Position numbers and translations under genes: made by a program
The notes under the pieces: model-generated
Seen by the model: the letters and a program-made list of their open reading frames with translations, nothing else
Database searches by the model: none
What the model was told of the DNA's origin: nothing
Shown here: in pieces, positions 1-64,000 of the stretch
Layout of the letters: each line of letters begins with the position of its first letter
How positions within the stretch are numbered: position 1 is the stretch's first letter
Assembly (NCBI RefSeq): GCF_015841355.1
Contig: NZ_CP064908.1
Span: 124,001-188,000 of the forward strand
Reading direction: 5' to 3'
Length of the DNA stretch: 64,000 nucleotides
DNA from: Synechococcus sp. CBW1107
GTDB taxonomy: Bacteria; Cyanobacteriota; Cyanobacteriia; PCC-6307; Cyanobiaceae

Positions 1-1196
1 AACCCGACCGGGTCAACGGCCCTGCCAACGCCCAGGCCCTGCTGCGACTCTTCGGGGCCAGCGAAGAGGAGGTGAGGGTCACCCTCTTCCGCGACCACCA
101 TGCCTGGTGCCCCTACTGCCAGAAGGTGTGGCTGTGGCTGGAGGAGAAGCAGATCCCCTACCGGATCCGCAAGGTCACGATGTTCTGCTACGGGGAGAAG
201 GAACGCTGGTTCCGCCAGCTGGTGCCCTCCGGCATGCTGCCGGCCCTTCAGCTCGATGGCCGGCTGATCACCGAGAGCGACGACATCCTTCTGGCCCTGG
301 AGCGAGCCTTCGGTCCCCTGAACCGCGGCATGACCGACCCGGCGGTGCTGCCCTTGCGCCAACTGGAGCGGCTGCTGTTCCGCGCCTGGTGCCAGTGGCT
401 GTGCAGCCCCGGATTAAGCCCGGCCCAGGAGGAGCGCGCCGCCGCTCAGTTCGATCGGGTGGCCGCGGCGGTGGATGAGGTCCTGAGCTCCAGCCCCGGC
501 CCCTATCTGCTGGAGACGTTCAGCAGCGCCGATGTGGTGATCACTCCCTACATCGAGCGCATGAGTGCCAGCCTCTTCTATTACAAGGGCTATCCCCTGC
601 GCTCCCGTCACCCCGCCATCGCGGCCTGGTTCGAGGCGATGGAAACCCGTCCCACCTACCTGGGCACCCAGAGCGACTTCCACACCCATGCCCACGACCT
701 CCCGCCCCAGATGGGTGGCTGCCACGACTGGGTCACACCGGAACAGCAAGCCGCCCAGCGGCGCGTGGATGAAGGGCCCTGGCCCGTGGCCAGCCCGGAT
801 CCGGAAACCTCCCAGCCGGAGCCTGAGGGATCAGCTCTGGTCGCCCTGGCGCGAGTGCTGAAGCACCGCCAGACGATCGCAGCGGTCAACCCCGACGAAC
901 CGGAGCGCTTTGACCGGGCCCTGCGTTGCGCCCTGAGCACCCTGGTGGGTTCATCTCTGCCCCAGCCACCGGCAGGATCCGCCCCGGGCCTGCGCTATCT
1001 GCGCGATCGCATCAGTGTGCCCCGCGACATGCCTCTGCACGCCGCCCGTCGGCTGCGCCAGGCCCTCGGAGCCGCCATCGGGGCGGCCGAGGGCCCGAAG
1101 GAGGCCATGTCGGCTCTGCCTCGGCAGCACCGCCGCGACCAGGATCCCAGACCATTCCTCGGACTGGATCGCGCCCCGGCAGCGATCACCCCATGA
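1..1196 (+). CDS. Glutathione S-transferase family protein, 5' end outside window
   Basis: The reading frame is open from base 3 to the TGA at 1194-1196, and the residues before the first in-window GTG (72) look coding ([17 protein letters not shown]). The true start therefore lies upstream and the gene is partial. The visible part begins with a thioredoxin-like GST N-domain carrying a glutaredoxin-like CPYC motif (AWCPYCQK), followed by a cis-Pro/SNAIL-type region (GMLPAL, ITESD) and an all-helical C-domain. A C-terminal extension of about 150 residues beyond the GST fold is unassigned. Such proteins probably use or reduce glutathione adducts in the cytoplasm; the substrate is unknown. The stop overlaps the dedA start (ATGA), so the two are probably co-translated. 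Confidence 0.85.
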
Positions 1197-1849
1197 GCAC
1201 ACCATGGAGTGACCTGATCAGCCTGGAGCAACTGCAGAAGCTCCTCGCCCACTGGGGTTACCTGGTGGTGTTCCTGGCGATGCTGCTGGAGAATGCAGGC
1301 CTGCCCCTGCCGGGTGAAACGCTCACGCTGCTGGGGGGCTACGCCGCCGGCAGCGGTCAGCTCAACCTGCTGGGTGTGATCACAGCCGCCACCGGCGGAG
1401 CCGTGCTGGGTGACAACCTGGGCTATCTGGTGGGGCGTCGGGCCGGCTGGGGTCTGGTGCAGCGCGCTGGTGCCCTGCTGGGCCAGAAACCCGAGCAAGT
1501 CGAGAAACTCCGTCAACGGTTCCTGCGCCATGCTGAGCTCTCGGTGCTGCTGGGACGCTTCGTGGCGGTTCTGAGGGTGTTGGCCGGACCCATGGCAGGC
1601 GCCGTGGCAATGCCCTACCGCCGTTTCGTCGTGTGCAACCTGCTGGGGGCGATGCTCTGGGCCAGCTCCATGGTCAGCCTGGCCTGGCTGGGGGGCCGCT
1701 GGATCCCTATGGAGCGGATGCTTCGGGGTGTGGTCGAGTTCGGCCTGGGTGCGCTGGTGCTGGTGGTGGTGATCCTGGTGCTGCCGAAGCTGCTCTCACG
1801 CTGGGAGAAGCGCTGGATCGAGCCGTCCTCAGCCGTTGACCCGCCATGA
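1193..1849 (+). CDS. DedA family membrane protein
   Basis: 218 aa. The family signature is clear: an N-terminal re-entrant segment with [10 protein letters not shown], a [13 protein letters not shown] block, then FGRFVAVLR-type residues ([18 protein letters not shown]) before the last hydrophobic helices. DedA/VTT proteins are inner-membrane proteins, and some act as undecaprenyl-phosphate or phospholipid flippases. The exact substrate here cannot be read from sequence. The ATG at 1193 overlaps the previous stop by 4 nt and the stop overlaps the next ATG by 4 nt, so this is the middle of a three-gene coupled unit. Longer in-frame starts upstream (926) lie inside the GST gene and are less likely. 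Confidence 0.9.
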
Positions 1850-2427
1850 ATCACCATCGCCTCAACAGCACGCGACTGCTCGCGCCCCTGGCCGCCATCG
1901 GCTTGAGCCTGATGATCACAGGGACAGGCCTGGTGGCACCTGCTGCGGCCATGGGCGATGAGCAGGCCGGCCAGACCCAGTTCCTGCGTGCCCCCTGGAA
2001 ACTGCGCTGGCGCACCTACTACTCGACCGTCTTTGATCGCGGCGGCGAGTACTACGTCACGATCGAGATGCCCGAGGAGGCCGGTGCGGGGCTGGGGGCG
2101 CTCGAGATCCGTCAGATCTCGGGAGCCGACTGGCGCTTCTCCTTCGACGACTCCCGCACCCGCGCCTTCCTGGGCCAGCCCAGGCGGGAAGGCCCGCCGG
2201 TGCCGGTCCAGGCCAGCTTCAACGACGCCAGTCGGCTGTTTCGCATCACCTTCCCGTCGCCGCCCGCTCCAGGGCAGACCGTGACAGTGGCGCTGCGGCC
2301 CTGGAGCAACCCTTCCAGCGCCGATGTCTATCAGTTTTCGGTGGTGGCCTTCCCGGCCGGGCCGAATCCCGTTGCCCAGCAGGTCGGCATTGCCAGGATG
2401 TCGATCTACCCGCCGGTGGATTTCTGA
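1846..2427 (+). CDS. DUF2808 domain secreted protein
   Basis: 193 aa with an N-terminal signal peptide (hydrophobic stretch ending near APAAAM, about residue 36). The mature part has the layout of the cyanobacterial DUF2808 family: TQFLRAPW start, YYSTVFDRGGEYYVTIEMPEEAG, an IRQISG strand and a C-terminal PVAQQVGIARMSIY segment. The function of the family is not established; it is exported, probably to periplasm or cell surface. The start overlaps the dedA stop (ATGA). The last 22 bp overlap the convergent VOC gene. Confidence 0.8.
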   Translation: MNHHRLNSTRLLAPLAAIGLSLMITGTGLVAPAAAMGDEQAGQTQFLRAPWKLRWRTYYSTVFDRGGEYYVTIEMPEEAGAGLGALEIRQISGADWRFSFDDSRTRAFLGQPRREGPPVPVQASFNDASRLFRITFPSPPAPGQTVTVALRPWSNPSSADVYQFSVVAFPAGPNPVAQQVGIARMSIYPPVDF

Positions 2428-2885
2428 TCACCGCCGCCTGGGGGGAGCTGCCGGTGCCGCTCACCCACCTGTTGACAGGACTCCAGTCCGGTGATCGCCT
2501 CGGGGTTGCTGTAGTGCTTGAACTCCAGCCAATTGCCCGAGGGATCGATCAGAAACAGACTGCGGTGCTCGAGGGGGGTGCCTGAAAAACGCAGGCGCGG
2601 CTCACCCTCCAGCCGCAGGCCCTGAGCGCGGGCCCGCTGCTCGAGGGCGTCCAGCTCCTCGGAACTGGCGAACACCAGACCGAAATGGCGGGGGTAGATG
2701 CCCTTCTGGGTCTGGGGCTCCCCAGGCTCCAGATGGGCCACCAACTGATGACCGCCCAGCTCGAGCACAAGAGCCTCGGCGCTGCGGCGGCCGCGCCGGC
2801 AACCCAGACCCTGCACGTACCAGTGTTCGGTGGCCTCCAGGTCGACAACGGGGAAGGCCAGATGAAACAGGGGCGCGGACGACAT
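2406..2885 (-). CDS. VOC family (glyoxalase-like) protein
   Basis: About 159 aa from the ATG at 2885. A 31-residue upstream extension is possible but is not part of the fold. Two beta-alpha-beta-beta-beta modules are visible, with candidate metal ligands in FHLAFPV, RHFGLVF and WLEFKHY (His/His/Glu pattern of the vicinal oxygen chelate superfamily). Cyanobacterial proteins of this kind are annotated as glyoxalase or dioxygenase-like, but the substrate is not known. The 3' end overlaps the convergent DUF2808 gene by 22 bp. A terminator hairpin lies just upstream, so it is transcribed separately from the next minus-strand gene. Confidence 0.8.
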   Translation of the reverse strand: MSSAPLFHLAFPVVDLEATEHWYVQGLGCRRGRRSAEALVLELGGHQLVAHLEPGEPQTQKGIYPRHFGLVFASSEELDALEQRARAQGLRLEGEPRLRFSGTPLEHRSLFLIDPSGNWLEFKHYSNPEAITGLESCQQVGERHRQLPPGGGDQKSTGG

Positions 2886-2929
2886 CGCGACGGGGGCGCG
2901 GACGGGCAGAACCAGTGTGGCGCCCACAG

Positions 2930-2960
2930 AAAAGCCCCCGGTGAACACGCGGGGGCTTTT
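2930..2960 (-). terminator. Rho-independent, potentially bidirectional terminator
   Basis: A perfect 10-bp stem (AAAAGCCCCC at 2930-2939 with GGGGGCTTTT at 2951-2960) encloses an 11-nt loop. The A/T ends of the stem give a short U-tract on either strand. It sits between the minus-strand gene ending at 3110 and the VOC gene start at 2885, so it most likely ends transcription of the upstream minus-strand gene and isolates the VOC gene. Confidence 0.8.
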
Positions 2961-3109
2961 CCGGAGCCAGCCATGCAACCTGGGGGGGCGCAGGCGGCTC
3001 AGGGGCCGACGGGGTGGAGGGGTCGCCGGTCATTCCATAGCTAGCCCTGCTGACTCAGGCCAAGCCAGCGCCGGAGACCAAACGCAACACGCCGGGGCCG
3101 CAGGAGAGC

Positions 3110-3541
3110 TCAGAGGCGGCGACGGAAACCATCGCTGAATCCCACCGAGGGAGTGGAGCGCTCATCACTCGAACGGCTGAGCTGCCAGACATTGCGGCTC
3201 AGGCGCTGGGCGGTGAGGCCGGCCCGGCGCACCACGGCGGTGCCGGGCCGGGCCCCCAGCAGCAGGGTCACCTCCTGGGTGGTGAGAGGAGCGCCGGTCT
3301 GGACGGCCAGGGAGATCGCCTCGAGACGGCCCTTCAGAGTCGACACGGTGGCGGATCCCTCGACTTCCGCATCGAGTTCGAGCAGAGGCAGCTCGGCGCC
3401 CGTGCTGGCCATGCCGCGCATCAGACCCAGTCCCACCACGGCCAGGGCCTGCTCGGGTTTGACACCCTGCTCGATCGCACCGCTGATCCACTCGGAGAAG
3501 GTGGTGGTGGGGTTCACCGTGCTGCTGGATTTCGGAGCCAC
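3110..3541 (-). CDS. Conserved hypothetical protein
   Basis: 143 aa if started at the GTG at 3541. A longer ORF reaches 3763, but that N-terminal part is low-complexity, has no convincing start and would run under the csoS1D start. The body is helical and amphipathic (SEWISGAIEQGVKPEQALAV, then GAPLTTQEVTLLLGARPG), ending in a basic tail. The second half could hold a small winged-helix or helix-turn-helix element, but this is only an impression. No function assigned. A strong hairpin terminator follows at 2930-2960. Confidence 0.55.
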   Translation of the reverse strand: MAPKSSSTVNPTTTFSEWISGAIEQGVKPEQALAVVGLGLMRGMASTGAELPLLELDAEVEGSATVSTLKGRLEAISLAVQTGAPLTTQEVTLLLGARPGTAVVRRAGLTAQRLSRNVWQLSRSSDERSTPSVGFSDGFRRRL

Positions 3542-3747
3542 GGCGGTGATTCTCAAGGGTCTTGAGGCGAAGGTATCGGCTGTGCCGGTGCGCGCAAGGG
3601 GCTGGCCTCGTTTCAGCAGGAAACCGGAAGGGGCCGAAGGGTAGGATCCCCCTGCTTCCTCGAGAACCCAGTCCCCTGGGGATTCGGCCGGCTCGTTCAG
3701 GCCGGCTCTTTCAGGCCATCGCGCCACCCATCCCACAGGTCTGCTTG

Positions 3748-4464
3748 ATGCCCCGTTCGTCACGGATGGATTCCCGCCCGCCGAACGATTCAGGCCGAGG
3801 TCGTCAGGTTCGCCTCACAGGCAGCCACAGCCCCGCGGTGCAACCGCGTCAGGCCATCGAGCTGCGCGCCTACGTCTTTCTCGACTCATTGCAGCCCCAG
3901 CTGGCCGCCTACATGGGCACGGTGTCGCAGGGCTTCCTGCCCATTCCCGGCGATGCCTGCCTCTGGCTGGAGGTGGCGCCGGGCATGGCCGTGCACCGCC
4001 TCACCGACATCGCCCTCAAGGCCAGCACCGTTCGCCTCGGCCAGAAAGTGGTGGAGCGGGCCTTCGGGAGCCTCGCCCTGTACCACCGGGATCAGAGCAG
4101 CGTGCTGCTCTCCGGCCAGGCCGTGGTGGACGCGATGGGCACCACGGTGGAACGGCGTGGCCGCTGCGAAGTCACCTGGGACGAGATCATCCGGGCGATC
4201 ACCCCCGACCATGCGGTGCTGATCAACCGTCAGAACCGGCGCGGCTCGATGATCCAGGCCGGCATGAGCATGTTCATCCTCGAGACCGAACCGGCCGGCT
4301 ACGTGCTGATCGCCGCCAACGAGGCCGAGAAGTCGTCGAACATCACCGTGGTCGATGTCAAGGCCGTGGGTGCCTACGGGCGGCTCACCCTGGCGGGCCG
4401 GGAGGGCGACATCGACGAAGCCGCCGCCGCCGCCATGCGGGCGATCGAGATCATCAACCGCTGA
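3748..4464 (+). CDS. csoS1D: Carboxysome shell protein, tandem BMC domain (CsoS1D)
   Basis: 238 aa from the ATG at 3748. Two permuted BMC domains follow a disordered N-terminus of about 35 residues: domain 1 from [21 protein letters not shown], domain 2 from the [20 protein letters not shown] region to the end. The sequence closely resembles picocyanobacterial CsoS1D as I remember it. That protein forms stacked pseudohexameric trimers with a large gated pore, thought to pass RuBP and 3-PGA through the alpha-carboxysome shell. The gate Glu-Arg pair corresponds to E103-R104 here (VVERAFGS). The gene is convergent with rdgB, 36 bp away. In marine relatives csoS1D and a HAM1/rdgB gene sit next to csoS1-cbbLS, but none of those genes is in this window. 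Confidence 0.95.
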
Positions 4465-4500
4465 CGATCTCACACTCCCTCGGGAGACGGAGAAGAACGT

Positions 4501-5103
4501 TCAGGGCCGGCCGTTCACGTTCAGCCCCAGCACCCGCGGCAGAGCCACCGCCAGGGTGCGCAGAGCCTTGGCGCGGCTGCCGAGCTTCTCCAGCTGATGG
4601 GGAGGTAGTTCAGCGAGGGTGCAGCCCGCTTCGCGCACATGCAGCAGACGATTATAGCCGTAGCCGGGGGCGGCCACGGGCTGGCGCAGGATCTCCCCCC
4701 GGCAGATCCCCTCCGCCTCGAGCACGGTGGTGCCGCCTGGGTCGGCCAGGGCCAGGGCACTGATCAGGGCCGCGCTGCGGTAGGGGGTGTCCCCCAGTTC
4801 CTTGAGCAGACGGGCCATGCGCTGCTCATCGCCCTGGGCATAGCGGGCCGAGTACACGCCTGGGGCACCGTCAAGGGCATCCACCGCCAGGCCCGAGTCA
4901 TCGGCCAGAGCCCAGTGGCCGGTGATCCGGGCCACGGTCTCCGCCTTGAGCCGTGCGTTCTCGGCAAAGGTGCTGCCGGTTTCCTCCACCTCCAGTCCCT
5001 CGGGCTGCGGCATCACCACGAGATCCAGCGAGGCCAGCATCGCCTCCATCTCGTGGATCTTGTGGCGGTTGCCGCTGGCGATCACCAGCACGGGCCTGGG
5101 CAT
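4501..5103 (-). CDS. rdgB: XTP/dITP pyrophosphatase (RdgB/HAM1)
   Basis: 200 aa, full length for the family. Motifs: N-terminal SGNRHKIHEMEAML, ETGSTFAENARLKAE, and DDSGLAVDAL followed by PGVYSARYA. It hydrolyses ITP, XTP and their deoxy forms to monophosphates plus PPi, keeping deaminated purines out of nucleic acids. It is the last gene of a minus-strand block, 6 bp after the preceding hypothetical gene, and converges on csoS1D. Confidence 0.95.
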   Translation of the reverse strand: MPRPVLVIASGNRHKIHEMEAMLASLDLVVMPQPEGLEVEETGSTFAENARLKAETVARITGHWALADDSGLAVDALDGAPGVYSARYAQGDEQRMARLLKELGDTPYRSAALISALALADPGGTTVLEAEGICRGEILRQPVAAPGYGYNRLLHVREAGCTLAELPPHQLEKLGSRAKALRTLAVALPRVLGLNVNGRP

Positions 5104-5109
5104 GGCCGC

Positions 5110-5499
5110 TCAGCCCTGGGCGGCCAGAGGCCGGGAGCCCTGCCTGGGCACGGGGCCATCACGGTCGGAGCGGAAAATCAGCTCCAGATCGCCGGCATGC
5201 TCGGGCAGCAGGGAGATCAGCGCGGCCAGGGCCTGCAGGGTCTGGGGCGCGCCCTTGATCATCGTTTCGGAGCTCATCAGCACCACATCCAGCTCGGGGC
5301 CATCGGCCTGGGGCTGAACATCAGCGAACAGCTGAACCACCATCCCCTGGGGAGGAACGCGCATCACACCACTGAGGTGGGACGGACCCTGATGGTCGAA
5401 TTCGGCATTCAGACGCTGCAGGGCAGGCATCAGCTTCGGGATCAGTTCATGGCCCGCCGCAGGCCCCCGGGGCTTGAGCACGATGATCAGACGAGCCAT
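5110..5499 (-). CDS. Conserved hypothetical protein
   Basis: 129 aa from the ATG at 5499; a start nine codons upstream (5526) is possible. The sequence starts MARLIIVLKPRG and has alternating strand/helix patterns (LDVVLMSSETMIKGAPQTLQALAALISLLPEH), suggesting a small compact cytoplasmic alpha/beta protein. I do not recognise a family with a known role. It lies 6 bp before rdgB and 57 bp after the SDR gene, so it is probably in the same transcript. Confidence 0.6.
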   Translation of the reverse strand: MARLIIVLKPRGPAAGHELIPKLMPALQRLNAEFDHQGPSHLSGVMRVPPQGMVVQLFADVQPQADGPELDVVLMSSETMIKGAPQTLQALAALISLLPEHAGDLELIFRSDRDGPVPRQGSRPLAAQG

Positions 5500-5556
5500 C
5501 TCCGCCGCTGCGTTCGAGGCCCGCATCCTTGCGCAGCGCCGCCCCCCAGGGGGGGC

Positions 5557-6255
5557 TCACCACTCCCGCTGACAGCTGATGGCCAGCTCGAAGGGCACGG
5601 CACTGGCCGGCAGCGCCAGCAGGAGGCTCACCTGGGCGGCCAGATCCTCCGGCTGGGTCATCTCCTGGCGCGGGATGGCCTGCACCGCCGCCGCCATCTC
5701 GGTGTTCACCCAGCTCGGGCAGATCGCCGTGACCCGGATGCCCGCGTCCCAGCCCTCCTGGCGCATGCAGTCGCAGAGGGCCATCAGGGCGAACTTGCTG
5801 GTGGCATAAGCCGCCAGCCCCCCCCTCACACGCTTACCGCTCATCGAGACGAGCGTGATGATCCGGCCCCGGCCGCTGCGGACCAGCCAGGGCCACGCCG
5901 AACGGGTGAGCCACCAGGGGCCCATCAGGTTCACCGCCCAGATCCGCTCCGGCTCCGCCGCCTCTTCTGCACCGAACAGCAGTCCGGCCCGGGAGAACAC
6001 CCCGGCGCAGTGGATCAGCCCGTCGATCGAGCAAAAACGTCCGGCCGTGGCCGCCACCCAGGCCTCGGCGCTGGCCGGCTGGGTGGCCTCGTAGGGGTGC
6101 ACAAGCACCTGAGGCGAGGGCTCCAGCGAGGTGCCCTCCAGGGCCTGGGGGGTACGCACCCCCAGGCTGAGGCAGTGGCCTTCGGCCGCCAGGACGGTGG
6201 CGATCGCCCGGCCGATGCCACGGCTGGCGCCACTGATCAGCAGGGTGCGAGGCAT
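5557..6255 (-). CDS. Short-chain dehydrogenase/reductase
   Basis: 232 aa. Rossmann glycine motif SGASRGIG near residues 8-15, HCAG in place of the usual NNAG, Ser in LVSMSGK and the YATSK active-site block. This is a classical SDR fold. The first strand is followed by a basic/Thr region (GVRTPQ), compatible with NADP(H). The substrate is unknown. The ATG directly follows the stop of the 69-aa gene (TGA-ATG, no spacer), so the two are probably translationally coupled. Confidence 0.9.
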   Translation of the reverse strand: MPRTLLISGASRGIGRAIATVLAAEGHCLSLGVRTPQALEGTSLEPSPQVLVHPYEATQPASAEAWVAATAGRFCSIDGLIHCAGVFSRAGLLFGAEEAAEPERIWAVNLMGPWWLTRSAWPWLVRSGRGRIITLVSMSGKRVRGGLAAYATSKFALMALCDCMRQEGWDAGIRVTAICPSWVNTEMAAAVQAIPRQEMTQPEDLAAQVSLLLALPASAVPFELAISCQREW

Positions 6256-6465
6256 TCAGCCCTGGTGGTAGGCCGGATCGAGCCAGCAGCGGGGCATCGC
6301 TTCATCGGAGGGGAACACCAGGTCGGTCTTGCTGAACGACTGCGGTTCCTGCATCTCCTCACCAGCGTGGAAGCGCCCGCTCAGGCAAGAGGCGAAGGGG
6401 TCCATCAATTGCTTGACGTCGAGCACCTCCACCAAGCTGCCGTCGGGGCGGTATTTCAGGAACAT
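6256..6465 (-). CDS. Small conserved hypothetical protein (69 aa)
   Basis: Start chosen at the ATG at 6465 (MFLKYRPDGSLVEVLDV). The longer ORF to 6522 adds 19 residues with no coding feel. The protein has an acidic-hydrophobic profile with DPFASCLSGRFHAGEE and a C-terminal CWLDPAY. I recall similar 65-75 aa proteins in picocyanobacteria, without known function. It sits between the NCS2 permease (56 bp) and the SDR (0 bp). Confidence 0.7.
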   Translation of the reverse strand: MFLKYRPDGSLVEVLDVKQLMDPFASCLSGRFHAGEEMQEPQSFSKTDLVFPSDEAMPRCWLDPAYHQG

Positions 6466-6521
6466 GGGGCCCTCCAAGGGATCAGTCTCCGCTGTAGATC
6501 CGCGCCGGGCTCTCTGGAGCA

Positions 6522-8135
6522 TCAGCGTGGTGGAGCGTCACCGACTGGGTGGGGACCACGGCGGGAGCGCCGCTGCGCCCAGGCCGCCGCCGCGAACACC
6601 GCCGCCATCACCAGATAGCCGAGAGCCCAGTCGGCACCGGTGCCCCAGCCCAGATTCAGGACGGTGTCGGCGGGCGTGAAACGCCAGGCGTGGATCAGCC
6701 CGAACCAGGAGCCGGCAGCCGCCAGGAGCCCGCAGGCCGAGGCCGCCAGGAAGCGCTGCTCGATCACGTACACCAGCAGAGCTGAGAGCAACATCGCCGC
6801 CACGATCTGCCCCTGCTCGAGGGCGAAGGCTCCCGCCGCCCAGACGTCGGCCTGCTGCAGCGGCAGCAGCAGCGCGGGCCCGAAGGGTGGCCCCGCCCCG
6901 CCGGCGCCACCGGCCCGCAGCCCGGCTTTGAGCAGCAGGGCACCCCAGCCCGCCAGCCCCGGCAGCATGCCCAGCACCACGGCCGGAGCGTGGGCCGCAG
7001 GGGTGGCCTGGAAGCACTGGGCGGCGATCACGATGCCGATGTAGAGCACGATCGCCATCCCGGCCTCGATCGGCACCAGCTGGCCCATCAACCCGAACAG
7101 GCCGAACAGGCAGCCCAGGCCCATCAGCAGCCCGTTCAGCCAGGAGTAGCCGATCCTGGCGCCCATCCCCTTCCAGCCGGGATGGCCGATGTAGATGGTG
7201 GTGGGGAAGCAGGAGCCCAGCAGCGCCGCCGCGATCGTGCCCACGCCATTGATCAGCAGCGATCCCTTCACGGGATAGCGGTCGCCGGCGGCCTCGGCGC
7301 TCTCCAGGTTCTGCAGTGATCCGAGGATGTTGAACAGTCCCATCGGCACGATCACGCCGATCCAGGGCAGCAGCTGGTCACGGGCCTGCCAGAGAGCCCC
7401 CAGCTGAAGCCTGGGTGGATGCCAGCCCACCTGGGCGGCATTGGCCTGCCAGCTGATGGGATCCAGCCGCAGCAAGCCAGTGGCCGCGGCCAGGGCGATG
7501 CCGAGCAGCACCGCCAGCAGGCCGCCTGGGATGGGCAGGCGCAGGTTCCCGTAGTAGGTGAGCAGGATCACCGCCAGCACCGCCAGCCCCACGACGGGAT
7601 GGGCGTAGGTGCGCAGCAGGAAGCCCAGGGCGATGTAGCCCAGGGCGATGCCGGCCAGGGTGGAGAGCAGGGCGGCCCGCGGCAGCCAGCGGCGCAGTCC
7701 TCCCACGCACCAGGCCCCCGCCGATTCGATCAGCCCCGAGCCCAGGCAGGCCATCAGTCCCGCCTGCCAAGAGAGTCTGACGGCCTCGGCATCACTCAGA
7801 CCCTGACCGAGGGCCGTGAGCTTCACCGGCAGCATCACCAGGAACACATAGGCGAACAGGCTCACCGTGTTGATGCCGTAGGGCAGGGCGGTGCGGTCGG
7901 AGCGGCGCTCCACCCGGCCGAGTCGATGGGCCTGCCAGGCGTAGGCGGCATTGCCCACCACGAGGCTCATGCCTGTGGCCGGCAGGATCACCCCGAAGAT
8001 CAGGCCGTCGGGGTAACCCAGCACGCCCCGGCAGAGGCCGAGGATCAGCAGGATCTGGATCAGGTTGTCCAGTCCGAGTCCAAGCAGCCCGTCCCAGTCG
8101 CCGGGCACCAGCCAGCGGGGTCCCCTCTCGTCCAT
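6522..8135 (-). CDS. NCS2-family permease (xanthine/uracil/AzgA-like)
   Basis: 537 aa from the ATG at 8135, preceded by AAGGGG as ribosome-binding site. About 12-14 hydrophobic segments. NCS2-like features include the N-terminal VPGDWDGLLGLGLDNLIQ region, a Q/N-rich transmembrane motif around NILGSLQNLESAEAAGD (as in AzgA-type carriers) and the GSCFPTTIYIGHPGWK segment. It probably imports a purine, pyrimidine or related base; specificity cannot be read. It is the first gene of the block leading to rdgB, which handles deaminated purine nucleotides. That association is suggestive only. Confidence 0.85.
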   Translation of the reverse strand: MDERGPRWLVPGDWDGLLGLGLDNLIQILLILGLCRGVLGYPDGLIFGVILPATGMSLVVGNAAYAWQAHRLGRVERRSDRTALPYGINTVSLFAYVFLVMLPVKLTALGQGLSDAEAVRLSWQAGLMACLGSGLIESAGAWCVGGLRRWLPRAALLSTLAGIALGYIALGFLLRTYAHPVVGLAVLAVILLTYYGNLRLPIPGGLLAVLLGIALAAATGLLRLDPISWQANAAQVGWHPPRLQLGALWQARDQLLPWIGVIVPMGLFNILGSLQNLESAEAAGDRYPVKGSLLINGVGTIAAALLGSCFPTTIYIGHPGWKGMGARIGYSWLNGLLMGLGCLFGLFGLMGQLVPIEAGMAIVLYIGIVIAAQCFQATPAAHAPAVVLGMLPGLAGWGALLLKAGLRAGGAGGAGPPFGPALLLPLQQADVWAAGAFALEQGQIVAAMLLSALLVYVIEQRFLAASACGLLAAAGSWFGLIHAWRFTPADTVLNLGWGTGADWALGYLVMAAVFAAAAWAQRRSRRGPHPVGDAPPR

Positions 8136-8266
8136 GGCTCTGGCCCCTTGCTGGCCCCATGATCCTGTAGGCAGGACAGACGGCTGTGAATCCTTGTGAC
8201 CCTGACGGTTCCGCTCCCCTTCCATCCCTGAGGTTCAGGGCTGGAATCCCCTCCTGAAGGGCCGCG

Positions 8267-11107
8267 ATGGAGTTTCTGCTGGCGCTGCTCGCCCTGACCG
8301 GGCTGACGCTCCTGCTGCTGGTGCTGCTGCTGGCGGTGCTCGGTCTGGGCTGGCTGCTGAAGCGAAGCCAGCGGGGGACCATCGGTGGGGCGATCGCTGA
8401 GGAGCTGCTGCAACGGCTGGACAGGCTCGAGGCGCGGTTGGAGCGGCTGGAGGGATTGGAGGTCCGGCAGGCGCCCGAGGGCGGCTTGGTCTCAGCAGGG
8501 GTGAGGCCACCCAGGGTGTCGCCGGCACCGCCCCCGGTGTCAGCCTCACCCCCTGCTCCGGCACCCTCCGGGGCTCCATCCCGGAATCCGTCAGTCGTCA
8601 AGCGGCTGGAGCAGGGGATCGAGAACTGGACCGGACGGCTGGGGGCTGCCGCGGTGGTGGCCGGAGTCACCTTCCTGCTGCTGCACAGCGCCTACCGGCT
8701 GGAGCCCGCCCAGCGTTTCCTGCTCACCCTGCTGGCGGCGGCGGCCCTGGCGGGGCTCTCCCTCTGGCTGGCCCGATGGCCCAGCTGGCGGGAGCTCTCC
8801 GAATGGATCCGCAGCGCCGCCGGGGCCATCGCCCTGCTGGCCTGCGCCGCGGCAGGGGGATTGCCTGGGCTGGGGCTGCAGTGGATCGACCAGCCTCTGC
8901 CCGCCCTGGCGATTCTGCTGCTGGGCATCGGCCTCAACCTGCTGCTGGCCTGGCGATCACGGCGTCAGGCCCTGGCCGCCGCCCACGTGGTGCTCTCGCT
9001 GGTGCCCCTGGCGATCGTGCCCCCCTCGGCGATGGCCCTGGTGCTCGCCGGCGCCATCGCCCTGATCGGCCTCGGCCTGGCCCAGCAGCGCCGCTGGGAC
9101 GGGGAGCTGCTCAGCGTGAGCGGGGCCGCGGCGCTCCACCACTGGTTCTGGTATGCGCAGACCGATCTGCCCTTCCGCAACGAGGACCTGCGCCCCGTCG
9201 GACTGGCCGCCGCCGTGGTGGTGTTCGGAGCCGGCGTGCTGGTGGTGCATGGGCAACGGGCCCGGTCCGGCTCCTTCAACCTGCTGCCGCTGCTGGCCCT
9301 GCTCACCAACTGGATGGCCCTGGCCCTGGCCTTGCTGGCCTATCCCGCCGGCCCGGTGGGCCGGGCCCTGAGCTGCGTTCTGGCGGCCCTGCTGGCCGCG
9401 GGGCTGGCCCACCGGGCCGGCCGCGGCGGCGTGGCCTGGCTGCAGCGGTCCGAGCAGCTGATCGCCCAGGTGCTGGTGATCAGCGCCCTCTTCAGCCTCG
9501 GACCGCTGCTGGCCAACGGACTGCTGCTGCTGCTGGCGGTGCTCCTGGCCTGCCTGGTGTTCCTGCGGATCTCGAGCACTGACGCCGACAGCTGGTGGCC
9601 CAGGATCAGCTGGGGTCTGAGCCTGGGCTTCGGAGTGGTGCTGGCCCTGGTGGGCCTGATCCCGGCGATCGGACCCAATGGCAGCCAGAACGCCACCATC
9701 CTGCTGCTGGGGGCAGGGGCGGCGGCGGCCACCTCGGTGGATCTGAAACGGGCCCGGCCAAGCCTGGGCTGGCTCAGCGGCGGGCTGGTGGTCAGCGCCG
9801 CGGTGCAGGCCCTGGCGGGCGGTTGGATGGAGTGGCTGGCGCTGGCGGCGCTGGCAGCGATGGTGGTGCTGGCGAAGCGCGTGCGGGCACCCGGGGTACT
9901 GGCGGGCGCCCAGGCCGCTGGCGTGATGGTGCACGGGCTGGCCTGGCTGAATCTGCTGCTGGCGTCCCCCTGGCCTGCCGGCGCCGTGAGCCTGCGCCTG
10001 CTGCCCCTTCTGCTGCTGGCGGGGTTGTTGCTGAAGGCCGCAGCCAGGGGGCGGGCTCGCCACGCCGCCATCGTGCTGCTGGCGGTGGATCTGGGGGTGG
10101 CCGCCCAGCTGCTGCTCGCTCCGCTCTCGCCGCTGCTGCCCGCTTCGGTCTGGTTGCTGCTGGCGCTCCCCCTGGCGGATCTGGCGAAGCGGAGCCCGGC
10201 GCGAAGGGCACGCACCCTGCTGCTGGTGGGTGCGGGCTACCTGCTGGCGGTGCTGGTGGTCTGGCCCGTCTGGGTGCTGCCATCGACGGCACAGCTCGGG
10301 CTGATGCTCTGGAGATGGCCCCTGGAAGGGCTGGGCCTGGCGGTGCTGCTGCGCTGGTGGCGGATCAGCCGGCAGGAGCCCCTGAGCGCCTACCCCGGCT
10401 GGAGGCAGCTGCGCCCCTGCCTGCTGGAAGCTGTCCTGCTGACGCTCAACCTGATCCTGCTCTGGGAGCTGTCCCCTGCCGCGCTGACCCTGGCCTGGGC
10501 CGCTCTGGCCCTGCTGCTGATCAACCGCTGGGCCAACCGCGTCCTCGAGCCGCGGGGGAGGCTCTATGCCCTGCCGATCAGCTGGCTCGGACTGCTGCAG
10601 CTGGTGTTCGCCCTGCGCAGCCTGCGCCTTGACGGAGCAGGCTGGGGCGCGGGTGATCAGCTGCTGCTCGGGCTGGCGGTCCTGCTGCAGATCGTCTTCG
10701 TGGTGGTGCAGCACCGCCAGGTCCCCGTGGAGGCCATCGCCGTCCCGGGAGCTGCGGCTGGTCCCACGGCCCTGCTGCAGCGTCTGGAGGGTCAGCGGCT
10801 CGCGGCCATTGATCTGCCGATGCTGGCGGGGCTCGCCCTGGCGATCTACTGGCGCTTCGATGCCGGCCTGCTGACGCTGCTCTGGTCGGCCCAGGCGTTC
10901 CTGGTGTTCTGCCTGGGGGCCTGGTTGCGCAACAACCCCCTGCGCCATCTGGCCCTGGCGGGACTGGGGCTCTGTCTGCTGCGGCTGCTGGTGATCGACC
11001 TGGCCCGGGCGGATCTGGGCCTGAAGGGAGTGGTGTTCGTGGGGGTGGGGCTGCTGCTGCTGGCGATGAATGCCCTGGTGAACCGCTACAGCGACCGCTT
11101 CGGCTGA
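8267..11107 (+). CDS. Large polytopic membrane protein, DUF2339-like
   Basis: 946 aa from an ATG at 8267. One N-terminal transmembrane helix is followed by a coiled-coil-prone stretch (QRLDRLEARLERLEGLE), a Pro/Ala/Ser linker (residues about 75-110), then some 25 hydrophobic segments. The start of the polytopic part (WTGRLGAAAVVAGVTFLLLHSAYR) resembles the DUF2339 family of predicted membrane proteins. Function unknown. The C-terminal LRLLVIDLARADLGLKGVVFVGVGLLLL segment is typical of the family end. It is divergent from the NCS2 permease (131 bp) and convergent with the nitroreductase. Confidence 0.8.
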   Translation: MEFLLALLALTGLTLLLLVLLLAVLGLGWLLKRSQRGTIGGAIAEELLQRLDRLEARLERLEGLEVRQAPEGGLVSAGVRPPRVSPAPPPVSASPPAPAPSGAPSRNPSVVKRLEQGIENWTGRLGAAAVVAGVTFLLLHSAYRLEPAQRFLLTLLAAAALAGLSLWLARWPSWRELSEWIRSAAGAIALLACAAAGGLPGLGLQWIDQPLPALAILLLGIGLNLLLAWRSRRQALAAAHVVLSLVPLAIVPPSAMALVLAGAIALIGLGLAQQRRWDGELLSVSGAAALHHWFWYAQTDLPFRNEDLRPVGLAAAVVVFGAGVLVVHGQRARSGSFNLLPLLALLTNWMALALALLAYPAGPVGRALSCVLAALLAAGLAHRAGRGGVAWLQRSEQLIAQVLVISALFSLGPLLANGLLLLLAVLLACLVFLRISSTDADSWWPRISWGLSLGFGVVLALVGLIPAIGPNGSQNATILLLGAGAAAATSVDLKRARPSLGWLSGGLVVSAAVQALAGGWMEWLALAALAAMVVLAKRVRAPGVLAGAQAAGVMVHGLAWLNLLLASPWPAGAVSLRLLPLLLLAGLLLKAAARGRARHAAIVLLAVDLGVAAQLLLAPLSPLLPASVWLLLALPLADLAKRSPARRARTLLLVGAGYLLAVLVVWPVWVLPSTAQLGLMLWRWPLEGLGLAVLLRWWRISRQEPLSAYPGWRQLRPCLLEAVLLTLNLILLWELSPAALTLAWAALALLLINRWANRVLEPRGRLYALPISWLGLLQLVFALRSLRLDGAGWGAGDQLLLGLAVLLQIVFVVVQHRQVPVEAIAVPGAAAGPTALLQRLEGQRLAAIDLPMLAGLALAIYWRFDAGLLTLLWSAQAFLVFCLGAWLRNNPLRHLALAGLGLCLLRLLVIDLARADLGLKGVVFVGVGLLLLAMNALVNRYSDRFG

Positions 11108-11141
11108 GGCCCCACACCCAGACCGGAGCCTGAGCCTCAGC
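11103..11141. terminator. Long-loop inverted repeat between convergent genes
   Basis: GCTGAGGC (11103-11110) and GCCTCAGC (11134-11141) can pair into an 8-bp stem with a 23-nt loop. The stem contains the stop codons of both convergent genes. There is no U-tract. It may reduce read-through, but it is weak and may be coincidence. Confidence 0.3.
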
Positions 11142-11784
11142 GGTGCTCGATCAGCTCCTCGAGGGGGTAGCGCACCTTCGCGAGGGCGGCGTACTTGTCG
11201 TTGGCGCTGCGGTATCCGGCGGCGCAGACCACGCAACTGCGGTAAGGGGTGTCCTCGAGGGCCAGCAGGCGGTCGTAATCGGGCGGGGAAAAGCCTTCGA
11301 TCGGGCAGGTGTCGACTCCGAGCAGAGCCGCCGCCGTCATGAAATTGCCCAGGGCGATGTAGGTCTGATTGCTCGACCAGACCTGGATCCTGGCGCTGCG
11401 GGGACCCGCCACCAGGTCCTTGTGCATCAGCTCGCGGTAGCCGGACAACGACTCCGGTTCAAGACCGCGAGAGGCGGCGGTGGCGGTGATCAGGCGGTCG
11501 AGATCACGGTCCTCGATCCGGCGCCGTGCCAGGAACACCACCAGATGGGAGGCCTCGGTGATCTGGGCCTGATTCCAGGAGAACGGGCGCAACTCCTGGC
11601 GCAGTGCCGGATCGTCAATGACCAGGAATGTCCAGGGCTGCAGGCCATAGGACGAAGGGGTGAGCACCAGGGCACGCTCGAGGGCGGCCCATGTCTCGGT
11701 GGGGATCTTGCGCTCGCCGTCGAACTGCTTGGTGGCATAGCGCCACGTCAAGGCGTCGAGCAGGTCCGGGCTGGCAATCGGCAT
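11137..11784 (-). CDS. Nitroreductase family (NfsB-like) flavoprotein
   Basis: 215 aa from the ATG at 11784, with AGGA upstream as RBS. FMN-binding features: WRYATKQFDGERKIP, a TPSSYGLQPWTFLVIDD block and the C-terminal VVCAAGYRSANDKYAALAKVR. This fits NAD(P)H-dependent oxygen-insensitive nitroreductase/dihydropteridine reductase proteins, homodimeric in the cytoplasm. The physiological substrate is not evident. The divergent small gene at 11903 is 118 bp away. Confidence 0.9.
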   Translation of the reverse strand: MPIASPDLLDALTWRYATKQFDGERKIPTETWAALERALVLTPSSYGLQPWTFLVIDDPALRQELRPFSWNQAQITEASHLVVFLARRRIEDRDLDRLITATAASRGLEPESLSGYRELMHKDLVAGPRSARIQVWSSNQTYIALGNFMTAAALLGVDTCPIEGFSPPDYDRLLALEDTPYRSCVVCAAGYRSANDKYAALAKVRYPLEELIEHR

Positions 11785-11902
11785 GGGCTTGTCCTGTGAA
11801 GAAAATCTTAAGGAGCCTGGATCGGACTGCGCTGCTTGTGCCAACCTTGATGCCGTCACAGGGCCGTGTCCCCGACTCCCACTTACCCGCCGCTCAGCAC
11901 CG

Positions 11903-12112
11903 ATGGAGCACTGTTCCTTCACTGGCCGGGCGATCTGGCTGAAGCGCTCAAGTGTCGACGCACTGCGCAGCCGCCTTCTGGATCTGCAGGCGAGGCTGCA
12001 AGGCCAGATTCAGAGCCTGCCGCTGGGCAACGAGGGCTGGCTCGACACCGAACGGGAGCTGAACGCAGCCGAGGCTGCCCTGTCGCAGCTCGGGGACTGG
12101 CGGCTGGGTTGA
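11903..12112 (+). CDS. Small helical hypothetical protein (69 aa)
   Basis: Begins at an ATG at 11903. Heptad-like helical content (LRSRLLDLQARLQGQIQSL, ERELNAAEAALSQLG) suggests a short coiled coil. It is convergent with the MliC-like gene, 9 bp away. Similar small proteins may occur in relatives, but I cannot name the family. Codon composition is like its neighbours. Confidence 0.5.
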   Translation: MEHCSFTGRAIWLKRSSVDALRSRLLDLQARLQGQIQSLPLGNEGWLDTERELNAAEAALSQLGDWRLG

Positions 12113-12121
12113 AACCGACCC

Positions 12122-12472
12122 TCAGCGACTGCAGAGGAAGGTCTCCGGAGAACCCACCAGCAGGCTGAAGGTGGGTCGCTCAGGGTCGGCGGCGGACCAG
12201 AACCACTTTCCGTCGGAGTAGCTGGGGGCACCCTTCGCATTGCTGCGGGGCAGCTGCAGGCTCAGATCACGCCAACGCAGGACCACGAAGGCGCCCGGAA
12301 CGGTGCCGGCACTGCTGTTGGGGATGTCCCGAGCGTCAACGGCACCGGCGTGGACGTCGGCCAGCAGGGGATCTCCGGCACAGAGATAACGCTCCGCTGG
12401 AGCGGCCTGGGCGGGTGACACCAGAAAGCCGCCCAGAAGCAGGGCGGCCAGGAGGACTGCAAACACGTGCAT
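12122..12472 (-). CDS. Secreted MliC-like (lysozyme-inhibitor-like) protein
   Basis: 116 aa from the ATG at 12472. Signal peptide residues 1-23 (hydrophobic core, cleavage near AQAAPA). The mature part is bracketed by two cysteines, YLCAGDP near the start and TFLC at the end. In between are LRWRDLSLQLPRS and a YSDGKWFWS block. This matches the usual MliC/PliC pattern of two terminal Cys, a Y/F-Leu-Pro strand and a YS-G-x-x-W motif. MliC proteins inhibit C-type lysozymes in the periplasm. The assignment rests on motif layout, not a search; a generic secreted protein is the alternative. Confidence 0.55.
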   Translation of the reverse strand: MHVFAVLLAALLLGGFLVSPAQAAPAERYLCAGDPLLADVHAGAVDARDIPNSSAGTVPGAFVVLRWRDLSLQLPRSNAKGAPSYSDGKWFWSAADPERPTFSLLVGSPETFLCSR

Positions 12473-12482
12473 GACAGCAGAT

Positions 12483-12504
12483 GGGCTCAGCCTGTGCTGA
12501 GCCC
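12483..12504 (-). terminator. Perfect hairpin just downstream of hli
   Basis: GGGCTCAGC (12483-12491) and GCTGAGCCC (12496-12504) form a perfect 9-bp stem with a 4-nt loop, 8 bp after the hli stop codon on the minus strand and before the MliC-like gene. No U-run follows, so it may be a weak terminator or a 3'-stabilising processing hairpin that sets different levels for the two genes. Confidence 0.5.
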
Positions 12505-12512
12505 GGTACGCA

Positions 12513-12797
12513 TCAGCCGATGCCGAGCAGGCCGCGGGTGAAGGCCTCGCCACCCAGGGCGAATTCGGTGGCCAGCAGAGCGATGAAGCCCAGCATGGCC
12601 ATGCGGCCGTTCAGCTTCTCGGCGCGCTCATGGAAACCCCAGCCGCTCTCGGGGCTCACCACTTCCATGCGGGGCTCGGTGGCGAAGGCATTGAGGCGGC
12701 CGCCGTCTTCGGTGGTGACAGTGGCACCGCGGATGGTGGCGCGCTCGCTGGCGGTCACAGGGGCCGAACTGGGGGCGGTGGCGGTGGCTTGAGCCAT
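12513..12797 (-). CDS. hli: High-light-inducible protein (Hli/SCP, CAB-like)
   Basis: 94 aa from the ATG at 12797 with GGAG upstream. A 50-residue soluble N-terminus is followed by the chlorophyll-binding helix signature ExxNGRxAMxGF at residues 60-71 (ERAEKLNGRMAMLGF) and one transmembrane helix. Hli proteins bind chlorophyll and carotenoid in thylakoids and protect photosystem assembly under light or nutrient stress. The long N-terminus makes it one of the larger Hlis. A candidate promoter with an overlapping palindrome lies upstream (12822-12851). Confidence 0.95.
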   Translation of the reverse strand: MAQATATAPSSAPVTASERATIRGATVTTEDGGRLNAFATEPRMEVVSPESGWGFHERAEKLNGRMAMLGFIALLATEFALGGEAFTRGLLGIG

Positions 12798-12821
12798 GAG
12801 GGTCTCCGTTTCAATGAATTC

Positions 12822-12851
12822 AATGTAACACATTGTTGCGGATCATTACAA
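12822..12851 (-). promoter_or_regulatory. Candidate hli promoter with overlapping palindrome
   Basis: Reading the minus strand, TTGTAA (12846-12851), an 18-bp spacer and TACATT (12822-12827) resemble -35/-10 boxes, with a predicted start about 18 nt before the hli ATG. The palindrome CAATGT-AAC-ACATTG (12821-12835) covers the -10 box and could be an operator. Both are pattern matches only. Confidence 0.4.
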
Positions 12852-12907
12852 GCGCCCTCCGCTCAGCCGGCTCGCCATCATCAAGAGCAGATCCAGTCAG
12901 CCCGCAC

Positions 12908-14467
12908 GTGTCCGCCCCGCCCTCCAGCTGTGATCTGGTCGTGATCGGCAGCGGTCTGGGCGGGCTCAGCTGCGGTGGCCTCGCCGCCCTGCACGGGCTC
13001 GATGTGGTGGTGCTCGAAGCCCACGATCGCGCAGGCGGAGCGGCCCATGGCTTCGAGCGGCGCGGCTTCCGGTTCGAATCCGGACCCTCGCTCTGGAGCG
13101 GACTGGGGCGCTGGCCCAGCAGCAATCCCCTGGCTCAGGTCCTGCGGGCACTCGGGGAAACCGTGCCCGTCGCCACCTACCACGACTGGGGGCTGCTGCT
13201 GCCGGAGGGTCCCCTGAGGATCGGTGTGGGCCCCGACCCCTTCCGCGCCACGGTCCGCGAGCTGCGGGGGGTTGCCGCAGCTGATGAATGGAGCGCCTTC
13301 ATGGCCTGGCTCCAGCCCTACAGCGAAGCCGCCCTGGCCCTGCCCCTGCTGGCGATGCGGCCGGGGCTGGGTATGGCCGCCGTGCTCGGGGCCCGCCGCT
13401 CCGCCCGTCTGGCCCGACTGGCGCCGAAGCTGGCCGCCCTGGGCGGAGCATTCGGGCCGATGGCACGCCGCCATCTGCGTGATCCCTTCCTGCTCCATTG
13501 GGTGGACCTGCTCTGTTTCCTGATCTCCGGCCTGCCGATGGATCAGACCAGCGCCGCCGCCATGGCGACCCTCTTCGCCGACTGGTTCGATCCCGGCGCC
13601 TGCCTGGAGTACCCCCTCGGCGGCAGTCCAGCTGTGGTGGCGGCCCTGGTGCGGGGTCTGCAACGCCACGGCGGAGCGCTCCACACCAGCGCTCCCGTGG
13701 CCGAGATCACGCTGGAGGACGGTGCCGCCCGGGGGGTGCGCCTGGTTGATGGTCGGCTGATCCACGCCCGGCGGGGAGTGGTGAGCAACGCCAGCCCCTG
13801 GGACACCCTCGCCCTGCTGCCGCCCGGATCCCCTCACGCCCGCTGGCGCCATCAGCGGGAGTCCACCCCGGCCTGCGCCAGCTTTCTCCACCTGCACATG
13901 GGCCTGCGCGGCGAGGGACTCCAGGATCTGCCGGTTCACCACGTCTGGGTGGGCGACTGGGAGAGGGGCATCGGCGCCGAACGCAACATGCTGGTGCTCT
14001 CGATGCCCTCGCTGCTGGATCCCTCCCTGGCCCCCGAAGGGCACCACGTGCTGCATGGCTACACACCCGCCAACGAACCCTGGGAGCTGTGGCGCGACCT
14101 GGAGCCGGGAACGGAGGCCTACGAGAGCCTCAAGCGCGACCGCTGCGCCCTGTTCCGCCAGGTGCTCGACGGGATCGTGCCCGACCTGGAGGAGCGCCTG
14201 GTGCTCGAGCTCCACGGCACACCCCGCACCCATCAACGCTTCCTGCGCGTGCATCAGGGCAGCTACGGCCCCGCGTTGGGGGCCGACCAGGGCGTCTTCC
14301 CCTCCGGATCCACCCCGATCGAGGGGCTCAGCCTCTGCGGAGCGGGGGTGTTCCCCGGTATCGGCGTACCGCCGGTGGCGGTCAGCGGGGCGATGGCCGC
14401 CCATGGCTTCGTTCCCATTGCCAGGCACAGGGCGCTGCTGGAGAGCCTTGATCTGCTCAGGCCCTGA
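12908..14467 (+). CDS. FAD-dependent oxidoreductase, phytoene desaturase/CrtISO-CrtO-like
   Basis: 519 aa from the GTG at 12908. An in-frame ATG at 12833 would run through the hli promoter, so GTG is preferred. The N-terminal FAD dinucleotide fold GSGLGGLSCGGLAA is followed by EAHDRAGGAAHGF. The C-terminal FAD-contact region is LCGAGVFPGIGVPPVAVSGAMAA. This layout is that of carotenoid desaturase/isomerase/ketolase-type oxidoreductases (CrtI, CrtISO, CrtO). The substrate is probably a carotenoid or other polyene but cannot be fixed. It is divergent from hli, so the two could be co-regulated by light. Confidence 0.8.
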   Translation: MSAPPSSCDLVVIGSGLGGLSCGGLAALHGLDVVVLEAHDRAGGAAHGFERRGFRFESGPSLWSGLGRWPSSNPLAQVLRALGETVPVATYHDWGLLLPEGPLRIGVGPDPFRATVRELRGVAAADEWSAFMAWLQPYSEAALALPLLAMRPGLGMAAVLGARRSARLARLAPKLAALGGAFGPMARRHLRDPFLLHWVDLLCFLISGLPMDQTSAAAMATLFADWFDPGACLEYPLGGSPAVVAALVRGLQRHGGALHTSAPVAEITLEDGAARGVRLVDGRLIHARRGVVSNASPWDTLALLPPGSPHARWRHQRESTPACASFLHLHMGLRGEGLQDLPVHHVWVGDWERGIGAERNMLVLSMPSLLDPSLAPEGHHVLHGYTPANEPWELWRDLEPGTEAYESLKRDRCALFRQVLDGIVPDLEERLVLELHGTPRTHQRFLRVHQGSYGPALGADQGVFPSGSTPIEGLSLCGAGVFPGIGVPPVAVSGAMAAHGFVPIARHRALLESLDLLRP

Positions 14468-14509
14468 GCCCAGGGCACGTACTCTTCCCCCAGTGCGACA
14501 GATCAGCGG

Positions 14510-15199
14510 GTGCTGAAGGGCAGTGACAACCGGGTGGACGAGCTGAAGGCCCTGGGCTGGTCAGCCGAGGACCTCAGGAAGTACGAGGAGCTCTGGGAGT
14601 ACCGCCAGCGCTGGGGTGCGATCAACCTGGAGCGGGAGGAGCGGGAATTCCTGCGCAAGGCCGAAGCGGCACTGCCCAGACGCGCCCCCCATGGCAAGGG
14701 CGGGGGGCGCAAGACGATTCAGGAGAAATCCCACTACCGCTGGTTGGCAGCCCAGCTCGAGGCCATGCGCAACAGCCCTGTCGAGGCGGGACTGGAGAAC
14801 GGCCGCATCGGTGCCTGGCCGATCGTGCTGGAAGAAGAACTCCGCGCCCTGGCTTACTACGAACCGGTGCTGGGCCTGCCCGACACCCTCAAGGCCAAGG
14901 CCTTCACTCCGGCCAGGGAGCGCTGGATCGAAGCGGCCGCCGCCAGTGGCGAAACCCTCAGCTTTGATTTCAATGGGGCGCTGGAGGCCATCCGCCAGAA
15001 CGGCACGTCCACCTGGAAGTCGCTGCGTTCGGAGGCCGTGGAGAACCCCATGAGCTACCCGGTGCTGGATCCGGAAGCCGCCGCCGGTTTCCGCGCCATG
15101 GTGCGCCAGGAAGTGCTGGCACTCACCCGCAGCACCTTCCCCTCCCTGGCCGAAACCGGCAAACCCGAACCCCCCGACGACTGGCAGCCCAGCCGCTGA
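14510..15199 (+). CDS. Conserved hypothetical protein
   Basis: 229 aa from a GTG at 14510. Highly charged and helical at the N-terminus (LGWSAEDLRKYEELWEYRQRWGAINLEREEREFLRKAE), with a Gly/Lys-rich KGGGRK loop near residue 65, then an alpha-rich domain. No transmembrane or signal segment. I do not recognise a known family. Convergent with the next gene with a 3-bp gap. Confidence 0.65.
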   Translation: MLKGSDNRVDELKALGWSAEDLRKYEELWEYRQRWGAINLEREEREFLRKAEAALPRRAPHGKGGGRKTIQEKSHYRWLAAQLEAMRNSPVEAGLENGRIGAWPIVLEEELRALAYYEPVLGLPDTLKAKAFTPARERWIEAAAASGETLSFDFNGALEAIRQNGTSTWKSLRSEAVENPMSYPVLDPEAAAGFRAMVRQEVLALTRSTFPSLAETGKPEPPDDWQPSR

Positions 15200-15202
15200 G
15201 GA

Positions 15203-15703
15203 TCAAGGAGTGGCGCGGTCCTTGCAGGCATCCGTGAGCAGCCGGGTCTCAAACCCCGCCACGGGCTTTTCCCAACCTTTCCAGGTCATCGACGCGCCGG
15301 TGACGTTGATCTGACCGGCCTTGCAATTGACCGAGAGATAGATCATCTGATTCCTGTCATTTCGACTGCGGCTCACCAGGCTGCCGTCCATCAGCTGCCA
15401 ACTGGACCAGTCGATGGTCAGCGGACCGTAGACGCGCCAGTCGGCCGCCATGGCCGGTTGGGCCGAGGCCGCCAGCAGAGCCCGCGTCCAGAGCGAAATG
15501 GGCCCTGCGGCGGTGGGAGCAGGCGGAGTGAGCGGCCGGGGCCTCGGCTCCGGGGTGGGCGCCAGCAGCATGCGCACGATCACCACCGCCAGATTGACGG
15601 CGATCAGGGCGAAGGCCAGGGCCCCGACCCCGGCCAGAACCCTCAGGCCCAGAGGGCGTGAGGGCGCCGTGGCCAGGGCGAGATCGTCGGGATCCTGGGA
15701 CAT
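15203..15703 (-). CDS. Membrane-anchored hypothetical protein
   Basis: 166 aa. Short cytoplasmic N-terminus, one transmembrane helix at about residues 22-47, a proline-rich linker (PTPEPRPRPLTPPAPT), then an exported domain with two cysteines (SVNCKAGQ and LTDACKD) that could form a disulfide. The exported part has small beta-strand patterns (MIYLSVNCKAGQINVTGASMTWKGW). Function unknown. It is 19 bp downstream of the small secreted protein gene, so probably in the same transcript. Confidence 0.65.
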   Translation of the reverse strand: MSQDPDDLALATAPSRPLGLRVLAGVGALAFALIAVNLAVVIVRMLLAPTPEPRPRPLTPPAPTAAGPISLWTRALLAASAQPAMAADWRVYGPLTIDWSSWQLMDGSLVSRSRNDRNQMIYLSVNCKAGQINVTGASMTWKGWEKPVAGFETRLLTDACKDRATP

Positions 15704-15722
15704 GCGATGGGTCGGCGAGGGC

Positions 15723-15983
15723 CTAGGGAGCGGGTTTGGCTGCAGGCGGAGTGGTGGTGAACTCGACGCTGCAGCGGTAACGGAAACTGTCGCCGGGCAT
15801 CACGATCTGCTGGCAACGGCTGCCGGTCACCGTGGCACCCTCGGGGACCTGGCCGGTGGCCTCCTGCAGAGCACTCTCCTGGTCGATGATCGAATCGGCC
15901 GTGACGGAGCCGGCTCTGACGGGAAGGGCTCCCAGCAGCAGGACGGCCGAGAGACCGCCGAGGGATCGGATCAGGCTGGACAT
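15723..15983 (-). CDS. Small secreted hypothetical protein
   Basis: 86 aa from the ATG at 15983. Signal peptide of about 24 residues ending LPVRAGS. The mature domain has two cysteines (SRCQQIV, RYRCSVEF), which resembles a small disulfide-bonded beta domain, followed by a Pro/Ala/Thr tail. Function unknown. It lies between the binding-protein gene and the membrane-anchored protein, all on the minus strand. Confidence 0.6.
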   Translation of the reverse strand: MSSLIRSLGGLSAVLLLGALPVRAGSVTADSIIDQESALQEATGQVPEGATVTGSRCQQIVMPGDSFRYRCSVEFTTTPPAAKPAP

Positions 15984-16018
15984 CGCAGGGACACGGGATG
16001 AGTGGGATCGTGACCGCC

Positions 16019-16930
16019 TCATGGTTTGGTCGGCACTTCCTCCTTGAAGTCAACCATCAACTGCATGGTTTCGGTGAACAGGCCGGTGACGTCCTGGGTG
16101 AGGGGCGTCTTGCCCTGGGGGCCGAACCAGCGGTCGAAGATGCCCCGCTCCCTGGGCTGCTGACGCAGAAACCCCTGCATGTAACGGATCAGGGCCAGGT
16201 CCACCACCCGCTGAAAGGACGAATTGTTCTGGGGCAGCATGCAGGCGATGCCCTCCCTGGAGTAGGTGTCGGCCGAGACCATGAAGGGAGCCTGGCCGCC
16301 CTGTCGCTGCAACCAGGCATAGAGCAGCATGCCGTCGTCGGCGAAGGCATCGATGCGGCCTTGCTGCAGGGCCTCATAGCCCGCCTGGCGGTCCTTGAGC
16401 AGCACCACCGAGGCTGCCGGCTGACGGCTGGTCACCGCCAGGGCACTGGTGGTGCGTGGCAGGGCGCCCACCCGTTTTCCGGCCAGGGAGTCCGGAGAGG
16501 AGAGCCCGGAGCCCCGGGGCACGAGCAACTGGGTGCCGGTGATGCCGTAACTCACCGAGAAATCCACCTTCTCATCGCGGCTCCAGGTGAAGCTGCTGGC
16601 ATCGCAGACCAGGTTCACCGCCCCCGATTCCAGGCTGGAGAGGCGCTGATCGGTCTCGAGCGGCACCAGCTTGAGTCTGATCGGACGGCCGGTCTGGCGC
16701 TCGATCTCCTCCCGGATCAGGTTCATCATGTCGATCGAGTAGCCCACCAGCTCCCCCTCCTCGTTCTGGTAGGCGAAGGGGAAGGCATCCCGGCTGGTGC
16801 CCCCCACCAGGACGCCCGAAGCCGCCACCGACTCCAGAAGAGATCCGGCGGAGGCCGGTGCGGCCAGCGCCAGACAGGTGAGGAGTTGCAGCAGCGGGAG
16901 CAGACGTTTGACCAGCAAGACTCGACTCAC
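16019..16930 (-). CDS. Polar amino-acid-type periplasmic substrate-binding protein
   Basis: 303 aa from the GTG at 16930; a TTG at 16963 is an alternative with no effect on the mature protein. Signal peptide ends near APASAGS. The mature protein has the type 2 periplasmic-binding fold of SBP family 3: GVLVGGTSRDAFPFAYQNEEGELVGYSIDMM, SSFTWSRDEKVDFSVSY, and DAFADDGMLL in the second lobe. It probably binds a polar amino acid or similar small molecule. No ABC permease or ATPase gene is adjacent, so its membrane partner must lie elsewhere. It starts about 40 bp after the Ca2+/H+ antiporter gene. Confidence 0.85.
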   Translation of the reverse strand: MSRVLLVKRLLPLLQLLTCLALAAPASAGSLLESVAASGVLVGGTSRDAFPFAYQNEEGELVGYSIDMMNLIREEIERQTGRPIRLKLVPLETDQRLSSLESGAVNLVCDASSFTWSRDEKVDFSVSYGITGTQLLVPRGSGLSSPDSLAGKRVGALPRTTSALAVTSRQPAASVVLLKDRQAGYEALQQGRIDAFADDGMLLYAWLQRQGGQAPFMVSADTYSREGIACMLPQNNSSFQRVVDLALIRYMQGFLRQQPRERGIFDRWFGPQGKTPLTQDVTGLFTETMQLMVDFKEEVPTKP

Positions 16931-16972
16931 CAACAGGATTGAACTTGGATCAACATAGTCCAAAGCCTCAAA

Positions 16973-18061
16973 TCAGAGGGCCTGAAAGTAAAGACCAGCC
17001 GCCAGAATCACATAGGCAGCCAGGAGCAGCACCCCCTCCAGCCAGTCGGAGCGGCCATCGAGGCTCACCAGATTGCTCACCAGCACGGCCGTGATCACCG
17101 CCACCAGCTCATAGAGCTCGAAACTGAGGTCGAGCGGATGTCCGAGCAGGGGCCCAGCCAGCACCAGCACCGGCACCACCAGCAGGGCCACCAGCAGGGT
17201 GGAGCCCATCGCGACGGACACCGCCAGGTCCATCTGATTCCGGCGCGCCATGGTGATCGCCGTGAGGAATTCCGCCGCTCCCCCCAGCAGCGGCAGCAGC
17301 ACCACCCCGGTGAACAGATCCGTGAGCCCGACCTGAGCCGTCACGGACTGCACCACCCCAAGGAAGATCTCCGACACCAGGGCCAGGGCGGTGGTGGCCC
17401 CGATCAGCACCAGCAGCCAGGGCATCGGGCTGACGGGGGACTCCTCATCGCGGCACTCCACCTCCGCCACCTCGTAGAGGGCCCGATGGGTGCGCAGCGA
17501 GAAGATCAGGGTCAGCAGGTAGACCAGCAGCAGCACCCAGGCCACGAACCCCGAGAACGCCACGGTGCGCTCCGGAGCCGCGCCCGTGGAGATCACGGCG
17601 ACGCTGGGAATCAGGATCGCCAGCACCGCCAGGGTCATGGCCGAGCCGTTCACCCGGGCCACCACGGGCTGGAAGCGCTGCTCGCTGCGTCCCAGTCCCC
17701 CCAGGAACATCGAGAGACCGAGGGCCAGCAGGAGATTGGCCATCACCGTGCCGGTGATGCTGGCCTTGACGATGTCCACCAGCCCGGCCCGCAGGGCCAC
17801 CAGGGCGATGATCAGTTCCGAGGCGTTGCCGAAGACGGCATTGAGCAGAGCGCCGGTGGACGGGCCCAGCGCCACGGACAGCTTCTCGGTGGCCATGCTC
17901 AGCCAGATGGCCAGGGGAAGGATCGCCAGCCCCGAGCAGACGAACACCACGGTCTCGCCCCAGTGCAGTGTCTCAGCCGCCAGGGAAAGGGGCACCAACA
18001 CCAGCGAAGCCGTGGCGAAGGTCCGACGGCTGATCATTCGAGGGACCCTTGCTGGCGCCAT
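16973..18061 (-). CDS. cax: Ca2+/H+ antiporter (CaCA family)
   Basis: 362 aa from the ATG at 18061; an ATG eight codons downstream is equally possible. Eleven or so transmembrane segments with the two CaCA alpha-repeats: GALLNAVFGNASELIIALVALRAGLV and LPLLGGAAEFLTAITMARRNQMDLAVSVAMGST. These carry the conserved Glu/Asn residues of cation/proton exchangers (NASE and GGAAE). The acidic inter-repeat loop (EVAEVECRDEESP) is also typical. It exports Ca2+ in exchange for H+ at the plasma or thylakoid membrane. The longer ORF extension upstream (to 19477) is antisense to gltS and not real. Confidence 0.92.
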   Translation of the reverse strand: MAPARVPRMISRRTFATASLVLVPLSLAAETLHWGETVVFVCSGLAILPLAIWLSMATEKLSVALGPSTGALLNAVFGNASELIIALVALRAGLVDIVKASITGTVMANLLLALGLSMFLGGLGRSEQRFQPVVARVNGSAMTLAVLAILIPSVAVISTGAAPERTVAFSGFVAWVLLLVYLLTLIFSLRTHRALYEVAEVECRDEESPVSPMPWLLVLIGATTALALVSEIFLGVVQSVTAQVGLTDLFTGVVLLPLLGGAAEFLTAITMARRNQMDLAVSVAMGSTLLVALLVVPVLVLAGPLLGHPLDLSFELYELVAVITAVLVSNLVSLDGRSDWLEGVLLLAAYVILAAGLYFQAL

Positions 18062-18115
18062 TCTGAGCCGATCCCAGCCGGTAGGCTCTGTCGGTCCGGA
18101 GAAGATTCCGCAGGA

Positions 18116-19312
18116 ATGGAGATCGCCGGTTTCGCCACGTTCAACATCGCCATCGTGGTGCTGGCGGTCGGGCGCTGGCTGAATCAGCGCCTGGCGGTGC
18201 TGCGCCAGTTCAACATTCCCGAGCCGGTCAGCAGTGGCCTGCTGGTGTGCCTGCTGCTGGCCCTGGTGCATGGCGTGAGCGGGCTGGAGATCAACTTCAA
18301 CCTCGACACCAGGGATTTTCTTCTGCTCTATTTCTTCGCGACGATCGGGCTCAACGCCGACGTCAAGACCCTGCTGGCCGGTGGCCGGCCGCTGCTGGTG
18401 CTGGTGGTCCTGACCGTGATCTTCATGATCCTGCAGAACCTCACCGGCGTCGGGGTCGCCGGACTGCTGGGTCTTTCTCCCCTCAAGGGACTGCTGGGGG
18501 GGTCGGTGTCCCTGCTGGGGGGTCATGGCACCGCCATCGCCTGGGCGCCCCGCTTCGCCCGGGATCACGGCATCGGCAACGCCCTGGAGATCGGCATCGC
18601 CTGCGCCACCCTGGGCCTGGTGCTGGCCTCGTTGATGGGAGGCCCCGTCGCCCGGTTCCTGATCCGCCGCCATCAGCTGCGCCCGGGTCCCGCCGACGGA
18701 GCGGGCGAGCGGGCCGACACCCCCGCCGATCCGCGGCCGGTGGATTTCTTCAGCCTGCTGCGCACTCTCTTCTGGCTGAACATGAGCCTGGCCCTGGGGG
18801 ACGTGCTGCATGAGGCCCTGAAGGCGATCGGCAGCAACCTGCCCCTGTTCGTCTGCGCCCTGTTCAGCGCGATTCTGATCACCAACACGGTGCCGCGACT
18901 GATGCCCCGCCTCATCTGGCCGGCCCGGACCCGTTCGCTCGCGCTGATCTCGGAGATCTCCCTGGGGATCTTCCTGACGATGTCGCTGATGAGCCTGCAG
19001 CTCTGGACCATCGCCGAGCTGGCAGGGCCGATCCTGATCATCCTGGCCGCCCAGTTCCTGGTGGCCGTGCTGTTCGCGGTGATGGTGGTGTTCCCCGCCA
19101 TGGGCGGCAGCTACGACGCCGCGGTGATCTGCTCCGGCTTCGGCGGGTTCTCCATGGGGGCCACCCCAACCGCCATGGCGAACATGGCGGCGGTGACTCA
19201 CCGCTACGGTCCGTCTCCCCAGGCCTTCATCATCGTGCCTCTGGTGGCGGGCTTCTTCGTGGACATCAGCAACGCCGTGGTGATCCAGCGCTTCCTCACC
19301 TGGCTGGGCTGA
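18116..19312 (+). CDS. gltS: Sodium/glutamate symporter GltS
   Basis: 398 aa from the ATG at 18116 with GCAGGA just before it. Typical features are the N-terminal IPEPVSSGLLVCLLLAL, FFATIGLNADVKTLL, the first re-entrant motif LLGGSVSLLGGHGTAIAWAP and the second ICSGFGGFSMGATPTAMANM. These are the two GGxGT/GATPTA-type loops of the ESS family. It imports glutamate with Na+ in the inner membrane. It is divergent from the Ca2+/H+ antiporter (54 bp between starts). Confidence 0.93.
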   Translation: MEIAGFATFNIAIVVLAVGRWLNQRLAVLRQFNIPEPVSSGLLVCLLLALVHGVSGLEINFNLDTRDFLLLYFFATIGLNADVKTLLAGGRPLLVLVVLTVIFMILQNLTGVGVAGLLGLSPLKGLLGGSVSLLGGHGTAIAWAPRFARDHGIGNALEIGIACATLGLVLASLMGGPVARFLIRRHQLRPGPADGAGERADTPADPRPVDFFSLLRTLFWLNMSLALGDVLHEALKAIGSNLPLFVCALFSAILITNTVPRLMPRLIWPARTRSLALISEISLGIFLTMSLMSLQLWTIAELAGPILIILAAQFLVAVLFAVMVVFPAMGGSYDAAVICSGFGGFSMGATPTAMANMAAVTHRYGPSPQAFIIVPLVAGFFVDISNAVVIQRFLTWLG

Positions 19313-19344
19313 ACGCTGGGTTCCCCGGGGGCTGCCGGTAGGGT

Positions 19345-20375
<1,031 letters not shown>

Positions 20376-20441
20376 GGGGCTGGCGGATGCGGGGATCTGC
20401 GGTTGATTGAGCCCTGCAGGTCCCCTGCGCCGCATTCCCCG

Positions 20442-20639
20442 ATGGAGTTCCCCACCCTGCTGGTCAGGCGCGTGAGTCGCCCACCCGGTCACGACCGGGC
20501 TCTGGTGCTGCGCAACCGCCAGGGCGGTGTGACCGGGGGCTATCACAACGCCAGACTGCTCAACCCCGAGCAGACCCGCGCCCTGATGGCCGACCATCAC
20601 TGGGATGTGGTTCCCGGCATGGACGACCGAGGCCGCTGA
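20442..20639 (+). CDS. Small hypothetical protein (65 aa)
   Basis: Starts at an ATG at 20442; the ORF is open back to a TTG at 20403. Contains RRVSRPPGHDRALVLRNRQGGVTGGYHNARLLNPEQTRALM, which reads like a small basic alpha/beta protein. No recognised family. Convergent with the Fe-S membrane protein gene, 4 bp away. Confidence 0.45.
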   Translation: MEFPTLLVRRVSRPPGHDRALVLRNRQGGVTGGYHNARLLNPEQTRALMADHHWDVVPGMDDRGR

Positions 20640-20643
20640 TCCC

Positions 20644-23385
20644 TCAGCTGTGCAGCGAGCGCATCAGGCTCTGAAGATGGCGGCTCTCGAGCTGCAGCAC
20701 CCGGCGGGCGAACTCGGGGTCGCGCTCCAGCACCGCATCGAAGCCATCCACCGGCACCGCCAGCAACCGGGTTCCCTCCGTCTCCGCCACGATCGTGTTC
20801 TCCGAGGCGCTGTGGCTGAGCACCTCGAGCTCATCGAGCACCTGGCCGGGACGGAGAGGCTCGAGGCGCACGCCTCCGGCCTCCTGGTAACGGACCGCGG
20901 CCCGTCCGGCGATCAGCAGCAGCAGTTCACGGCAGGTGTCGCCGGTTTCGGTGATCAGCTCGCCGGCGCCGAAACGGCGCAGCTCCGAGGCTGCGGCCAG
21001 CTGCTCCAGGCTGGCGTGACTGGTGCCCCTGAAGAAATCACTGGCGGCCAGGTGGGCGCGCATCTCCAGCTCCGGCAGATCCACGAGCTCAGGCAGCGGC
21101 GCTGCTGGCTGGATCACGGCCCTGATCACCTCCGCCAGCGGCACGGGCGCTGTGGCGGGATCGAGGCCGCTGGCCAGCAGGCGGGCGCGGCCGGGATCAA
21201 GCCTGGCCAGCAGGAAGAGGGCGGCGGCCCGCAGCAGCGGCGTGCGCTCCTGCAGCAGATCCTCCAGGCTGGAGAGGGTGTCGGCGAGGGGACAGGCCGG
21301 CGGCTCAGGCGCGGCTCCTGACGGCTCCTGCTGCAGCAGCGCCAGCACCGGCGCAGAGAGTTGCGGCTCCCAGTCGCCTTCGGCCAGCAGCTCGGGCAGG
21401 TTCACCGGCCGGAGGGCGCGAAGCCTGGCGGCCCACTGCAGCGCTTCCGGCTGCTCCTTCAGCTCAGAGAGAACGCCCAGCATGGCGCGCAGGCTCAGGT
21501 CCTGGCGCTGCAAGAGGGAGTCGGCGAGGAGATCACGGACCAGAGGCTGATCCGCCAGCACCGGCTGCAGCAGGCTCACTCGGGCATGCCTCAGCTCAGA
21601 GAAGCGCGGCAGCATGGCCTCCAGCTTCTGCAGGGCACTGGTGCTGGGGGCGAGGCCTTCCAGCACGCTGGCCTCTTCATCCGGGGTGATCGAATACTGG
21701 TTGCGCAGGCTGCGGATCACCTCGGGATCGGCCTGGCGGCTCTTGAGCAGCATCAGCCGCTCGAGCGATTTTGTGTAGCCACTCAGGCGAACCTGATCCT
21801 CGAGGCTGCGACGACCGTCGGGATCCAGCAGGTCGGGGTTCTCCACGCCCACCGATTCGAGCAGCAGGCTGTGCTCCTCGTCGGTGATGCCGATCTCGCG
21901 CCGCATCTGGCTCAGCACCTCCAGACTGCTGGAGGCATTGGCGTAGCCCTCCTGCAGCGCCTCGCGCACCACCTCCTTGTAGACCTGCTGACGTTTCTCG
22001 CGGGTGAAGCCCGGCAGCACCTTGGCGAGCACATAGACCTCGTGGGGGCTGAGGTCGGCCAGCTGACGGCCATCGAGGTAGCGCCCCACATCGAGATCGA
22101 GCTTCTCCAGCTGGCGGCGGAAGCGGCTGGCCAGGTTCTCGCGCTGGTGCAGATCGGCGCTGCGCTCCCAGGAGCGGTAGAGCCAGAGGCTGCTCACCGC
22201 CACCACCACGGCATCGAAGAGGGTCTGCACCCAGGCGGGCATCAGAAGCAGCAGCGGCCGCCCGGAGAAGAGAAAGAAGAAGTTGAACACCAGAAACGTG
22301 GCCACCACGAACACGTGATGACGGCTCCAGCGGCTGCGGCCCTCGATCCAGCGGCCCAGGCGCACCCCCAGCCAGGTGAAGAGCCCGAGCACCAGCGGCA
22401 CCGCCACCAGCCGCGGCACATTCAGGCTCTGGCCGAAGAGGAACAGTCCAGGTCGCAGCAGCAGCGACAACTGATCGCTCTGGCGCAGCCAGGCCCCCGA
22501 GAAGTAGTAGTCCCAGGTGCCGGCGTAGAGGTAGTAGTAGAGGAAATAGCCGACCACCAGGCCCACGTAGGCATAGCGCTCGAAGCTGAACTGCCTGGTG
22601 CTGAGCCGCGTCCAGTACATGCGCTCGGCGTCGATGTCGATGCAGGGCTGCTGGCAGGCCACGCAGGCACTCTGTTCACTGCCGTCGGGGAGCACGGTGC
22701 GGCACATCGACTGGGTGATAGGTGTCTCGCTCAGGTGGGCCTTGCTGCCGAGCAGGCCCGCCGGGGTGGAGTAGACGCTCTGCACCGGCGCCATCGGGCA
22801 GAAGTACTGGCACCAGGCCTTGCCGCCGTAGAGCCAGCCCACGCTGATGGCCGCGGCGATCGTGAACAGCAGCCAGCCGGCCAGCACCAGGCGGTCGGCA
22901 TTGAAGAAGAGGATGCGCCCGCAGAGGCCCACGAACAGCCAGCCGAACTGGAGCTGGGAGTAGTGACGGGCCAGCCAGGAGTCGTCGGCCACCTTGGCCA
23001 GCTGCTGGCGGCGCTCACCGGTGCGCGGGTTGACCTTGGTGCGCTGACGCTGCCGGCCCAGGGCCCGGGGGATCTGGGAGAGGAAGGAGAGCGGGCAGAC
23101 CCGGCGCCAGAGCTCGTGGCCGAACAGCATCAGGATCAGCACCGCCGCCGGCACCACCACCCCCCAGAAGGCGGTGGTGCCGAGGGGATAGGGGGTCTCG
23201 CTGAGGCAGACGCCCTGCACCGGAATGCAGGTGTCGGGCAGGCGCAGGGGACTCCAGGGGTGATCCGCCTCGGTGAAGCGGGGCGTCCAGGGGTCGTAGA
23301 AGAGCGAGGCGATGATCAGCAGCCAGGCACTGGTGAGAATCCAGCGGATGCCATGCATCCGTGCCTCAGACACCTCAAAGGCCAT
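20644..23385 (-). CDS. Polytopic 4Fe-4S membrane protein with C-terminal cyclic-nucleotide-binding-like domain
   Basis: 913 aa from the ATG at 23385; a second ATG at 23358 is possible. The N-terminal half has about 8-9 transmembrane helices and NapH/NosR/CcoG-like cysteine motifs: RRVCPLSF, WCQYFCPMAP and a CVACQQPC cluster, enough for Fe-S binding near the membrane. The middle (about residues 420-800) is a long soluble helical region, probably involved in assembly or sensing. The last roughly 110 residues look like a Crp-type beta-roll (RRFGAGELITETGD...LLLIAGRAAVRY), but the phosphate-binding cassette is degenerate: LDELEVLSHSASENTIVAE lacks the usual GE and PRxA residues. A redox-sensing or electron-transfer role is an inference. 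Confidence 0.8.
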   Translation of the reverse strand: MAFEVSEARMHGIRWILTSAWLLIIASLFYDPWTPRFTEADHPWSPLRLPDTCIPVQGVCLSETPYPLGTTAFWGVVVPAAVLILMLFGHELWRRVCPLSFLSQIPRALGRQRQRTKVNPRTGERRQQLAKVADDSWLARHYSQLQFGWLFVGLCGRILFFNADRLVLAGWLLFTIAAAISVGWLYGGKAWCQYFCPMAPVQSVYSTPAGLLGSKAHLSETPITQSMCRTVLPDGSEQSACVACQQPCIDIDAERMYWTRLSTRQFSFERYAYVGLVVGYFLYYYLYAGTWDYYFSGAWLRQSDQLSLLLRPGLFLFGQSLNVPRLVAVPLVLGLFTWLGVRLGRWIEGRSRWSRHHVFVVATFLVFNFFFLFSGRPLLLLMPAWVQTLFDAVVVAVSSLWLYRSWERSADLHQRENLASRFRRQLEKLDLDVGRYLDGRQLADLSPHEVYVLAKVLPGFTREKRQQVYKEVVREALQEGYANASSSLEVLSQMRREIGITDEEHSLLLESVGVENPDLLDPDGRRSLEDQVRLSGYTKSLERLMLLKSRQADPEVIRSLRNQYSITPDEEASVLEGLAPSTSALQKLEAMLPRFSELRHARVSLLQPVLADQPLVRDLLADSLLQRQDLSLRAMLGVLSELKEQPEALQWAARLRALRPVNLPELLAEGDWEPQLSAPVLALLQQEPSGAAPEPPACPLADTLSSLEDLLQERTPLLRAAALFLLARLDPGRARLLASGLDPATAPVPLAEVIRAVIQPAAPLPELVDLPELEMRAHLAASDFFRGTSHASLEQLAAASELRRFGAGELITETGDTCRELLLLIAGRAAVRYQEAGGVRLEPLRPGQVLDELEVLSHSASENTIVAETEGTRLLAVPVDGFDAVLERDPEFARRVLQLESRHLQSLMRSLHS

Positions 23386-24163
23386 CAGGCGGGGCCACAC
23401 TGGCGCGAACCCTAGATCGACCGCCCTGACCCTGCCTGCCTGCCGCCGCTGCCGTGCCCTGCCAGCCGTTCTGAGCCTGGCGCTGGTGGTGCTGCCAGCC
23501 CTGCTGTCCCGTGCCCTGGCCCAACCTGCGGCGGCCACGATCCCCCTGCCGGACCCCCGGGGCCAGACCCTGCTGCTGCAGAGCGTCGATCGCGCCGACT
23601 ACGGACCGCTGGCGGAGCAGTTCCTCACCCAGGCCAACCTGGCCTACTGCGGCGTGGCCAGCATGGTGATGGTGCTCAACAGCCTGGCGGTGCCGGCCCC
23701 GGCAGCGGCGGGGTACGGAAGCTACCGCTTCTGGACCCAGGAGAACGTGTTCGAGGCCGCCGCCACCAGGGCGGTGCTGAGCCCTGAGGTGGTGGCCCGC
23801 CAGGGGATGACCCTGCAGGAGCTGGGGGACCTGCTGGTCAGCCATGGGCTGCAGGCCCGGGCGATCCACGGCGATCGGCTGAGCCTTCCCCAGTTCCGCC
23901 TGCTGGTGCGCAGCAACCTCAGCCAGAGCCGTGATCGCCTGCTGGTGAACTACGACCGCAAGGCCCTGGGCCAGGCCGGCGGCGGCCACATCTCCCCGCT
24001 GGCCGCCTACAACGCCGCCACGGATCGGGTGCTGATCCTGGATGTGGCCCGCTACCGCTACCCATCGGTGTGGGTGCCCCTGGCGGATCTCTGGCAGGCG
24101 ATCCGCACCACCGACCGCAGCTCGGGCCGCAGCCGCGGCGTGGTGGTGGTGCGGCGGATCTGA
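23348..24163 (+). CDS. Secreted phytochelatin-synthase-like (C83) cysteine peptidase
   Basis: 271 aa from the ATG at 23348, which overlaps the divergent Fe-S gene start. No ATG/GTG/TTG start lies between here and the signal peptide, so the true start could be non-standard. Hydrophobic signal segment ends near ALAQPAAA. The catalytic triad of the phytochelatin synthase N-domain is complete: Cys in LAYCGVASMVMVLNSL, His in GGGHISPLAAYN, Asp in LILDVARYRYPSVWV. Bacterial single-domain members (for example from Nostoc) mainly hydrolyse glutathione to gamma-Glu-Cys with little synthase activity. Export would put it in the periplasm. It precedes two cell-wall hydrolase genes on the same strand. Confidence 0.85.
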   Translation: MPCIRASDTSKAIRRGHTGANPRSTALTLPACRRCRALPAVLSLALVVLPALLSRALAQPAAATIPLPDPRGQTLLLQSVDRADYGPLAEQFLTQANLAYCGVASMVMVLNSLAVPAPAAAGYGSYRFWTQENVFEAAATRAVLSPEVVARQGMTLQELGDLLVSHGLQARAIHGDRLSLPQFRLLVRSNLSQSRDRLLVNYDRKALGQAGGGHISPLAAYNAATDRVLILDVARYRYPSVWVPLADLWQAIRTTDRSSGRSRGVVVVRRI

Positions 24164-24200
24164 GGGCGTTACAACGCGTCGGTCTGCACCGCCACGGTCC

Positions 24201-25025
24201 GTGGCGACACGGCCTGTGCTGCGCCCGACGGCCCCTGCCCGCTTCCAGCTGAACCCGGCGAGGCGGCTGCTCCCCCTGCTGGGCGCACTCTGTGGTGCCG
24301 CCCTGATCCACATGCCCCCAGCCAGCGCCGTGCCGCTGATCCCCGACTCGGCCAGCGGCGCGGGCTCTGAAGACGAGACCTGGACTGAGGCCATTCGGCA
24401 GCAGCCAGGCGATGGTCCACCGGCGGCGGCCCTGCTGGCGCCGCTTCCTCTGGCCCCCGGGTCTCCTGAGGCGCCCCCCAGGCCCGAGCGGCCGGCAACG
24501 GTTCCCGCTCAGGTGGCGGTGGGCGATCTTGTCCTCGAAGGTCAACCGCCGGGGCCTGGCGAGGCTGCCGCCAGGCCGCCAGAGCCGCTGCATTACCCCC
24601 TGGCCCGCCCCGCCAGCGAGCAGGACCCCTGGGGCTGGCGTTACGCGAGAGCCGGCGGGGCCTGGCGCATGCACACCGGTGTGGATCTGGTCGCGCCTGA
24701 GGGCACCGCCGTGCTGGCCGTGAACGGGGGCCGGGTGCAGCGGGTCGATGTGATTTCGGGCTATGGCCTCACGGTGCTGATCGACCACGGTGGCGGCTGG
24801 TCGAGCCTCTATGCCCACCTGCTGGAGGCCAGCGTGAGCGCGGGCGAGAGCCTGCGGGCCGGGCAGCCCCTGGGTCTGGTGGGCCAGAGCGGCAATGCCA
24901 GCGGCCCGCACCTGCATCTGGAGCTGCGCCAGCGGCAGCCGCAGGGACTGGTGGCGGTGGACCCCACACCGCTGCTGCCCGCGCCTCCCTCCGCTGGTCC
25001 CATCGCCGGTGACCTGCGCCCCTGA
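24201..25025 (+). CDS. Secreted M23 (LytM) family metallopeptidase
   Basis: 274 aa from a GTG at 24201. N-terminal hydrophobic signal (LLPLLGALCGAALI), a Pro/Ala/Glu-rich linker of roughly 100 residues, then the LytM domain: MHTGVDLVAPEGTAVLAV with the Zn ligands His and Asp, a YGLTVLIDHGGGWSSLYAHL block, and the catalytic SGPHLHLELR with HxH. All Zn ligands are present, so it should be an active peptidoglycan endopeptidase (or act on another peptide) in the periplasm. It is 37 bp after the C83 peptidase gene. Confidence 0.9.
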   Translation: MATRPVLRPTAPARFQLNPARRLLPLLGALCGAALIHMPPASAVPLIPDSASGAGSEDETWTEAIRQQPGDGPPAAALLAPLPLAPGSPEAPPRPERPATVPAQVAVGDLVLEGQPPGPGEAAARPPEPLHYPLARPASEQDPWGWRYARAGGAWRMHTGVDLVAPEGTAVLAVNGGRVQRVDVISGYGLTVLIDHGGGWSSLYAHLLEASVSAGESLRAGQPLGLVGQSGNASGPHLHLELRQRQPQGLVAVDPTPLLPAPPSAGPIAGDLRP

Positions 25026-25107
25026 GCGCTGCTGATCAAGCTCAGTCGACCACTGGTCAACCCGCCTCGGAGCCGGTACCGTCCGGCGCAATTGGCCGGG
25101 TGGATGG

Positions 25108-25503
25108 ATGCCGTTTCATGCTGTTACTGCCGCTCGCGCCATTCCGCGGTTGCTCGGGGCAACCCTGGCCCTTGGGGCCACGTCCTGGCTGACACCCGCT
25201 GCTGAAGCCAATCAAGCGGGCCAGTCGCAGGTGCTCACAGCCATCCGCCAGGTGTGGCCCGCTGCGCACCACGAGTCGGCCATCCGGCTGGCGCGCCTGG
25301 AGAGCGGCCTCTCCCCCACCGCCCGTGGCTGTGCCGGGGCCTGCCTCGGCCTGTTCCAGATCCACTACTCGGCCAACCGTCAGCTGATGGCCGCGATGGG
25401 CATCCACACGCCGGACCAGCTGCTGGATCCGGTCGTCAACAGCACCGTGGCCTATCGCCTGTTCCGCGAATCGGGCTGGAGCCCCTGGGGCGGTCAGCCC
25501 TGA
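25108..25503 (+). CDS. Secreted lysozyme-like/SLT transglycosylase domain protein
   Basis: 131 aa. Signal peptide of about 34 residues (cleavage near AAEAN). The mature domain resembles a minimal lysozyme fold: HESAIRLARLESGLSP with the candidate catalytic Glu, CAGACLGLFQIHYSANRQLM (the GLFQI motif of lytic transglycosylases, plus a possible CxxxC disulfide), and NSTVAYRLFRESGWSPWG, as in SLT-like proteins. It probably cleaves glycan strands of peptidoglycan. It follows the M23 gene by 82 bp and may share its transcript. Confidence 0.85.
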   Translation: MPFHAVTAARAIPRLLGATLALGATSWLTPAAEANQAGQSQVLTAIRQVWPAAHHESAIRLARLESGLSPTARGCAGACLGLFQIHYSANRQLMAAMGIHTPDQLLDPVVNSTVAYRLFRESGWSPWGGQP

Positions 25504-25738
25504 GCGCTCGGGCTTGCCAGGGGAAGACACGTGTCGTCAGGGATGATCCGGATCACCCATCGATGTCCGCCGGTTTTCGGAACGACAGACGTCGCTGCGT
25601 TTTCTCACCAGATTATTGCGTGGCCTCAAGCACTCGACTATGGCCGCGGATTTGCCGGTGAAACGGCTGAAAGACGAACTCAAAATGCTCGCCACCAGCA
25701 ACCTCATCTCGAACCCTGTATTTTGCTAAAAGCTCTAG
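25504..25738. other. Gene-poor, locally AT-richer decayed stretch
   Basis: No convincing intact gene. One plus-strand frame (about 25547-25726) carries coding-like text including DLPVKRLKDELKMLATSNL before a stop. It lies directly upstream of the HsdR-like remnant but in a piece that cannot be joined to it without ignoring stop codons. Base composition is noticeably richer in A and T than its surroundings. Confidence 0.4.
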
Positions 25739-25915
25739 AAATTCCTCAACGTCCACCACAACTCACTACCAATCACCACCCTGGAGGTGATCGATGAGCT
25801 GATCACCCTGGCCAAGCAACTCGACGCCCTCGCCAACAACAACAGCAACACCGAGGACAGCGCCAGGATGAGCGTGATGGTGAAACGCATCTTCAACAGT
25901 TCCGGTTACACCTGA
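25739..25915 (+). pseudogene. Remnant of a type I restriction HsdR C-terminus
   Basis: A 58-codon frame between the TAG at 25736 and the TGA at 25913, with no normal start, still encodes a recognisable coding pattern. LEVIDELITLAKQLDAL resembles the EVIEELI-LAKE helix of HsdR C-terminal domains (DUF3387-like). SARMSVMVKRIFNSSGYT resembles the RVMVKRLLRKYGYP end of the same domain. The roughly 60 residues that normally separate these two blocks are missing, so this looks like an internally deleted fragment. The identification is from memory of the family and needs a search. Confidence 0.5.
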
Positions 25916-25954
25916 GACACCGGTGGCATTGGCTTAAGCCGCCGCTCCATCTCC

Positions 25955-26326
25955 TTGGCTACCCGCGCCGTCTACTCCTTCACTGGCTTCCCCGGCACTC
26001 CCGAGCGCCATCTCTACCTCCACCACGACGGCTACCCCACCGGCGCCGCGTGGCGCTTCGCCACCGCCCTGCGCCACAGCCAGGAGGCCTCCTCGTTCCT
26101 CGCCTCCTTCCTGAGCACCCAGCCCAGGGCGGAAGTGCTCAGCGGGGCGGAGCAGTCCGCCGATGCCGAGTACCGCTACCAGGTGCGGCTGCTGGAGCGC
26201 AGCGATACCCGCCTGCAGGTGGCCTGCTGGCGCCGGCTTCCGGAGGGCTCCAGCTGGCAGCCCCGTTGCGGGCCCGTGCCCCTGGCGGTGTTCATCCAGC
26301 GCTTCCTGCCGGGGGAGCTGCCGTGA
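25955..26326 (+). CDS. Conserved hypothetical protein
   Basis: 123 aa from a TTG at 25955; no better start is seen. Begins AVYSFTGFPGTPERHLYLHHDGYPTGAAW, a pattern I associate with small proteins of unknown function in cyanobacteria and some phages, then ATALRHSQEASSFLASFL. No membrane segment. The 3' end overlaps the convergent GNAT-like gene by 35 bp. Confidence 0.6.
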   Translation: MATRAVYSFTGFPGTPERHLYLHHDGYPTGAAWRFATALRHSQEASSFLASFLSTQPRAEVLSGAEQSADAEYRYQVRLLERSDTRLQVACWRRLPEGSSWQPRCGPVPLAVFIQRFLPGELP

Positions 26327-26831
26327 TCAGGCCGAGCGTGCGCTCACAGCGCCGCAGGCCCTCGGCGCAGTCACCCCGCATCAGCAATCCGGCGCCGCCC
26401 CAGAGCAGCCGTTGCGGCAGATCGAGGGCTCCCGCACCCAGCTCCCGCAAGGGCTCGAAGCCCAGCCGGCGGAAGTAGCGCACCAGGCGGCGGTGCTGGT
26501 GCTCGTCGTCGCGGATGGCCAGCAGCGCGGCGCGGCGGCAGGGGGTGTGCTCCAGCGCCCAGGCGAAGGTGGCGGCCCAGATCAGCGGACCCACCAGGGC
26601 TGCGGCCGGCTCGCCGCGCGGCACCTGGATGCGCAGGGTGTCGAGATGGAGGCCATCGGGCAGCGGAATCGCCCAGCCCTTGAGCTCCCCCAGCAGCTGG
26701 GGGCCGCCCTCGGGGCCACGGCGGGCCACCCCCACCCGCAGCCCCCGCAGCGCCGCCGGCCCGCTCACCTGCAGGCGCAGCAGCAACCCCTGTGACGCTC
26801 CCCACACCTCCAGCTCCGCCAGGTGGCTCAT
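26292..26831 (-). CDS. GNAT-like conserved hypothetical protein
   Basis: 179 aa. The segment CRRAALLAIRDDEHQHRRLVRYFRRLGFEPLRELG looks like the acetyl-CoA-binding loop and final beta-bulge region of a GNAT acetyltransferase. The N-terminal half is less typical (LRLQVSGPAALRGLRVGVARRGPEGG). Function unknown; a divergent GNAT fold is a fair guess. It overlaps the GST-DUF952 stop by 4 nt (ATGA) and is the last gene of the lysA-cdaA-uppS-bioB block. Confidence 0.6.
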   Translation of the reverse strand: MSHLAELEVWGASQGLLLRLQVSGPAALRGLRVGVARRGPEGGPQLLGELKGWAIPLPDGLHLDTLRIQVPRGEPAAALVGPLIWAATFAWALEHTPCRRAALLAIRDDEHQHRRLVRYFRRLGFEPLRELGAGALDLPQRLLWGGAGLLMRGDCAEGLRRCERTLGLITAAPPAGSAG

Positions 26832-27856
26832 GCGGGGAACGGCTCCCAGGCCAGCACCGTCTCCAGGGGCAGGGGGCCCCGGATGTGGGGGAAGAGCTCG
26901 CCGCTGCCGGGGGCCGGCTCCTCCTCCACCTCAATGCCGGCCGCCGCGAGGCGCCCGGGATCGATCGTGAGCAGCAGCACATCGGCCGCATCGGCATAGA
27001 AGCGCTGGTGGGTGGCCTCGAGCTGATGGCTGTGGCTCGCGTGGATGAAGCCCACGTCCTCCAGGCTCAGGCCGCGGCTGGAGCGGCGGTAGATCCCCTC
27101 GCACTTGGCGGCGCGCCATTCCGGTGCCAGGGCCAGGTGATACAGCCAGCGCGGCGAGCGCCAGGCGGCTCGCAGTGCCCAGGGCGGGGCCATCACCGCC
27201 GCCAGCTCGGGGCTGGCGAGAAACCGCCCCAGCCACGCCTGCACCGCCGTCAGACCCGCTGCGGCCTCGAACCCCTCCGGATCCGCCAGGCGGAACTGGC
27301 GCACAAACGGCAGCAACGCCAGATCCGCCAGGGAGGGCCGCTCCCCCAGCTGGGGCAGCTGCTCATTCCAGGCGCGCAGGATCGTCAGGGCCGCCGCCCG
27401 GTGCTCCTCGGGGTCGGCGCCCGGGTGACGGCCGGCGTACTTGAAGCGGTCGAGATGGTGCTTGAAGGGACCGTCGTTGCTGGCGATCAGCGCCTCGATC
27501 AACGCCCGCTCGGCCGCGTCACCCGATGTGTCGGCCCGCCGCAGCAGATCACCGGGGTCGTGGCGCTCCAGGGCCCAGCGCATCACCGCCAGGCTCTGAT
27601 CGATCACGGAGCCAGCTCCATGGCTCTGGCCTGCTGAGGTGCCATTGGCTGACAGCACCAGCACCGGCACCGTGCCCTTCGCGGAGGCCTCCAGCAGTTC
27701 GGGGGGCTTGGCCTTCAGGTTCACCTCCCGCAGCTCCAGGTCAGGGCCGGGCCGCACCCCCGCCGCCGCCAGGGCCAGCCGGGCCCGGATCGCATAGGGG
27801 CAGCGGCGGAAGCTGTAGAGGATCGGCCGATCCGCCCTGGGCACAGACCGGATCAC
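26828..27856 (-). CDS. GST-DUF952 fusion protein
   Basis: 342 aa, started by a GTG that overlaps the previous stop (GTGA). Residues 1 to about 235 form a glutathione S-transferase: LYSFRRCPYAIRARLALAAAG, a GTVPVLVL cis-Pro region, a VIDQSLAVMRW segment and an all-helical C-domain. The last roughly 105 residues are a DUF952 domain: RWLYHLALAPEWRAAKCEGIYRR, EDVGFIHASHSHQLEATHQRFY, VLLLTIDPGRL and FPHIRGPLPLETVLAWEPF. DUF952 usually stands alone in small proteins of unknown activity. The fusion suggests a thiol-conjugation or detoxification role, as an inference. Confidence 0.85.
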   Translation of the reverse strand: MIRSVPRADRPILYSFRRCPYAIRARLALAAAGVRPGPDLELREVNLKAKPPELLEASAKGTVPVLVLSANGTSAGQSHGAGSVIDQSLAVMRWALERHDPGDLLRRADTSGDAAERALIEALIASNDGPFKHHLDRFKYAGRHPGADPEEHRAAALTILRAWNEQLPQLGERPSLADLALLPFVRQFRLADPEGFEAAAGLTAVQAWLGRFLASPELAAVMAPPWALRAAWRSPRWLYHLALAPEWRAAKCEGIYRRSSRGLSLEDVGFIHASHSHQLEATHQRFYADAADVLLLTIDPGRLAAAGIEVEEEPAPGSGELFPHIRGPLPLETVLAWEPFPA

Positions 27857-28758
27857 CAGGGCGTCCCATCCTTGCGGCTGAAGCGCCAGCCGTCATCCAG
27901 CTCCCGGGCCTGCAGGTCGTCGTCGGGATAGTCGACCTGATCGCCGGGGGTGCGATCGCCGATCTCCAGCAGGATCACCGTCTCGGCGCCGCGGTTCACC
28001 AGGTGATGCGCATTCCCCCGGCCCGCCGCGAAGCCTGCCGCCATCCCCGGGGCCAGCTCCAGTTCCCCCTCGTCGCTGATCAGGGTGGGATGCCCCTGCA
28101 GCACATACACGAATTCATCCTGGAGGCTGTGGGCATGGCGCAGGGCCGTGCAGGCTCCCGGGGGCAGCAGGGTCTGGTTCACGCCGAACCGGCTCAGGCC
28201 GAAGAGATCACCCAGGACCCGCTTCTCCCGTCCGGCCAGTCGCGCCGCGAAGGGGGCCGGATAGGAGCTGGCCCGCTGGCGCGGCGGCACCGCGCTCGCC
28301 AGCACGGCCCTGGGCTGTCGGTCAGGCTCCAGCCAGCCGTGGCGGGCGTCCGCCGACCACAGCCGCTCCGGTGAGTAGGCCCTCAGGGGCCAGGCGGGAT
28401 CCGCCAGGGGGGAGCTCAGCAGCTGCTCCAGTGACTCCAACAGCGGGAGCTCCTGATGGCTCGCCTGGTGAGCGGCCACCGCCCGCAGGAACCAGCGGGT
28501 GAGGGTCTCGTGGTAGCCGGAGCCGTCGCTGTTCGGGGTGCCGGTGGCCTCGTTGTAGGCGCGGATCCGCTGGCGCAGATGGACCAGGGCCTGGTCATGG
28601 CCCCACCGGCGCAGGCTCACCAGCGCCACCAGCAGGTGGGCCTGGTGGGTCCAGTGCGAGCGGGGAAGGCTGCCGTTCTCAAAGGCGGCCGCAACGGCCT
28701 CGATGGCCTCAGGTGTCGACCACGACGCCACAACTGAAGCCATCACCAGATCGGCCAT
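27853..28758 (-). CDS. Helical-domain/cupin fusion protein
   Basis: 301 aa. The N-terminal roughly 110 residues form a helical domain seen in uncharacterised bacterial proteins: FENGSLPRSHWTHQAHLLVAL and GTPNSDGSGYHETLTRWFL, with conserved His residues that could bind metal. After a linker, residues about 180-301 form a cupin: LRHAHSLQDEFVYVLQG gives the His-x-His-x4-Glu motif and GNAHHLVN supplies the second-motif His. It is probably a metal-binding enzyme or sensor of unknown substrate. The stop overlaps the GST-DUF952 start (GTGA), and it begins 8 bp after trhO. Confidence 0.8.
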   Translation of the reverse strand: MADLVMASVVASWSTPEAIEAVAAAFENGSLPRSHWTHQAHLLVALVSLRRWGHDQALVHLRQRIRAYNEATGTPNSDGSGYHETLTRWFLRAVAAHQASHQELPLLESLEQLLSSPLADPAWPLRAYSPERLWSADARHGWLEPDRQPRAVLASAVPPRQRASSYPAPFAARLAGREKRVLGDLFGLSRFGVNQTLLPPGACTALRHAHSLQDEFVYVLQGHPTLISDEGELELAPGMAAGFAAGRGNAHHLVNRGAETVILLEIGDRTPGDQVDYPDDDLQARELDDGWRFSRKDGTPW

Positions 28759-28766
28759 GGGCCCCC

Positions 28767-29702
28767 TCAGCTGGTGAAGACCTGGGCGATGTGCACCTGG
28801 CCCCGCCGCTCTGCCAGCTCAACCTGGCGCTGGCGTTCCATCAGCTGGGCGCGGCGCTCCGGGGAGAGACCATCAACGCAATGGCGGCAGCTCACGCCCT
28901 TCTCGTAGCTCGCCAGCTGGCGGTCGCTGGGCGAGAGGGGCCTGCGGCAGCCGTGGCACAGGCTGTGCTCACCGGGCTCCAACTGGTGATTCACGGCCAC
29001 CCGCTGATCGAACACGAAGCATTCGCCCCGCCATTGGCTGGCCGGCTCCGGCACCTGCTCCAGATAGCGCAGGATGCCGCCTTCGAGGTGATGCACCCCC
29101 TCGAAGCCCTGCTCGAGCAGATGGGCCGTGGCCTTCTCGCAGCGGATGCCACCGGTGCAGAACAGCGCCAGGGCCTGGGGTTCGCGCTCCGCCACCAGGG
29201 GGCGCAGCACCGTCTCCACCCAGTGGGGGAAATCAGCGAAGCGCTCCAGGCCCGGATCGATCGCCCCCTCGAAACTGCCCAGCGCCACCTCATAGGAGTT
29301 GCGGGTGTCGATCACCAGGGTGCCGGGATCGCCGATCAGCCGGTCCCACGCGGAGGGCGCCACGTAGGTGCCCACCCGCTCGCCGGGTCGGGCTTCGGGG
29401 CGGCCCAGGGTCACGATCTCGGCCTTGAGGCGCACCTTCAGCCTGTGAAAGCCGGGCCGCTCGCTCCAGCTCAGCTTGGCCTCCAGATCCGCCAGGCGTG
29501 GATCGGCGCGCAGGTGAGCGAGCACCGCGCTCACCCCGTCCTCGGGGCCGGCGATCGTGCCGTTGATGCCCTCCTCCGCCAGCAGCACGGTGCCCTTCAC
29601 CCCCTGGCTCCCGGCCAGCGCCAGCAACTCCTCGCGCCAGGGCGGCAACTCGGCGGCGGAGAAGGTCACGAACTTGTAGAAGGCCGCGATCCTCTCGCTC
29701 AA
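28767..29702 (-). CDS. trhO: tRNA uridine(34) hydroxylase, rhodanese-type (TrhO)
   Basis: 311 aa. An N-terminal acylphosphatase-like/UPF0176 domain ([18 protein letters not shown]) is followed by a rhodanese domain ([15 protein letters not shown]) with Cys182 in [11 protein letters not shown], then a Cys-rich C-terminus (LCHGC, CRHC) that could bind Zn. TrhO proteins make 5-hydroxyuridine at the wobble position of tRNAs in an O2-dependent way. The start is a TTG whose last bases overlap the bioB stop (TTGA). Confidence 0.92.
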
Positions 29703-30709
29703 ACCGCCATCTCCACACGCACCCCCGCCGCCGCCAGCAGCGCCCGGTCGGAGTCCACATCGGGGTTGCCGGTGGTGAGCAGGGTGTCGCCATAGAAGAT
29801 GGAATCGGCCCCCGCCTGCAGGCAGAGGATCTGGGCCTCGCGGCTCAGCTGCTCGCGGCCGGCGCTCAGGCGCACCCGGCTGTAGGGCATCAGGATGCGG
29901 GCGGTGGCCACCATGCGCACCAGCTCGAGCGGGTCCACCGGCGGTTGCTGCTCCAGCGGAGTGCCCTCCACCGCCACCAGGGCGTTGATCGGCACGCTCT
30001 CGGGATGGGGATCAAGGCCGGCCAGCACCTGCAGCAGACCGGCGCGGTCGCTGGTGGTCTCCCCCAGGCCGATGATGCCGCCGCAGCAGAGGGTGATGCC
30101 CGCCTGACGCACCCGGGCCAGGGTTTCCAGGCGCTCCTGGTAGGTGCGGGTGGTGATGATCCGCTCGTAGTGCTCGGGGCTGGTGTCGAGGTTGTGGTTG
30201 TAGGCGGTGAGGCCCGCCGCCGCCAGGCGCTCGGCCTGGGCGTCGGTGAGCATGCCGGCGGTCACGCAGGCCTCCAGACCCAGCTCACGCACACCGCGCA
30301 CCATCGCCAGCATCGCCTCGAAGGGGGCCCCATCGCGGATGTCGCGCCAGGCCCAGCCCATGCAGAAGCGGTGGGCACCGGCCGCCTTCGCCGCCCGCGC
30401 CCGCGCCAGCACCGGCTCCACCTCCAGCTGTGGCCGTCCGCTGACGTCGCTGCTGTTGTGCATCGACTGGGGGCAGTAGGCGCAGTCTTCTTCGCAACCG
30501 CCGGTCTTGACGCTGAGCAGCGAGGCGAGCTGCACCCGGTAGCCGGGGTTGGCGGCCCGGTGCACGCCCTGAGACCGCCAGAGCAGGTCGATCAGCGGCA
30601 TCTCCAGCAGCTCCTGGATCTCCTCGCGGCTCCAGTCGTGGCGCAGGTCAGGGGCACCAGCGGCGCTGGCCGGGGCGGCAGCGGCTGAGGGTCGGGCAGT
30701 GGTGGTCAA
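29699..30709 (-). CDS. bioB: Biotin synthase
   Basis: 336 aa. Radical SAM cluster cysteines C72, C76 and C79 ([13 protein letters not shown]); also [15 protein letters not shown] and [10 protein letters not shown], as in BioB. It inserts sulfur into dethiobiotin using two Fe-S clusters. The start is a TTG at 30709 after an Ala/Pro-rich N-terminus; a later start is possible because the conserved part begins at [10 protein letters not shown]. Other biotin genes are not adjacent. It is 27 bp downstream of uppS. Confidence 0.95.
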
Positions 30710-30736
30710 CGGGGCAGGGAGCGGGAGGGGAGAGGG

Positions 30737-31540
30737 TCAGGCGCTGGGGGGATGAAGGGGCTCAACGCCACCGAAGCGCCGCTGGCGGCCCTGGTAATCC
30801 AGCACGGCCCGCAGCAGGGCCTGTTCATTGAAATCGGGCCAGAGCACATCGGTGATGTGGATCTCGGCGTAGGCCAGTTGCCAGAGCAGGAAATTGCTGA
30901 TCCGGTACTCGCCGCTGCTGCGGATCAGCAGATCGGGATCCACCTCGCCCGCGGTGAGCAGCTCGGCCTCGAAGTGGGTCTCATCGATCGCGGCGGGATC
31001 GAGCTCACCGCGGGCAGCCTGCTCCGCCAGGCGCCGGGCCACCTGCACCAGCTCCCGCCGGCCGCCGTAGTTGGTGCAGACATTGAAGTGAATGCCGGTA
31101 TTGGCGGCGGTGCGGGCCTCGGCAGCGGCAATGCGCTCCTGGAGGCCTTCCGGCAACTGCTTGAGGTCGCCCAGGAAACGGATGCGCACCCGCTCACGCT
31201 CGAGGGCCTGCAGCTCACGCGCGAGCACCCGCTCGAACAGGGCCATCAGGAAGGTCACCTCCTCGCCGGGCCGGTTCCAGTTCTCGGTGGAGAAGGCATA
31301 GACGGTGAGAGCACCGATGCCCCAGTCGCTGCAGAGGCGCAGGGTGCGCTTGAGGGCTTCCACTCCTTCTCGGTGACCCATCATCCGCGGCAGGCGCCGC
31401 TGGCTGGCCCAGCGGCCGTTGCCATCCATGATCACGGCCACATGGGCCGGCAACCGGGCGGGATCCAGACAGGCCGGCAGCAGCTCCGAGGGCTGGGCGG
31501 AAACCTGGATCGGGTCGGTGGTCGCCGGAGAGCGACTCAT
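30737..31540 (-). CDS. uppS: Isoprenyl transferase (undecaprenyl diphosphate synthase)
   Basis: 267 aa. Catalytic [13 protein letters not shown] with D39, a STENWNRP motif and C-terminal [20 protein letters not shown] with WPDF. It condenses isopentenyl diphosphate into long-chain polyprenyl diphosphates for cell-wall carrier lipid. The ATG overlaps the cdaA stop (ATGA), linking carrier-lipid synthesis with the c-di-AMP gene at the level of translation. Confidence 0.95.
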
Positions 31541-32400
31541 GCGCGGGATTCGGGCGTGTCCTCGGCCACGGTACGTCCAGTGGGAAGAGGCACCACCGAA
31601 CCTCCCGAAGTCTTGGCCGGGGGTTTCGTGGACGAGGGAGCCAGGGCGGCGGTCAGCAGCTCACGCAGACGGCTGCTCGTGATCGGCCGCTCCAGCTTCC
31701 CCTGGCGGGCGAGGGAGAGGGTGCCGGTCTCCTCGGAGACCACGATGCAGAGGCAGCGGTCGAAGCGTTCGGTGATGCCGAGGGCCGCCAGGTGGCGGGT
31801 GCCATAGCGGGTGATGCCCTGGCGGGAGAGGGGCAGGATCACCCCGGCGGACAGGATCCGGCTGCCCCGCACCAGCAGGGCCCCGTCGTGCAGCGGCGTG
31901 TCCGCGGCGAAGAGGTTCAGCACCAGATCCACCGAGAGCATGGCGTCCAGCTCGATGCCTGGATTGAGGAAGTCTTCAGGTCGCAGATCGCTGCCCAGAT
32001 CCACCAGGATCAAGGCTCCCCGGCGGCCCTGGGAGAGACGGCCAGCCGCCTCGGTGAGCATCGCCACCGCTCCTGACATCTCCTGGTCAACCCCCTGGTT
32101 GCCCAGAAGCACGTCGAGGCGGCCCGTGCCCAGCAGCTCCATCAGGCGCCGCAGCTCCCCCTGCCAGAGGATCGCCAGGGCCAGGCTGCAACCCAGCACC
32201 ACGGCCTCCAGCAGGCGGGTGGTGAGGGGGAGATTGGCGAAGCGCTGGACCACCCAGACCAGGGCCACCAGAAACAGCCAGCCACGCAGGAGCCAGAGGG
32301 TGCGGGATTCGCGCACCCGCGCCAGCAACAGCATCCCGAGGGCGGAGGCAAACAGCAGATCCAGCAGCAGGCGCAGATCGAGGAGCCTCAGCCAGATCAC
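31537..32400 (-). CDS. cdaA: Diadenylate cyclase CdaA
   Basis: 287 aa from a GTG at 32400. Three N-terminal hydrophobic segments (residues about 4-80), then the DAC domain with HDGAL (D172-G173-A174) and TRHLAA (T201-R202-H203), the DGA/RHR motifs of diadenylate cyclases. It makes the second messenger c-di-AMP from ATP at the membrane; in many bacteria this controls potassium and osmotic balance. Unlike the Firmicute cdaA-cdaR-glmM arrangement, it here lies between lysA and uppS. The C-terminal tail (about residues 250-287) is Pro/Thr-rich and probably disordered. Confidence 0.93.
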
Positions 32401-32420
32401 AGAGCCCTAAAGCAGTTCGC

Positions 32421-33845
32421 TCATGTTACCGGCCGAAATCGTTCCGGCAGCAGGTCGTGGAGCAGCAGCTCGTCTGGTCGCTCCCGCCGTTGCACCAGCT
32501 CCGCCTGTCCCCCATGCACCAGCACCGCCGCAGGCCTTGGGATGCGGTTGTAGTTCGAGGCCATCGAGGCGTTGTAGGCGCCGGTGGCGAAGACCACCAG
32601 CAGATCACCGCTGCTGCTGGGGGGCAGGGCCAGGTCCTTGAGCAGCACGTCACCGGATTCGCAGTGCTTGCCCGCCACCGTGACCGTTTCCGTGGCCTCG
32701 GCCGTGGGGCGCTCCGCGAGCACCGAGGTGTAGCTCGACTGATAGGTGATCGGCCGGGGGTTGTCGCTCATGCCCCCATCCACCGAGAGGTAGGTGCGCA
32801 GGCCGGGGATCTGCTTGCGGCTGCCGATCGTGTAGACGGTCAGGCCGGCCGTGGCCACGAGGGAGCGCCCCGGCTCGCACAGCAGCCTGGGCAGCTCGAG
32901 ATCCCGTTCGCGGCAGGCGCGCACCAGGGCCTCGGCCACCCCCTGCACCCACTCCTGGATGCTCGGGGGATCATCGGAGGCCACGTAGCGGATGCCCAGC
33001 CCGCCTCCCACGTTCAGATCACTCACGGGATGGCCGAGAGAGCGGGCCAGGGCCAGGGCATCCGCCATCACCCCGGCCAGGTCGCGGTGAGGCTGCAGTT
33101 CGAAGATCTGGGAGCCGATGTGGGCATGCAGGCCCGTGAGGCGGGCCCAGGGGCACCCGGCCAGGCGCTGCAGCACCGGCTCGAGCTGATCGGGGTCGAA
33201 GCCGAACTTGCTGTCGAGGTGGCCGGTGCGGATGTACTCATGGGTGTGGCACTCGATGCCGGGGGTGAAGCGCAGCATCAGCGGCACCACCCGGCCCGCC
33301 GCGGGGGCGATCTCGGCCAGGCGTTCGAGGTCGTGGTCGTTGTCGACCACGACGGTCACACCGTTGGCCACCGCCAGGGAGAGCTCCTCATCCGACTTGT
33401 TGTTGCCATGCAGGACGATCCGCTCCGGCGGCATGCCCCCCTCAAGGGCGGTGAGCAGCTCACCCGCCGAGACGGCATCGAGACCGAGGCCTTCGGAGGC
33501 CACCAGGGCGCTCAGCACCAGGCTGCTGTTGGCCTTGGAGGCGTAGAGCGCCAGGGAGGGGGCGGGATAGTGGGCGGCGAGGGCCTCCCGGTAGGCCCGG
33601 CAGCTGGCCCGCAGGGTGTCTTCATCCAGCACATAGAGGGGTGTGCCGTAGCGGCGAGCCAGCTCACCCAGATCACAGCCGCCCACCTGGAGTCTGTCCT
33701 GGCCGTCGAGGGCCGTGGTCAGCGGCGTGAGGTTGCGGTTGGGACTGAGGGCATCAGCGTCCGGCTCATAGGGACGCCTCGGCGGACTGGGCACAGCGAC
33801 GTCGCCGACGGCCTGGTCAGCCGGAGTGACGGGAGAAACGGTCAT
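32421..33845 (-). CDS. lysA: Diaminopimelate decarboxylase
   Basis: 474 aa from the ATG at 33845, chosen because AGGA lies 8 nt before it; an ATG three codons upstream also exists. Motifs: PLP lysine in YASKANSS, LHAHIGSQIF, NVGGGLGIRY, CEPGRSLVA, and the catalytic CESGD with a late Tyr in GAYNASMASNYN. It converts meso-diaminopimelate to lysine. It is the first gene of a minus-strand block that continues with cdaA (20 bp), uppS and bioB. It is divergent from rimI with only 46 bp between starts. Confidence 0.95.
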   Translation of the reverse strand: MTVSPVTPADQAVGDVAVPSPPRRPYEPDADALSPNRNLTPLTTALDGQDRLQVGGCDLGELARRYGTPLYVLDEDTLRASCRAYREALAAHYPAPSLALYASKANSSLVLSALVASEGLGLDAVSAGELLTALEGGMPPERIVLHGNNKSDEELSLAVANGVTVVVDNDHDLERLAEIAPAAGRVVPLMLRFTPGIECHTHEYIRTGHLDSKFGFDPDQLEPVLQRLAGCPWARLTGLHAHIGSQIFELQPHRDLAGVMADALALARSLGHPVSDLNVGGGLGIRYVASDDPPSIQEWVQGVAEALVRACRERDLELPRLLCEPGRSLVATAGLTVYTIGSRKQIPGLRTYLSVDGGMSDNPRPITYQSSYTSVLAERPTAEATETVTVAGKHCESGDVLLKDLALPPSSSGDLLVVFATGAYNASMASNYNRIPRPAAVLVHGGQAELVQRRERPDELLLHDLLPERFRPVT

Positions 33846-33891
33846 CGGCGCCATCCTTGGGGCTGTGTCCTGATTGACCCCAATCGTAAGG

Positions 33892-34389
33892 ATGAGCATC
33901 GAAGGGGCAGGGGCAGGACCGCACGGGCTGAAGACCCAGAGGCTGCGGCCCATCCACGCCGAGGCCTGCCACCGGCTGGATCGGCTCTGCCGGCCCCACG
34001 GCTGGGACCTGCCGCAGTGGCATCAGGAGCTGGAGGCCCAGCAGCGTGGGGACCGTGGCCGCTTTGTCCTGGGGGTGCTGCACGGCTCTCGGCTGGTGGC
34101 TGTGACCAGCGGTTGGCTGATCCTCGACGAGCTGCAGATCCTGGTGGTGCTGGTGCACCCCGCTCAGCGGCGGATCGGCCTGGCGCGGATGGTGCTCAGC
34201 GAGCTGATGCGGGAGGGCCGTGAGCAGGGCGCCAGCGGGGCCACCCTCGAGGTGGCGGCCGACAACACGGCCGCTCTCGGGCTCTACGGGTCGCTCGGAT
34301 TCCGCAGCACCGGCCGTCGTCGCGGTTACTACCGCGATGGCCAGGATGCTCTGATCCAATGGTGCCAACTCGAGGGTGCGACTGGTTAG
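33892..34389 (+). CDS. rimI: Ribosomal-protein-alanine N-acetyltransferase RimI-like
   Basis: 165 aa from the ATG at 33892 with TAAGG upstream. GNAT features: DELQILVVLVHPAQRRIGLARMVL (acetyl-CoA loop) and AADNTAALGLYGSLGFRSTGRRRGYYRDGQDALI, typical of RimI. It probably acetylates the N-terminus of a ribosomal protein or another N-terminal substrate. It is divergent from lysA and followed by a 218-bp gap before clpC. Confidence 0.88.
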   Translation: MSIEGAGAGPHGLKTQRLRPIHAEACHRLDRLCRPHGWDLPQWHQELEAQQRGDRGRFVLGVLHGSRLVAVTSGWLILDELQILVVLVHPAQRRIGLARMVLSELMREGREQGASGATLEVAADNTAALGLYGSLGFRSTGRRRGYYRDGQDALIQWCQLEGATG

Positions 34390-34607
34390 TTGTGTGTCCG
34401 CTGAGTGCAACACCTCCAACTGGCGATCACCAAGGTGCGGATTGCCGCCATTTGTTGATGCGTAAGGCCGTACGAATTCAGTCCTGAGCATGTGGCGATC
34501 AAGCCATGCCATCCCTGCTGTGGCAGCGGATCCGGCCGAATCGGAAGCAGAATCACGCACACCCTCTCAGCCCTGATAGGTTGGTGTGACTTGCACAGGC
34601 ACCGCAG
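34390..34607 (+). other. Intergenic region upstream of clpC
   Basis: 218 bp without a convincing gene; it must hold the clpC promoter and leader. A short AT-leaning patch (CCATTTGTTGATGCGTAA around 34450) and CTGATAGGTTGG near 34575 are possible core-promoter elements, but neither matches a consensus well. Confidence 0.4.
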
Positions 34608-37178
<2,571 letters not shown>

Positions 37179-37188
37179 CCACGCCTCG

Positions 37189-38346
37189 ATGGTGACAGCT
37201 CTCAGTCAGCATGCGATCGCCCCCGCCCGTCTGGTGCGGGGGCCTTCAGCATGGTCGAGCTCGCTCGACTCCCTGCCCTCCCTCTGCCGACGCCCATTGC
37301 TGCTGGGCCGCAGCCAGGCCACCGCCCACCTGCGCGAGCGGGCCTGCGCCGATCTGAGGCGGCTGGGGCTCGACCCCCTGTCCGGAACCCTGCAGTTCGA
37401 CTGTTGCGAGGATGACCTCCAGCGTCTGGCGGCGCAAGCCGTGGCCAGCCGCTGCGACGGAGTGATCGCCATGGGCGGTGGCAAGGTGCTGGACGCGGGC
37501 AAGCTGCTGGCCCATCGCCTCGGTCTGGCCTGCATCACCGTGCCCACCAGCGCCGCCACCTGCGCCGGCTGGACCGCCCTGGCCAACCTCTATTCAGCCG
37601 ATGGAGCCTTCCGCTCCGATGTGGCGCTGGATCGCTGCCCCGACCTGCTGATCTTCGATCACGATCTGGTGCTCCAGGCTCCCCCGCGCACGCTGGCCAG
37701 CGGGATCGCCGATGCCATCGCCAAGTGGTATGAGGCTTCAGTGAGCAGCGGCGCCAGTGGCGATGGCCTCGTGCAGCAGGCGGTGCAGCAGGCCCAGGTG
37801 CTCCGCGATCAGTTGCTGCTTGAGGGGGAGGCCGCCATGGCCGAACCCGGTGGCGAGGCCTGGGTGCGGGTGGCGGAGGCGGCGGCGCTCACGGCCGGCC
37901 TGATCGGTGGCCTGGGGGGGGCCCGCTGCCGCACCGTGGCCGCCCATGCCGTCCACAACGGTCTCACCCAGCTGCCCGCCTGCCATCACCGTCTCCACGG
38001 TGAGAAGGTCGGCTATGGCGTTCTCACCCAGCTGCGGCTGGAGGAGTTGCTCGGTGGCCACCGCCTGGCCAGCCAGGCCCGACGCCAGCTGATCCCCTTC
38101 TTCAGGGCCCTGGGTCTGCCGGTGAGCCTCGAGGAGATCGGCCTCGCCGAGGCCAGCCTCAACGACCTCAACACCGTCTGCGACTTCGCCGTGCTCCCCG
38201 GCTCAGATCTGCACCATCTGCCCTTCCCCGTGAACGCCAACGACCTGCTGACCGCCATGGTGAGCACCACGGCTTCGGCGCATGGGACCGAAGCGGCTCC
38301 AGCCCCATGCGCCGAAGCCAGCCTCTGCCCAGAGATCAGCCCTTGA
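37189..38346 (+). CDS. Iron-containing alcohol dehydrogenase family (GldA-like)
   Basis: 385 aa from the ATG at 37189; a GTG at 37165 would overlap clpC. Nucleotide-binding GVIAMGGGKVLDAGK, VPTSAATCAGWTALA and metal ligands Asp (LASGIADAIAKWYEA), His (AHAVHNGL) and His (LHGEKVGYGVL), as in glycerol dehydrogenase. All three ligands are intact, so it should be an active NAD-linked polyol/alcohol dehydrogenase; the substrate is unknown. It starts 10 bp after clpC and overlaps the next ORF. Confidence 0.88.
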   Translation: MVTALSQHAIAPARLVRGPSAWSSSLDSLPSLCRRPLLLGRSQATAHLRERACADLRRLGLDPLSGTLQFDCCEDDLQRLAAQAVASRCDGVIAMGGGKVLDAGKLLAHRLGLACITVPTSAATCAGWTALANLYSADGAFRSDVALDRCPDLLIFDHDLVLQAPPRTLASGIADAIAKWYEASVSSGASGDGLVQQAVQQAQVLRDQLLLEGEAAMAEPGGEAWVRVAEAAALTAGLIGGLGGARCRTVAAHAVHNGLTQLPACHHRLHGEKVGYGVLTQLRLEELLGGHRLASQARRQLIPFFRALGLPVSLEEIGLAEASLNDLNTVCDFAVLPGSDLHHLPFPVNANDLLTAMVSTTASAHGTEAAPAPCAEASLCPEISP

Positions 38347-39233
38347 GCCGCTTCCCCCAGGCGGAGTGGTGCCAGGGTCCGGAGTTGATCGCCAGAGCCG
38401 CCAGCAACCTCCTCGATCCCCAGGGACGTGACCTGGCTGGACGCGTGCAGTGGTGGGAACTGCCGGGATACAGCGGGCGTTGGCCCGTGGCTGTGCTTGG
38501 AGATGGCAGCCCCCTGCTGCTTCTGCATGGCTTCGACAGTTCTCTGCTTGAGTTCCGCCGGCTGGCGCCGCTGCTGGCACCCCGCTTTCGCCTCTACATT
38601 CCCGACCTCCACGGTTTCGGCTTCACCCCCCGGTCCGCCGCCGGCCGGTACGACCCCAGTGGTGTTCTCGACCACCTCACGGCCGTGGTGAAGCGGATCG
38701 AAGCGGCCTCAGCCCCAGACCCACCACAGCCCCTGGGCGTCATCGGCGCCTCCATGGGCGGTTCTGCGGCGGTGGAGCTGGCCCGGCGCCTGCCCGAGCG
38801 CGTGGACCGCCTGCTGTTGCTGGCACCCGCCGGTCTCACCGGACGTCCCATGCCCCTGCCCCCCCTGCTCGATCGCCTGGGGGTGCGGTTTCTCGCCCTG
38901 CCGGGGGTGAGGCGCGGGCTTTGCCGACAGGCCTTTGCCGACCCTGACGCCAGTGTGGGGCCCGCCGAAGAAGAGATCGCCTCCCTGCACCTGCAGGTGA
39001 TCGGCTGGGGCGAGGCGCTGGGCCGGTTCGCCCGCAGTGGAGGCTTCGCCGGCTGCGGCGCCCCCCTGCCGGGACAGCCCCTGAAAGTGCTGTGGGGAGC
39101 CGATGACCGGATCCTGCGGCAGCCGCAGAAGCGGGCGGCCCTGGCTCTGCTGGGTGATCGGGTCGAGGAGTTGACGGCCTGCGGCCATCTGCCTCATCTG
39201 GACCGCCCCGAGGCCGTGGCCGCCGCCTGCTGA
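38343..39233 (+). CDS. Alpha/beta hydrolase fold protein
   Basis: 296 aa if started at the TTG overlapping the previous stop (TTGA). An in-frame ATG at 38307 would give 308 aa and a 40-bp overlap. Fold marks: LLLLHGFDSSLLEFR (oxyanion HG), nucleophile Ser in GVIGASMGGSAAVE, acid Asp in LWGADDRILRQP and His in CGHLPHLDRP. This is a complete triad. Substrate not evident; several cyanobacterial relatives are annotated as esterase, pheophytinase-like or haloalkane dehalogenase-like. Confidence 0.88.
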   Translation: MSRFPQAEWCQGPELIARAASNLLDPQGRDLAGRVQWWELPGYSGRWPVAVLGDGSPLLLLHGFDSSLLEFRRLAPLLAPRFRLYIPDLHGFGFTPRSAAGRYDPSGVLDHLTAVVKRIEAASAPDPPQPLGVIGASMGGSAAVELARRLPERVDRLLLLAPAGLTGRPMPLPPLLDRLGVRFLALPGVRRGLCRQAFADPDASVGPAEEEIASLHLQVIGWGEALGRFARSGGFAGCGAPLPGQPLKVLWGADDRILRQPQKRAALALLGDRVEELTACGHLPHLDRPEAVAAAC

Positions 39234-39269
39234 AGGCAGAGGCGGCCGGAGGGCCTGCGGGATGTCAGC

Positions 39270-40229
39270 TCACCAGAGGCCGCGGATCGGTGCGGACTCT
39301 GGCATGGGCTGCACGTAGGGTTCAGGTTCGGGCTGAGGCTCCGGCTGGGGAGTCGGCGCTGGGGTCACCACCACTGCCTGGGCAGCCGGCTGGCCGAAGC
39401 GGTAGCGGAAGCCCACCTTGGCGCCGAAATCGTTGTAGGAGTCGTAGCGGATGTTGTCGCCACTGAATCCGGAGGCACCGGAGTAGGTGCCCTCGACATA
39501 GACATCACTGGCGTTGCTCACGCCGTAGCTGACCCCCACCTTGGCCTGCCAACCGAACAATCCCTGGTTCGTGGTTCCAGTGGAAACACTGTTGCCACCA
39601 CTGGAGACCTTGATGCGTGGAGTGCTCAGGTTGGTGTACCCGATACCGCCACCGATGTAGGGAGTCCAGCGGCTGCCGGTGCTGATGTCCCAGTAGCCAC
39701 TGGCGAAGATGTCATTCTTGTTGATGACACCAGAAGAGCTCAGATTGTAATTGTTGCCGTTGGATGAGAAGGACACGTCGTTGACGCTGCCCCGGGTGTA
39801 GACGTAGCTCAGCTCAGTGCGGATCGCGCCAAAGTCGTAGCCAACTGCGAGATCGCCGGAGAAGCCTCCACCGAAACTCAGATCGCCGTTGACGTTTTCG
39901 AAGCCGCGCTCCGTGAGATTACGGGTGCGCACACCCGTAGTGGTGGGCCAGGCGGCGCCAAGGCCAAGTCCGAGGTACCAGCCGGTGCCCTGCTCATAGG
40001 GCACGGGTTCCGTGCTGCCGTAGTTCTGGGCCACGGTGGTGTCGGTCCTGACGGCGGGCTCTGCGCCCGGACTGAGGGCAATGGCGGCACCATCGGGAGC
40101 CAGCAGGGCCGCCGCACCGGCGGTCGCCGCGGCGGCGGGCTCCGCGGCACGGGCCGGGATGGCGAGGAGGGCGCCGGCGGCACTGGCGGCAACCCCCGAG
40201 AGCACAAGGGAAGGAATTCGGAAGTTCAT
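39270..40229 (-). CDS. Outer-membrane beta-barrel protein with Pro-rich C-terminal tail
   Basis: 319 aa from the ATG at 40229. Signal peptide ends near IPARAAEP. A 50-residue Ala-rich linker follows, then a barrel with alternating aromatic strands (GTGWYLGLGLGAAWP, GDLAVGYDFGAIRTELSYVYTRG, WTPYIGGGIGYTNL, AKVGFRYRFG), in the style of P44/Msp2 or OmpA-like 8-strand proteins. After the last strand an approximately 39-residue Pro/Glu/Gln-rich tail (PTPQPEPQPEPEPYVQP) ends in Trp. Barrels usually end at the last strand, so the tail is unusual. It is probably a surface protein or porin. Confidence 0.85.
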   Translation of the reverse strand: MNFRIPSLVLSGVAASAAGALLAIPARAAEPAAAATAGAAALLAPDGAAIALSPGAEPAVRTDTTVAQNYGSTEPVPYEQGTGWYLGLGLGAAWPTTTGVRTRNLTERGFENVNGDLSFGGGFSGDLAVGYDFGAIRTELSYVYTRGSVNDVSFSSNGNNYNLSSSGVINKNDIFASGYWDISTGSRWTPYIGGGIGYTNLSTPRIKVSSGGNSVSTGTTNQGLFGWQAKVGVSYGVSNASDVYVEGTYSGASGFSGDNIRYDSYNDFGAKVGFRYRFGQPAAQAVVVTPAPTPQPEPQPEPEPYVQPMPESAPIRGLW

Positions 40230-40386
40230 GACGGACACAGTGACCATATCCACGGTCCAAGCACGGACGAGGCCTTCAGGCCACAGGCGAGGGCCAGACC
40301 TTCACCTGGCCGTCAGGTGTCCCTGCTGGCCGGGTGAAAGCCGTGGAACCTGCTCTGTTAGGAGGAGCACTCCCGACCTCGCCTGC

Positions 40387-41043
40387 ATGGCTGGAGCCGA
40401 ACCCGCACAGCCGTCGCGTTCGCCCAGCAGCGGCCCTGTGCTGCAGCTGCTGGCCTCAGGCCTCCAGCTCTGGATCCGCAGCCAGTGCGAGGCCGTCGAG
40501 AACCTGGAGATTCAGCTGCACGGTTCCGCCCTGAACCTGCTGCGCGGCCGCCTCGACGGGGTCAGTCTGCTGGCCCGCCGGGTGGTGTACCAGGGCCTGG
40601 AGATCGAACGTGTCCAGCTGCGGAGTGATCCCCTGCGCATCCAGGTCGGCGGGGTTCTGCGCGGCCAGCCGGTGCTGCTGGAGCATGCATTCCTGATCCG
40701 CGGCTCAGTGGCGTTCACGGCCGATGGGTTGAGCAGTTCCCTGAACCGTCCCCGCTGGAGGGAGCTCAGTGACCAGCTCGGTGACCAGCTGCTGGGCCTG
40801 GGGCCCCTCCGGCAGCTGCGCATCAGTCGAGGCATCCTGATCGTCGCCGCCGAGGCCCGGGGAGAGCCCAGGCTGATGGAGCTGGAGACCCTTCCTGAGG
40901 CCGACCAGGGCAGTGTGGTCATCCGTGACCTCAACGGGATGCTGCGGGGGCGCCTGCCGATGGACCCCAACATCCGCATCGAGCGGGCCACCCTCGAGGC
41001 CGACATGCTCCAGCTCGAGGGCCAGGCCAGGGTCTCCCCCTGA
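40387..41043 (+). CDS. DUF2993 family (LmeA-like phospholipid-binding) protein
   Basis: 218 aa from the ATG at 40387. The DUF2993 layout is visible: QCEAVENLEIQLHGSALNLLRGRLDGVSLLARRVVYQGLEIERVQLRSDPLRI, then LRGQPVLLEHAFLIRGSVAFTADGL. The family includes mannan-associated LmeA in actinobacteria and many cyanobacterial proteins, and probably binds lipids at the membrane. No clear signal peptide. An AGGAGG (around 40360-40365) lies too far upstream (about 20 nt) to serve this ATG. Confidence 0.8.
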   Translation: MAGAEPAQPSRSPSSGPVLQLLASGLQLWIRSQCEAVENLEIQLHGSALNLLRGRLDGVSLLARRVVYQGLEIERVQLRSDPLRIQVGGVLRGQPVLLEHAFLIRGSVAFTADGLSSSLNRPRWRELSDQLGDQLLGLGPLRQLRISRGILIVAAEARGEPRLMELETLPEADQGSVVIRDLNGMLRGRLPMDPNIRIERATLEADMLQLEGQARVSP

Positions 41044-41078
41044 GTCAACTTCCTGCTGGCGCGGACCTGATCAGCTCC

Positions 41079-41963
41079 TCAGCCCAGAAGCGGCACCAGC
41101 AGAGTCACGAAGTAATAGACCACCGCCGGGGTGAACAGGAAACTGTCGATCCGATCAAGAATTCCCCCGTGCCCCGGGATGGCATCACCGGAATCCTTCA
41201 CCCCCGCATCCCGCTTCATCATCGATTCGGTGAGGTCGCCCACCAGGGCGAACAGCGACACCACGCCTCCCAGCAGCCCGCCCACCACCCAGCCCCAGCG
41301 CCAGCCCAGCAGCTGACCGCCCACCACGCCCACCAGCACGGCGCTGGCCACGCCGCCGAACGCTCCCTCCACCGTCTTGCCGGGCGAGATGGGCGAGAGG
41401 GGGTGGGCCCCGAAACGGCGACCGATCACGTAGGAGCCGATGTCGGTGGCCACCACCATCAGACAGGCCATCAGGGTGAGCGCCATCCCAGGGGTGAAGG
41501 GCCAGCCGGCTCCCTGGAGCTGGGGGGCCAGAGCGGGATCGACCAGATCACGCAGACGCAGCCAGTGGCTGGGCAGAAAACCCAGATAGAACAGACCGAA
41601 GATCGAGGCGGCGATGTCGGCGATGGTGCCGGTCACGGGCTGAAGCAGCAACCAGCCGCAGATCACCGCGCCCGACACCGGCACCACCGACGCCGCCAGA
41701 TCGACCGCCATGCCGCCGCCGCTGGCCCACTGGGTGGCGAACAGCAGCAGCTGGCAGGCCACCAGGGTGGTCTTGGTGGCGGGCCGGATGCCCTTGAACT
41801 GGGCCAGCCGGAAGAACTCCAGCAGGCCAAGGTGCACGATCACGCCCACCGCCACGGTGAACCACCAGCCCCCCAGGCTGACCACGACCAGACCAAAGCC
41901 ACCGGCCGCGAAGCCGCTGAACAGCCGTGAAAGCGAGGTGCGCGGCCGTGAACCCTGACTCAC
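41079..41963 (-). CDS. cdsA: Phosphatidate cytidylyltransferase
   Basis: 294 aa from a GTG overlapping the cbiT stop (GTGA). About eight transmembrane helices and the CDS signature SMMKRDAGVKDSGDAIPGHGG-LDRIDS near the C-terminus. It makes CDP-diacylglycerol from phosphatidate and CTP, the entry to anionic phospholipids such as phosphatidylglycerol, which photosystem II needs. Confidence 0.95.
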   Translation of the reverse strand: MSQGSRPRTSLSRLFSGFAAGGFGLVVVSLGGWWFTVAVGVIVHLGLLEFFRLAQFKGIRPATKTTLVACQLLLFATQWASGGGMAVDLAASVVPVSGAVICGWLLLQPVTGTIADIAASIFGLFYLGFLPSHWLRLRDLVDPALAPQLQGAGWPFTPGMALTLMACLMVVATDIGSYVIGRRFGAHPLSPISPGKTVEGAFGGVASAVLVGVVGGQLLGWRWGWVVGGLLGGVVSLFALVGDLTESMMKRDAGVKDSGDAIPGHGGILDRIDSFLFTPAVVYYFVTLLVPLLG

Positions 41964-42610
41964 CCGTTGCGCTCGGCAGCGATCAGGAAGAGGGGTTCAG
42001 CCGCCGCCAGGCGGGCCTGACTGCCGCGGCGCTGCATCCGATGGACCGTCGCCTGAACCACCTGAATGTCCCTGGCTTCCAGCTGACCCAGGGTATCGGT
42101 CGCATCCACGAGCCCCTCCAGGCTGGCGGTGCTGATCACCAGCCGTCCCCGGGGCTGCAGAGCCGCCCAGACGGCCCGCAGCACGCTCGCCAGCGGTCGG
42201 CCCACCTCCAGGACCACCCGGTCGGGGTGCTGCGGCAACAGGGAGAGTCCATCGGGAGCCTGGCCGGCGTGGATGTGCAGATTGTCGATGGCCAGGTGCC
42301 TCCGGTTGCGCTCCAGCAGCTCGATCGCCTCTGGATCCCTCTCCAGGGTGTGCACCTGACCCAGAGGCATCAGCCTGGCAATCTCCAGGGCCAGGGCTCC
42401 GGTGCCGCCGCCCACGTCCCAGACCGTGGAATCGGCCCTGGGGCGCAGGTGGGCCAGCAGCATCACCCGCAACTCCATCGGCGTGGGACTGAAGCCCGGG
42501 GCGTCTTCAAAGGCCTGATCAGGCAGACCCGGAGTGACGAAATCCCATTGGAAGGCAGACTCTGACCCGGATCGCCGCGATGGATCGTCGCCTCGCTGCC
42601 TTGCGCCCAT
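41960..42610 (-). CDS. cbiT: Cobalt-precorrin-6B C15-methyltransferase CbiT-like
   Basis: 216 aa. SAM-binding motif VWDVGGGTGALALEIARL, acidic VHTLERDPEAIELLERN, and the N-terminal PGLPDQAF-D region that places it with CbiT/CobL C-domains. It methylates C15 and decarboxylates in cobalamin ring synthesis. Stand-alone here, not fused to CbiE. No other cobalamin gene is adjacent. It is 12 bp after the PLP decarboxylase and coupled to cdsA. Confidence 0.85.
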   Translation of the reverse strand: MGARQRGDDPSRRSGSESAFQWDFVTPGLPDQAFEDAPGFSPTPMELRVMLLAHLRPRADSTVWDVGGGTGALALEIARLMPLGQVHTLERDPEAIELLERNRRHLAIDNLHIHAGQAPDGLSLLPQHPDRVVLEVGRPLASVLRAVWAALQPRGRLVISTASLEGLVDATDTLGQLEARDIQVVQATVHRMQRRGSQARLAAAEPLFLIAAERNG

Positions 42611-42622
42611 CCGCAGCGCCCA

Positions 42623-43999
42623 TCAGGCCACAACCTTCACCGTATCAGCGATCTGTCCGGGCCAGAGCCGACGCTGCTCCCTCAGCCACTCCAGCCGCGC
42701 CCCATCGATCCGCTCGCCGGGAATCAACAGGGGAATCCCCGGGGGGTAGGGGCAGATCGGCTCCGCCGCCAGCCGCTCGAGCGCCTGCTCGAGGGGAAGG
42801 GTCTGGTGGGGCGACCTCCAGGCCTCACCCGGGGTCAGCTCCGGCTCCATCAGGGCGGGAATGGGCGGTGACGAGAAGCCGGGAAGGGGTGCCCCGCCCA
42901 GGTCCTGGCGCAGCTGCCTGAGCTGGGCGGGCAGAAGCCAGAGGGCCCGTCTCGGCGGGCGTTCCCCCAGGCAGAAGGTGAGGCATCCCGGCTCAGGAAG
43001 CTCGGCGATCACGCCCCGTTGCAGCAACCAGGCGTCGGCCGTCAGGCCATTGATGCCCAGGGCGGCGGCATGGAACACCAGGCGCAGGGGATCCTGGTTG
43101 GCCGCCAGGGGCAGGGAGGCCGCCTCCAGCGCCTGCCGCAGCCTGGTGGCGCGGTTGAGAGCCAGGCGCAGGCCGCGGGCGCCGGCAGGGCTGTGGCGGT
43201 GAGCGATGGCTGCCGCCGCCGAAGCCAGCAGCAGGGCACTGGGACTGGAGGTCTGCAGCCAGAGCAGCGACCGCTCGATCGCCTCCTCGCTCACCCGCCC
43301 GCGCCGCAGCAGCAGGGCCGCGCTCTGGGCCAACCCGCCGGCGCTCTTGTGCAGGGACTGCACCACCAGATCAGCCCCGGCCGCCATGGCTCCCATCGGC
43401 AGTCCCGGCTGGCTGAAGTGAGTGCCATGGGCCTCATCCACCAGCACCGGCAGGCCGTGGCGGTGGGCTGCGTCGATCAGCCCCTGCAGATCCCCCGCCA
43501 GGCCCTGATAGGTGGGATGCACCAGCACCAGAGCAGCCAGGGGCGGGGCCTGCGCCAGGCGCTGCTGCAGCCAGGCCGGGGTCGGCGGCAGCCACAGCCC
43601 GGTGGCGGCATCGAAGGGCAGATCGAACAGCACCGGCCGCAGGCCACCGAGCACACAGGCGTGCAGCAGGCTGCGGTGCAGGTTGCGTGGCAGCAGCACC
43701 CGCTCGCCGGGCCTGGCCAGGGCCAGCAGCGCCACCTGCAGCATCCCGCTGGCTCCGTTCACCCCGAACCAGCAGCGATCGGCGCCACAGAGGCGGGCGC
43801 ATTCGGCCTGGTCGGCGGCCACGGCACCGCCCGGCTCCAGCGGCCCTCCGATCTCGGGCAGTTCCGGCAGATCCCAGCGGCCGGGGCGCCGCCGCAGCAG
43901 CCGCCGCAGAGCAGGTGCCAGCCCCCGTCCGCGCCCATGGGCGGGCAGGTGCAGATCCAGGCGTGGGGGGGGGGTGCGCAGGGCCGACAGCAGGAGCAT
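42623..43999 (-). CDS. Orn/Lys/Arg decarboxylase family PLP enzyme
   Basis: 458 aa from the ATG at 43999, with AAGGG 7 nt before it. A TTG at 44035 would overlap the divergent kinase start. Begins LHLPAHGRGRGL; the PLP-binding lysine lies in VVQSLHKSAGGLAQ; preceding Asp/His in VLVDEAHGTHFS. It resembles arginine/lysine decarboxylases of the fold-type I group III kind, of the shorter form lacking the wing domain. Substrate not certain. Confidence 0.88.
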   Translation of the reverse strand: MLLLSALRTPPPRLDLHLPAHGRGRGLAPALRRLLRRRPGRWDLPELPEIGGPLEPGGAVAADQAECARLCGADRCWFGVNGASGMLQVALLALARPGERVLLPRNLHRSLLHACVLGGLRPVLFDLPFDAATGLWLPPTPAWLQQRLAQAPPLAALVLVHPTYQGLAGDLQGLIDAAHRHGLPVLVDEAHGTHFSQPGLPMGAMAAGADLVVQSLHKSAGGLAQSAALLLRRGRVSEEAIERSLLWLQTSSPSALLLASAAAAIAHRHSPAGARGLRLALNRATRLRQALEAASLPLAANQDPLRLVFHAAALGINGLTADAWLLQRGVIAELPEPGCLTFCLGERPPRRALWLLPAQLRQLRQDLGGAPLPGFSSPPIPALMEPELTPGEAWRSPHQTLPLEQALERLAAEPICPYPPGIPLLIPGERIDGARLEWLREQRRLWPGQIADTVKVVA

Positions 44000-44028
44000 C
44001 ACCGCCCTTGAACTTTCTAGAGTCTGCG

Positions 44029-45774
44029 ATGACAACCCCAGGCGCCGCAGGAGTTCCCCCCATCACCGCCAGCTCCCCCGCGCGTCCGCTCCCGCCAGCG
44101 CTTCCCGCCCGGGTCGAAGGTCCGCCGCCCCGCTACGAGCCCGCCGCCGACCTGCGCTGGATGCTGCTGCGCCCCTGGATCCTGGTGTCGCGCCTGGTGG
44201 TGGTCCTCTGGCAGCTGGGCTGGCTGGCCGTGGTGCTGGTGGTGCAGGGCGGCAGCAGCGAACGGGCCGTGCAGCAACGCCTGGGCCGCCGCATCCTCCA
44301 GACCCTCACCCAGCTGGGGCCCTGTTTCATCAAGGTGGGACAGGCCCTCTCCACCCGCCCCGACCTGGTGCGCCGCGACTGGCTCGACCAGCTCACCCAG
44401 CTGCAGGACAACCTGCCCCCCTTCCCGCACGAGCTGGCTCTGGCCGAGATCGAAGCCGAGCTGGGGGCTCCTGCCTCAAAGCTGTTCGAGCATTTCCCTC
44501 CCTACCCCGTGGCGGCGGCCAGCCTGGGGCAGGTGTACAAGGCCGAGCTCACGGCGGGGCACTGGGTGGCGGTGAAGGTGCAGCGGCCCAACCTGGCCTA
44601 CCTGCTGCGCCGCGATCTGGTGATCATCCGCCTGCTCGGGGTGCTCACAGCACCGTTCCTGCCCCTGAACCTGGGATTCGGTCTCGGCGACATCATCGAT
44701 GAATTCGGCCTGACCCTCTTCGACGAGATCGATTACCGCCGCGAGGCCGACAACGCCGAGCGCTTCGCCGCCCTCTTCGCCGACAACCCCGCCGTGACAG
44801 TGCCTCGGGTGGAGAGGCAGTTCTCCAGCCGCCGGGTGCTCACCACCACCTGGATCAACGGGGTCAAGCTGCAGGACCGGCTGGAGCTGGAGTCGCACCG
44901 ACTCGAACCCGATGCCCTGATCCGCACCGGCGTGACGGCCGGCCTGCAGCAACTGCTGGAATTCGGCTACTTCCACGCCGACCCCCATCCCGGCAACCTC
45001 TTCGCCCTACCGGGGCGCACCGGGGCCATGGGCCACGTGGCCTACGTCGATTTCGGGATGATGGATTCGATCAGCGACGCTGACCGCCTCACCCTCACCG
45101 GAGCGGTGGTGCACCTGATCAACCGCGATTTCGAAGCCCTCGCCCGCGATTTCCAGACGCTCGGTTTCCTTCGCCCCGACGCCGACCTCGCCCCGATCGT
45201 CCCGGCACTGGAAACCGTGCTCGGCGGCCAGCTGGGGGAAAGCGTGGGCTCGTTCAACTTCAAGGCGATCACCGATCGCTTCTCGGAGCTGATGTTCGAC
45301 TACCCCTTCCGGGTGCCGGCCCGCTTCGCCCTGATCATCCGGGCGGTGGTGAGCCAGGAGGGGCTGGCCCTGCGCCTCGACCCCGACTTCAAGATCATCC
45401 GCGTGGCCTATCCCTATGTGGCCAGGCGTCTGCTGGCCGGGGACACCGCCGAGCTGCGCGAGAAGCTGCTGGAGGTGCTCTTCGATCGCGAGGGACATCT
45501 GCAGCTGGAGCGGCTCGAGAGTCTGCTGGGGGTCGTGGAGCAGGACGAGGCGAACCCCGATCTGCTGCCCGTGGCCGGAGCGGGTCTGCGCCTGCTGCTC
45601 GGTCCCCGGGGCGGGAGTCTGCGCCAGCGGCTGCTGCTGATGCTGGTGCGCGACAACCATCTGAACACCGAGGATCTGCAGGCCCTGATGGGGCTGCTGC
45701 GGCGCACCTTCTCTCCGTCCAAGCTGGCGGGTGGGGTGCTGCAGCGGCTCAACCCCCTCGCACCGGCCGCCTGA
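44029..45774 (+). CDS. ABC1/UbiB (AarF) family protein kinase-like
   Basis: 581 aa. Conserved KxGQ region (FIKVGQALSTRPDL), Ala-rich nucleotide loop (AAASLGQVYKAEL), VAVKVQRP lysine, catalytic DPHPGN and YVDFGMMD. These are the hallmark residues of UbiB atypical kinases that support quinone/tocopherol biosynthesis or lipid handling in membranes. A hydrophobic segment lies at residues about 50-80, and a Pro/Ala-rich N-terminus precedes it. It is divergent from the PLP decarboxylase. Confidence 0.93.
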   Translation: MTTPGAAGVPPITASSPARPLPPALPARVEGPPPRYEPAADLRWMLLRPWILVSRLVVVLWQLGWLAVVLVVQGGSSERAVQQRLGRRILQTLTQLGPCFIKVGQALSTRPDLVRRDWLDQLTQLQDNLPPFPHELALAEIEAELGAPASKLFEHFPPYPVAAASLGQVYKAELTAGHWVAVKVQRPNLAYLLRRDLVIIRLLGVLTAPFLPLNLGFGLGDIIDEFGLTLFDEIDYRREADNAERFAALFADNPAVTVPRVERQFSSRRVLTTTWINGVKLQDRLELESHRLEPDALIRTGVTAGLQQLLEFGYFHADPHPGNLFALPGRTGAMGHVAYVDFGMMDSISDADRLTLTGAVVHLINRDFEALARDFQTLGFLRPDADLAPIVPALETVLGGQLGESVGSFNFKAITDRFSELMFDYPFRVPARFALIIRAVVSQEGLALRLDPDFKIIRVAYPYVARRLLAGDTAELREKLLEVLFDREGHLQLERLESLLGVVEQDEANPDLLPVAGAGLRLLLGPRGGSLRQRLLLMLVRDNHLNTEDLQALMGLLRRTFSPSKLAGGVLQRLNPLAPAA

Positions 45775-45835
45775 GCGGCTGGGTGCTCCCCTCCCGATCG
45801 CTAGGGTCAGCGTCACGTTCCTGGCAGCCCGACCC

Positions 45836-46303
45836 GTGATCAGTGATCCCACCGGTTCCGAGGCCCTGGTCCAGGGCTATGCCGGAGGCTCCTTCGCCGA
45901 TTTCGAGGGCGCCGACATCCTTCTGGAGTACGTGCCGGTGGGGCAGCCTCCCTTCTTCCTGGCAGGGGTGGGCCTCGTGATCGCGATCCTCTGCGGCCTG
46001 ACCTTCTCACGCCTGGTGCAGAACCGGCTCGACGGCTGGAAGCAGGACCGCCTCCAGCTGCTGCCCCTGGCCGTGCCGGAAACCGTGGCCTCCTACTCGG
46101 GGCTGATCCTGGGGGTGACGCTGTTCATCGGTGGCAGCCTGCAGGTGTTCGGCTTCGCTGGCGGCACGGCCCTGCTCGTGGCCCTGCTGCTCTCTCTGCT
46201 CACCGCCGGGGCCCTCTGGGTGCAACTGGAGGGCCTGATGGGTCAGGTGCAGGACGGCAGTTTCAAGGCCGTGGATTTCGACAACTTCGATCAGTTCTTC
46301 TGA
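45836..46303 (+). CDS. Two-transmembrane conserved hypothetical protein
   Basis: 155 aa from a GTG at 45836. A soluble acidic N-terminus (SEALVQGYAGGSFADFEGADILLEYVPVG), then two or three hydrophobic helices (FFLAGVGLVIAILCGL; GLILGVTLFIGGSLQVFG; ALLVALLLSLLTAGALW) and an acidic C-terminus (VDFDNFDQFF). Cyanobacterial proteins of this kind are common, but I cannot name a function. Confidence 0.7.
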   Translation: MISDPTGSEALVQGYAGGSFADFEGADILLEYVPVGQPPFFLAGVGLVIAILCGLTFSRLVQNRLDGWKQDRLQLLPLAVPETVASYSGLILGVTLFIGGSLQVFGFAGGTALLVALLLSLLTAGALWVQLEGLMGQVQDGSFKAVDFDNFDQFF

Positions 46304-46323
46304 AGCCTGCAGCGGCTGTCCCG

Positions 46324-46941
46324 ATGGAACCGGCAGGCCGGATCCTCTGCTGGCAGGCCCCAGGCCTGGCCCTGCGTCTCTGGCCGGACTGGGTCGAGGA
46401 TGCCGACCGGCAGCTGAGCCGGCTGCAGCAGGAGATTCCCTGGCGCCAGGAGGCGATCATCCTGTTCGGCCGCAGCCGGCCCATGCCGCGGCTCACCTGC
46501 TGGGTGGCGGATGACGGCTGCACGTACCGCTACAGCGGCCTGGCCAACGAGCCCCAGCCCTGGTCGGCAGCCCTGCTGGAGATCAGGAAGGCCCTGGAGA
46601 CGACCCTGGGCTGGCGCTTCAACTCGGTGCTGCTCAACCGCTACCGCGACGGCAGCGACGCCATGGGCTGGCATGCCGACGATGAACCGGAGCTCGAGCC
46701 GCAGGCGCCGATCGCCTCGGTGAGCCTGGGGGCCAGCCGCAGCTTCCGCCTCAAGCCCCGAGGACGCCGGGGCGAGGGCGCCGAACCCATCACTCTGGAG
46801 CTGAGCCACGGCGATCTGCTGGTGATGGACCCTCCCACCCAGCGCCACTGGCTGCATGCGCTGCCACGGCGGCTGCGGGTGCGGCAGGAGCGCCTCAACC
46901 TGACCTTCCGGCTGATCCGAACCCCGGCCGGAGCCCGCTGA
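46324..46941 (+). CDS. alkB: AlkB-family 2-oxoglutarate/Fe(II) dioxygenase
   Basis: 205 aa. Fe ligands H117 and D119 in GWHADDEPEL and H178 in HWLHALPRR; the 2-oxoglutarate/alkyl-base motif RLNLTFR near the C-terminus; and NSVLLNRYRDGSD, as in ALKBH2/3-type proteins. It repairs alkylated bases (1-methyladenine, 3-methylcytosine) in DNA or RNA by oxidative demethylation. Confidence 0.93.
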   Translation: MEPAGRILCWQAPGLALRLWPDWVEDADRQLSRLQQEIPWRQEAIILFGRSRPMPRLTCWVADDGCTYRYSGLANEPQPWSAALLEIRKALETTLGWRFNSVLLNRYRDGSDAMGWHADDEPELEPQAPIASVSLGASRSFRLKPRGRRGEGAEPITLELSHGDLLVMDPPTQRHWLHALPRRLRVRQERLNLTFRLIRTPAGAR

Positions 46942-46960
46942 TCAGGCCGCGCTGCCGAAA

Positions 46961-47221
46961 TCAGGCCTCACTGCCGGCCATCTCCAGCATGGCCACCGTG
47001 ACGGGGATCGTCTCCAGGGCCTCCTCGTTGTCGAGGAAGGCCTCGAAGGATCTGTACCGGCACACGCACGGGGGTGGATCACCCTCGGCCTGGGCCTGAT
47101 CCCAGGCCTCCTGCCAGGTCAGCTCCTTGGGGCGGACAACGGCATAACAGGCCAGCGCCTCCTCCAGATCGCCGGCATCAGCGACGCACTCCCCTCGCCA
47201 GTAGACCTCGAAGAAGGTCAT
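46961..47221 (-). CDS. Small conserved hypothetical protein (86 aa)
   Basis: Starts 4 bp after the sigma-factor stop. MTFFEVYWRGECVADAGDLEEALACY suggests a small domain with several cysteines (CVADA, ACY, CVCRYRS). Acidic overall (EEALETIPVTVAMLEMAG). No recognised family. Its position suggests co-transcription with the sigma factor, so a regulatory partner such as an anti-sigma or stress protein is possible but unsupported. Confidence 0.6.
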   Translation of the reverse strand: MTFFEVYWRGECVADAGDLEEALACYAVVRPKELTWQEAWDQAQAEGDPPPCVCRYRSFEAFLDNEEALETIPVTVAMLEMAGSEA

Positions 47222-47225
47222 GGTC

Positions 47226-48218
47226 TCAGGCCACCAGATAGCCCTCGAGGCGACAGGAGCGGGAGCGGATCCCCTCCAGGGCGCGGCGCTCCAGGTTGCG
47301 GGTCTTGTCCCGGCTCATGCCCAGAGTTCGGGCGATCGAGGTGAGACTCATCGGCTCATCACCATCGATGCCGTAGCGCATCGTCAGCACGCTCCGCTGC
47401 AGCTCCGGCAGCTGCTCCAGCAGCGCACGCATGTCACCCCGCAGGCACTCCCCGTCCACGCTCTCCGCCGGCAGCGTCCCATCCGCCTGCAGCAGGTCCA
47501 GCAGTTCCGTGTCCTCTCCGTCCCCCACCTTCGTCTCCAGGCTCACCGGTTGCCGCGCACGGCAGAGCAGATCCTTCACCTCCTCCTCCGGCAGCTCCAC
47601 CGACTCCGCCAGTTCGCTCAGCGTCGGGGTCCTCCCCAGCTCCTGGCTCAACTCCCGCTGGCCTTTCTTCAGCTTGTTCAGCGTTTCGGTGATGTGGATC
47701 GGCAGACGGATCGTCCGGCTCTTCTCCGCGATCGCCCGCGTGATCCCCTGACGGATCCACCAGTACGCATACGTGCTGAATTTGTAGCCCCGCGTCGGGT
47801 CGAACTTCTCCACGCCACGCACCAGACCGATCGTTCCCTCCTGGATCAGGTCCAGCAGTTCCATGTTCCGCTTGGTGTACTTCTTCGCCACGCTCACCAC
47901 CAGCCGCAGGTTCGCCGCCACCATCCGCTCCTTCGCACGCCGCCCGCTCGCCAGCTTCCGCTTCAGCAGCGCCGGGCTCAGACCCGCCGCGCTCGCCCAT
48001 TCCGCCGCACTCGGCTTCTGGCCTCCGGCGCGCATCTCCAGTTCCTGCTCCGTTTCCTCCAGGCGCATCAGCTCCTGCACCTGACGGCCCAGCGTGATCT
48101 CCTGCTCATGGGTCAGCAAAGGCACGCGGCCGATGTCGCGCAGGTACGAGCGCACCAGGTCGCCGGTGGGCAGCAGGGACGACGAGGAGGCTGCGGCGGC
48201 CACGGGGAGGGAGGGCAT
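47226..48218 (-). CDS. Group 2 sigma-70 family RNA polymerase sigma factor
   Basis: 330 aa from the ATG at 48218. Region 1.2 (DLVRSYLRDIGRVPLLT), region 2 (AANLRLVVSVAKKYTKRNMELLDLIQEGTIGLVRGVEKFDPTRGYKFSTYAYWWIRQGITRAI), region 3 (RLPIHITETLNKLKK) and region 4 (LTSIARTLGMSRDKTRNLERRAL). It lacks region 1.1, so it is one of the non-primary group 2 factors of cyanobacteria, used under stress or stationary conditions. A longer ORF extending to 49046 is antisense to rsuA and not real. Confidence 0.95.
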   Translation of the reverse strand: MPSLPVAAAASSSSLLPTGDLVRSYLRDIGRVPLLTHEQEITLGRQVQELMRLEETEQELEMRAGGQKPSAAEWASAAGLSPALLKRKLASGRRAKERMVAANLRLVVSVAKKYTKRNMELLDLIQEGTIGLVRGVEKFDPTRGYKFSTYAYWWIRQGITRAIAEKSRTIRLPIHITETLNKLKKGQRELSQELGRTPTLSELAESVELPEEEVKDLLCRARQPVSLETKVGDGEDTELLDLLQADGTLPAESVDGECLRGDMRALLEQLPELQRSVLTMRYGIDGDEPMSLTSIARTLGMSRDKTRNLERRALEGIRSRSCRLEGYLVA

Positions 48219-48362
48219 GGGGCCGGTTGGGGAGTTAGGAAACCTTTGTGTTTCGTAAATTACCACTGACAGGCCTCTCCAGGCCAGACCCTCGCCTGCG
48301 GAGGGCCGATCAGGCCCCGGCCTGCGGAACGAAGGCAACACTGGAGACACGGGCACCCGGAC

Positions 48363-49088
48363 ATGACGGCGCAACGACTTCAGAAACTGCTGGCCAGTGC
48401 CAGGCTCTGTTCCCGACGCCGGGCCGAGGAGCTGATCCTGCAGGGGCGGGTGACGGTGAACGGATCCGTGGCACGGCTCGGGGACCAGGCCGATCTCTCC
48501 AGCGACCGGCTGGAGCTGGATGGAAAACCGGTGGGTCCGCCAGCCGCCAGCATCACCGTGCTGCTCAACAAGCCCCGCGGCGTGATCTGCAGTTGCCACG
48601 ATCCCGAGGGGCGTCCGACGGTGCTCGATCTGCTGCCGCCGGAGCTGGGCGAGGGGACCGGCCTGCATCCTGTGGGGCGCCTTGATGGCGCCAGCCGAGG
48701 AGCGGTGCTGCTGAGCAACGACGGGACGCTCACCCTGCACCTCACCCATCCCCGCTTCGGCCACCGCAAGCACTACCGGGTCTGGGTCGCCGGTGAGCCC
48801 TCCGCGGCGGCACTGGAGCAGTGGCGCCGCGGCGTTCCCCTCGACGGCCAGCCCAGTCAGCCGGTGGGGGTGAAGGAACTGGCGCGGGGGCGACGGGGCA
48901 CCCTGCTGGAGCTGGAGATGGGCGAGGGCCGGAACCGGCAGATCCGGCGCACGGCGGAGCTGCTGGGCTACCCCGTACGCGATCTGCAGCGGGTGGCGAT
49001 CGGTCCACTGCGCCTCGGTGAGCTTCCCGAAGGACGCTGGCGCCACCTCAGCCCTGAAGAATGGAGGGAACTGGACCCGCGGAACTGA
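48363..49088 (+). CDS. 16S rRNA pseudouridine synthase, RsuA/RluB type
   Basis: 241 aa. N-terminal S4 domain (QRLQKLLASARLCSRRRAEELILQGRVTVNG), then LLNKPRGVICS and HPVGRLDGASRGAVLLSNDG with the catalytic Asp, and EGRNRQIRR. Fits RsuA/RluB/RluE/RluF; which rRNA position it modifies cannot be read. It is divergent from the sigma factor, with a 144-bp gap that should contain both promoters. Confidence 0.9.
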   Translation: MTAQRLQKLLASARLCSRRRAEELILQGRVTVNGSVARLGDQADLSSDRLELDGKPVGPPAASITVLLNKPRGVICSCHDPEGRPTVLDLLPPELGEGTGLHPVGRLDGASRGAVLLSNDGTLTLHLTHPRFGHRKHYRVWVAGEPSAAALEQWRRGVPLDGQPSQPVGVKELARGRRGTLLELEMGEGRNRQIRRTAELLGYPVRDLQRVAIGPLRLGELPEGRWRHLSPEEWRELDPRN

Positions 49089-49120
49089 GCCGCGGACCGA
49101 TCGAACCCACGCCCTGATCG

Positions 49121-50053
49121 ATGCCGCCCTCCAGGATTCCCACGGCCGTGCCCTCCCGCCTCAGGGGCTGGTGGCCCTGGCGGAAAGCCGTGCTCAGCCA
49201 ACCGGTCGAGCCGCGGGAGGATCCTCTGCTCAACGCCGGCCGGCAGCTGCGCCAGCAGCGGGAAGCCCGGGGGCTGAACCTGCGCCAGCTGGCGATCGAG
49301 ACGCGGGTGAGCACCCCGGTGCTCGAAGCCCTGGAGCGCGGCTGGCGCGAGCGGCTGCCGGAGCCGGCCTACCTCAGAACCATGCTGCCGCTGCTGGAGC
49401 AGCATCTGGATCTTCCGGCCGGTGCCCTCAATGGGGCCCTGCCGGACCGACCCGAGACGGCCCAGCACGGCGTCTCAGGGCGTCAGGCCCTGCTGTCCCG
49501 CTTCACGCCGGGATCGATCGATGTCTTCACCACCTGGCAGGGGACCGTGCTCTACGGGGCACTGACCCTCGCGCTGATCTACGGCGTCAACCTGCAGCAG
49601 CGGCGGCTGGCTGCTGAGAACCTGCTGGCCCTGCGGCCGATCTCCCCCCTGCCGGCCTCGGAGCAACGGGCACCGGACCCCAACGCCGAGCTGCTGCAGG
49701 CCTATCCAGATCTCAGGCCCCTGCAGCAGGCGGCGAGGGGTGTGGCCAGGCAGCGGCTGCTGGAGGGAGGCCTCGAGCGCCGTCCCGCCGCCGGGGTGCT
49801 GCAACTGCGGCTGGGGCAACCCACCCGAATCAGCCTCGGCAGTGAGGCGGGGGTGAAGACCGAACTCACCGGGGCCTCGGGTGAGCTGGTGCTGCAGCTG
49901 CGCCCCCCCCTGCGTCTGACTCTGGATCCTGTGCCATCGCAGGGCGCAGTGCTCTGGGACGGCAAGGCACTGACACCGGAGCCCGGAGGTGGGGGCCGTT
50001 ACCGGCTGCCTCCGGCCACGACCTCAGGCGCGCAGGTGCCCGTGCGCCCATAG
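49121..50053 (+). CDS. RodZ-like helix-turn-helix membrane protein
   Basis: 310 aa. HTH_25-type N-domain: LRQQREARGLNLRQLAIETRVSTPVLEALERGW with YLRTMLPLLEQHL. After it a hydrophobic helix (TVLYGALTLALIYGV, about residues 142-156), a linker and a periplasmic beta-rich domain (LGQPTRISLGSEAGVKTELTGASGELVLQLRPPLRLTL), like the RodZ C-terminal domain. RodZ couples MreB to the cell-wall elongation machinery. Its last 55 bp overlap malQ, which is convergent. Confidence 0.78.
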   Translation: MPPSRIPTAVPSRLRGWWPWRKAVLSQPVEPREDPLLNAGRQLRQQREARGLNLRQLAIETRVSTPVLEALERGWRERLPEPAYLRTMLPLLEQHLDLPAGALNGALPDRPETAQHGVSGRQALLSRFTPGSIDVFTTWQGTVLYGALTLALIYGVNLQQRRLAAENLLALRPISPLPASEQRAPDPNAELLQAYPDLRPLQQAARGVARQRLLEGGLERRPAAGVLQLRLGQPTRISLGSEAGVKTELTGASGELVLQLRPPLRLTLDPVPSQGAVLWDGKALTPEPGGGGRYRLPPATTSGAQVPVRP

Positions 50054-51600
50054 CGCTGGGCCAGCCCCTGGAGCCCCATCAGCGGATCCCGGAGGCTGGC
50101 GATCGGCTGGCCCAGGCGCCAGGTCCAGTTGCCCGAGGCGGTGCCTGGCGTGTTGAAACGGGCCTGGTCATCGAGATGCAGCAGATCCTGCAGGGGAACC
50201 ACCGCCAGCTGGGCCGAGGAGCCCAGAGCCAGCTCCAGCAGCTGCCAGCCCGGTGCGTCGATGGTGTGTCCGACCAGCTCCCCCACCTGGCGCCGCTGGT
50301 CCTCCTCCAGGTCCTGCCACCAGCCCAGACAGGTGGCGTTGTCGTGGGTGCCCGTGTACACCACCCAGTGCTCACCCTGGTAGTTGGCCGGCAGGTAGGG
50401 ATTGTCGGCGTTGCCATCGAAGGCGAACTGGAGGATCTTCATCCCCGGCAGGGCGAAACGATCGCGCAGGGCCTCCACCTCCGGGGTGATCACACCCAGG
50501 TCTTCGGCGATCAGGGGCAGCGCCGGGGCTGAGCGGCCCCTGCTGCCGCCGGCACCCTGCTGCCGCTGCCAGCGCGCCTTCAGGCTGGAGAGCAGGGCCG
50601 CACCTGGGGACGGGCGCCAGCGACCCTCCTGGGCCGTCCCGGCCTGGCCGGGCACACTCCAGTACGACTCCAGCGCGCGGAAATGGTCGAGCCGCAGCAG
50701 GTCGAGCAGCTGCAGCTGCCGCTCCAGCCGGCGCATCCACCAGCGGAACCCGGTGAGCCGGTGCAGGCTCCAGCGGTAGACCGGGGTGCCCCAGAGCTGG
50801 CCGGTGTCAGAGAAGTAATCGGGGGGGACACCGCTCTGCTCGGTGAGGGAGCCATCGGCGCGAACGGAGAACAGGCGGCGGTTGGCCCAGACATCGGCAC
50901 TGTCGTGGGCCACGTAGAAGGGCAGATCCCCGATCAGACAGACGCCTGAACGGCTGGCGTGGCGGTGCAGCTGCTGCCATTGCCTCTGCAGCTGCCACTG
51001 AATCAGGGCTTCCTGCAGCAGGGGCCCGGAAGCCTCTCTGTCGAGCTGGCGCAGGGCCAGGCGGCCGCGCCGCGCCAGGGGGCGGGGCCAGGTCCACCAG
51101 GGCTGCTGGCCGTGGCGCTCACGCAGCACCATGTAGCGGCAGTGATCGCGCAGCCAATCGTTCTCCCGGTTCCGCCAGTGCTCGAAGTCCTGACGGTGCT
51201 CCTGGCTCTGGGCCGGCCAGTGCTCCAGCAGGCGTTCCCCCAGAGCCGAGGCCCTCAGCCGTGACGCCTCCAGGTCAAGCCGCTCGTGGCTGCCGGCTGG
51301 GAGGTCCGCAGCGGAGGCGGCATCGAGGAACCCATCCGCCACCAGCGTGTCGGCGTCGAGGAACCAGGGGTTGAGGGCGAAGCCACTGGGGGAGCTGTAG
51401 GGGGAGCCGGTGCCATCGGTGGGGGCCAGGGGCAGCAGCTGCCAGGCGGCGATGCCGGCGGCAGCCAGCTGGTCGATCCACTGACGAGCCGCCAGACCGA
51501 AGGTGCCGCAGCCCGGGGTGCCCGGCAGGGCACTGGGATGGAGGAGCACGCCGCACTGCCGGAAGGAAGGCCCGTGGTCGGGACCGGAGGGCACAGGCAT
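49999..51600 (-). CDS. malQ: 4-alpha-glucanotransferase (amylomaltase)
   Basis: 533 aa from the ATG at 51600, overlapping the bciB stop by one base (TGATG). GH77 motifs: GSPYSSPSGFALNPWFLDAD, RLDHFRALESYW (nucleophile Asp), AEDLGVITPEVEAL (acid Glu) and TGTHDNAT. It rearranges alpha-1,4-glucans from glycogen breakdown. The 3' end overlaps the RodZ-like gene by 55 bp. Confidence 0.95.
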   Translation of the reverse strand: MPVPSGPDHGPSFRQCGVLLHPSALPGTPGCGTFGLAARQWIDQLAAAGIAAWQLLPLAPTDGTGSPYSSPSGFALNPWFLDADTLVADGFLDAASAADLPAGSHERLDLEASRLRASALGERLLEHWPAQSQEHRQDFEHWRNRENDWLRDHCRYMVLRERHGQQPWWTWPRPLARRGRLALRQLDREASGPLLQEALIQWQLQRQWQQLHRHASRSGVCLIGDLPFYVAHDSADVWANRRLFSVRADGSLTEQSGVPPDYFSDTGQLWGTPVYRWSLHRLTGFRWWMRRLERQLQLLDLLRLDHFRALESYWSVPGQAGTAQEGRWRPSPGAALLSSLKARWQRQQGAGGSRGRSAPALPLIAEDLGVITPEVEALRDRFALPGMKILQFAFDGNADNPYLPANYQGEHWVVYTGTHDNATCLGWWQDLEEDQRRQVGELVGHTIDAPGWQLLELALGSSAQLAVVPLQDLLHLDDQARFNTPGTASGNWTWRLGQPIASLRDPLMGLQGLAQRYGRTGTCAPEVVAGGSR

Positions 51601-52889
51601 CAATCGGGCAGGCGGTAACGGCTGATGATGGCCTTGGCGAAGGCTGGAATGTGGCGTTCCGCCTGATCCGGGTGATGACGTCTCACCCAGATCGCGTTGC
51701 GGGTGAAGTGGGAATCAATCGAAAAGCGGCCGTATTCCAGGCCGCGGGGACCGAACCGCTTGACGACGAAGCCCACCACCTCCGCCAGCCAGAGGGGCAG
51801 CTTCACGGCGTTGTCGTAAGCCTCGATCCCCTGTTGCACAGCGGCGCGGCGATCCCCCTGGCTGGTCACGGGGGCGGTGTCGAGCTCGGCCTCCACCAGA
51901 TCGAGCAACTGCTGGCCCCTCGGGTTGCGCACCACCAGCCACTGGCGTCCGAAGGTCGCTCCCATGTAGCCCACCACCAGATCGGCGCCGGCATTGGTGT
52001 AATCGAAACAGCTCAGGCAGCTGGGGGCGAAGACGCTCTTGAGGTTGGGGGTGTCGAGACCGAAGAACGGCACGGTTTCCTCGCTGCCGTCGCTGTGGCG
52101 GAAATGGATGCGGAAGTCCTGCATGAACTCGTAGTGCACCACCGTCTCCGGAGAGCGGCTGGCGCTCTCCAGGAACGTCTGCAGGCCACGGCGGCTGACG
52201 TTGTCGACGCAGGGCATGCCCAGCACATAGAGCTCGTCGAGCGGCAGGGTGTCCTGCACGGCACGCAGCGCCTGGATCTGGCAGCCCACACCGATGACCA
52301 GCAGGCGGCGGATGCCGCTGCCGGGGAGCTGCTGCAGCACCTCCAGGTTGGGGGAGAGGGTGGGCTTGTTCACTCGGGCCGCCAGCACCTCCTCGGGGGT
52401 TCGCGCCAGCACCGGCACCGGGGTGAAGCGGTCGTCCGGGCTCTGCTGCACGCACAGCACGGCATCCACCAGGCCGCTCTCGAGGGCGCGCACACCGATC
52501 CGGCTGACGATGCCGGTCCACTGGGCTCCCTCGATCGGGGCCTGCAGGCGGGCGGTGAGCATGCGCTGATGCACACCGAAGTAGAGCTCGTCGTCGTTGG
52601 CCAGGTCCCGGCGCCGGCCGTGGGCGCGCTCTTCCATCCGGTCGAAACCCTGGGTGAGGAACGCGCAGGCGTTGCGGACGTAGGCCACCCAGCCCGTGTC
52701 GCACAGCCCGCACTCACTGCAGAGATCGCGGGCCGGCTTGACGCTGCCCCTGGACAGGGGCCGGGCCCGCTCATGGGGAGCCAGCTGATGGCCGGGAGCG
52801 GGGGAAGCGGCCGGGGCGGGGCCTGAACGGGGAGCGGCGCTCAATGCTGGATCCCGACGGGATGTGGGGGTCCTCAACCTATCGGTCAT
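51600..52889 (-). CDS. bciB: Divinyl (proto)chlorophyllide 8-vinyl reductase, BciB type
   Basis: 429 aa. Close match, from memory, to Synechocystis Slr1923: CSECGLCDTGWVAYVRNACAFL, AARVNKPTLSPNLEVLQQL, LLVIGVGCQIQALRAV and FAPSCLSCFDYTNAGADLVVGYMG. The cysteines would bind two 4Fe-4S clusters and the fold resembles FrhB, with FAD. It reduces the 8-vinyl group to make monovinyl chlorophyll. The first roughly 55 residues are Pro/Arg-rich and probably not conserved. The ATG at 52889 overlaps the divergent LCP start codon by two bases. Confidence 0.93.
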   Translation of the reverse strand: MTDRLRTPTSRRDPALSAAPRSGPAPAASPAPGHQLAPHERARPLSRGSVKPARDLCSECGLCDTGWVAYVRNACAFLTQGFDRMEERAHGRRRDLANDDELYFGVHQRMLTARLQAPIEGAQWTGIVSRIGVRALESGLVDAVLCVQQSPDDRFTPVPVLARTPEEVLAARVNKPTLSPNLEVLQQLPGSGIRRLLVIGVGCQIQALRAVQDTLPLDELYVLGMPCVDNVSRRGLQTFLESASRSPETVVHYEFMQDFRIHFRHSDGSEETVPFFGLDTPNLKSVFAPSCLSCFDYTNAGADLVVGYMGATFGRQWLVVRNPRGQQLLDLVEAELDTAPVTSQGDRRAAVQQGIEAYDNAVKLPLWLAEVVGFVVKRFGPRGLEYGRFSIDSHFTRNAIWVRRHHPDQAERHIPAFAKAIISRYRLPD

Positions 52890-53949
52890 GGCACCGGCCC
52901 TGAAGAAGCTGCGTCAAAGTGAGGCGATTCCTCAGGCCAATCCAGTCGTGGCAGGCAAGTCCAGGGCAGACGAGAACCGGCAGGAGCCATCCCGGCCCCC
53001 GTCAGCATCCCCGGCCCGGCCACGACGACGAGGGCCCTGGACCCTGCTGGCGGGGCTGGGCCTTGGGGCTCTGGGGCTGGTGGGCTCGGTGAGCCTGCTC
53101 GACCTGGTCTGGCCGCCGCAGGATCGGGGGCTGAGCAGCGAGGAGCAGAACGGTGAGGCCGCCCCCCTGGCCAGTCCCCCCTCAAGAGCGATCACGGTGC
53201 TGCTGATCGGCAGCGACGCCGATCGCCTGGCCGCCGCCAGCAACGGCGCGGCCCCGGCAGGGGCCGCCAACAGCGACACCCTGATGCTGCTGCGGGTGGA
53301 CCCTGCCGGCCCCCTGCAGGTCCTCACCATCCCCACCGAACTGGCCGTGAAACTACCCGGCCAAAAGACCGTGCAGCCGCTGGGATCCCTCTACAGGCAG
53401 GGTGGGGCAGCCCTCACTGCCGGCGCCGTGGCCGAGCTGGTGGGACTCGATCCCGGCCAGCCCGAGCGCTACGTGGTGCTGCCGCGCTCGGCCCTGCGGG
53501 AGCTTGTCGATGGCCTGGGGGGGCTGGAGGTGAGCCTGGATCAGCCCCTGAAGTACAGAGACAGGAGCCAGGCGTACAGCATCGATCTCCAGGGCGGCCT
53601 GCAGCGGCTCAAGGGTGCCCAGGTGGAGCAACTGGTGCGGTACCGCGGCAAGCAGCAGGGGGAGGCCGGCCGGCGGGAGCGACAGCAGGAGGTGGTCGCT
53701 CTGATCGTGGGCGAACTCGTCCGTCCGGACCAGTGGGCCCAGCTGCCGGAGCGCTGGCAGCGGCTCACCTCCCAGCTCGACACCAACCTCAGCCAGGGGG
53801 AGGCCCTGAGCCTGGCCACGGCCGGACTGCGCCAGGACAAGCCTGTGCGCTACGGCCAGATTCCTCTGGCGCCCCCGGCCAGGCCGGATCAGACCCTGCG
53901 CCAGATCAGCTCCAAGGCCCCCACACCCCTGTGGCCGGCCAGCCCCTGA
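52888..53949 (+). CDS. LytR-CpsA-Psr (LCP) family protein, degenerate active site
   Basis: 353 aa from the ATG at 52888. A GTG near 52948 is an alternative. N-terminal basic segment, one transmembrane helix (about residues 60-80), then an LCP domain: ITVLLIGSD, NSDTLMLLRVDP, RLKGAQVEQLVRYRG and RERQQEVVALIV. The conserved PRD-type motif after the first repeat is replaced by PTELAVKLPG, and the acidic residue in the VRYR-D-R segment is also missing. Normal LCP enzymes transfer glycan polymers to peptidoglycan; this one may be inactive or have changed function. Confidence 0.8.
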   Translation: MAPALKKLRQSEAIPQANPVVAGKSRADENRQEPSRPPSASPARPRRRGPWTLLAGLGLGALGLVGSVSLLDLVWPPQDRGLSSEEQNGEAAPLASPPSRAITVLLIGSDADRLAAASNGAAPAGAANSDTLMLLRVDPAGPLQVLTIPTELAVKLPGQKTVQPLGSLYRQGGAALTAGAVAELVGLDPGQPERYVVLPRSALRELVDGLGGLEVSLDQPLKYRDRSQAYSIDLQGGLQRLKGAQVEQLVRYRGKQQGEAGRRERQQEVVALIVGELVRPDQWAQLPERWQRLTSQLDTNLSQGEALSLATAGLRQDKPVRYGQIPLAPPARPDQTLRQISSKAPTPLWPASP

Positions 53950-53953
53950 GCAG

Positions 53954-54526
53954 CTAGGCCGCGTCGGCGGCGACCTGGTTCCAGCGCCGCCTGAGGCTGA
54001 GGGAGAGGTCTGCGTCGGCGTCAGCTCCGTCGCCCTGAACCAGCGCCCCCAGCCAGGGGAGTCCATCGCGGCGGCGGGCCTCCCGATCGAAGCGACCACC
54101 CCACTGGATCAGGCCCAGCAGGGGCACCCCTCCGAGCTGCAGCAGGGCCGTGCTGGCCGCGGGCAGACCTCCATCCGCCTGTTGAGCGTCGATCAGCAGC
54201 ACGGTCGGCTGGCGCCAGGCCCCCAGCAGCTCCGACCAGCGCCCACCCCAGGGCTGAACACCCCCGGGATCCTGGGGCAACGGCACGACCCAGGAGCCGC
54301 CGCGCCTGCTCAGCTCGGCCATCAACACCTCCACCGGCGCATCAGTACCACCCGTGGTGGCCGCCAGCAGCGGAGGCATGGCGACGACCCCGAGCAAGGC
54401 CCCCAGCCGGTTGGCAGCGTCCTCCACGCCAGCGGCGGCACCGACGGAGGCGGCACCCACCAGCACCAGGCGCAGCGGCGGGATCGAAGCCGAGGAATGG
54501 GGGGATGAACCCGCTGCCTTCATCAT
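53954..54526 (-). CDS. Conserved hypothetical protein
   Basis: 190 aa from the ATG at 54526 (a second ATG follows directly). Hydrophobic strand-like segments (RLVLVGAASVGAAAG, LLGVVAMPPLLAATTGG, PTVLLIDAQQADGG, VPLLGLIQWGG) alternate with helices in a Rossmann-like order, but no P-loop is seen. The longer ORF to 55078 is antisense to prsA and is not real. It is convergent with the LCP gene and divergent from prsA (66 bp). Confidence 0.6.
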   Translation of the reverse strand: MMKAAGSSPHSSASIPPLRLVLVGAASVGAAAGVEDAANRLGALLGVVAMPPLLAATTGGTDAPVEVLMAELSRRGGSWVVPLPQDPGGVQPWGGRWSELLGAWRQPTVLLIDAQQADGGLPAASTALLQLGGVPLLGLIQWGGRFDREARRRDGLPWLGALVQGDGADADADLSLSLRRRWNQVAADAA

Positions 54527-54592
54527 TGTTTGCCCTGAGCGGGCCTGGGGGCTTCTACCATCAGGCTTCAGCCCTGCTTGCTCACGCCCGCC

Positions 54593-55588
54593 GTGACCAG
54601 TTTCTTGACTGCTGAACGGGTGGAGCAGGACAGCAAGCCCCATGACACCCGCCGTCTGCGCCTGTTCAGCGGCACCTCCAATCCCGCTCTGGCCCACGAG
54701 ATCGCCAGCTACCTGGGCGTGCCGGATGGTCCGAGGGTGATCAAGCGCTTCGCCGACGGCGAGCTCTACATCCAGATCCAGGAATCGATCCGCGGCTGCG
54801 ACGTCTTTCTGATCCAGCCCACCTGCGCTCCGGTGAACGATCACCTGATGGAGCTGCTGATCATGGTGGACGCCTGCCGCCGGGCCTCCGCCCGCCAGAT
54901 CACTGCCGTGGTCCCTTATTACGGCTACGCCCGGGCCGACCGCAAGACCGCCGGGAGGGAATCGATCACTGCCAAGCTGGTGGCCAATCTGCTGGCCCAG
55001 TCCGGCGTCGACCGGGTGCTGGCGATGGATCTGCACTCGTCGCAGATCCAGGGATATTTCGACATCCCCTGTGACCACATCTACGGCTCACCTGTTCTGG
55101 TCGACTACCTCTCCGCCCGCGACCTGGGCGAGATGGTGGTGGTCTCCCCCGATGTGGGCGGTGTGGCCCGGGCTCGGGCCTTCGCCAAACGCATGCACGA
55201 TGCCCCCCTGGCGATCATCGACAAGAGGCGCTCCGATCACAACGTGGCCGAAAGTCTCACGGTGATCGGCGATGTGGCCGGCAAAACAGCGGTCCTGATC
55301 GACGACATGATCGACACCGGCGGCACGATCTGCCAGGGGGCCCGCCTGCTGCGGCGCGAGGGGGCCCGCCGGGTGCTGGCCTGCGCCACCCATGCGGTCT
55401 TCTCACCCCCTGCCATCGAGCGCCTCTCGGAGCCTGGACTGCTGGAGGAAGTGCTGGTCACCAACAGCATCCCGATCAGCGACGATCGCAGCTTTCCCCA
55501 GCTGAAGGTGCTGTCCGTGGCCAAAATGCTCGGCGAAGCCATCTGGCGCATCCACGAAGAAAGCTCCGTGAGCTCGATGTTCCGCTGA
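54593..55588 (+). CDS. prs: Ribose-phosphate pyrophosphokinase
   Basis: 331 aa from a GTG at 54593. Motifs: RLRLFSGTSNPALAHEIASYLG, ATP-binding VVPYYGYARADRK, MDLHSSQIQGYFDIP and the PRPP loop VLIDDMIDTGGTI. It makes PRPP from ATP and ribose 5-phosphate for nucleotide, His and Trp biosynthesis. The first 25 residues are an extra charged extension, as in other cyanobacteria. Confidence 0.97.
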   Translation: MTSFLTAERVEQDSKPHDTRRLRLFSGTSNPALAHEIASYLGVPDGPRVIKRFADGELYIQIQESIRGCDVFLIQPTCAPVNDHLMELLIMVDACRRASARQITAVVPYYGYARADRKTAGRESITAKLVANLLAQSGVDRVLAMDLHSSQIQGYFDIPCDHIYGSPVLVDYLSARDLGEMVVVSPDVGGVARARAFAKRMHDAPLAIIDKRRSDHNVAESLTVIGDVAGKTAVLIDDMIDTGGTICQGARLLRREGARRVLACATHAVFSPPAIERLSEPGLLEEVLVTNSIPISDDRSFPQLKVLSVAKMLGEAIWRIHEESSVSSMFR

Positions 55589-55650
55589 GTCAGAGGCCCC
55601 GCTGAGCCCTGCCTCCAGCCCCTGTCCCCTCGCCCACGCCCCCCATCCCG

Positions 55651-56910
55651 TTGCGACCCCTGCTGCCTCGCCCCGCGTCCCCTGGTCTGAGCGGTCCACT
55701 CCCCCGCCGCGTCCGACTGAAGAGGGCCCTGCCGGCCCTGGCCACGGTGCTCCTCACCTCCTGCCTGCAGGCCCTGGGGACGCTGCCGGCCCTGGCCGCC
55801 AGCCAGCGGGTGGGGGTCTGGCTCACCAACAGTCCCAGCCCCCTCTACTACGACGCCAACCTGATCGAGAAGGCCGTGGCCGAACTCGACGCCGCCGGCT
55901 TCAACACGCTCTACCCCAACGTCTGGAGCCGCGGCTACACGTTCCATCGCAGCCGCTACGCGCCGATCGAGCCGAAGCTGAAGCAGGTGAATGCCTCGCT
56001 TGATCCCATCTGCCGCATCACCAAGGCCGGTCAGAAGCGGGGCATGAAAGTGATCCCCTGGTTCGAGTACGGCCTGATGGAGCCGGCCGATGCCGAAGTG
56101 GTGCGCCGGCATCCCGAATGGGTGCTGCAACGCAGCGACGGCTCCACCCTCTACGCCATGCACGGGGCCGACCTCAAGACCTCCCCCCTCAAGGATCTGC
56201 GGGTCTGGCTCAATCCGTCCCATCCCGGTGTGCGTGAGCGGGTGATCGGGCTGATCGGGGAAATCGTGCAGCGCTGCGGGGTGGACGGGATCCAGCTCGA
56301 TGATCACTTCGCCTGGCCCGTGGAGCTGGGCTACGACGCCTACACCCGCGCCCTCTTCCGTGCGGAGAAGGGCCGCGAACCGCCCCGTGACTACAACAAC
56401 CGGGAATGGATGACCTGGCGGCGTCAGAAGCTCACCGGTCTGCTGCGGGATCTGCGCGCCACGATGCAGAAGGAACGCAGCGGCGCGGTGATCAGCCACT
56501 CCCCCGGTCCATTCCGTTTCGCCTACAACCACTGGCTGCAGGACTGGGAGATCTGGGCTCTGGGCCAGCTGGTGGACGAGCTGGTGGTCCAGAACTACGC
56601 CTACTCCGTGGCCGGGTTCACCAAGGACCTCGACCAGGCAGCGCTGGTGAAGGCCCGACGCTGGGGCATGCCCGTGCAGATCGGGGTGCTGGCGGGCTTC
56701 GGGGGCCGCAGCACCTCCTCAGAGGTGCTGGGGAAGAAGGTGGAACAGGTGGCCAGGCGTGGCCTGGGAGTGATCTACTTCTACTGGGAAGGGCTCTGGG
56801 GAGCCTATGGGGGGCCGGAAGGAGCGAGTGCACGCCGCTCCTCCTTCCAGCGTCTGCACGGCGCTCTCTACCCGGATCCCTACCCGCGCAGCTCCCGCCC
56901 CAGGCTCTGA
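55651..56910 (+). CDS. Family 10-type glycosyl hydrolase-like (GHL10/YngK) secreted protein
   Basis: 419 aa from a TTG at 55651. The signal-like segment contains LLTSCLQ, so it might be a lipoprotein (lipobox-like TSC), cleaved before LPALAAS otherwise. GHL10 motifs: RVGVWLTNSPSPLYYDANLIEKAVAELDAAGFNTLYPNVWSRG, GMKVIPWFEYGLM, VDGIQLDDHFAWP and VISHSPGP. Similar proteins act on glycans or poly-amino-sugars outside the cell; the substrate is unknown. The 3' end overlaps pepN by 31 bp. Confidence 0.85.
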   Translation: MRPLLPRPASPGLSGPLPRRVRLKRALPALATVLLTSCLQALGTLPALAASQRVGVWLTNSPSPLYYDANLIEKAVAELDAAGFNTLYPNVWSRGYTFHRSRYAPIEPKLKQVNASLDPICRITKAGQKRGMKVIPWFEYGLMEPADAEVVRRHPEWVLQRSDGSTLYAMHGADLKTSPLKDLRVWLNPSHPGVRERVIGLIGEIVQRCGVDGIQLDDHFAWPVELGYDAYTRALFRAEKGREPPRDYNNREWMTWRRQKLTGLLRDLRATMQKERSGAVISHSPGPFRFAYNHWLQDWEIWALGQLVDELVVQNYAYSVAGFTKDLDQAALVKARRWGMPVQIGVLAGFGGRSTSSEVLGKKVEQVARRGLGVIYFYWEGLWGAYGGPEGASARRSSFQRLHGALYPDPYPRSSRPRL

Positions 56911-59588
56911 TCCAGCACCTCCCTGGTGTTGGCCGAGAGCCCGGCGACCGCCAGCTGCTCCATCGCCTCGCGCATCCGCTCGCCCCGCTCGGGGGCATAG
57001 CTCTGCCAGCGGCTGAACACCTTGGCCAGCCGTGAGGCGGTGATCGGATTGCGCTGGTCGAGCCGGGCGATCTGATCGGCCATGAACCGGTAGCCGCTGC
57101 CATCGGCGGCATGGAACACCGGTGGGTTGGCCACCAGACCGCCAAGCACAGCCCGCACGGAGTTCGGAGCCGCCGGGTCATAGCGAGGATGAGCCAGAAG
57201 CGCCTGCACCCGCTCGAGCCCGTTGGGGAAGGGGGCGGAAGCCTCCAGGCTGAACCAGGCATCGAGGATCACCGGTTTCTCCTGCCAGCGCTCGTAGAAG
57301 TCCACCATCGCCCGCTCCCGCTCGCTGCAGGCCAGGGGCTGCAACGCCCGCAGCCCGGCCCGCGCCAGGGTCATCGAGGGGCCCTCCACCGCGGCGGCGG
57401 CCTCAGCCATCACCGCCCCATCGCCCGCGGCAGCCCGCCAGGCCCAGACCAGCCCGGTGAGCTGGCGATCGCCGACACCCTCGGGCCATGGCAGGCCCCA
57501 CTGGGGACGGCAGCGCTCGAGGCAGGCCGCCAGGGGTTCGGCCAGGGCTTCCCCGAAGCGGGTCTGCAGGGTCCTCCTCGCCAGATCCAGTGCCGGTGGA
57601 TCAGGCTCAGCGCTGGCCGCCTCGAGTTCGACCAGCCCCGGCATCGTCAGCAGGGCGCAGCGGTTCCCGTCGCTGAGCGTGCCCTCCAGCAGGATCCGCT
57701 CGAAGGCGGCCACCAGACCATCCTCAAGGGCCTCATCCGCGGCTCCTCCGGCGCGGCACAGCACCACCTGCCGAAGCAGCTCCTGGCCGGCATCCCAACG
57801 GGCCAGGGGCTCGCCGTCGCAGCTGAGCAGATGCAGCAGTTCCGCATGCGTGCGCTCGAACTCCAGCTGCACCGGAGCGGAGAAGCGGCGCAGCACGGAC
57901 AGGGCCGGCGGGTGACTGTGGGGCTCGAAGTCCTCGAAGACCACGGTCTGCTCGGCCTGATCGATCACCAGCAGCCGTGTGAGCGGCCCCCAGGAGTGCT
58001 CGAGGCTGGCGTCCTCGGCGCTGGCGGCGGTTTCGCCGGGGCGTTGCAGCAGCAGGGGCTCACCGGCCTGGTCCACCGCCCCGATCGCCAGGGGAATCAC
58101 AAGCGGCAGCTTGTCAGGCTGGCCCGGGGTGGCCGGGGTGTGCTGCCGGATGGTCAGCGAGAGACGGCCCCGATCCTCATCCCAGTGGCGCTGCAGTTCA
58201 AGTCGGGGCGTTCCCGCCTGGTGATACCAGCGACGGAATTGGTCGAAGCAGAACTCGCTGGTCCCGGATTGGTCGGAATCTCCGGCCTTGGCAGCCGCAT
58301 CCTGCATGGCCTGCACAAAGTCGTCACAGGTGGCGGCCGTGCCGTCATGGCGCTGCACGTAGATGGCCATGCCACGCATGAAGGTGTCCGGGCCGAGGAG
58401 GGTGTGCAGCATGCGAATCACCTCGGCGCCTTTTTCATAAATTGTGGTGGTGTAGAAGTTATCGATCGCCTGATAATGATCCGGCTGCACTGGATGAGCG
58501 GTGGGGCCAGCATCTTCGCGGAACTGGGTGTTGCGCAACATCGCCACATCCTCAATCCGCTTCAGTGCCGGTGCATGCAGATCTGCTGTGAAGCTCTGAT
58601 CCCTGAACACGGTGAGCCCTTCCTTGAGAGAGAGCTGGAACCAGTCTCGGCAGGTGATGCGGTTGCCTGTCCAGTTGTGGAAATACTCATGGGCGATCAC
58701 GCTCTCGATCCGCTCCAGTTCGGCATCGGTAGCCGTGGCGGCATCGGCCAGCACCAGTTTCGAGTTGAAGATGTTGAGGCTCTTGTTCTCCATCGCGCCC
58801 ATGTTGAAATGGCGCACGGCGACGATGTTGTACTCATCGAGGTCGTACTCCAGCCCATAGACCGTCTCATCCCAGGCCATCGAGCGCTTCAGTGAACTGA
58901 TGGCATGGGCCGTGTAGGGAGCATCGCCAGGCTCCACATGCAGGCGCAACTGCACCGTGCGGCCACTGGCGGTGGTGAAGGTGTCACGGACCTCCTCGAG
59001 CACCCCGGCCACCAGGGCGAACAGATAGGACGGCTTGGGGAAGGGATCGTCCCAGACCGCATAGTGCCGCTCCTCCCCGCCGGCCAGGGCCGGCAGGATT
59101 CCCTGCTCGATGCAGTTGCCGTTGGAGAGCAGGACAGGGAAGAGGCCGCGCTCCGCCTCGATGCGCACCTGGAAGAGGCTGAGCACATCGGGACGATCGG
59201 GATGGAGGGTGATGCGGCGGAACCCCTCCGCTTCGCACTGGGTGGTCACCATGCCGCCGCTGGCATAGAGCCCCTCGAGGCTCGTGTTGGCACGGGGATG
59301 CAGGCGCACAACGCTGGTCAGGCGAAACGGCTGCGCGGGAGTACTCGAGAGGATGTAAGCGTCGCCGTCACGCCCGATCTCATCGAGCGCCACGGGCCGG
59401 CCGTCGAGGCCCAGGGAGAGCAAATCCAAACCCTCACCGCGCAGCACCAGCGGTTCGCCGGCCGCAAGGGGCGCCAGCGACAGGGTGGACTCCACCAGGG
59501 CCTCCTCGCCGAACAGGCGCACCGTCAGATCGGTGCGCTCAAGCCGGAAGGGGAAGGGCCGATAGTCGGCCAGCCGCACGACGCTCAT
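56880..59588 (-). CDS. pepN: Aminopeptidase N
   Basis: 902 aa from the ATG at 59588 (MSVVRLADYRPF). M1 family: GAMEN in FNMGAMENKSLN, zinc motif HEYFHNWTGNRITCRDWFQLSLKEG, and TTIYEKGAEVIRML. It is a Zn exopeptidase that degrades N-terminal residues from peptides in the cytoplasm. The C-terminal half is helical, as in E. coli PepN. Convergent with the GHL10 gene. Confidence 0.96.
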   Translation of the reverse strand: MSVVRLADYRPFPFRLERTDLTVRLFGEEALVESTLSLAPLAAGEPLVLRGEGLDLLSLGLDGRPVALDEIGRDGDAYILSSTPAQPFRLTSVVRLHPRANTSLEGLYASGGMVTTQCEAEGFRRITLHPDRPDVLSLFQVRIEAERGLFPVLLSNGNCIEQGILPALAGGEERHYAVWDDPFPKPSYLFALVAGVLEEVRDTFTTASGRTVQLRLHVEPGDAPYTAHAISSLKRSMAWDETVYGLEYDLDEYNIVAVRHFNMGAMENKSLNIFNSKLVLADAATATDAELERIESVIAHEYFHNWTGNRITCRDWFQLSLKEGLTVFRDQSFTADLHAPALKRIEDVAMLRNTQFREDAGPTAHPVQPDHYQAIDNFYTTTIYEKGAEVIRMLHTLLGPDTFMRGMAIYVQRHDGTAATCDDFVQAMQDAAAKAGDSDQSGTSEFCFDQFRRWYHQAGTPRLELQRHWDEDRGRLSLTIRQHTPATPGQPDKLPLVIPLAIGAVDQAGEPLLLQRPGETAASAEDASLEHSWGPLTRLLVIDQAEQTVVFEDFEPHSHPPALSVLRRFSAPVQLEFERTHAELLHLLSCDGEPLARWDAGQELLRQVVLCRAGGAADEALEDGLVAAFERILLEGTLSDGNRCALLTMPGLVELEAASAEPDPPALDLARRTLQTRFGEALAEPLAACLERCRPQWGLPWPEGVGDRQLTGLVWAWRAAAGDGAVMAEAAAAVEGPSMTLARAGLRALQPLACSERERAMVDFYERWQEKPVILDAWFSLEASAPFPNGLERVQALLAHPRYDPAAPNSVRAVLGGLVANPPVFHAADGSGYRFMADQIARLDQRNPITASRLAKVFSRWQSYAPERGERMREAMEQLAVAGLSANTREVLDQSLGRELRG

Positions 59589-59628
59589 CAGGCCAGGGGA
59601 AGAAGGCCCCCTGATCCTGGCTCCCCGC

Positions 59629-60078
59629 TCACCAGGGCAGGGGGCCTCGACCCTGACCGGCGTTGCAGCCCACCTGGGATCCGAGCAGGGCCCCCAGGGG
59701 GACCGCCCAGGTGCGGCCGTCATCGCGGGAGGCGGCGTAGCCGATGCCGCCGCCGATCACGCCGCCCACGAGCCGGCCGATCGAGCAGCGCTGCTGGAGG
59801 GCCTGGGCCTCCTCCCAGGTGGTGGGCGCCGGCTGGCCGTAGGGATTGCTGCCGCTGGGGACCTGGCTGCTGTAGTCCTGATAGGGAGCGGGTGGCCAGT
59901 TGCGGACCGGAGTCACGACATAACCGCGGGACACCGGGTAGCGATCCGAAGGCAGCTGGTAGCCCTGATAGCCCCCGTAGTAGGCCTCCTGGGCGGAGAC
60001 GGCGGCCGGCATCGCGGCGGCGAGGCCACAGACCCCGGCAGCGAGCAGCAGGGGAAGACGCTGAATGAGGACGGTCAT
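59629..60078 (-). CDS. Secreted glycine-zipper-like hypothetical protein
   Basis: 149 aa from the ATG at 60078. Signal peptide ends near AVSAQEA. Tyr/Gly/Pro-rich middle (AYYGGYQGYQLPSDRYPV, PSGSNPYGQPAP), then a glycine-zipper helix (GRLVGGVIGGGIGYAASRDDGR and LGALLGSQVGCNAGQG) with two cysteines. Such segments insert into or pack on membranes; function unknown. Confidence 0.7.
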   Translation of the reverse strand: MTVLIQRLPLLLAAGVCGLAAAMPAAVSAQEAYYGGYQGYQLPSDRYPVSRGYVVTPVRNWPPAPYQDYSSQVPSGSNPYGQPAPTTWEEAQALQQRCSIGRLVGGVIGGGIGYAASRDDGRTWAVPLGALLGSQVGCNAGQGRGPLPW

Positions 60079-60212
60079 GGTGATCAAGCTGGAGGACAGC
60101 CCCGAAGGGATGCCATCAGCAAAGCCACCAGGACCGCCTGAACTGCAACTGCAGCTGGGCCGGATATGTACGGATGCGTCCGCCTCCGGCCAGCATCGTC
60201 TCCCTTGAGGGG

Positions 60213-60629
60213 TTACTTGCCTCCCTGCTGCTTGAGGGCGTCAGTCACCTTCTTGACCACATCAGGCGGCACTTCCTTGGGGCAGAGCTCGACGGCACCG
60301 ATCACCGCGGAGTTCACCGAACCGCGCCGCAGCTCCTCGATCGTGAGAGCCTTGGAGCCCACCTGCTTGATCTGACCGTCATGCTGACCCTTGATCAGCT
60401 GGGCGATCGTTTCACCGGCGATGCTCGCCGCCTTGTCGAACTCGACGCCGGCACCGCGGGCAATGCAGACATTGACGGAGGCGATTCTGGTGTAAAGCGA
60501 CATCTCGCTTTCAGTGGCGGGTGCCGCCAGGGCGGGGGCGGCAGCGGAAACGGCGGGAATGATGAGTGCGCCAGCCAGCAACAGGAGTCGGTGGAGGCAG
60601 TGCGTGAGGCGCAAGGAGAGCGTGTTCAA
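60213..60629 (-). CDS. Small secreted conserved hypothetical protein
   Basis: 138 aa from a TTG with GGAG four bases upstream. Signal peptide ends near PALAAPAT. The mature part SEMSLYTRIASVNVCIARGAGVEFDKAASIAGETIAQ is typical of a small exported family I remember from marine Synechococcus; it has two cysteines (VNVCIAR and VELCPKE). Function unknown. Confidence 0.75.
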   Translation of the reverse strand: MNTLSLRLTHCLHRLLLLAGALIIPAVSAAAPALAAPATESEMSLYTRIASVNVCIARGAGVEFDKAASIAGETIAQLIKGQHDGQIKQVGSKALTIEELRRGSVNSAVIGAVELCPKEVPPDVVKKVTDALKQQGGK

Positions 60630-60662
60630 CAGGCTCCATGCTGATGCACCGGGGCACGAACT

Positions 60663-61244
60663 TCAATCGGCAGGGAGCGGATCGCCGGGCCCCTCCAGCC
60701 TGATCTCATGATGCGTCTCGGTGATATCAAGCTCACCATCCCGCCAGGAGAAAATCGAGCAGGCCCGGATGCGGTCCTGATCGATCAGCCGGATGTGCTG
60801 CTCGATGTCCCAGCCCTGGTGCTGCGACTCGAAGATCATCTGGTGCTCATCCACCTGGCGGATCTGGGAGCGCATCGGCTGTTCCACGAGATACCCCCGG
60901 CTGCGCCGCAGCTGGTGACCGCAGAGGTAGGCCTCAAGGCTGCCCTCGCGCTGGTACTGGGGCTTCCGCTCGTAGAAGCCGAAGTCCTGCTCGGGTGTCC
61001 AGCTGAAGCGGTAGGCCGCCTCCCCCTCCACCGGCTGCTCGTACGTTTCGATCCGCAGCAGAAGGTCGAGGCGCAGGGGCTCATCCTCGCCACGGAAGAA
61101 ATAGAGGCGGCGGGACCGCCAGAGCCCGAGGTTGCGCGAGAACCAGCGGCGCAGGCTGCTGTCCAGCTGGATGCGGCTCCCCTGGGGGTCACGCCTCGGC
61201 GGCCCGGAAGGGTCCAGCGGCACCCGTTCCGTGGATGGGGTCAT
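60663..61244 (-). CDS. Conserved hypothetical protein, possibly lipocalin/CpcS-like
   Basis: 193 aa. [27 protein letters not shown] and a following pattern of alternating strands ([72 protein letters not shown]) suggest an eight-stranded beta-barrel. This is similar in style to CpcS/CpeS bilin lyases, but I cannot match key residues, so the link is weak. It is divergent from sasA. Confidence 0.6.
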
Positions 61245-61321
61245 GGGATGGGGAGATCGTCGGTGGGTCGATTGACAGGCTCGTCATAGCCAGCTCTCGG
61301 GCCAGCGTTCGACGCCATAAG

Positions 61322-62515
61322 GTGATCTCCACGATCTTGCCTGCCGCCAAGGTGCCTGAAGCGGGGAAAGCCGACTCCGGCACAACGGCACAAGGGCCCC
61401 TCCCGGCCAGGCGCCGGCCGCTCAAGCTGCTGCTGGTGGCGGCCCCCCACCATCTCGCTTCCGCCGATCTGGGTGGAGTCCTCAACTACCTCGAAACCTG
61501 CGACTGCGGCTTCGATGTGGCCCTGGAGCTGGCCAATCCAGCCTTGCGCCCCGAGCTGCTGGAGCTGCACCGGCTGGTGGCCACCCCGGCCCTGGTGAAA
61601 CTGGAGCCCCCCCCTCGCCAGGTGCTGGCTGGCAATGCCGTCCTGGATCAGCTGAAGGGCTGGCTGCCGCGCTGGCAGCAGCTGGAGGTGGTCAGCGATC
61701 TGGGCATGAGCCTGCGGCCCGCGGAAATGGATGGCAGCCGCACCCAGCGGGAGCTGCAGCTGGAAGATCAGGTGCTGGTGCTGCGTCAGGAGAACGAAAC
61801 CCTGATCGAGCGCCTGCGGGTTCAGGAGAGGCTGCTGCGCATGGTGGCCCATGAGCTGCGCACCCCTCTCACTGCCGCCAAGCTGGCCCTGCAGAGCCTG
61901 CAGCTCGGGCACATCAACAACACCCGCTGCCGGGATGTGCTCGACCGCCGCCTCGATGACATCGAGCATCTCTCCAAGGACCTCCTGGAAGTGGGCACCA
62001 CCCGCTGGGAAGCTCTCTTCAACCCCCAGCGGCTGGACCTGGCGCCGGTGACCGCGGAGGCGATCCTGGAGCTGGAGAAACTGTGGGTGGGGCGGAACCT
62101 GCGCCTGATCACCGACATTCCCGCCGACCTGCCGGATGTGTTTGCCGATCAACGGCGCATGCGCCAGGTGCTTCTGAATCTGCTGGAGAACGCGTTGAAA
62201 TTCACCCCTGATGACGGCGCGGTGACTCTTTCGCTGTTGCACCGCACCAGTCAATGGGTTCAGGTGAGTGTCTGTGATACAGGTCCGGGAATTCCCCGCG
62301 GAGAGCAGGAGCGGATCTTCCTGGAGCGGGTACGGCTGCCTCAGACCTCGGGCACCACGTCTGGGTTCGGAGTGGGACTCTCCGTTTGTCGCCGCATCGT
62401 TGAAGTGCATGGCGGACGGATCTGGGTGGTCTCCGAGCCCGGTGAAGGAGCCTGCTTCCACTTCACCGTTCCGGTGTGGTCAGGACAGAACTCCCCCAGC
62501 CAGGCCTCGCCTTGA
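61322..62515 (+). CDS. sasA: Circadian clock histidine kinase SasA
   Basis: 397 aa from a GTG at 61322. The N-terminal KaiB-like thioredoxin-fold domain ([71 protein letters not shown]) binds KaiC. The kinase has the phosphoacceptor H177 in [15 protein letters not shown]-box NLLENALKF, and [10 protein letters not shown] / GFGVGLS ATP-lid motifs. SasA autophosphorylates when bound to KaiC and drives RpaA to time gene expression. kaiABC are not in the window. The residues before about 35 are Ala/Pro/Arg-rich. Confidence 0.95.
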
Positions 62516-62588
62516 CGAAGGGACACTCCGACCCGTAGCGTCCATGGAACGGAAGCGGCGCCTTCAAACGCCCCTGCTCCGTGGCCTC

Positions 62589-62661
62589 GCCCCCATCGTC
62601 TAGAGGCCTAGGACACCTCCCTTTCACGGAGGCGACAGGGGTTCGAATCCCCTTGGGGGTA
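62589..62661 (+). tRNA. trnE: tRNA-Glu (UUC)
   Basis: A 73-nt cloverleaf. Acceptor GCCCCCA pairs with TGGGGGT (one G-U), the D arm is GTCTAGAGGCCTAGGAC, the anticodon loop is CTTTCAC with anticodon TTC, the T arm is CAGGGGTTCGAATCCCCTT. No CCA is encoded. In cyanobacteria this tRNA also supplies Glu for 5-aminolevulinate and so for chlorophyll and heme. Confidence 0.97.
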
Positions 62662-62677
62662 TCACGATCAACCAGAA

Positions 62678-62708
62678 GATGGCTGAGTCCTGTCAGCTGG
62701 AAGCCATC
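62678..62708 (+). terminator. Hairpin downstream of tRNA-Glu
   Basis: GATGGCT (62678-62684) and AGCCATC (62702-62708) form a perfect 7-bp stem with a 17-nt loop, 16 nt after the tRNA end. Only a GATTGT follows instead of a U-run, so it is a weak candidate for ending the tRNA transcript. Confidence 0.35.
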
Positions 62709-62855
62709 AGATTGTAATGACCGGGGCAGAACTCCCCAGTCGATTGAGCGGTGATGATCCTGACATCTTCTGCGCAGGATTGCTCACCATAAAAATGACG
62801 TCAGCCAAGGCGGCAAATAAGTCCTCCAACAATTGATCCGAAAAAGGGATTGTCC

Positions 62856-62939
62856 ATGAGGTTCGGGATCAAGGATCCTTTCTGCCTTGACACTCAAACC
62901 GGAGACGTGAACTTGATGGTTGAAATGATCGGCGACTGA
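62856..62939 (+). CDS. Candidate 27-aa small protein
   Basis: ATG at 62856 with AAGGGA about 7-8 nt upstream as a good RBS, then MRFGIKDPFCLDTQTG and an acidic hydrophobic end (NLMVEMIGD). It lies in an otherwise empty gap between tRNA-Glu and the SRPBCC gene and is too short to support from composition alone. It may be chance. Confidence 0.25.
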   Translation: MRFGIKDPFCLDTQTGDVNLMVEMIGD

Positions 62940-62944
62940 ACCAT

Positions 62945-63505
62945 TCAGGCCTGTGCGGCGCGGCGCAGAGCTTCCTGTTGGACGGCGCGCAGGTTGGCAG
63001 CCAGGTCTTCGCGAAGCCGCTGCTCGATCAGCCCGATCGGCATGCCCTGGCGCCCCTGCACGGTGAGTTCGTAGAGCAACCGGGAGCCACCGGGTTCGCC
63101 GCTGACCTGCCAGGCCCCCTCGAAACGACGAAAATCTCCCTGGCGCATGCTGAAGCTGAGCAGGCCATCGTCGTGATGCTCCCGCAGTTCCAGTTCGACG
63201 CGGGCCGTGAAGCGCAGGCCGCAGAACTGCTGACAACCCACCTGTTCCAGGCCCACGGTGCTTCCCCGTCGCCAGAGCAGACGGGAGGTGGAAAGGTTGG
63301 GGATGAAGCGGCTGAGATTCTCGTAGTCGGTGAGCACGGCCCAGATCTGCTGGGGAGGGAGCTCGAGGCGGAGCTGAACCGCCAGACGACGGGCTCCCTG
63401 AGGCAGTCGCTCCATGTCCTGCTGGATCGTGTCCAGCGAACAGGCGTCCTGGCTGCTGAGCAGGCCCTGGATGGGAGGGGTTGTCAGAACCGAAAGTTGC
63501 GCCAA
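62945..63505 (-). CDS. SRPBCC family (polyketide cyclase/START-like) protein
   Basis: 186 aa from a TTG at 63505; an ATG at 63415 (156 aa) would also give a complete domain. The fold is visible from ARRLAVQLRLELPPQQIWAVLTDYENLSRFIPNLSTSRLL to RLLYELTVQGRQGMPIGLIEQRLREDLAANLRAV: START-like hydrophobic-pocket domain with a C-terminal long helix. It probably binds a lipid or pigment-like ligand. Divergent from petH (161 bp). Confidence 0.82.
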   Translation of the reverse strand: MAQLSVLTTPPIQGLLSSQDACSLDTIQQDMERLPQGARRLAVQLRLELPPQQIWAVLTDYENLSRFIPNLSTSRLLWRRGSTVGLEQVGCQQFCGLRFTARVELELREHHDDGLLSFSMRQGDFRRFEGAWQVSGEPGGSRLLYELTVQGRQGMPIGLIEQRLREDLAANLRAVQQEALRRAAQA

Positions 63506-63631
63506 GTGAGGGGGAACGCCGGATTCATCGCCAGCCGGATCAAACCAGCCGCCACCAAACCTAACCGCAACAATCGGTTGCCGGTGCGGAAAGGCCCACG
63601 ATCAGGAGGAGGGCTGTCCATGGGCATTGCC

Positions 63632-63637
63632 TATGAT
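63632..63637 (+). promoter_or_regulatory. Possible petH -10 element
   Basis: TATGAT at 63632-63637 matches the -10 consensus in five of six bases and is 29 nt before the petH ATG. No good -35 sequence is present at the right distance, so it would have to be activator-dependent. Confidence 0.3.
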
Positions 63638-63666
63638 CGGCCCGGTTTTCCGGAGATTGAGGGTTC

Positions 63667-64000
63667 ATGCGCATCTCGACCGCAGCGCTTCGTCAGTCCG
63701 ATGCCCGCATGTTCACCCTTGTGGTGCAGGGCCTCAAAGCAGCTGGCACGCGCACGGCCGAGCGTTGCTTCAGCATCCCTCTCTCTCAGATGCAGACCAC
63801 CCTGCGCATGATCAATCAACAGGGTGGTCGCCTGCTCTCGGTCACCCCAGCTGACCAGGCCTCGGCCGCCCCCGCTCCCGCGCCCGCCCCGATCGCTGCC
63901 AACGCCGCCGCCGCTCCCGTGACCACCCCCGTCAAGCACGAAGCTCCTCCCGTCAATCTCTACAAACCGAAGGATCCCTACATCGGCACCGTGCTCGGGA
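63667..64000 (+). CDS. petH: Ferredoxin-NADP reductase with CpcD linker domain, 3' end outside window
   Basis: The frame is open from the ATG at 63667 to the window edge (111 codons). Residues about 1-60 are a CpcD-like phycobilisome linker domain (FTLVVQGLKAAGT-RCFSIPLSQMQTTLRMINQQGGRLLSV). After an Ala/Pro hinge ([20 protein letters not shown]), the catalytic FNR part begins with PPVNLYKPKDPYIGTVLG. This is the long FNR form that docks on phycobilisomes and passes electrons from ferredoxin to NADP+. The FAD and NADP domains lie beyond the window. Confidence 0.93.
   Translation, partial: MRISTAALRQSDARMFTLVVQGLKAAGTRTAERCFSIPLSQMQTTLRMINQQGGRLLSVTPADQASAAPAPAPAPIAANAAAAPVTTPVKHEAPPVNLYKPKDPYIGTVLG

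Follow-up and report, generated by a model that had tools for sequence, protein, structure and literature searches.

What does a domain of the cyclic nucleotide-binding (CNB) type do on a cysteine-rich membrane protein when its ligand cassette departs from the usual form? The question is raised by a gene in the window, the 64,000-nucleotide stretch of DNA analysed here, which occupies the open frame 23385..20644 on the minus strand and encodes 913 amino acids plus stop. The window genome contains one match to the membrane half of this protein, so the gene is single-copy, and orthologues are present in many cyanobacteria. The longest open reading frame of this frame opens with a GTG at 23538. 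The start codon is likely at 23385, because orthologue similarity extends to the Met encoded there; orthologue starts were set by script to the Met closest to that of the window protein, and some rows begin at M10. The following features, all on the minus strand, are referred to below.

20644..23385, minus strand: whole gene, type A of the family, 913 aa plus stop (start placed by orthologue similarity, M10 possible)
22111..23385, minus strand: membrane half, residues 1-425, eight predicted transmembrane helices with a NapH-like core (model, positive-inside charges, NapH profile match)
23206..23229, minus strand: C53...C60, predicted to lie outside (missing from rhizobial forms and from L047, L184 and L187)
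23092..23109, minus strand: WRRVCP, residues 93-98, reduced first CX3CP motif with only C97-P kept (alignment, NapH profile)
22795..22812, minus strand: CQYFCP, residues 192-197, second CX3CP motif (alignment, NapH profile)
22642..22704, minus strand: C228-X12-C241-X2-C244-X3-C248, probable single [4Fe-4S] ligand set, predicted cytosolic (invariant in 24/24 and 68/68 rows)
21046..22110, minus strand: helical middle, residues 426-780 (model), its first part common to many family members
20671..21033, minus strand: CNB beta-roll and C-terminal helices, residues 785-905 (Pfam, model, Foldseek)
20932..20934, minus strand: C818, invariant Cys of the type A CNB domain (72/72; Cys in 0/16 type B rows)
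20785..20847, minus strand: non-canonical ligand cassette, residues 847-867, with D851-E852 and with S861 at the Arg position (alignment)

The CNB domain and its ligand cassette

The C-terminal Crp-like beta-roll proposed in the first-pass annotation was recovered both by profile and by model. Pfam places cNMP_binding (PF00027) at residues 803-889 of the window protein (E 3e-10), and the CNB part of an AlphaFold2 model built with 72 orthologues matches a CNB domain (5jiz, TMt 0.72) and CAP (4ev0_A, TMt 0.51) in Foldseek. The whole model (mean pLDDT 71, pTM 0.47) consists of eight membrane-type helices, the long helical middle that had likewise been described, and the CNB beta-roll. Because CNB-bearing and transporter chains, with overall TM-scores of about 0.1, made up most of what the full-length fold search returned, CNB-sized fold matches alone were used. 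A PDB sequence search at E<=1 returned 18 distinct sequences, 15 of which cover the CNB part; three Rab chains (E 0.63-0.84) were taken as chance matches.

Canonical cyclic-nucleotide-binding domains carry a GE...R phosphate-binding cassette. The window protein had been said to possess neither the GE nor the Arg. The Arg is indeed absent, but the Glu is kept: D851-E852 stand at the Gly-Glu site, and only the Gly is replaced, by Asp. All 72 aligned type A proteins have this cassette, L-D-E-L without Arg at the phosphate position, with D851 and E852 conserved in 72/72 each; position 861, the site of the Arg, is occupied by Ser (59), Thr (7), Ala (3), Val (2) or Leu (1), and never by Arg. A standard GE/R that is shifted but present, for which the first-pass annotation had left room, does not occur in the 72 rows.

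The alignment comprises the window protein and 71 of 74 long loci, which share 54-92% identity with it; they come from the 80 best-matching among 453 relatives, a choice biased to close ones. Before rows were counted, BLAST matches below 200 bits were dropped; fragments shorter than 800 aa were excluded from this alignment by script. Three loci were removed by hand, L108, which carries the same cassette motif, and L164 and L168, in which no in-frame cassette is readable. When the set was reduced to 51 sequences of less than 90% identity, Asp and Glu were found in all 51 and Arg in none, and mean column conservation was 0.831 within the cassette, compared with 0.733 over the remaining columns of the domain. 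Plasmid orthologues in Synechocystis PCC 6714 and Leptolyngbya BL0902 have the same LDELEVL motif, and a more distant pair (L199 and L200) reads N-E without Arg.

Three alternatives to a functional, altered sensor were weighed. According to the first, the protein is an ordinary decayed CNB fusion without special meaning, and degenerate CNB domains are indeed common. However, the same motif stands in 72 orthologues from many cyanobacterial groups and the cysteines of the membrane half are invariant; this explanation is already contradicted by the alignment and we give it next to no credence. Since the cassette is kept in 72/72 orthologues and above the conservation of the domain, it is neither decay nor chance: the type A cassette is a conserved alternative.

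According to the second, a cyclic or related nucleotide is still bound by the domain, by way of E852 and further contacts; two plasmid orthologues are in fact annotated in this sense ('cyclic nucleotide-binding domain-containing protein'). The Glu is retained in all 72 proteins, and GE...R is kept in L176, L177 and L188 and, read by eye from the alignment, in 11 of 16 rows of type B, a paralogue that is 31-35% identical and occurs in the same taxonomic family as the window organism. As a control, eight of the 12 CNB matches in the window genome were obtained as loci and read; GE and Arg are both kept in four of the seven other CNB domains (L001, L002, L003 and L005). The type A proteins, on the other hand, have no Arg at position 861 (0/72) and an Asp added next to the Glu, so that a phosphate site is unlikely, and nucleotide binding of this kind appears improbable to us.

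The third alternative, a domain without ligand, is taken up below together with the C-terminal domains of the relatives. The suggestion that the beta-roll binds something else, or nothing, agrees with the absence of the canonical phosphate cassette from 72/72 proteins; the equally strict retention of another form argues for a changed function and not for a dead site. In addition, the invariant C818 of the type A beta-roll may leave room for redox sensing. Type A thus resembles the CNB domains of CRP and PKA/PKG in fold and Pfam match, but differs from them by D-E in place of G-E, by the missing Arg, by the invariant Cys and by its fusion to a redox-type membrane module.

The NapH-like membrane half

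The cysteine sets that had been described for the membrane half (CP, CxxxCP and CxxCxxxC) were found as C97-P, C192xxxC196-P and C241xxC244xxxC248; C228, which was missing from that list, is a further cysteine of the set. The cysteines do not vary freely among orthologues, the outcome under which the first-pass annotation would have given up its proposal. C97, C192, C196, C228, C241, C244 and C248 are invariant in 24/24 divergent members, rhizobial ones included, and in 68/68 rows of the family tree, and nine cysteines are invariant in 47/47 type A and type B rows. C53 and C60 are absent from the four aligned rhizobial rows as well as from the three members listed above. The charges fit a topology in which the seven invariant cysteines and the C-terminus are predicted to be cytosolic and C53 and C60 outside. 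C228, C241, C244 and C248 probably form one cytosolic [4Fe-4S] ligand set. The loop with these four cysteines has a pLDDT below 50 in the model, and Pfam reports a 4Fe-4S match just below threshold at residues 170-202.

Aligned by profile to a set of eight NapH or NapH-like proteins, the family gave an hhalign probability of 92.4 (E 5.3e-7) over residues 69-257, in which C97, C192 and C196 align with the C-P cysteines of the NapH profile. RdhC, NapH and NosR have a four-segment module in common, and the membrane part of NapH has been proposed to oxidise quinol; the CX3CP motifs of RdhC are described as having no assigned function (PMC5928378). The window protein resembles NapH, NosR and RdhC in the C-P cysteines, which align together with the surrounding membrane segments, and in its cytosolic cysteines of the Fe-S type. 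It differs from these three by eight predicted transmembrane helices and a long regulatory C-terminus. Compared with NapH, the first CX3CP motif is reduced to W-X3-C-P (24/24 rows), only the second being present, and there is a single four-Cys set (CX12CX2CX3C) where the NapH rows carry two. For these two reasons we classify the protein as NapH-like and not as NapH; its scores against the NCBIfam NapH models fall well short of the cut-offs, and no nap or nos genes were recognised beside the family gene. The membrane half alone had no PDB match at E<=0.001 in the fold search (best Z 2.8 with VIA-align), which does not show that the fold is new.

We also considered whether the protein could be a CcoG-like metal (iron or copper) reductase or an assembly factor instead of a component of an electron-transfer chain. 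The cysteine-rich core is of a NapH/CcoG-like kind, and a phytochelatin synthase gene adjoins the gene in the window. Yet the match to the CcoG/RdxA/FixG model is not significant (E 0.32, 9.9 bits; cut-off 316.7), no oxidase or copper genes were recognised beside family members in the loci that were read, and the linkage to a reductase described in the next section suits electron flow better. We therefore regard a role in metal reduction or assembly as improbable.

Exchangeable C-terminal domains and a reductase partner

The membrane half was found in 54 of 386 sampled genomes of the phylum, all of them within the class of the window organism; 50 are strong matches, and the four marginal ones (E 2e-4 to 8e-4) are not counted among these. 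By BLAST probes, the C-terminal domains of 149 distinct members fall into CNB (107), none (27), EF-hand (9), CNB with FHA (5) and ferredoxin (1), whereby type A is over-represented through the mode of locus collection and the class without a domain takes in fragments cut off at contig edges as well as a small number of members with divergent CNB tails. Pfam scans of ten members gave FHA with CNB in five, CNB alone in one, EF-hands in three and Fer2 in one, and thereby confirmed FHA, EF-hand_7, Fer2 and cNMP_binding on the membrane module; in L184 the module is fused to a [2Fe-2S] ferredoxin.

On a tree of 68 rows the architectures require 11 changes when all CNB forms (type A, type B and others) are treated as one (least possible 4; mean of shuffled labels 26.1), 5 when rows without a recognised domain are left uncounted, and 15 when the three CNB labels are kept separate. 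As 23 of the 65 inner branches of this quick tree are open forks and some branches are long, the number of domain swaps is a rough one. The window protein groups with the other type A rows in a supported set. CNB with FHA, taken alone, is not clearly clustered (58/500 shuffles as low).

These architectures bear on the alternative deferred above, in which the type A CNB domain is ligand-free and serves structure or dimerisation, its conserved cassette being a protein-protein surface. The loss of the phosphate-site Gly and Arg in 72/72 proteins would suit such a role, as would the 27 of 149 members without a recognised C-terminal domain, some of which are edge fragments or have divergent CNB tails. 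But mean conservation is higher in the cassette (0.831) than elsewhere in the domain (0.733), and relatives place undoubted sensor-type domains at the same spot. We consider a ligand-free domain possible, though rather unlikely.

With regard to redox partners, the first-pass annotation had stated that none is encoded next to the gene. This holds for the window: the neighbours named by Pfam are GAPDH, a glutamate symporter, the phytochelatin synthase and an M23 peptidase, a neighbour of 78 aa had no Pfam match, and the window genome has no match to the family-linked reductase at E<=1e-20. It does not hold for relatives, since a reductase directly follows the family gene at 12 loci. In these 12 intact loci, none of them of type A, the family gene lies directly upstream of and on the same strand as an NAD(P)H/FAD/[2Fe-2S] reductase. 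In ten (L169, L171, L175, L177, L178, L183, L185, L187, L214 and L219) this is an FHA-FAD-NAD-Fer2 protein, and in the two rhizobial ones (L210 and L211) the FHA domain is missing. The domains were assigned by Pfam in full for eight of the 12 partners and for L169 in a scan without the FHA part; those of L183, L185 and L187 were assigned by BLAST similarity alone. The A. fabrum record H6 is the same protein as H5 and not a separate locus. At a thirteenth locus, L221, a broken membrane gene adjoins the reductase. The partner on rhizobial plasmids is an oxidoreductase of the HCR type, with FAD, NAD and [2Fe-2S] domains encoded beside the family gene; the cyanobacterial partner differs from it by the additional N-terminal FHA domain.

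Strong reductase matches occur in 14 of the 386 genomes, all 14 among the 50 that bear the family (Fisher p 6e-14 in a test that ignores phylogeny, the 14 genomes falling in six taxonomic families). Strong here means E<=1.1e-93, a cut set after the list had been viewed, the next best match being at 1e-30; at E<=1e-20 there are matches in 28 genomes, 16 of them with the family, and the 14 genomes added by this looser cut have partial matches throughout. Of the 14 genomes with a strong match, nine have the reductase linked to the family gene, one of them by the broken locus L221, and five have it unlinked; G459 and G498 combine a type-A-like cassette with an unlinked reductase. Thirty-six of the 50 family-bearing genomes have no strong reductase match, including eight that show the EF-hand form alone.

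The flanks of the type A loci examined contained no reductase. Type A gene context was also searched for a partner, but the neighbours vary and none emerged; the GAPDH and glutamate-symporter genes recur within the window genus and in L057. At L176 and at L221 a plant-type ferredoxin gene adjoins the family gene, and at L114 one is found downstream of a gene of type A. For type B, alaS-like and helicase-like genes, as identified by eye, are often close by, a context that gives no clue to function.

Proposed electron path and possible acceptors

The reading that we favour, with somewhat better than even confidence, is that the family comprises membrane electron-transfer proteins in which an exchangeable sensor gates a NapH-like module, and that the sensor of the window lineage has a non-canonical pocket. 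It is built on observed conservation, architectures and gene neighbourhood, from which we infer the cluster, the direction of electron flow, the donor in type A and the gating. The window protein is probably a signal-gated electron conduit, because its pocket has been rebuilt alike across the phylum and because sensor-swapped and sensorless relatives often adjoin an electron-donating enzyme.

In such a conduit, a distant NapH-like module with seven invariant cytosolic cysteines, which would provide one probable [4Fe-4S] cluster and the C-P motifs, would take electrons from a cytosolic [2Fe-2S] donor and pass them into or across the membrane. A [2Fe-2S] donor would serve the family in general: in relatives the linked NAD(P)H/FAD/[2Fe-2S] reductase, whereas photosynthetic ferredoxin would be the most likely donor in the window lineage, which lacks the reductase gene. 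An exchangeable regulatory arm (CNB, FHA with CNB, or EF-hands) would consist of the helical middle together with the C-terminal domain. The type A pocket, old, strictly conserved and non-canonical, is not expected to bind cAMP or cGMP in the canonical manner and may signal via another ligand, a partner protein or C818. That the domain could gate electron transfer had been suggested before; the idea gains support, of an indirect kind, because the same module carries other sensor domains (EF-hand, FHA with CNB) and adjoins a reductase in relatives. The EF-hand and FHA domains could also serve localisation instead of gating.

If the favoured reading is right, a protein annotated as 'cyclic nucleotide-binding' in cyanobacteria would be a regulated redox device, and the type A sensor would no longer read cyclic nucleotides in the usual way. 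The exchange of calcium, phospho and CNB sensors on one core would then offer a direct test of how electron flow across bacterial membranes is gated.

Candidate acceptors are encoded near some of the linked pairs. SodC genes lie within two genes of the pair in L169 and L171, vanadium-peroxidase-type domains in L187 (DUF6851 and VCPO_2nd) and L185 (part of DUF6851 only), and a divergent di-haem cytochrome c peroxidase in L210 and L211. Because the two loci of each of these groups are related, they count as three observations at most; in the other six linked loci no such SodC or peroxidase gene was recognised, mostly by eye or annotation. These neighbours motivate, without establishing, a comparison with eukaryotic NADPH oxidases. 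NOX5 and DUOX combine an NAD(P)H-FAD donor, a membrane electron path and EF-hand domains, and the family resembles them in this logic only. It has cysteines instead of haem and its donor is a separate protein, and its EF-hand forms are not those seen beside the reductase; Pfam listed no haem-binding ferric-reductase domain either for the window protein (E<=1) or for the ten relatives that were scanned (E<=0.01). That these proteins are haem-free bacterial equivalents of the NADPH oxidases, passing electrons from NAD(P)H or ferredoxin to external oxygen or peroxide under the control of calcium, phospho-threonine or CNB sensors, is a long shot. Were it true, cyanobacterial type A would be a light-fed, signal-gated valve for electron export and a candidate exporter for cyanobacterial extracellular electron flow and superoxide release. 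Electron export driven by NADPH oxidase has been described in algae (PMC10444202, PMC5016757).

The family is so far unnamed and mainly cyanobacterial. Our literature search, which took in few subscription journals, found no description of it, and a term search of two cyanobacterial second-messenger reviews did not return the phrase 'cyclic nucleotide-binding'. A tentative candidate for a family member in Synechocystis PCC 6803 is slr0593, 'cAMP binding membrane protein', a name that occurs in one table.

Genes around the study gene

Besides the gene for the membrane protein, the window holds:

23465-24160, + strand, phytochelatin synthase gene (PF05023, E 5.5e-67), divergent neighbour of the study gene
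24093-25022, M23 peptidase gene, next after the phytochelatin synthase gene
26831-27856, - strand, single frame combining a Glutathione S-transferase-like part with a DUF952 domain

FHA reductase and kinase loci

At two loci in other genomes the pair of family gene and FHA reductase is immediately preceded by a gene for a Ser/Thr kinase with WD40-type repeats (L214, 8094-9995; L219, 7127-8995), a position that would be fitting for phospho-threonine control. The genome G509 carries a second copy of the FHA reductase (L220, 7542-9035), beside which no family gene was recognised.

Other family members and their neighbours

RTX calcium-repeat proteins adjoin family members at L212 (8704-9513), L216 (8639-9490), and L219 (12378-13511); two rhizobial plasmids and one of Leptolyngbya boryana carry such a protein together with a family member. 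Membrane-only short forms are flanked by genes that, read by eye, resemble urease subunits (L075, 3569-8046; L076, 3712-8000). At L073 the gene of the type B paralogue is split into two adjacent frames, 6510-7700 and 7738-9237, corresponding to its membrane half and its regulatory half.

Synechocystis slr0593 is a possible candidate for the membrane family of the study gene. In a table of PMC3516471 slr0593 is named 'cAMP binding membrane protein', and there both slr0593 and its antisense RNA fall in early iron deprivation.
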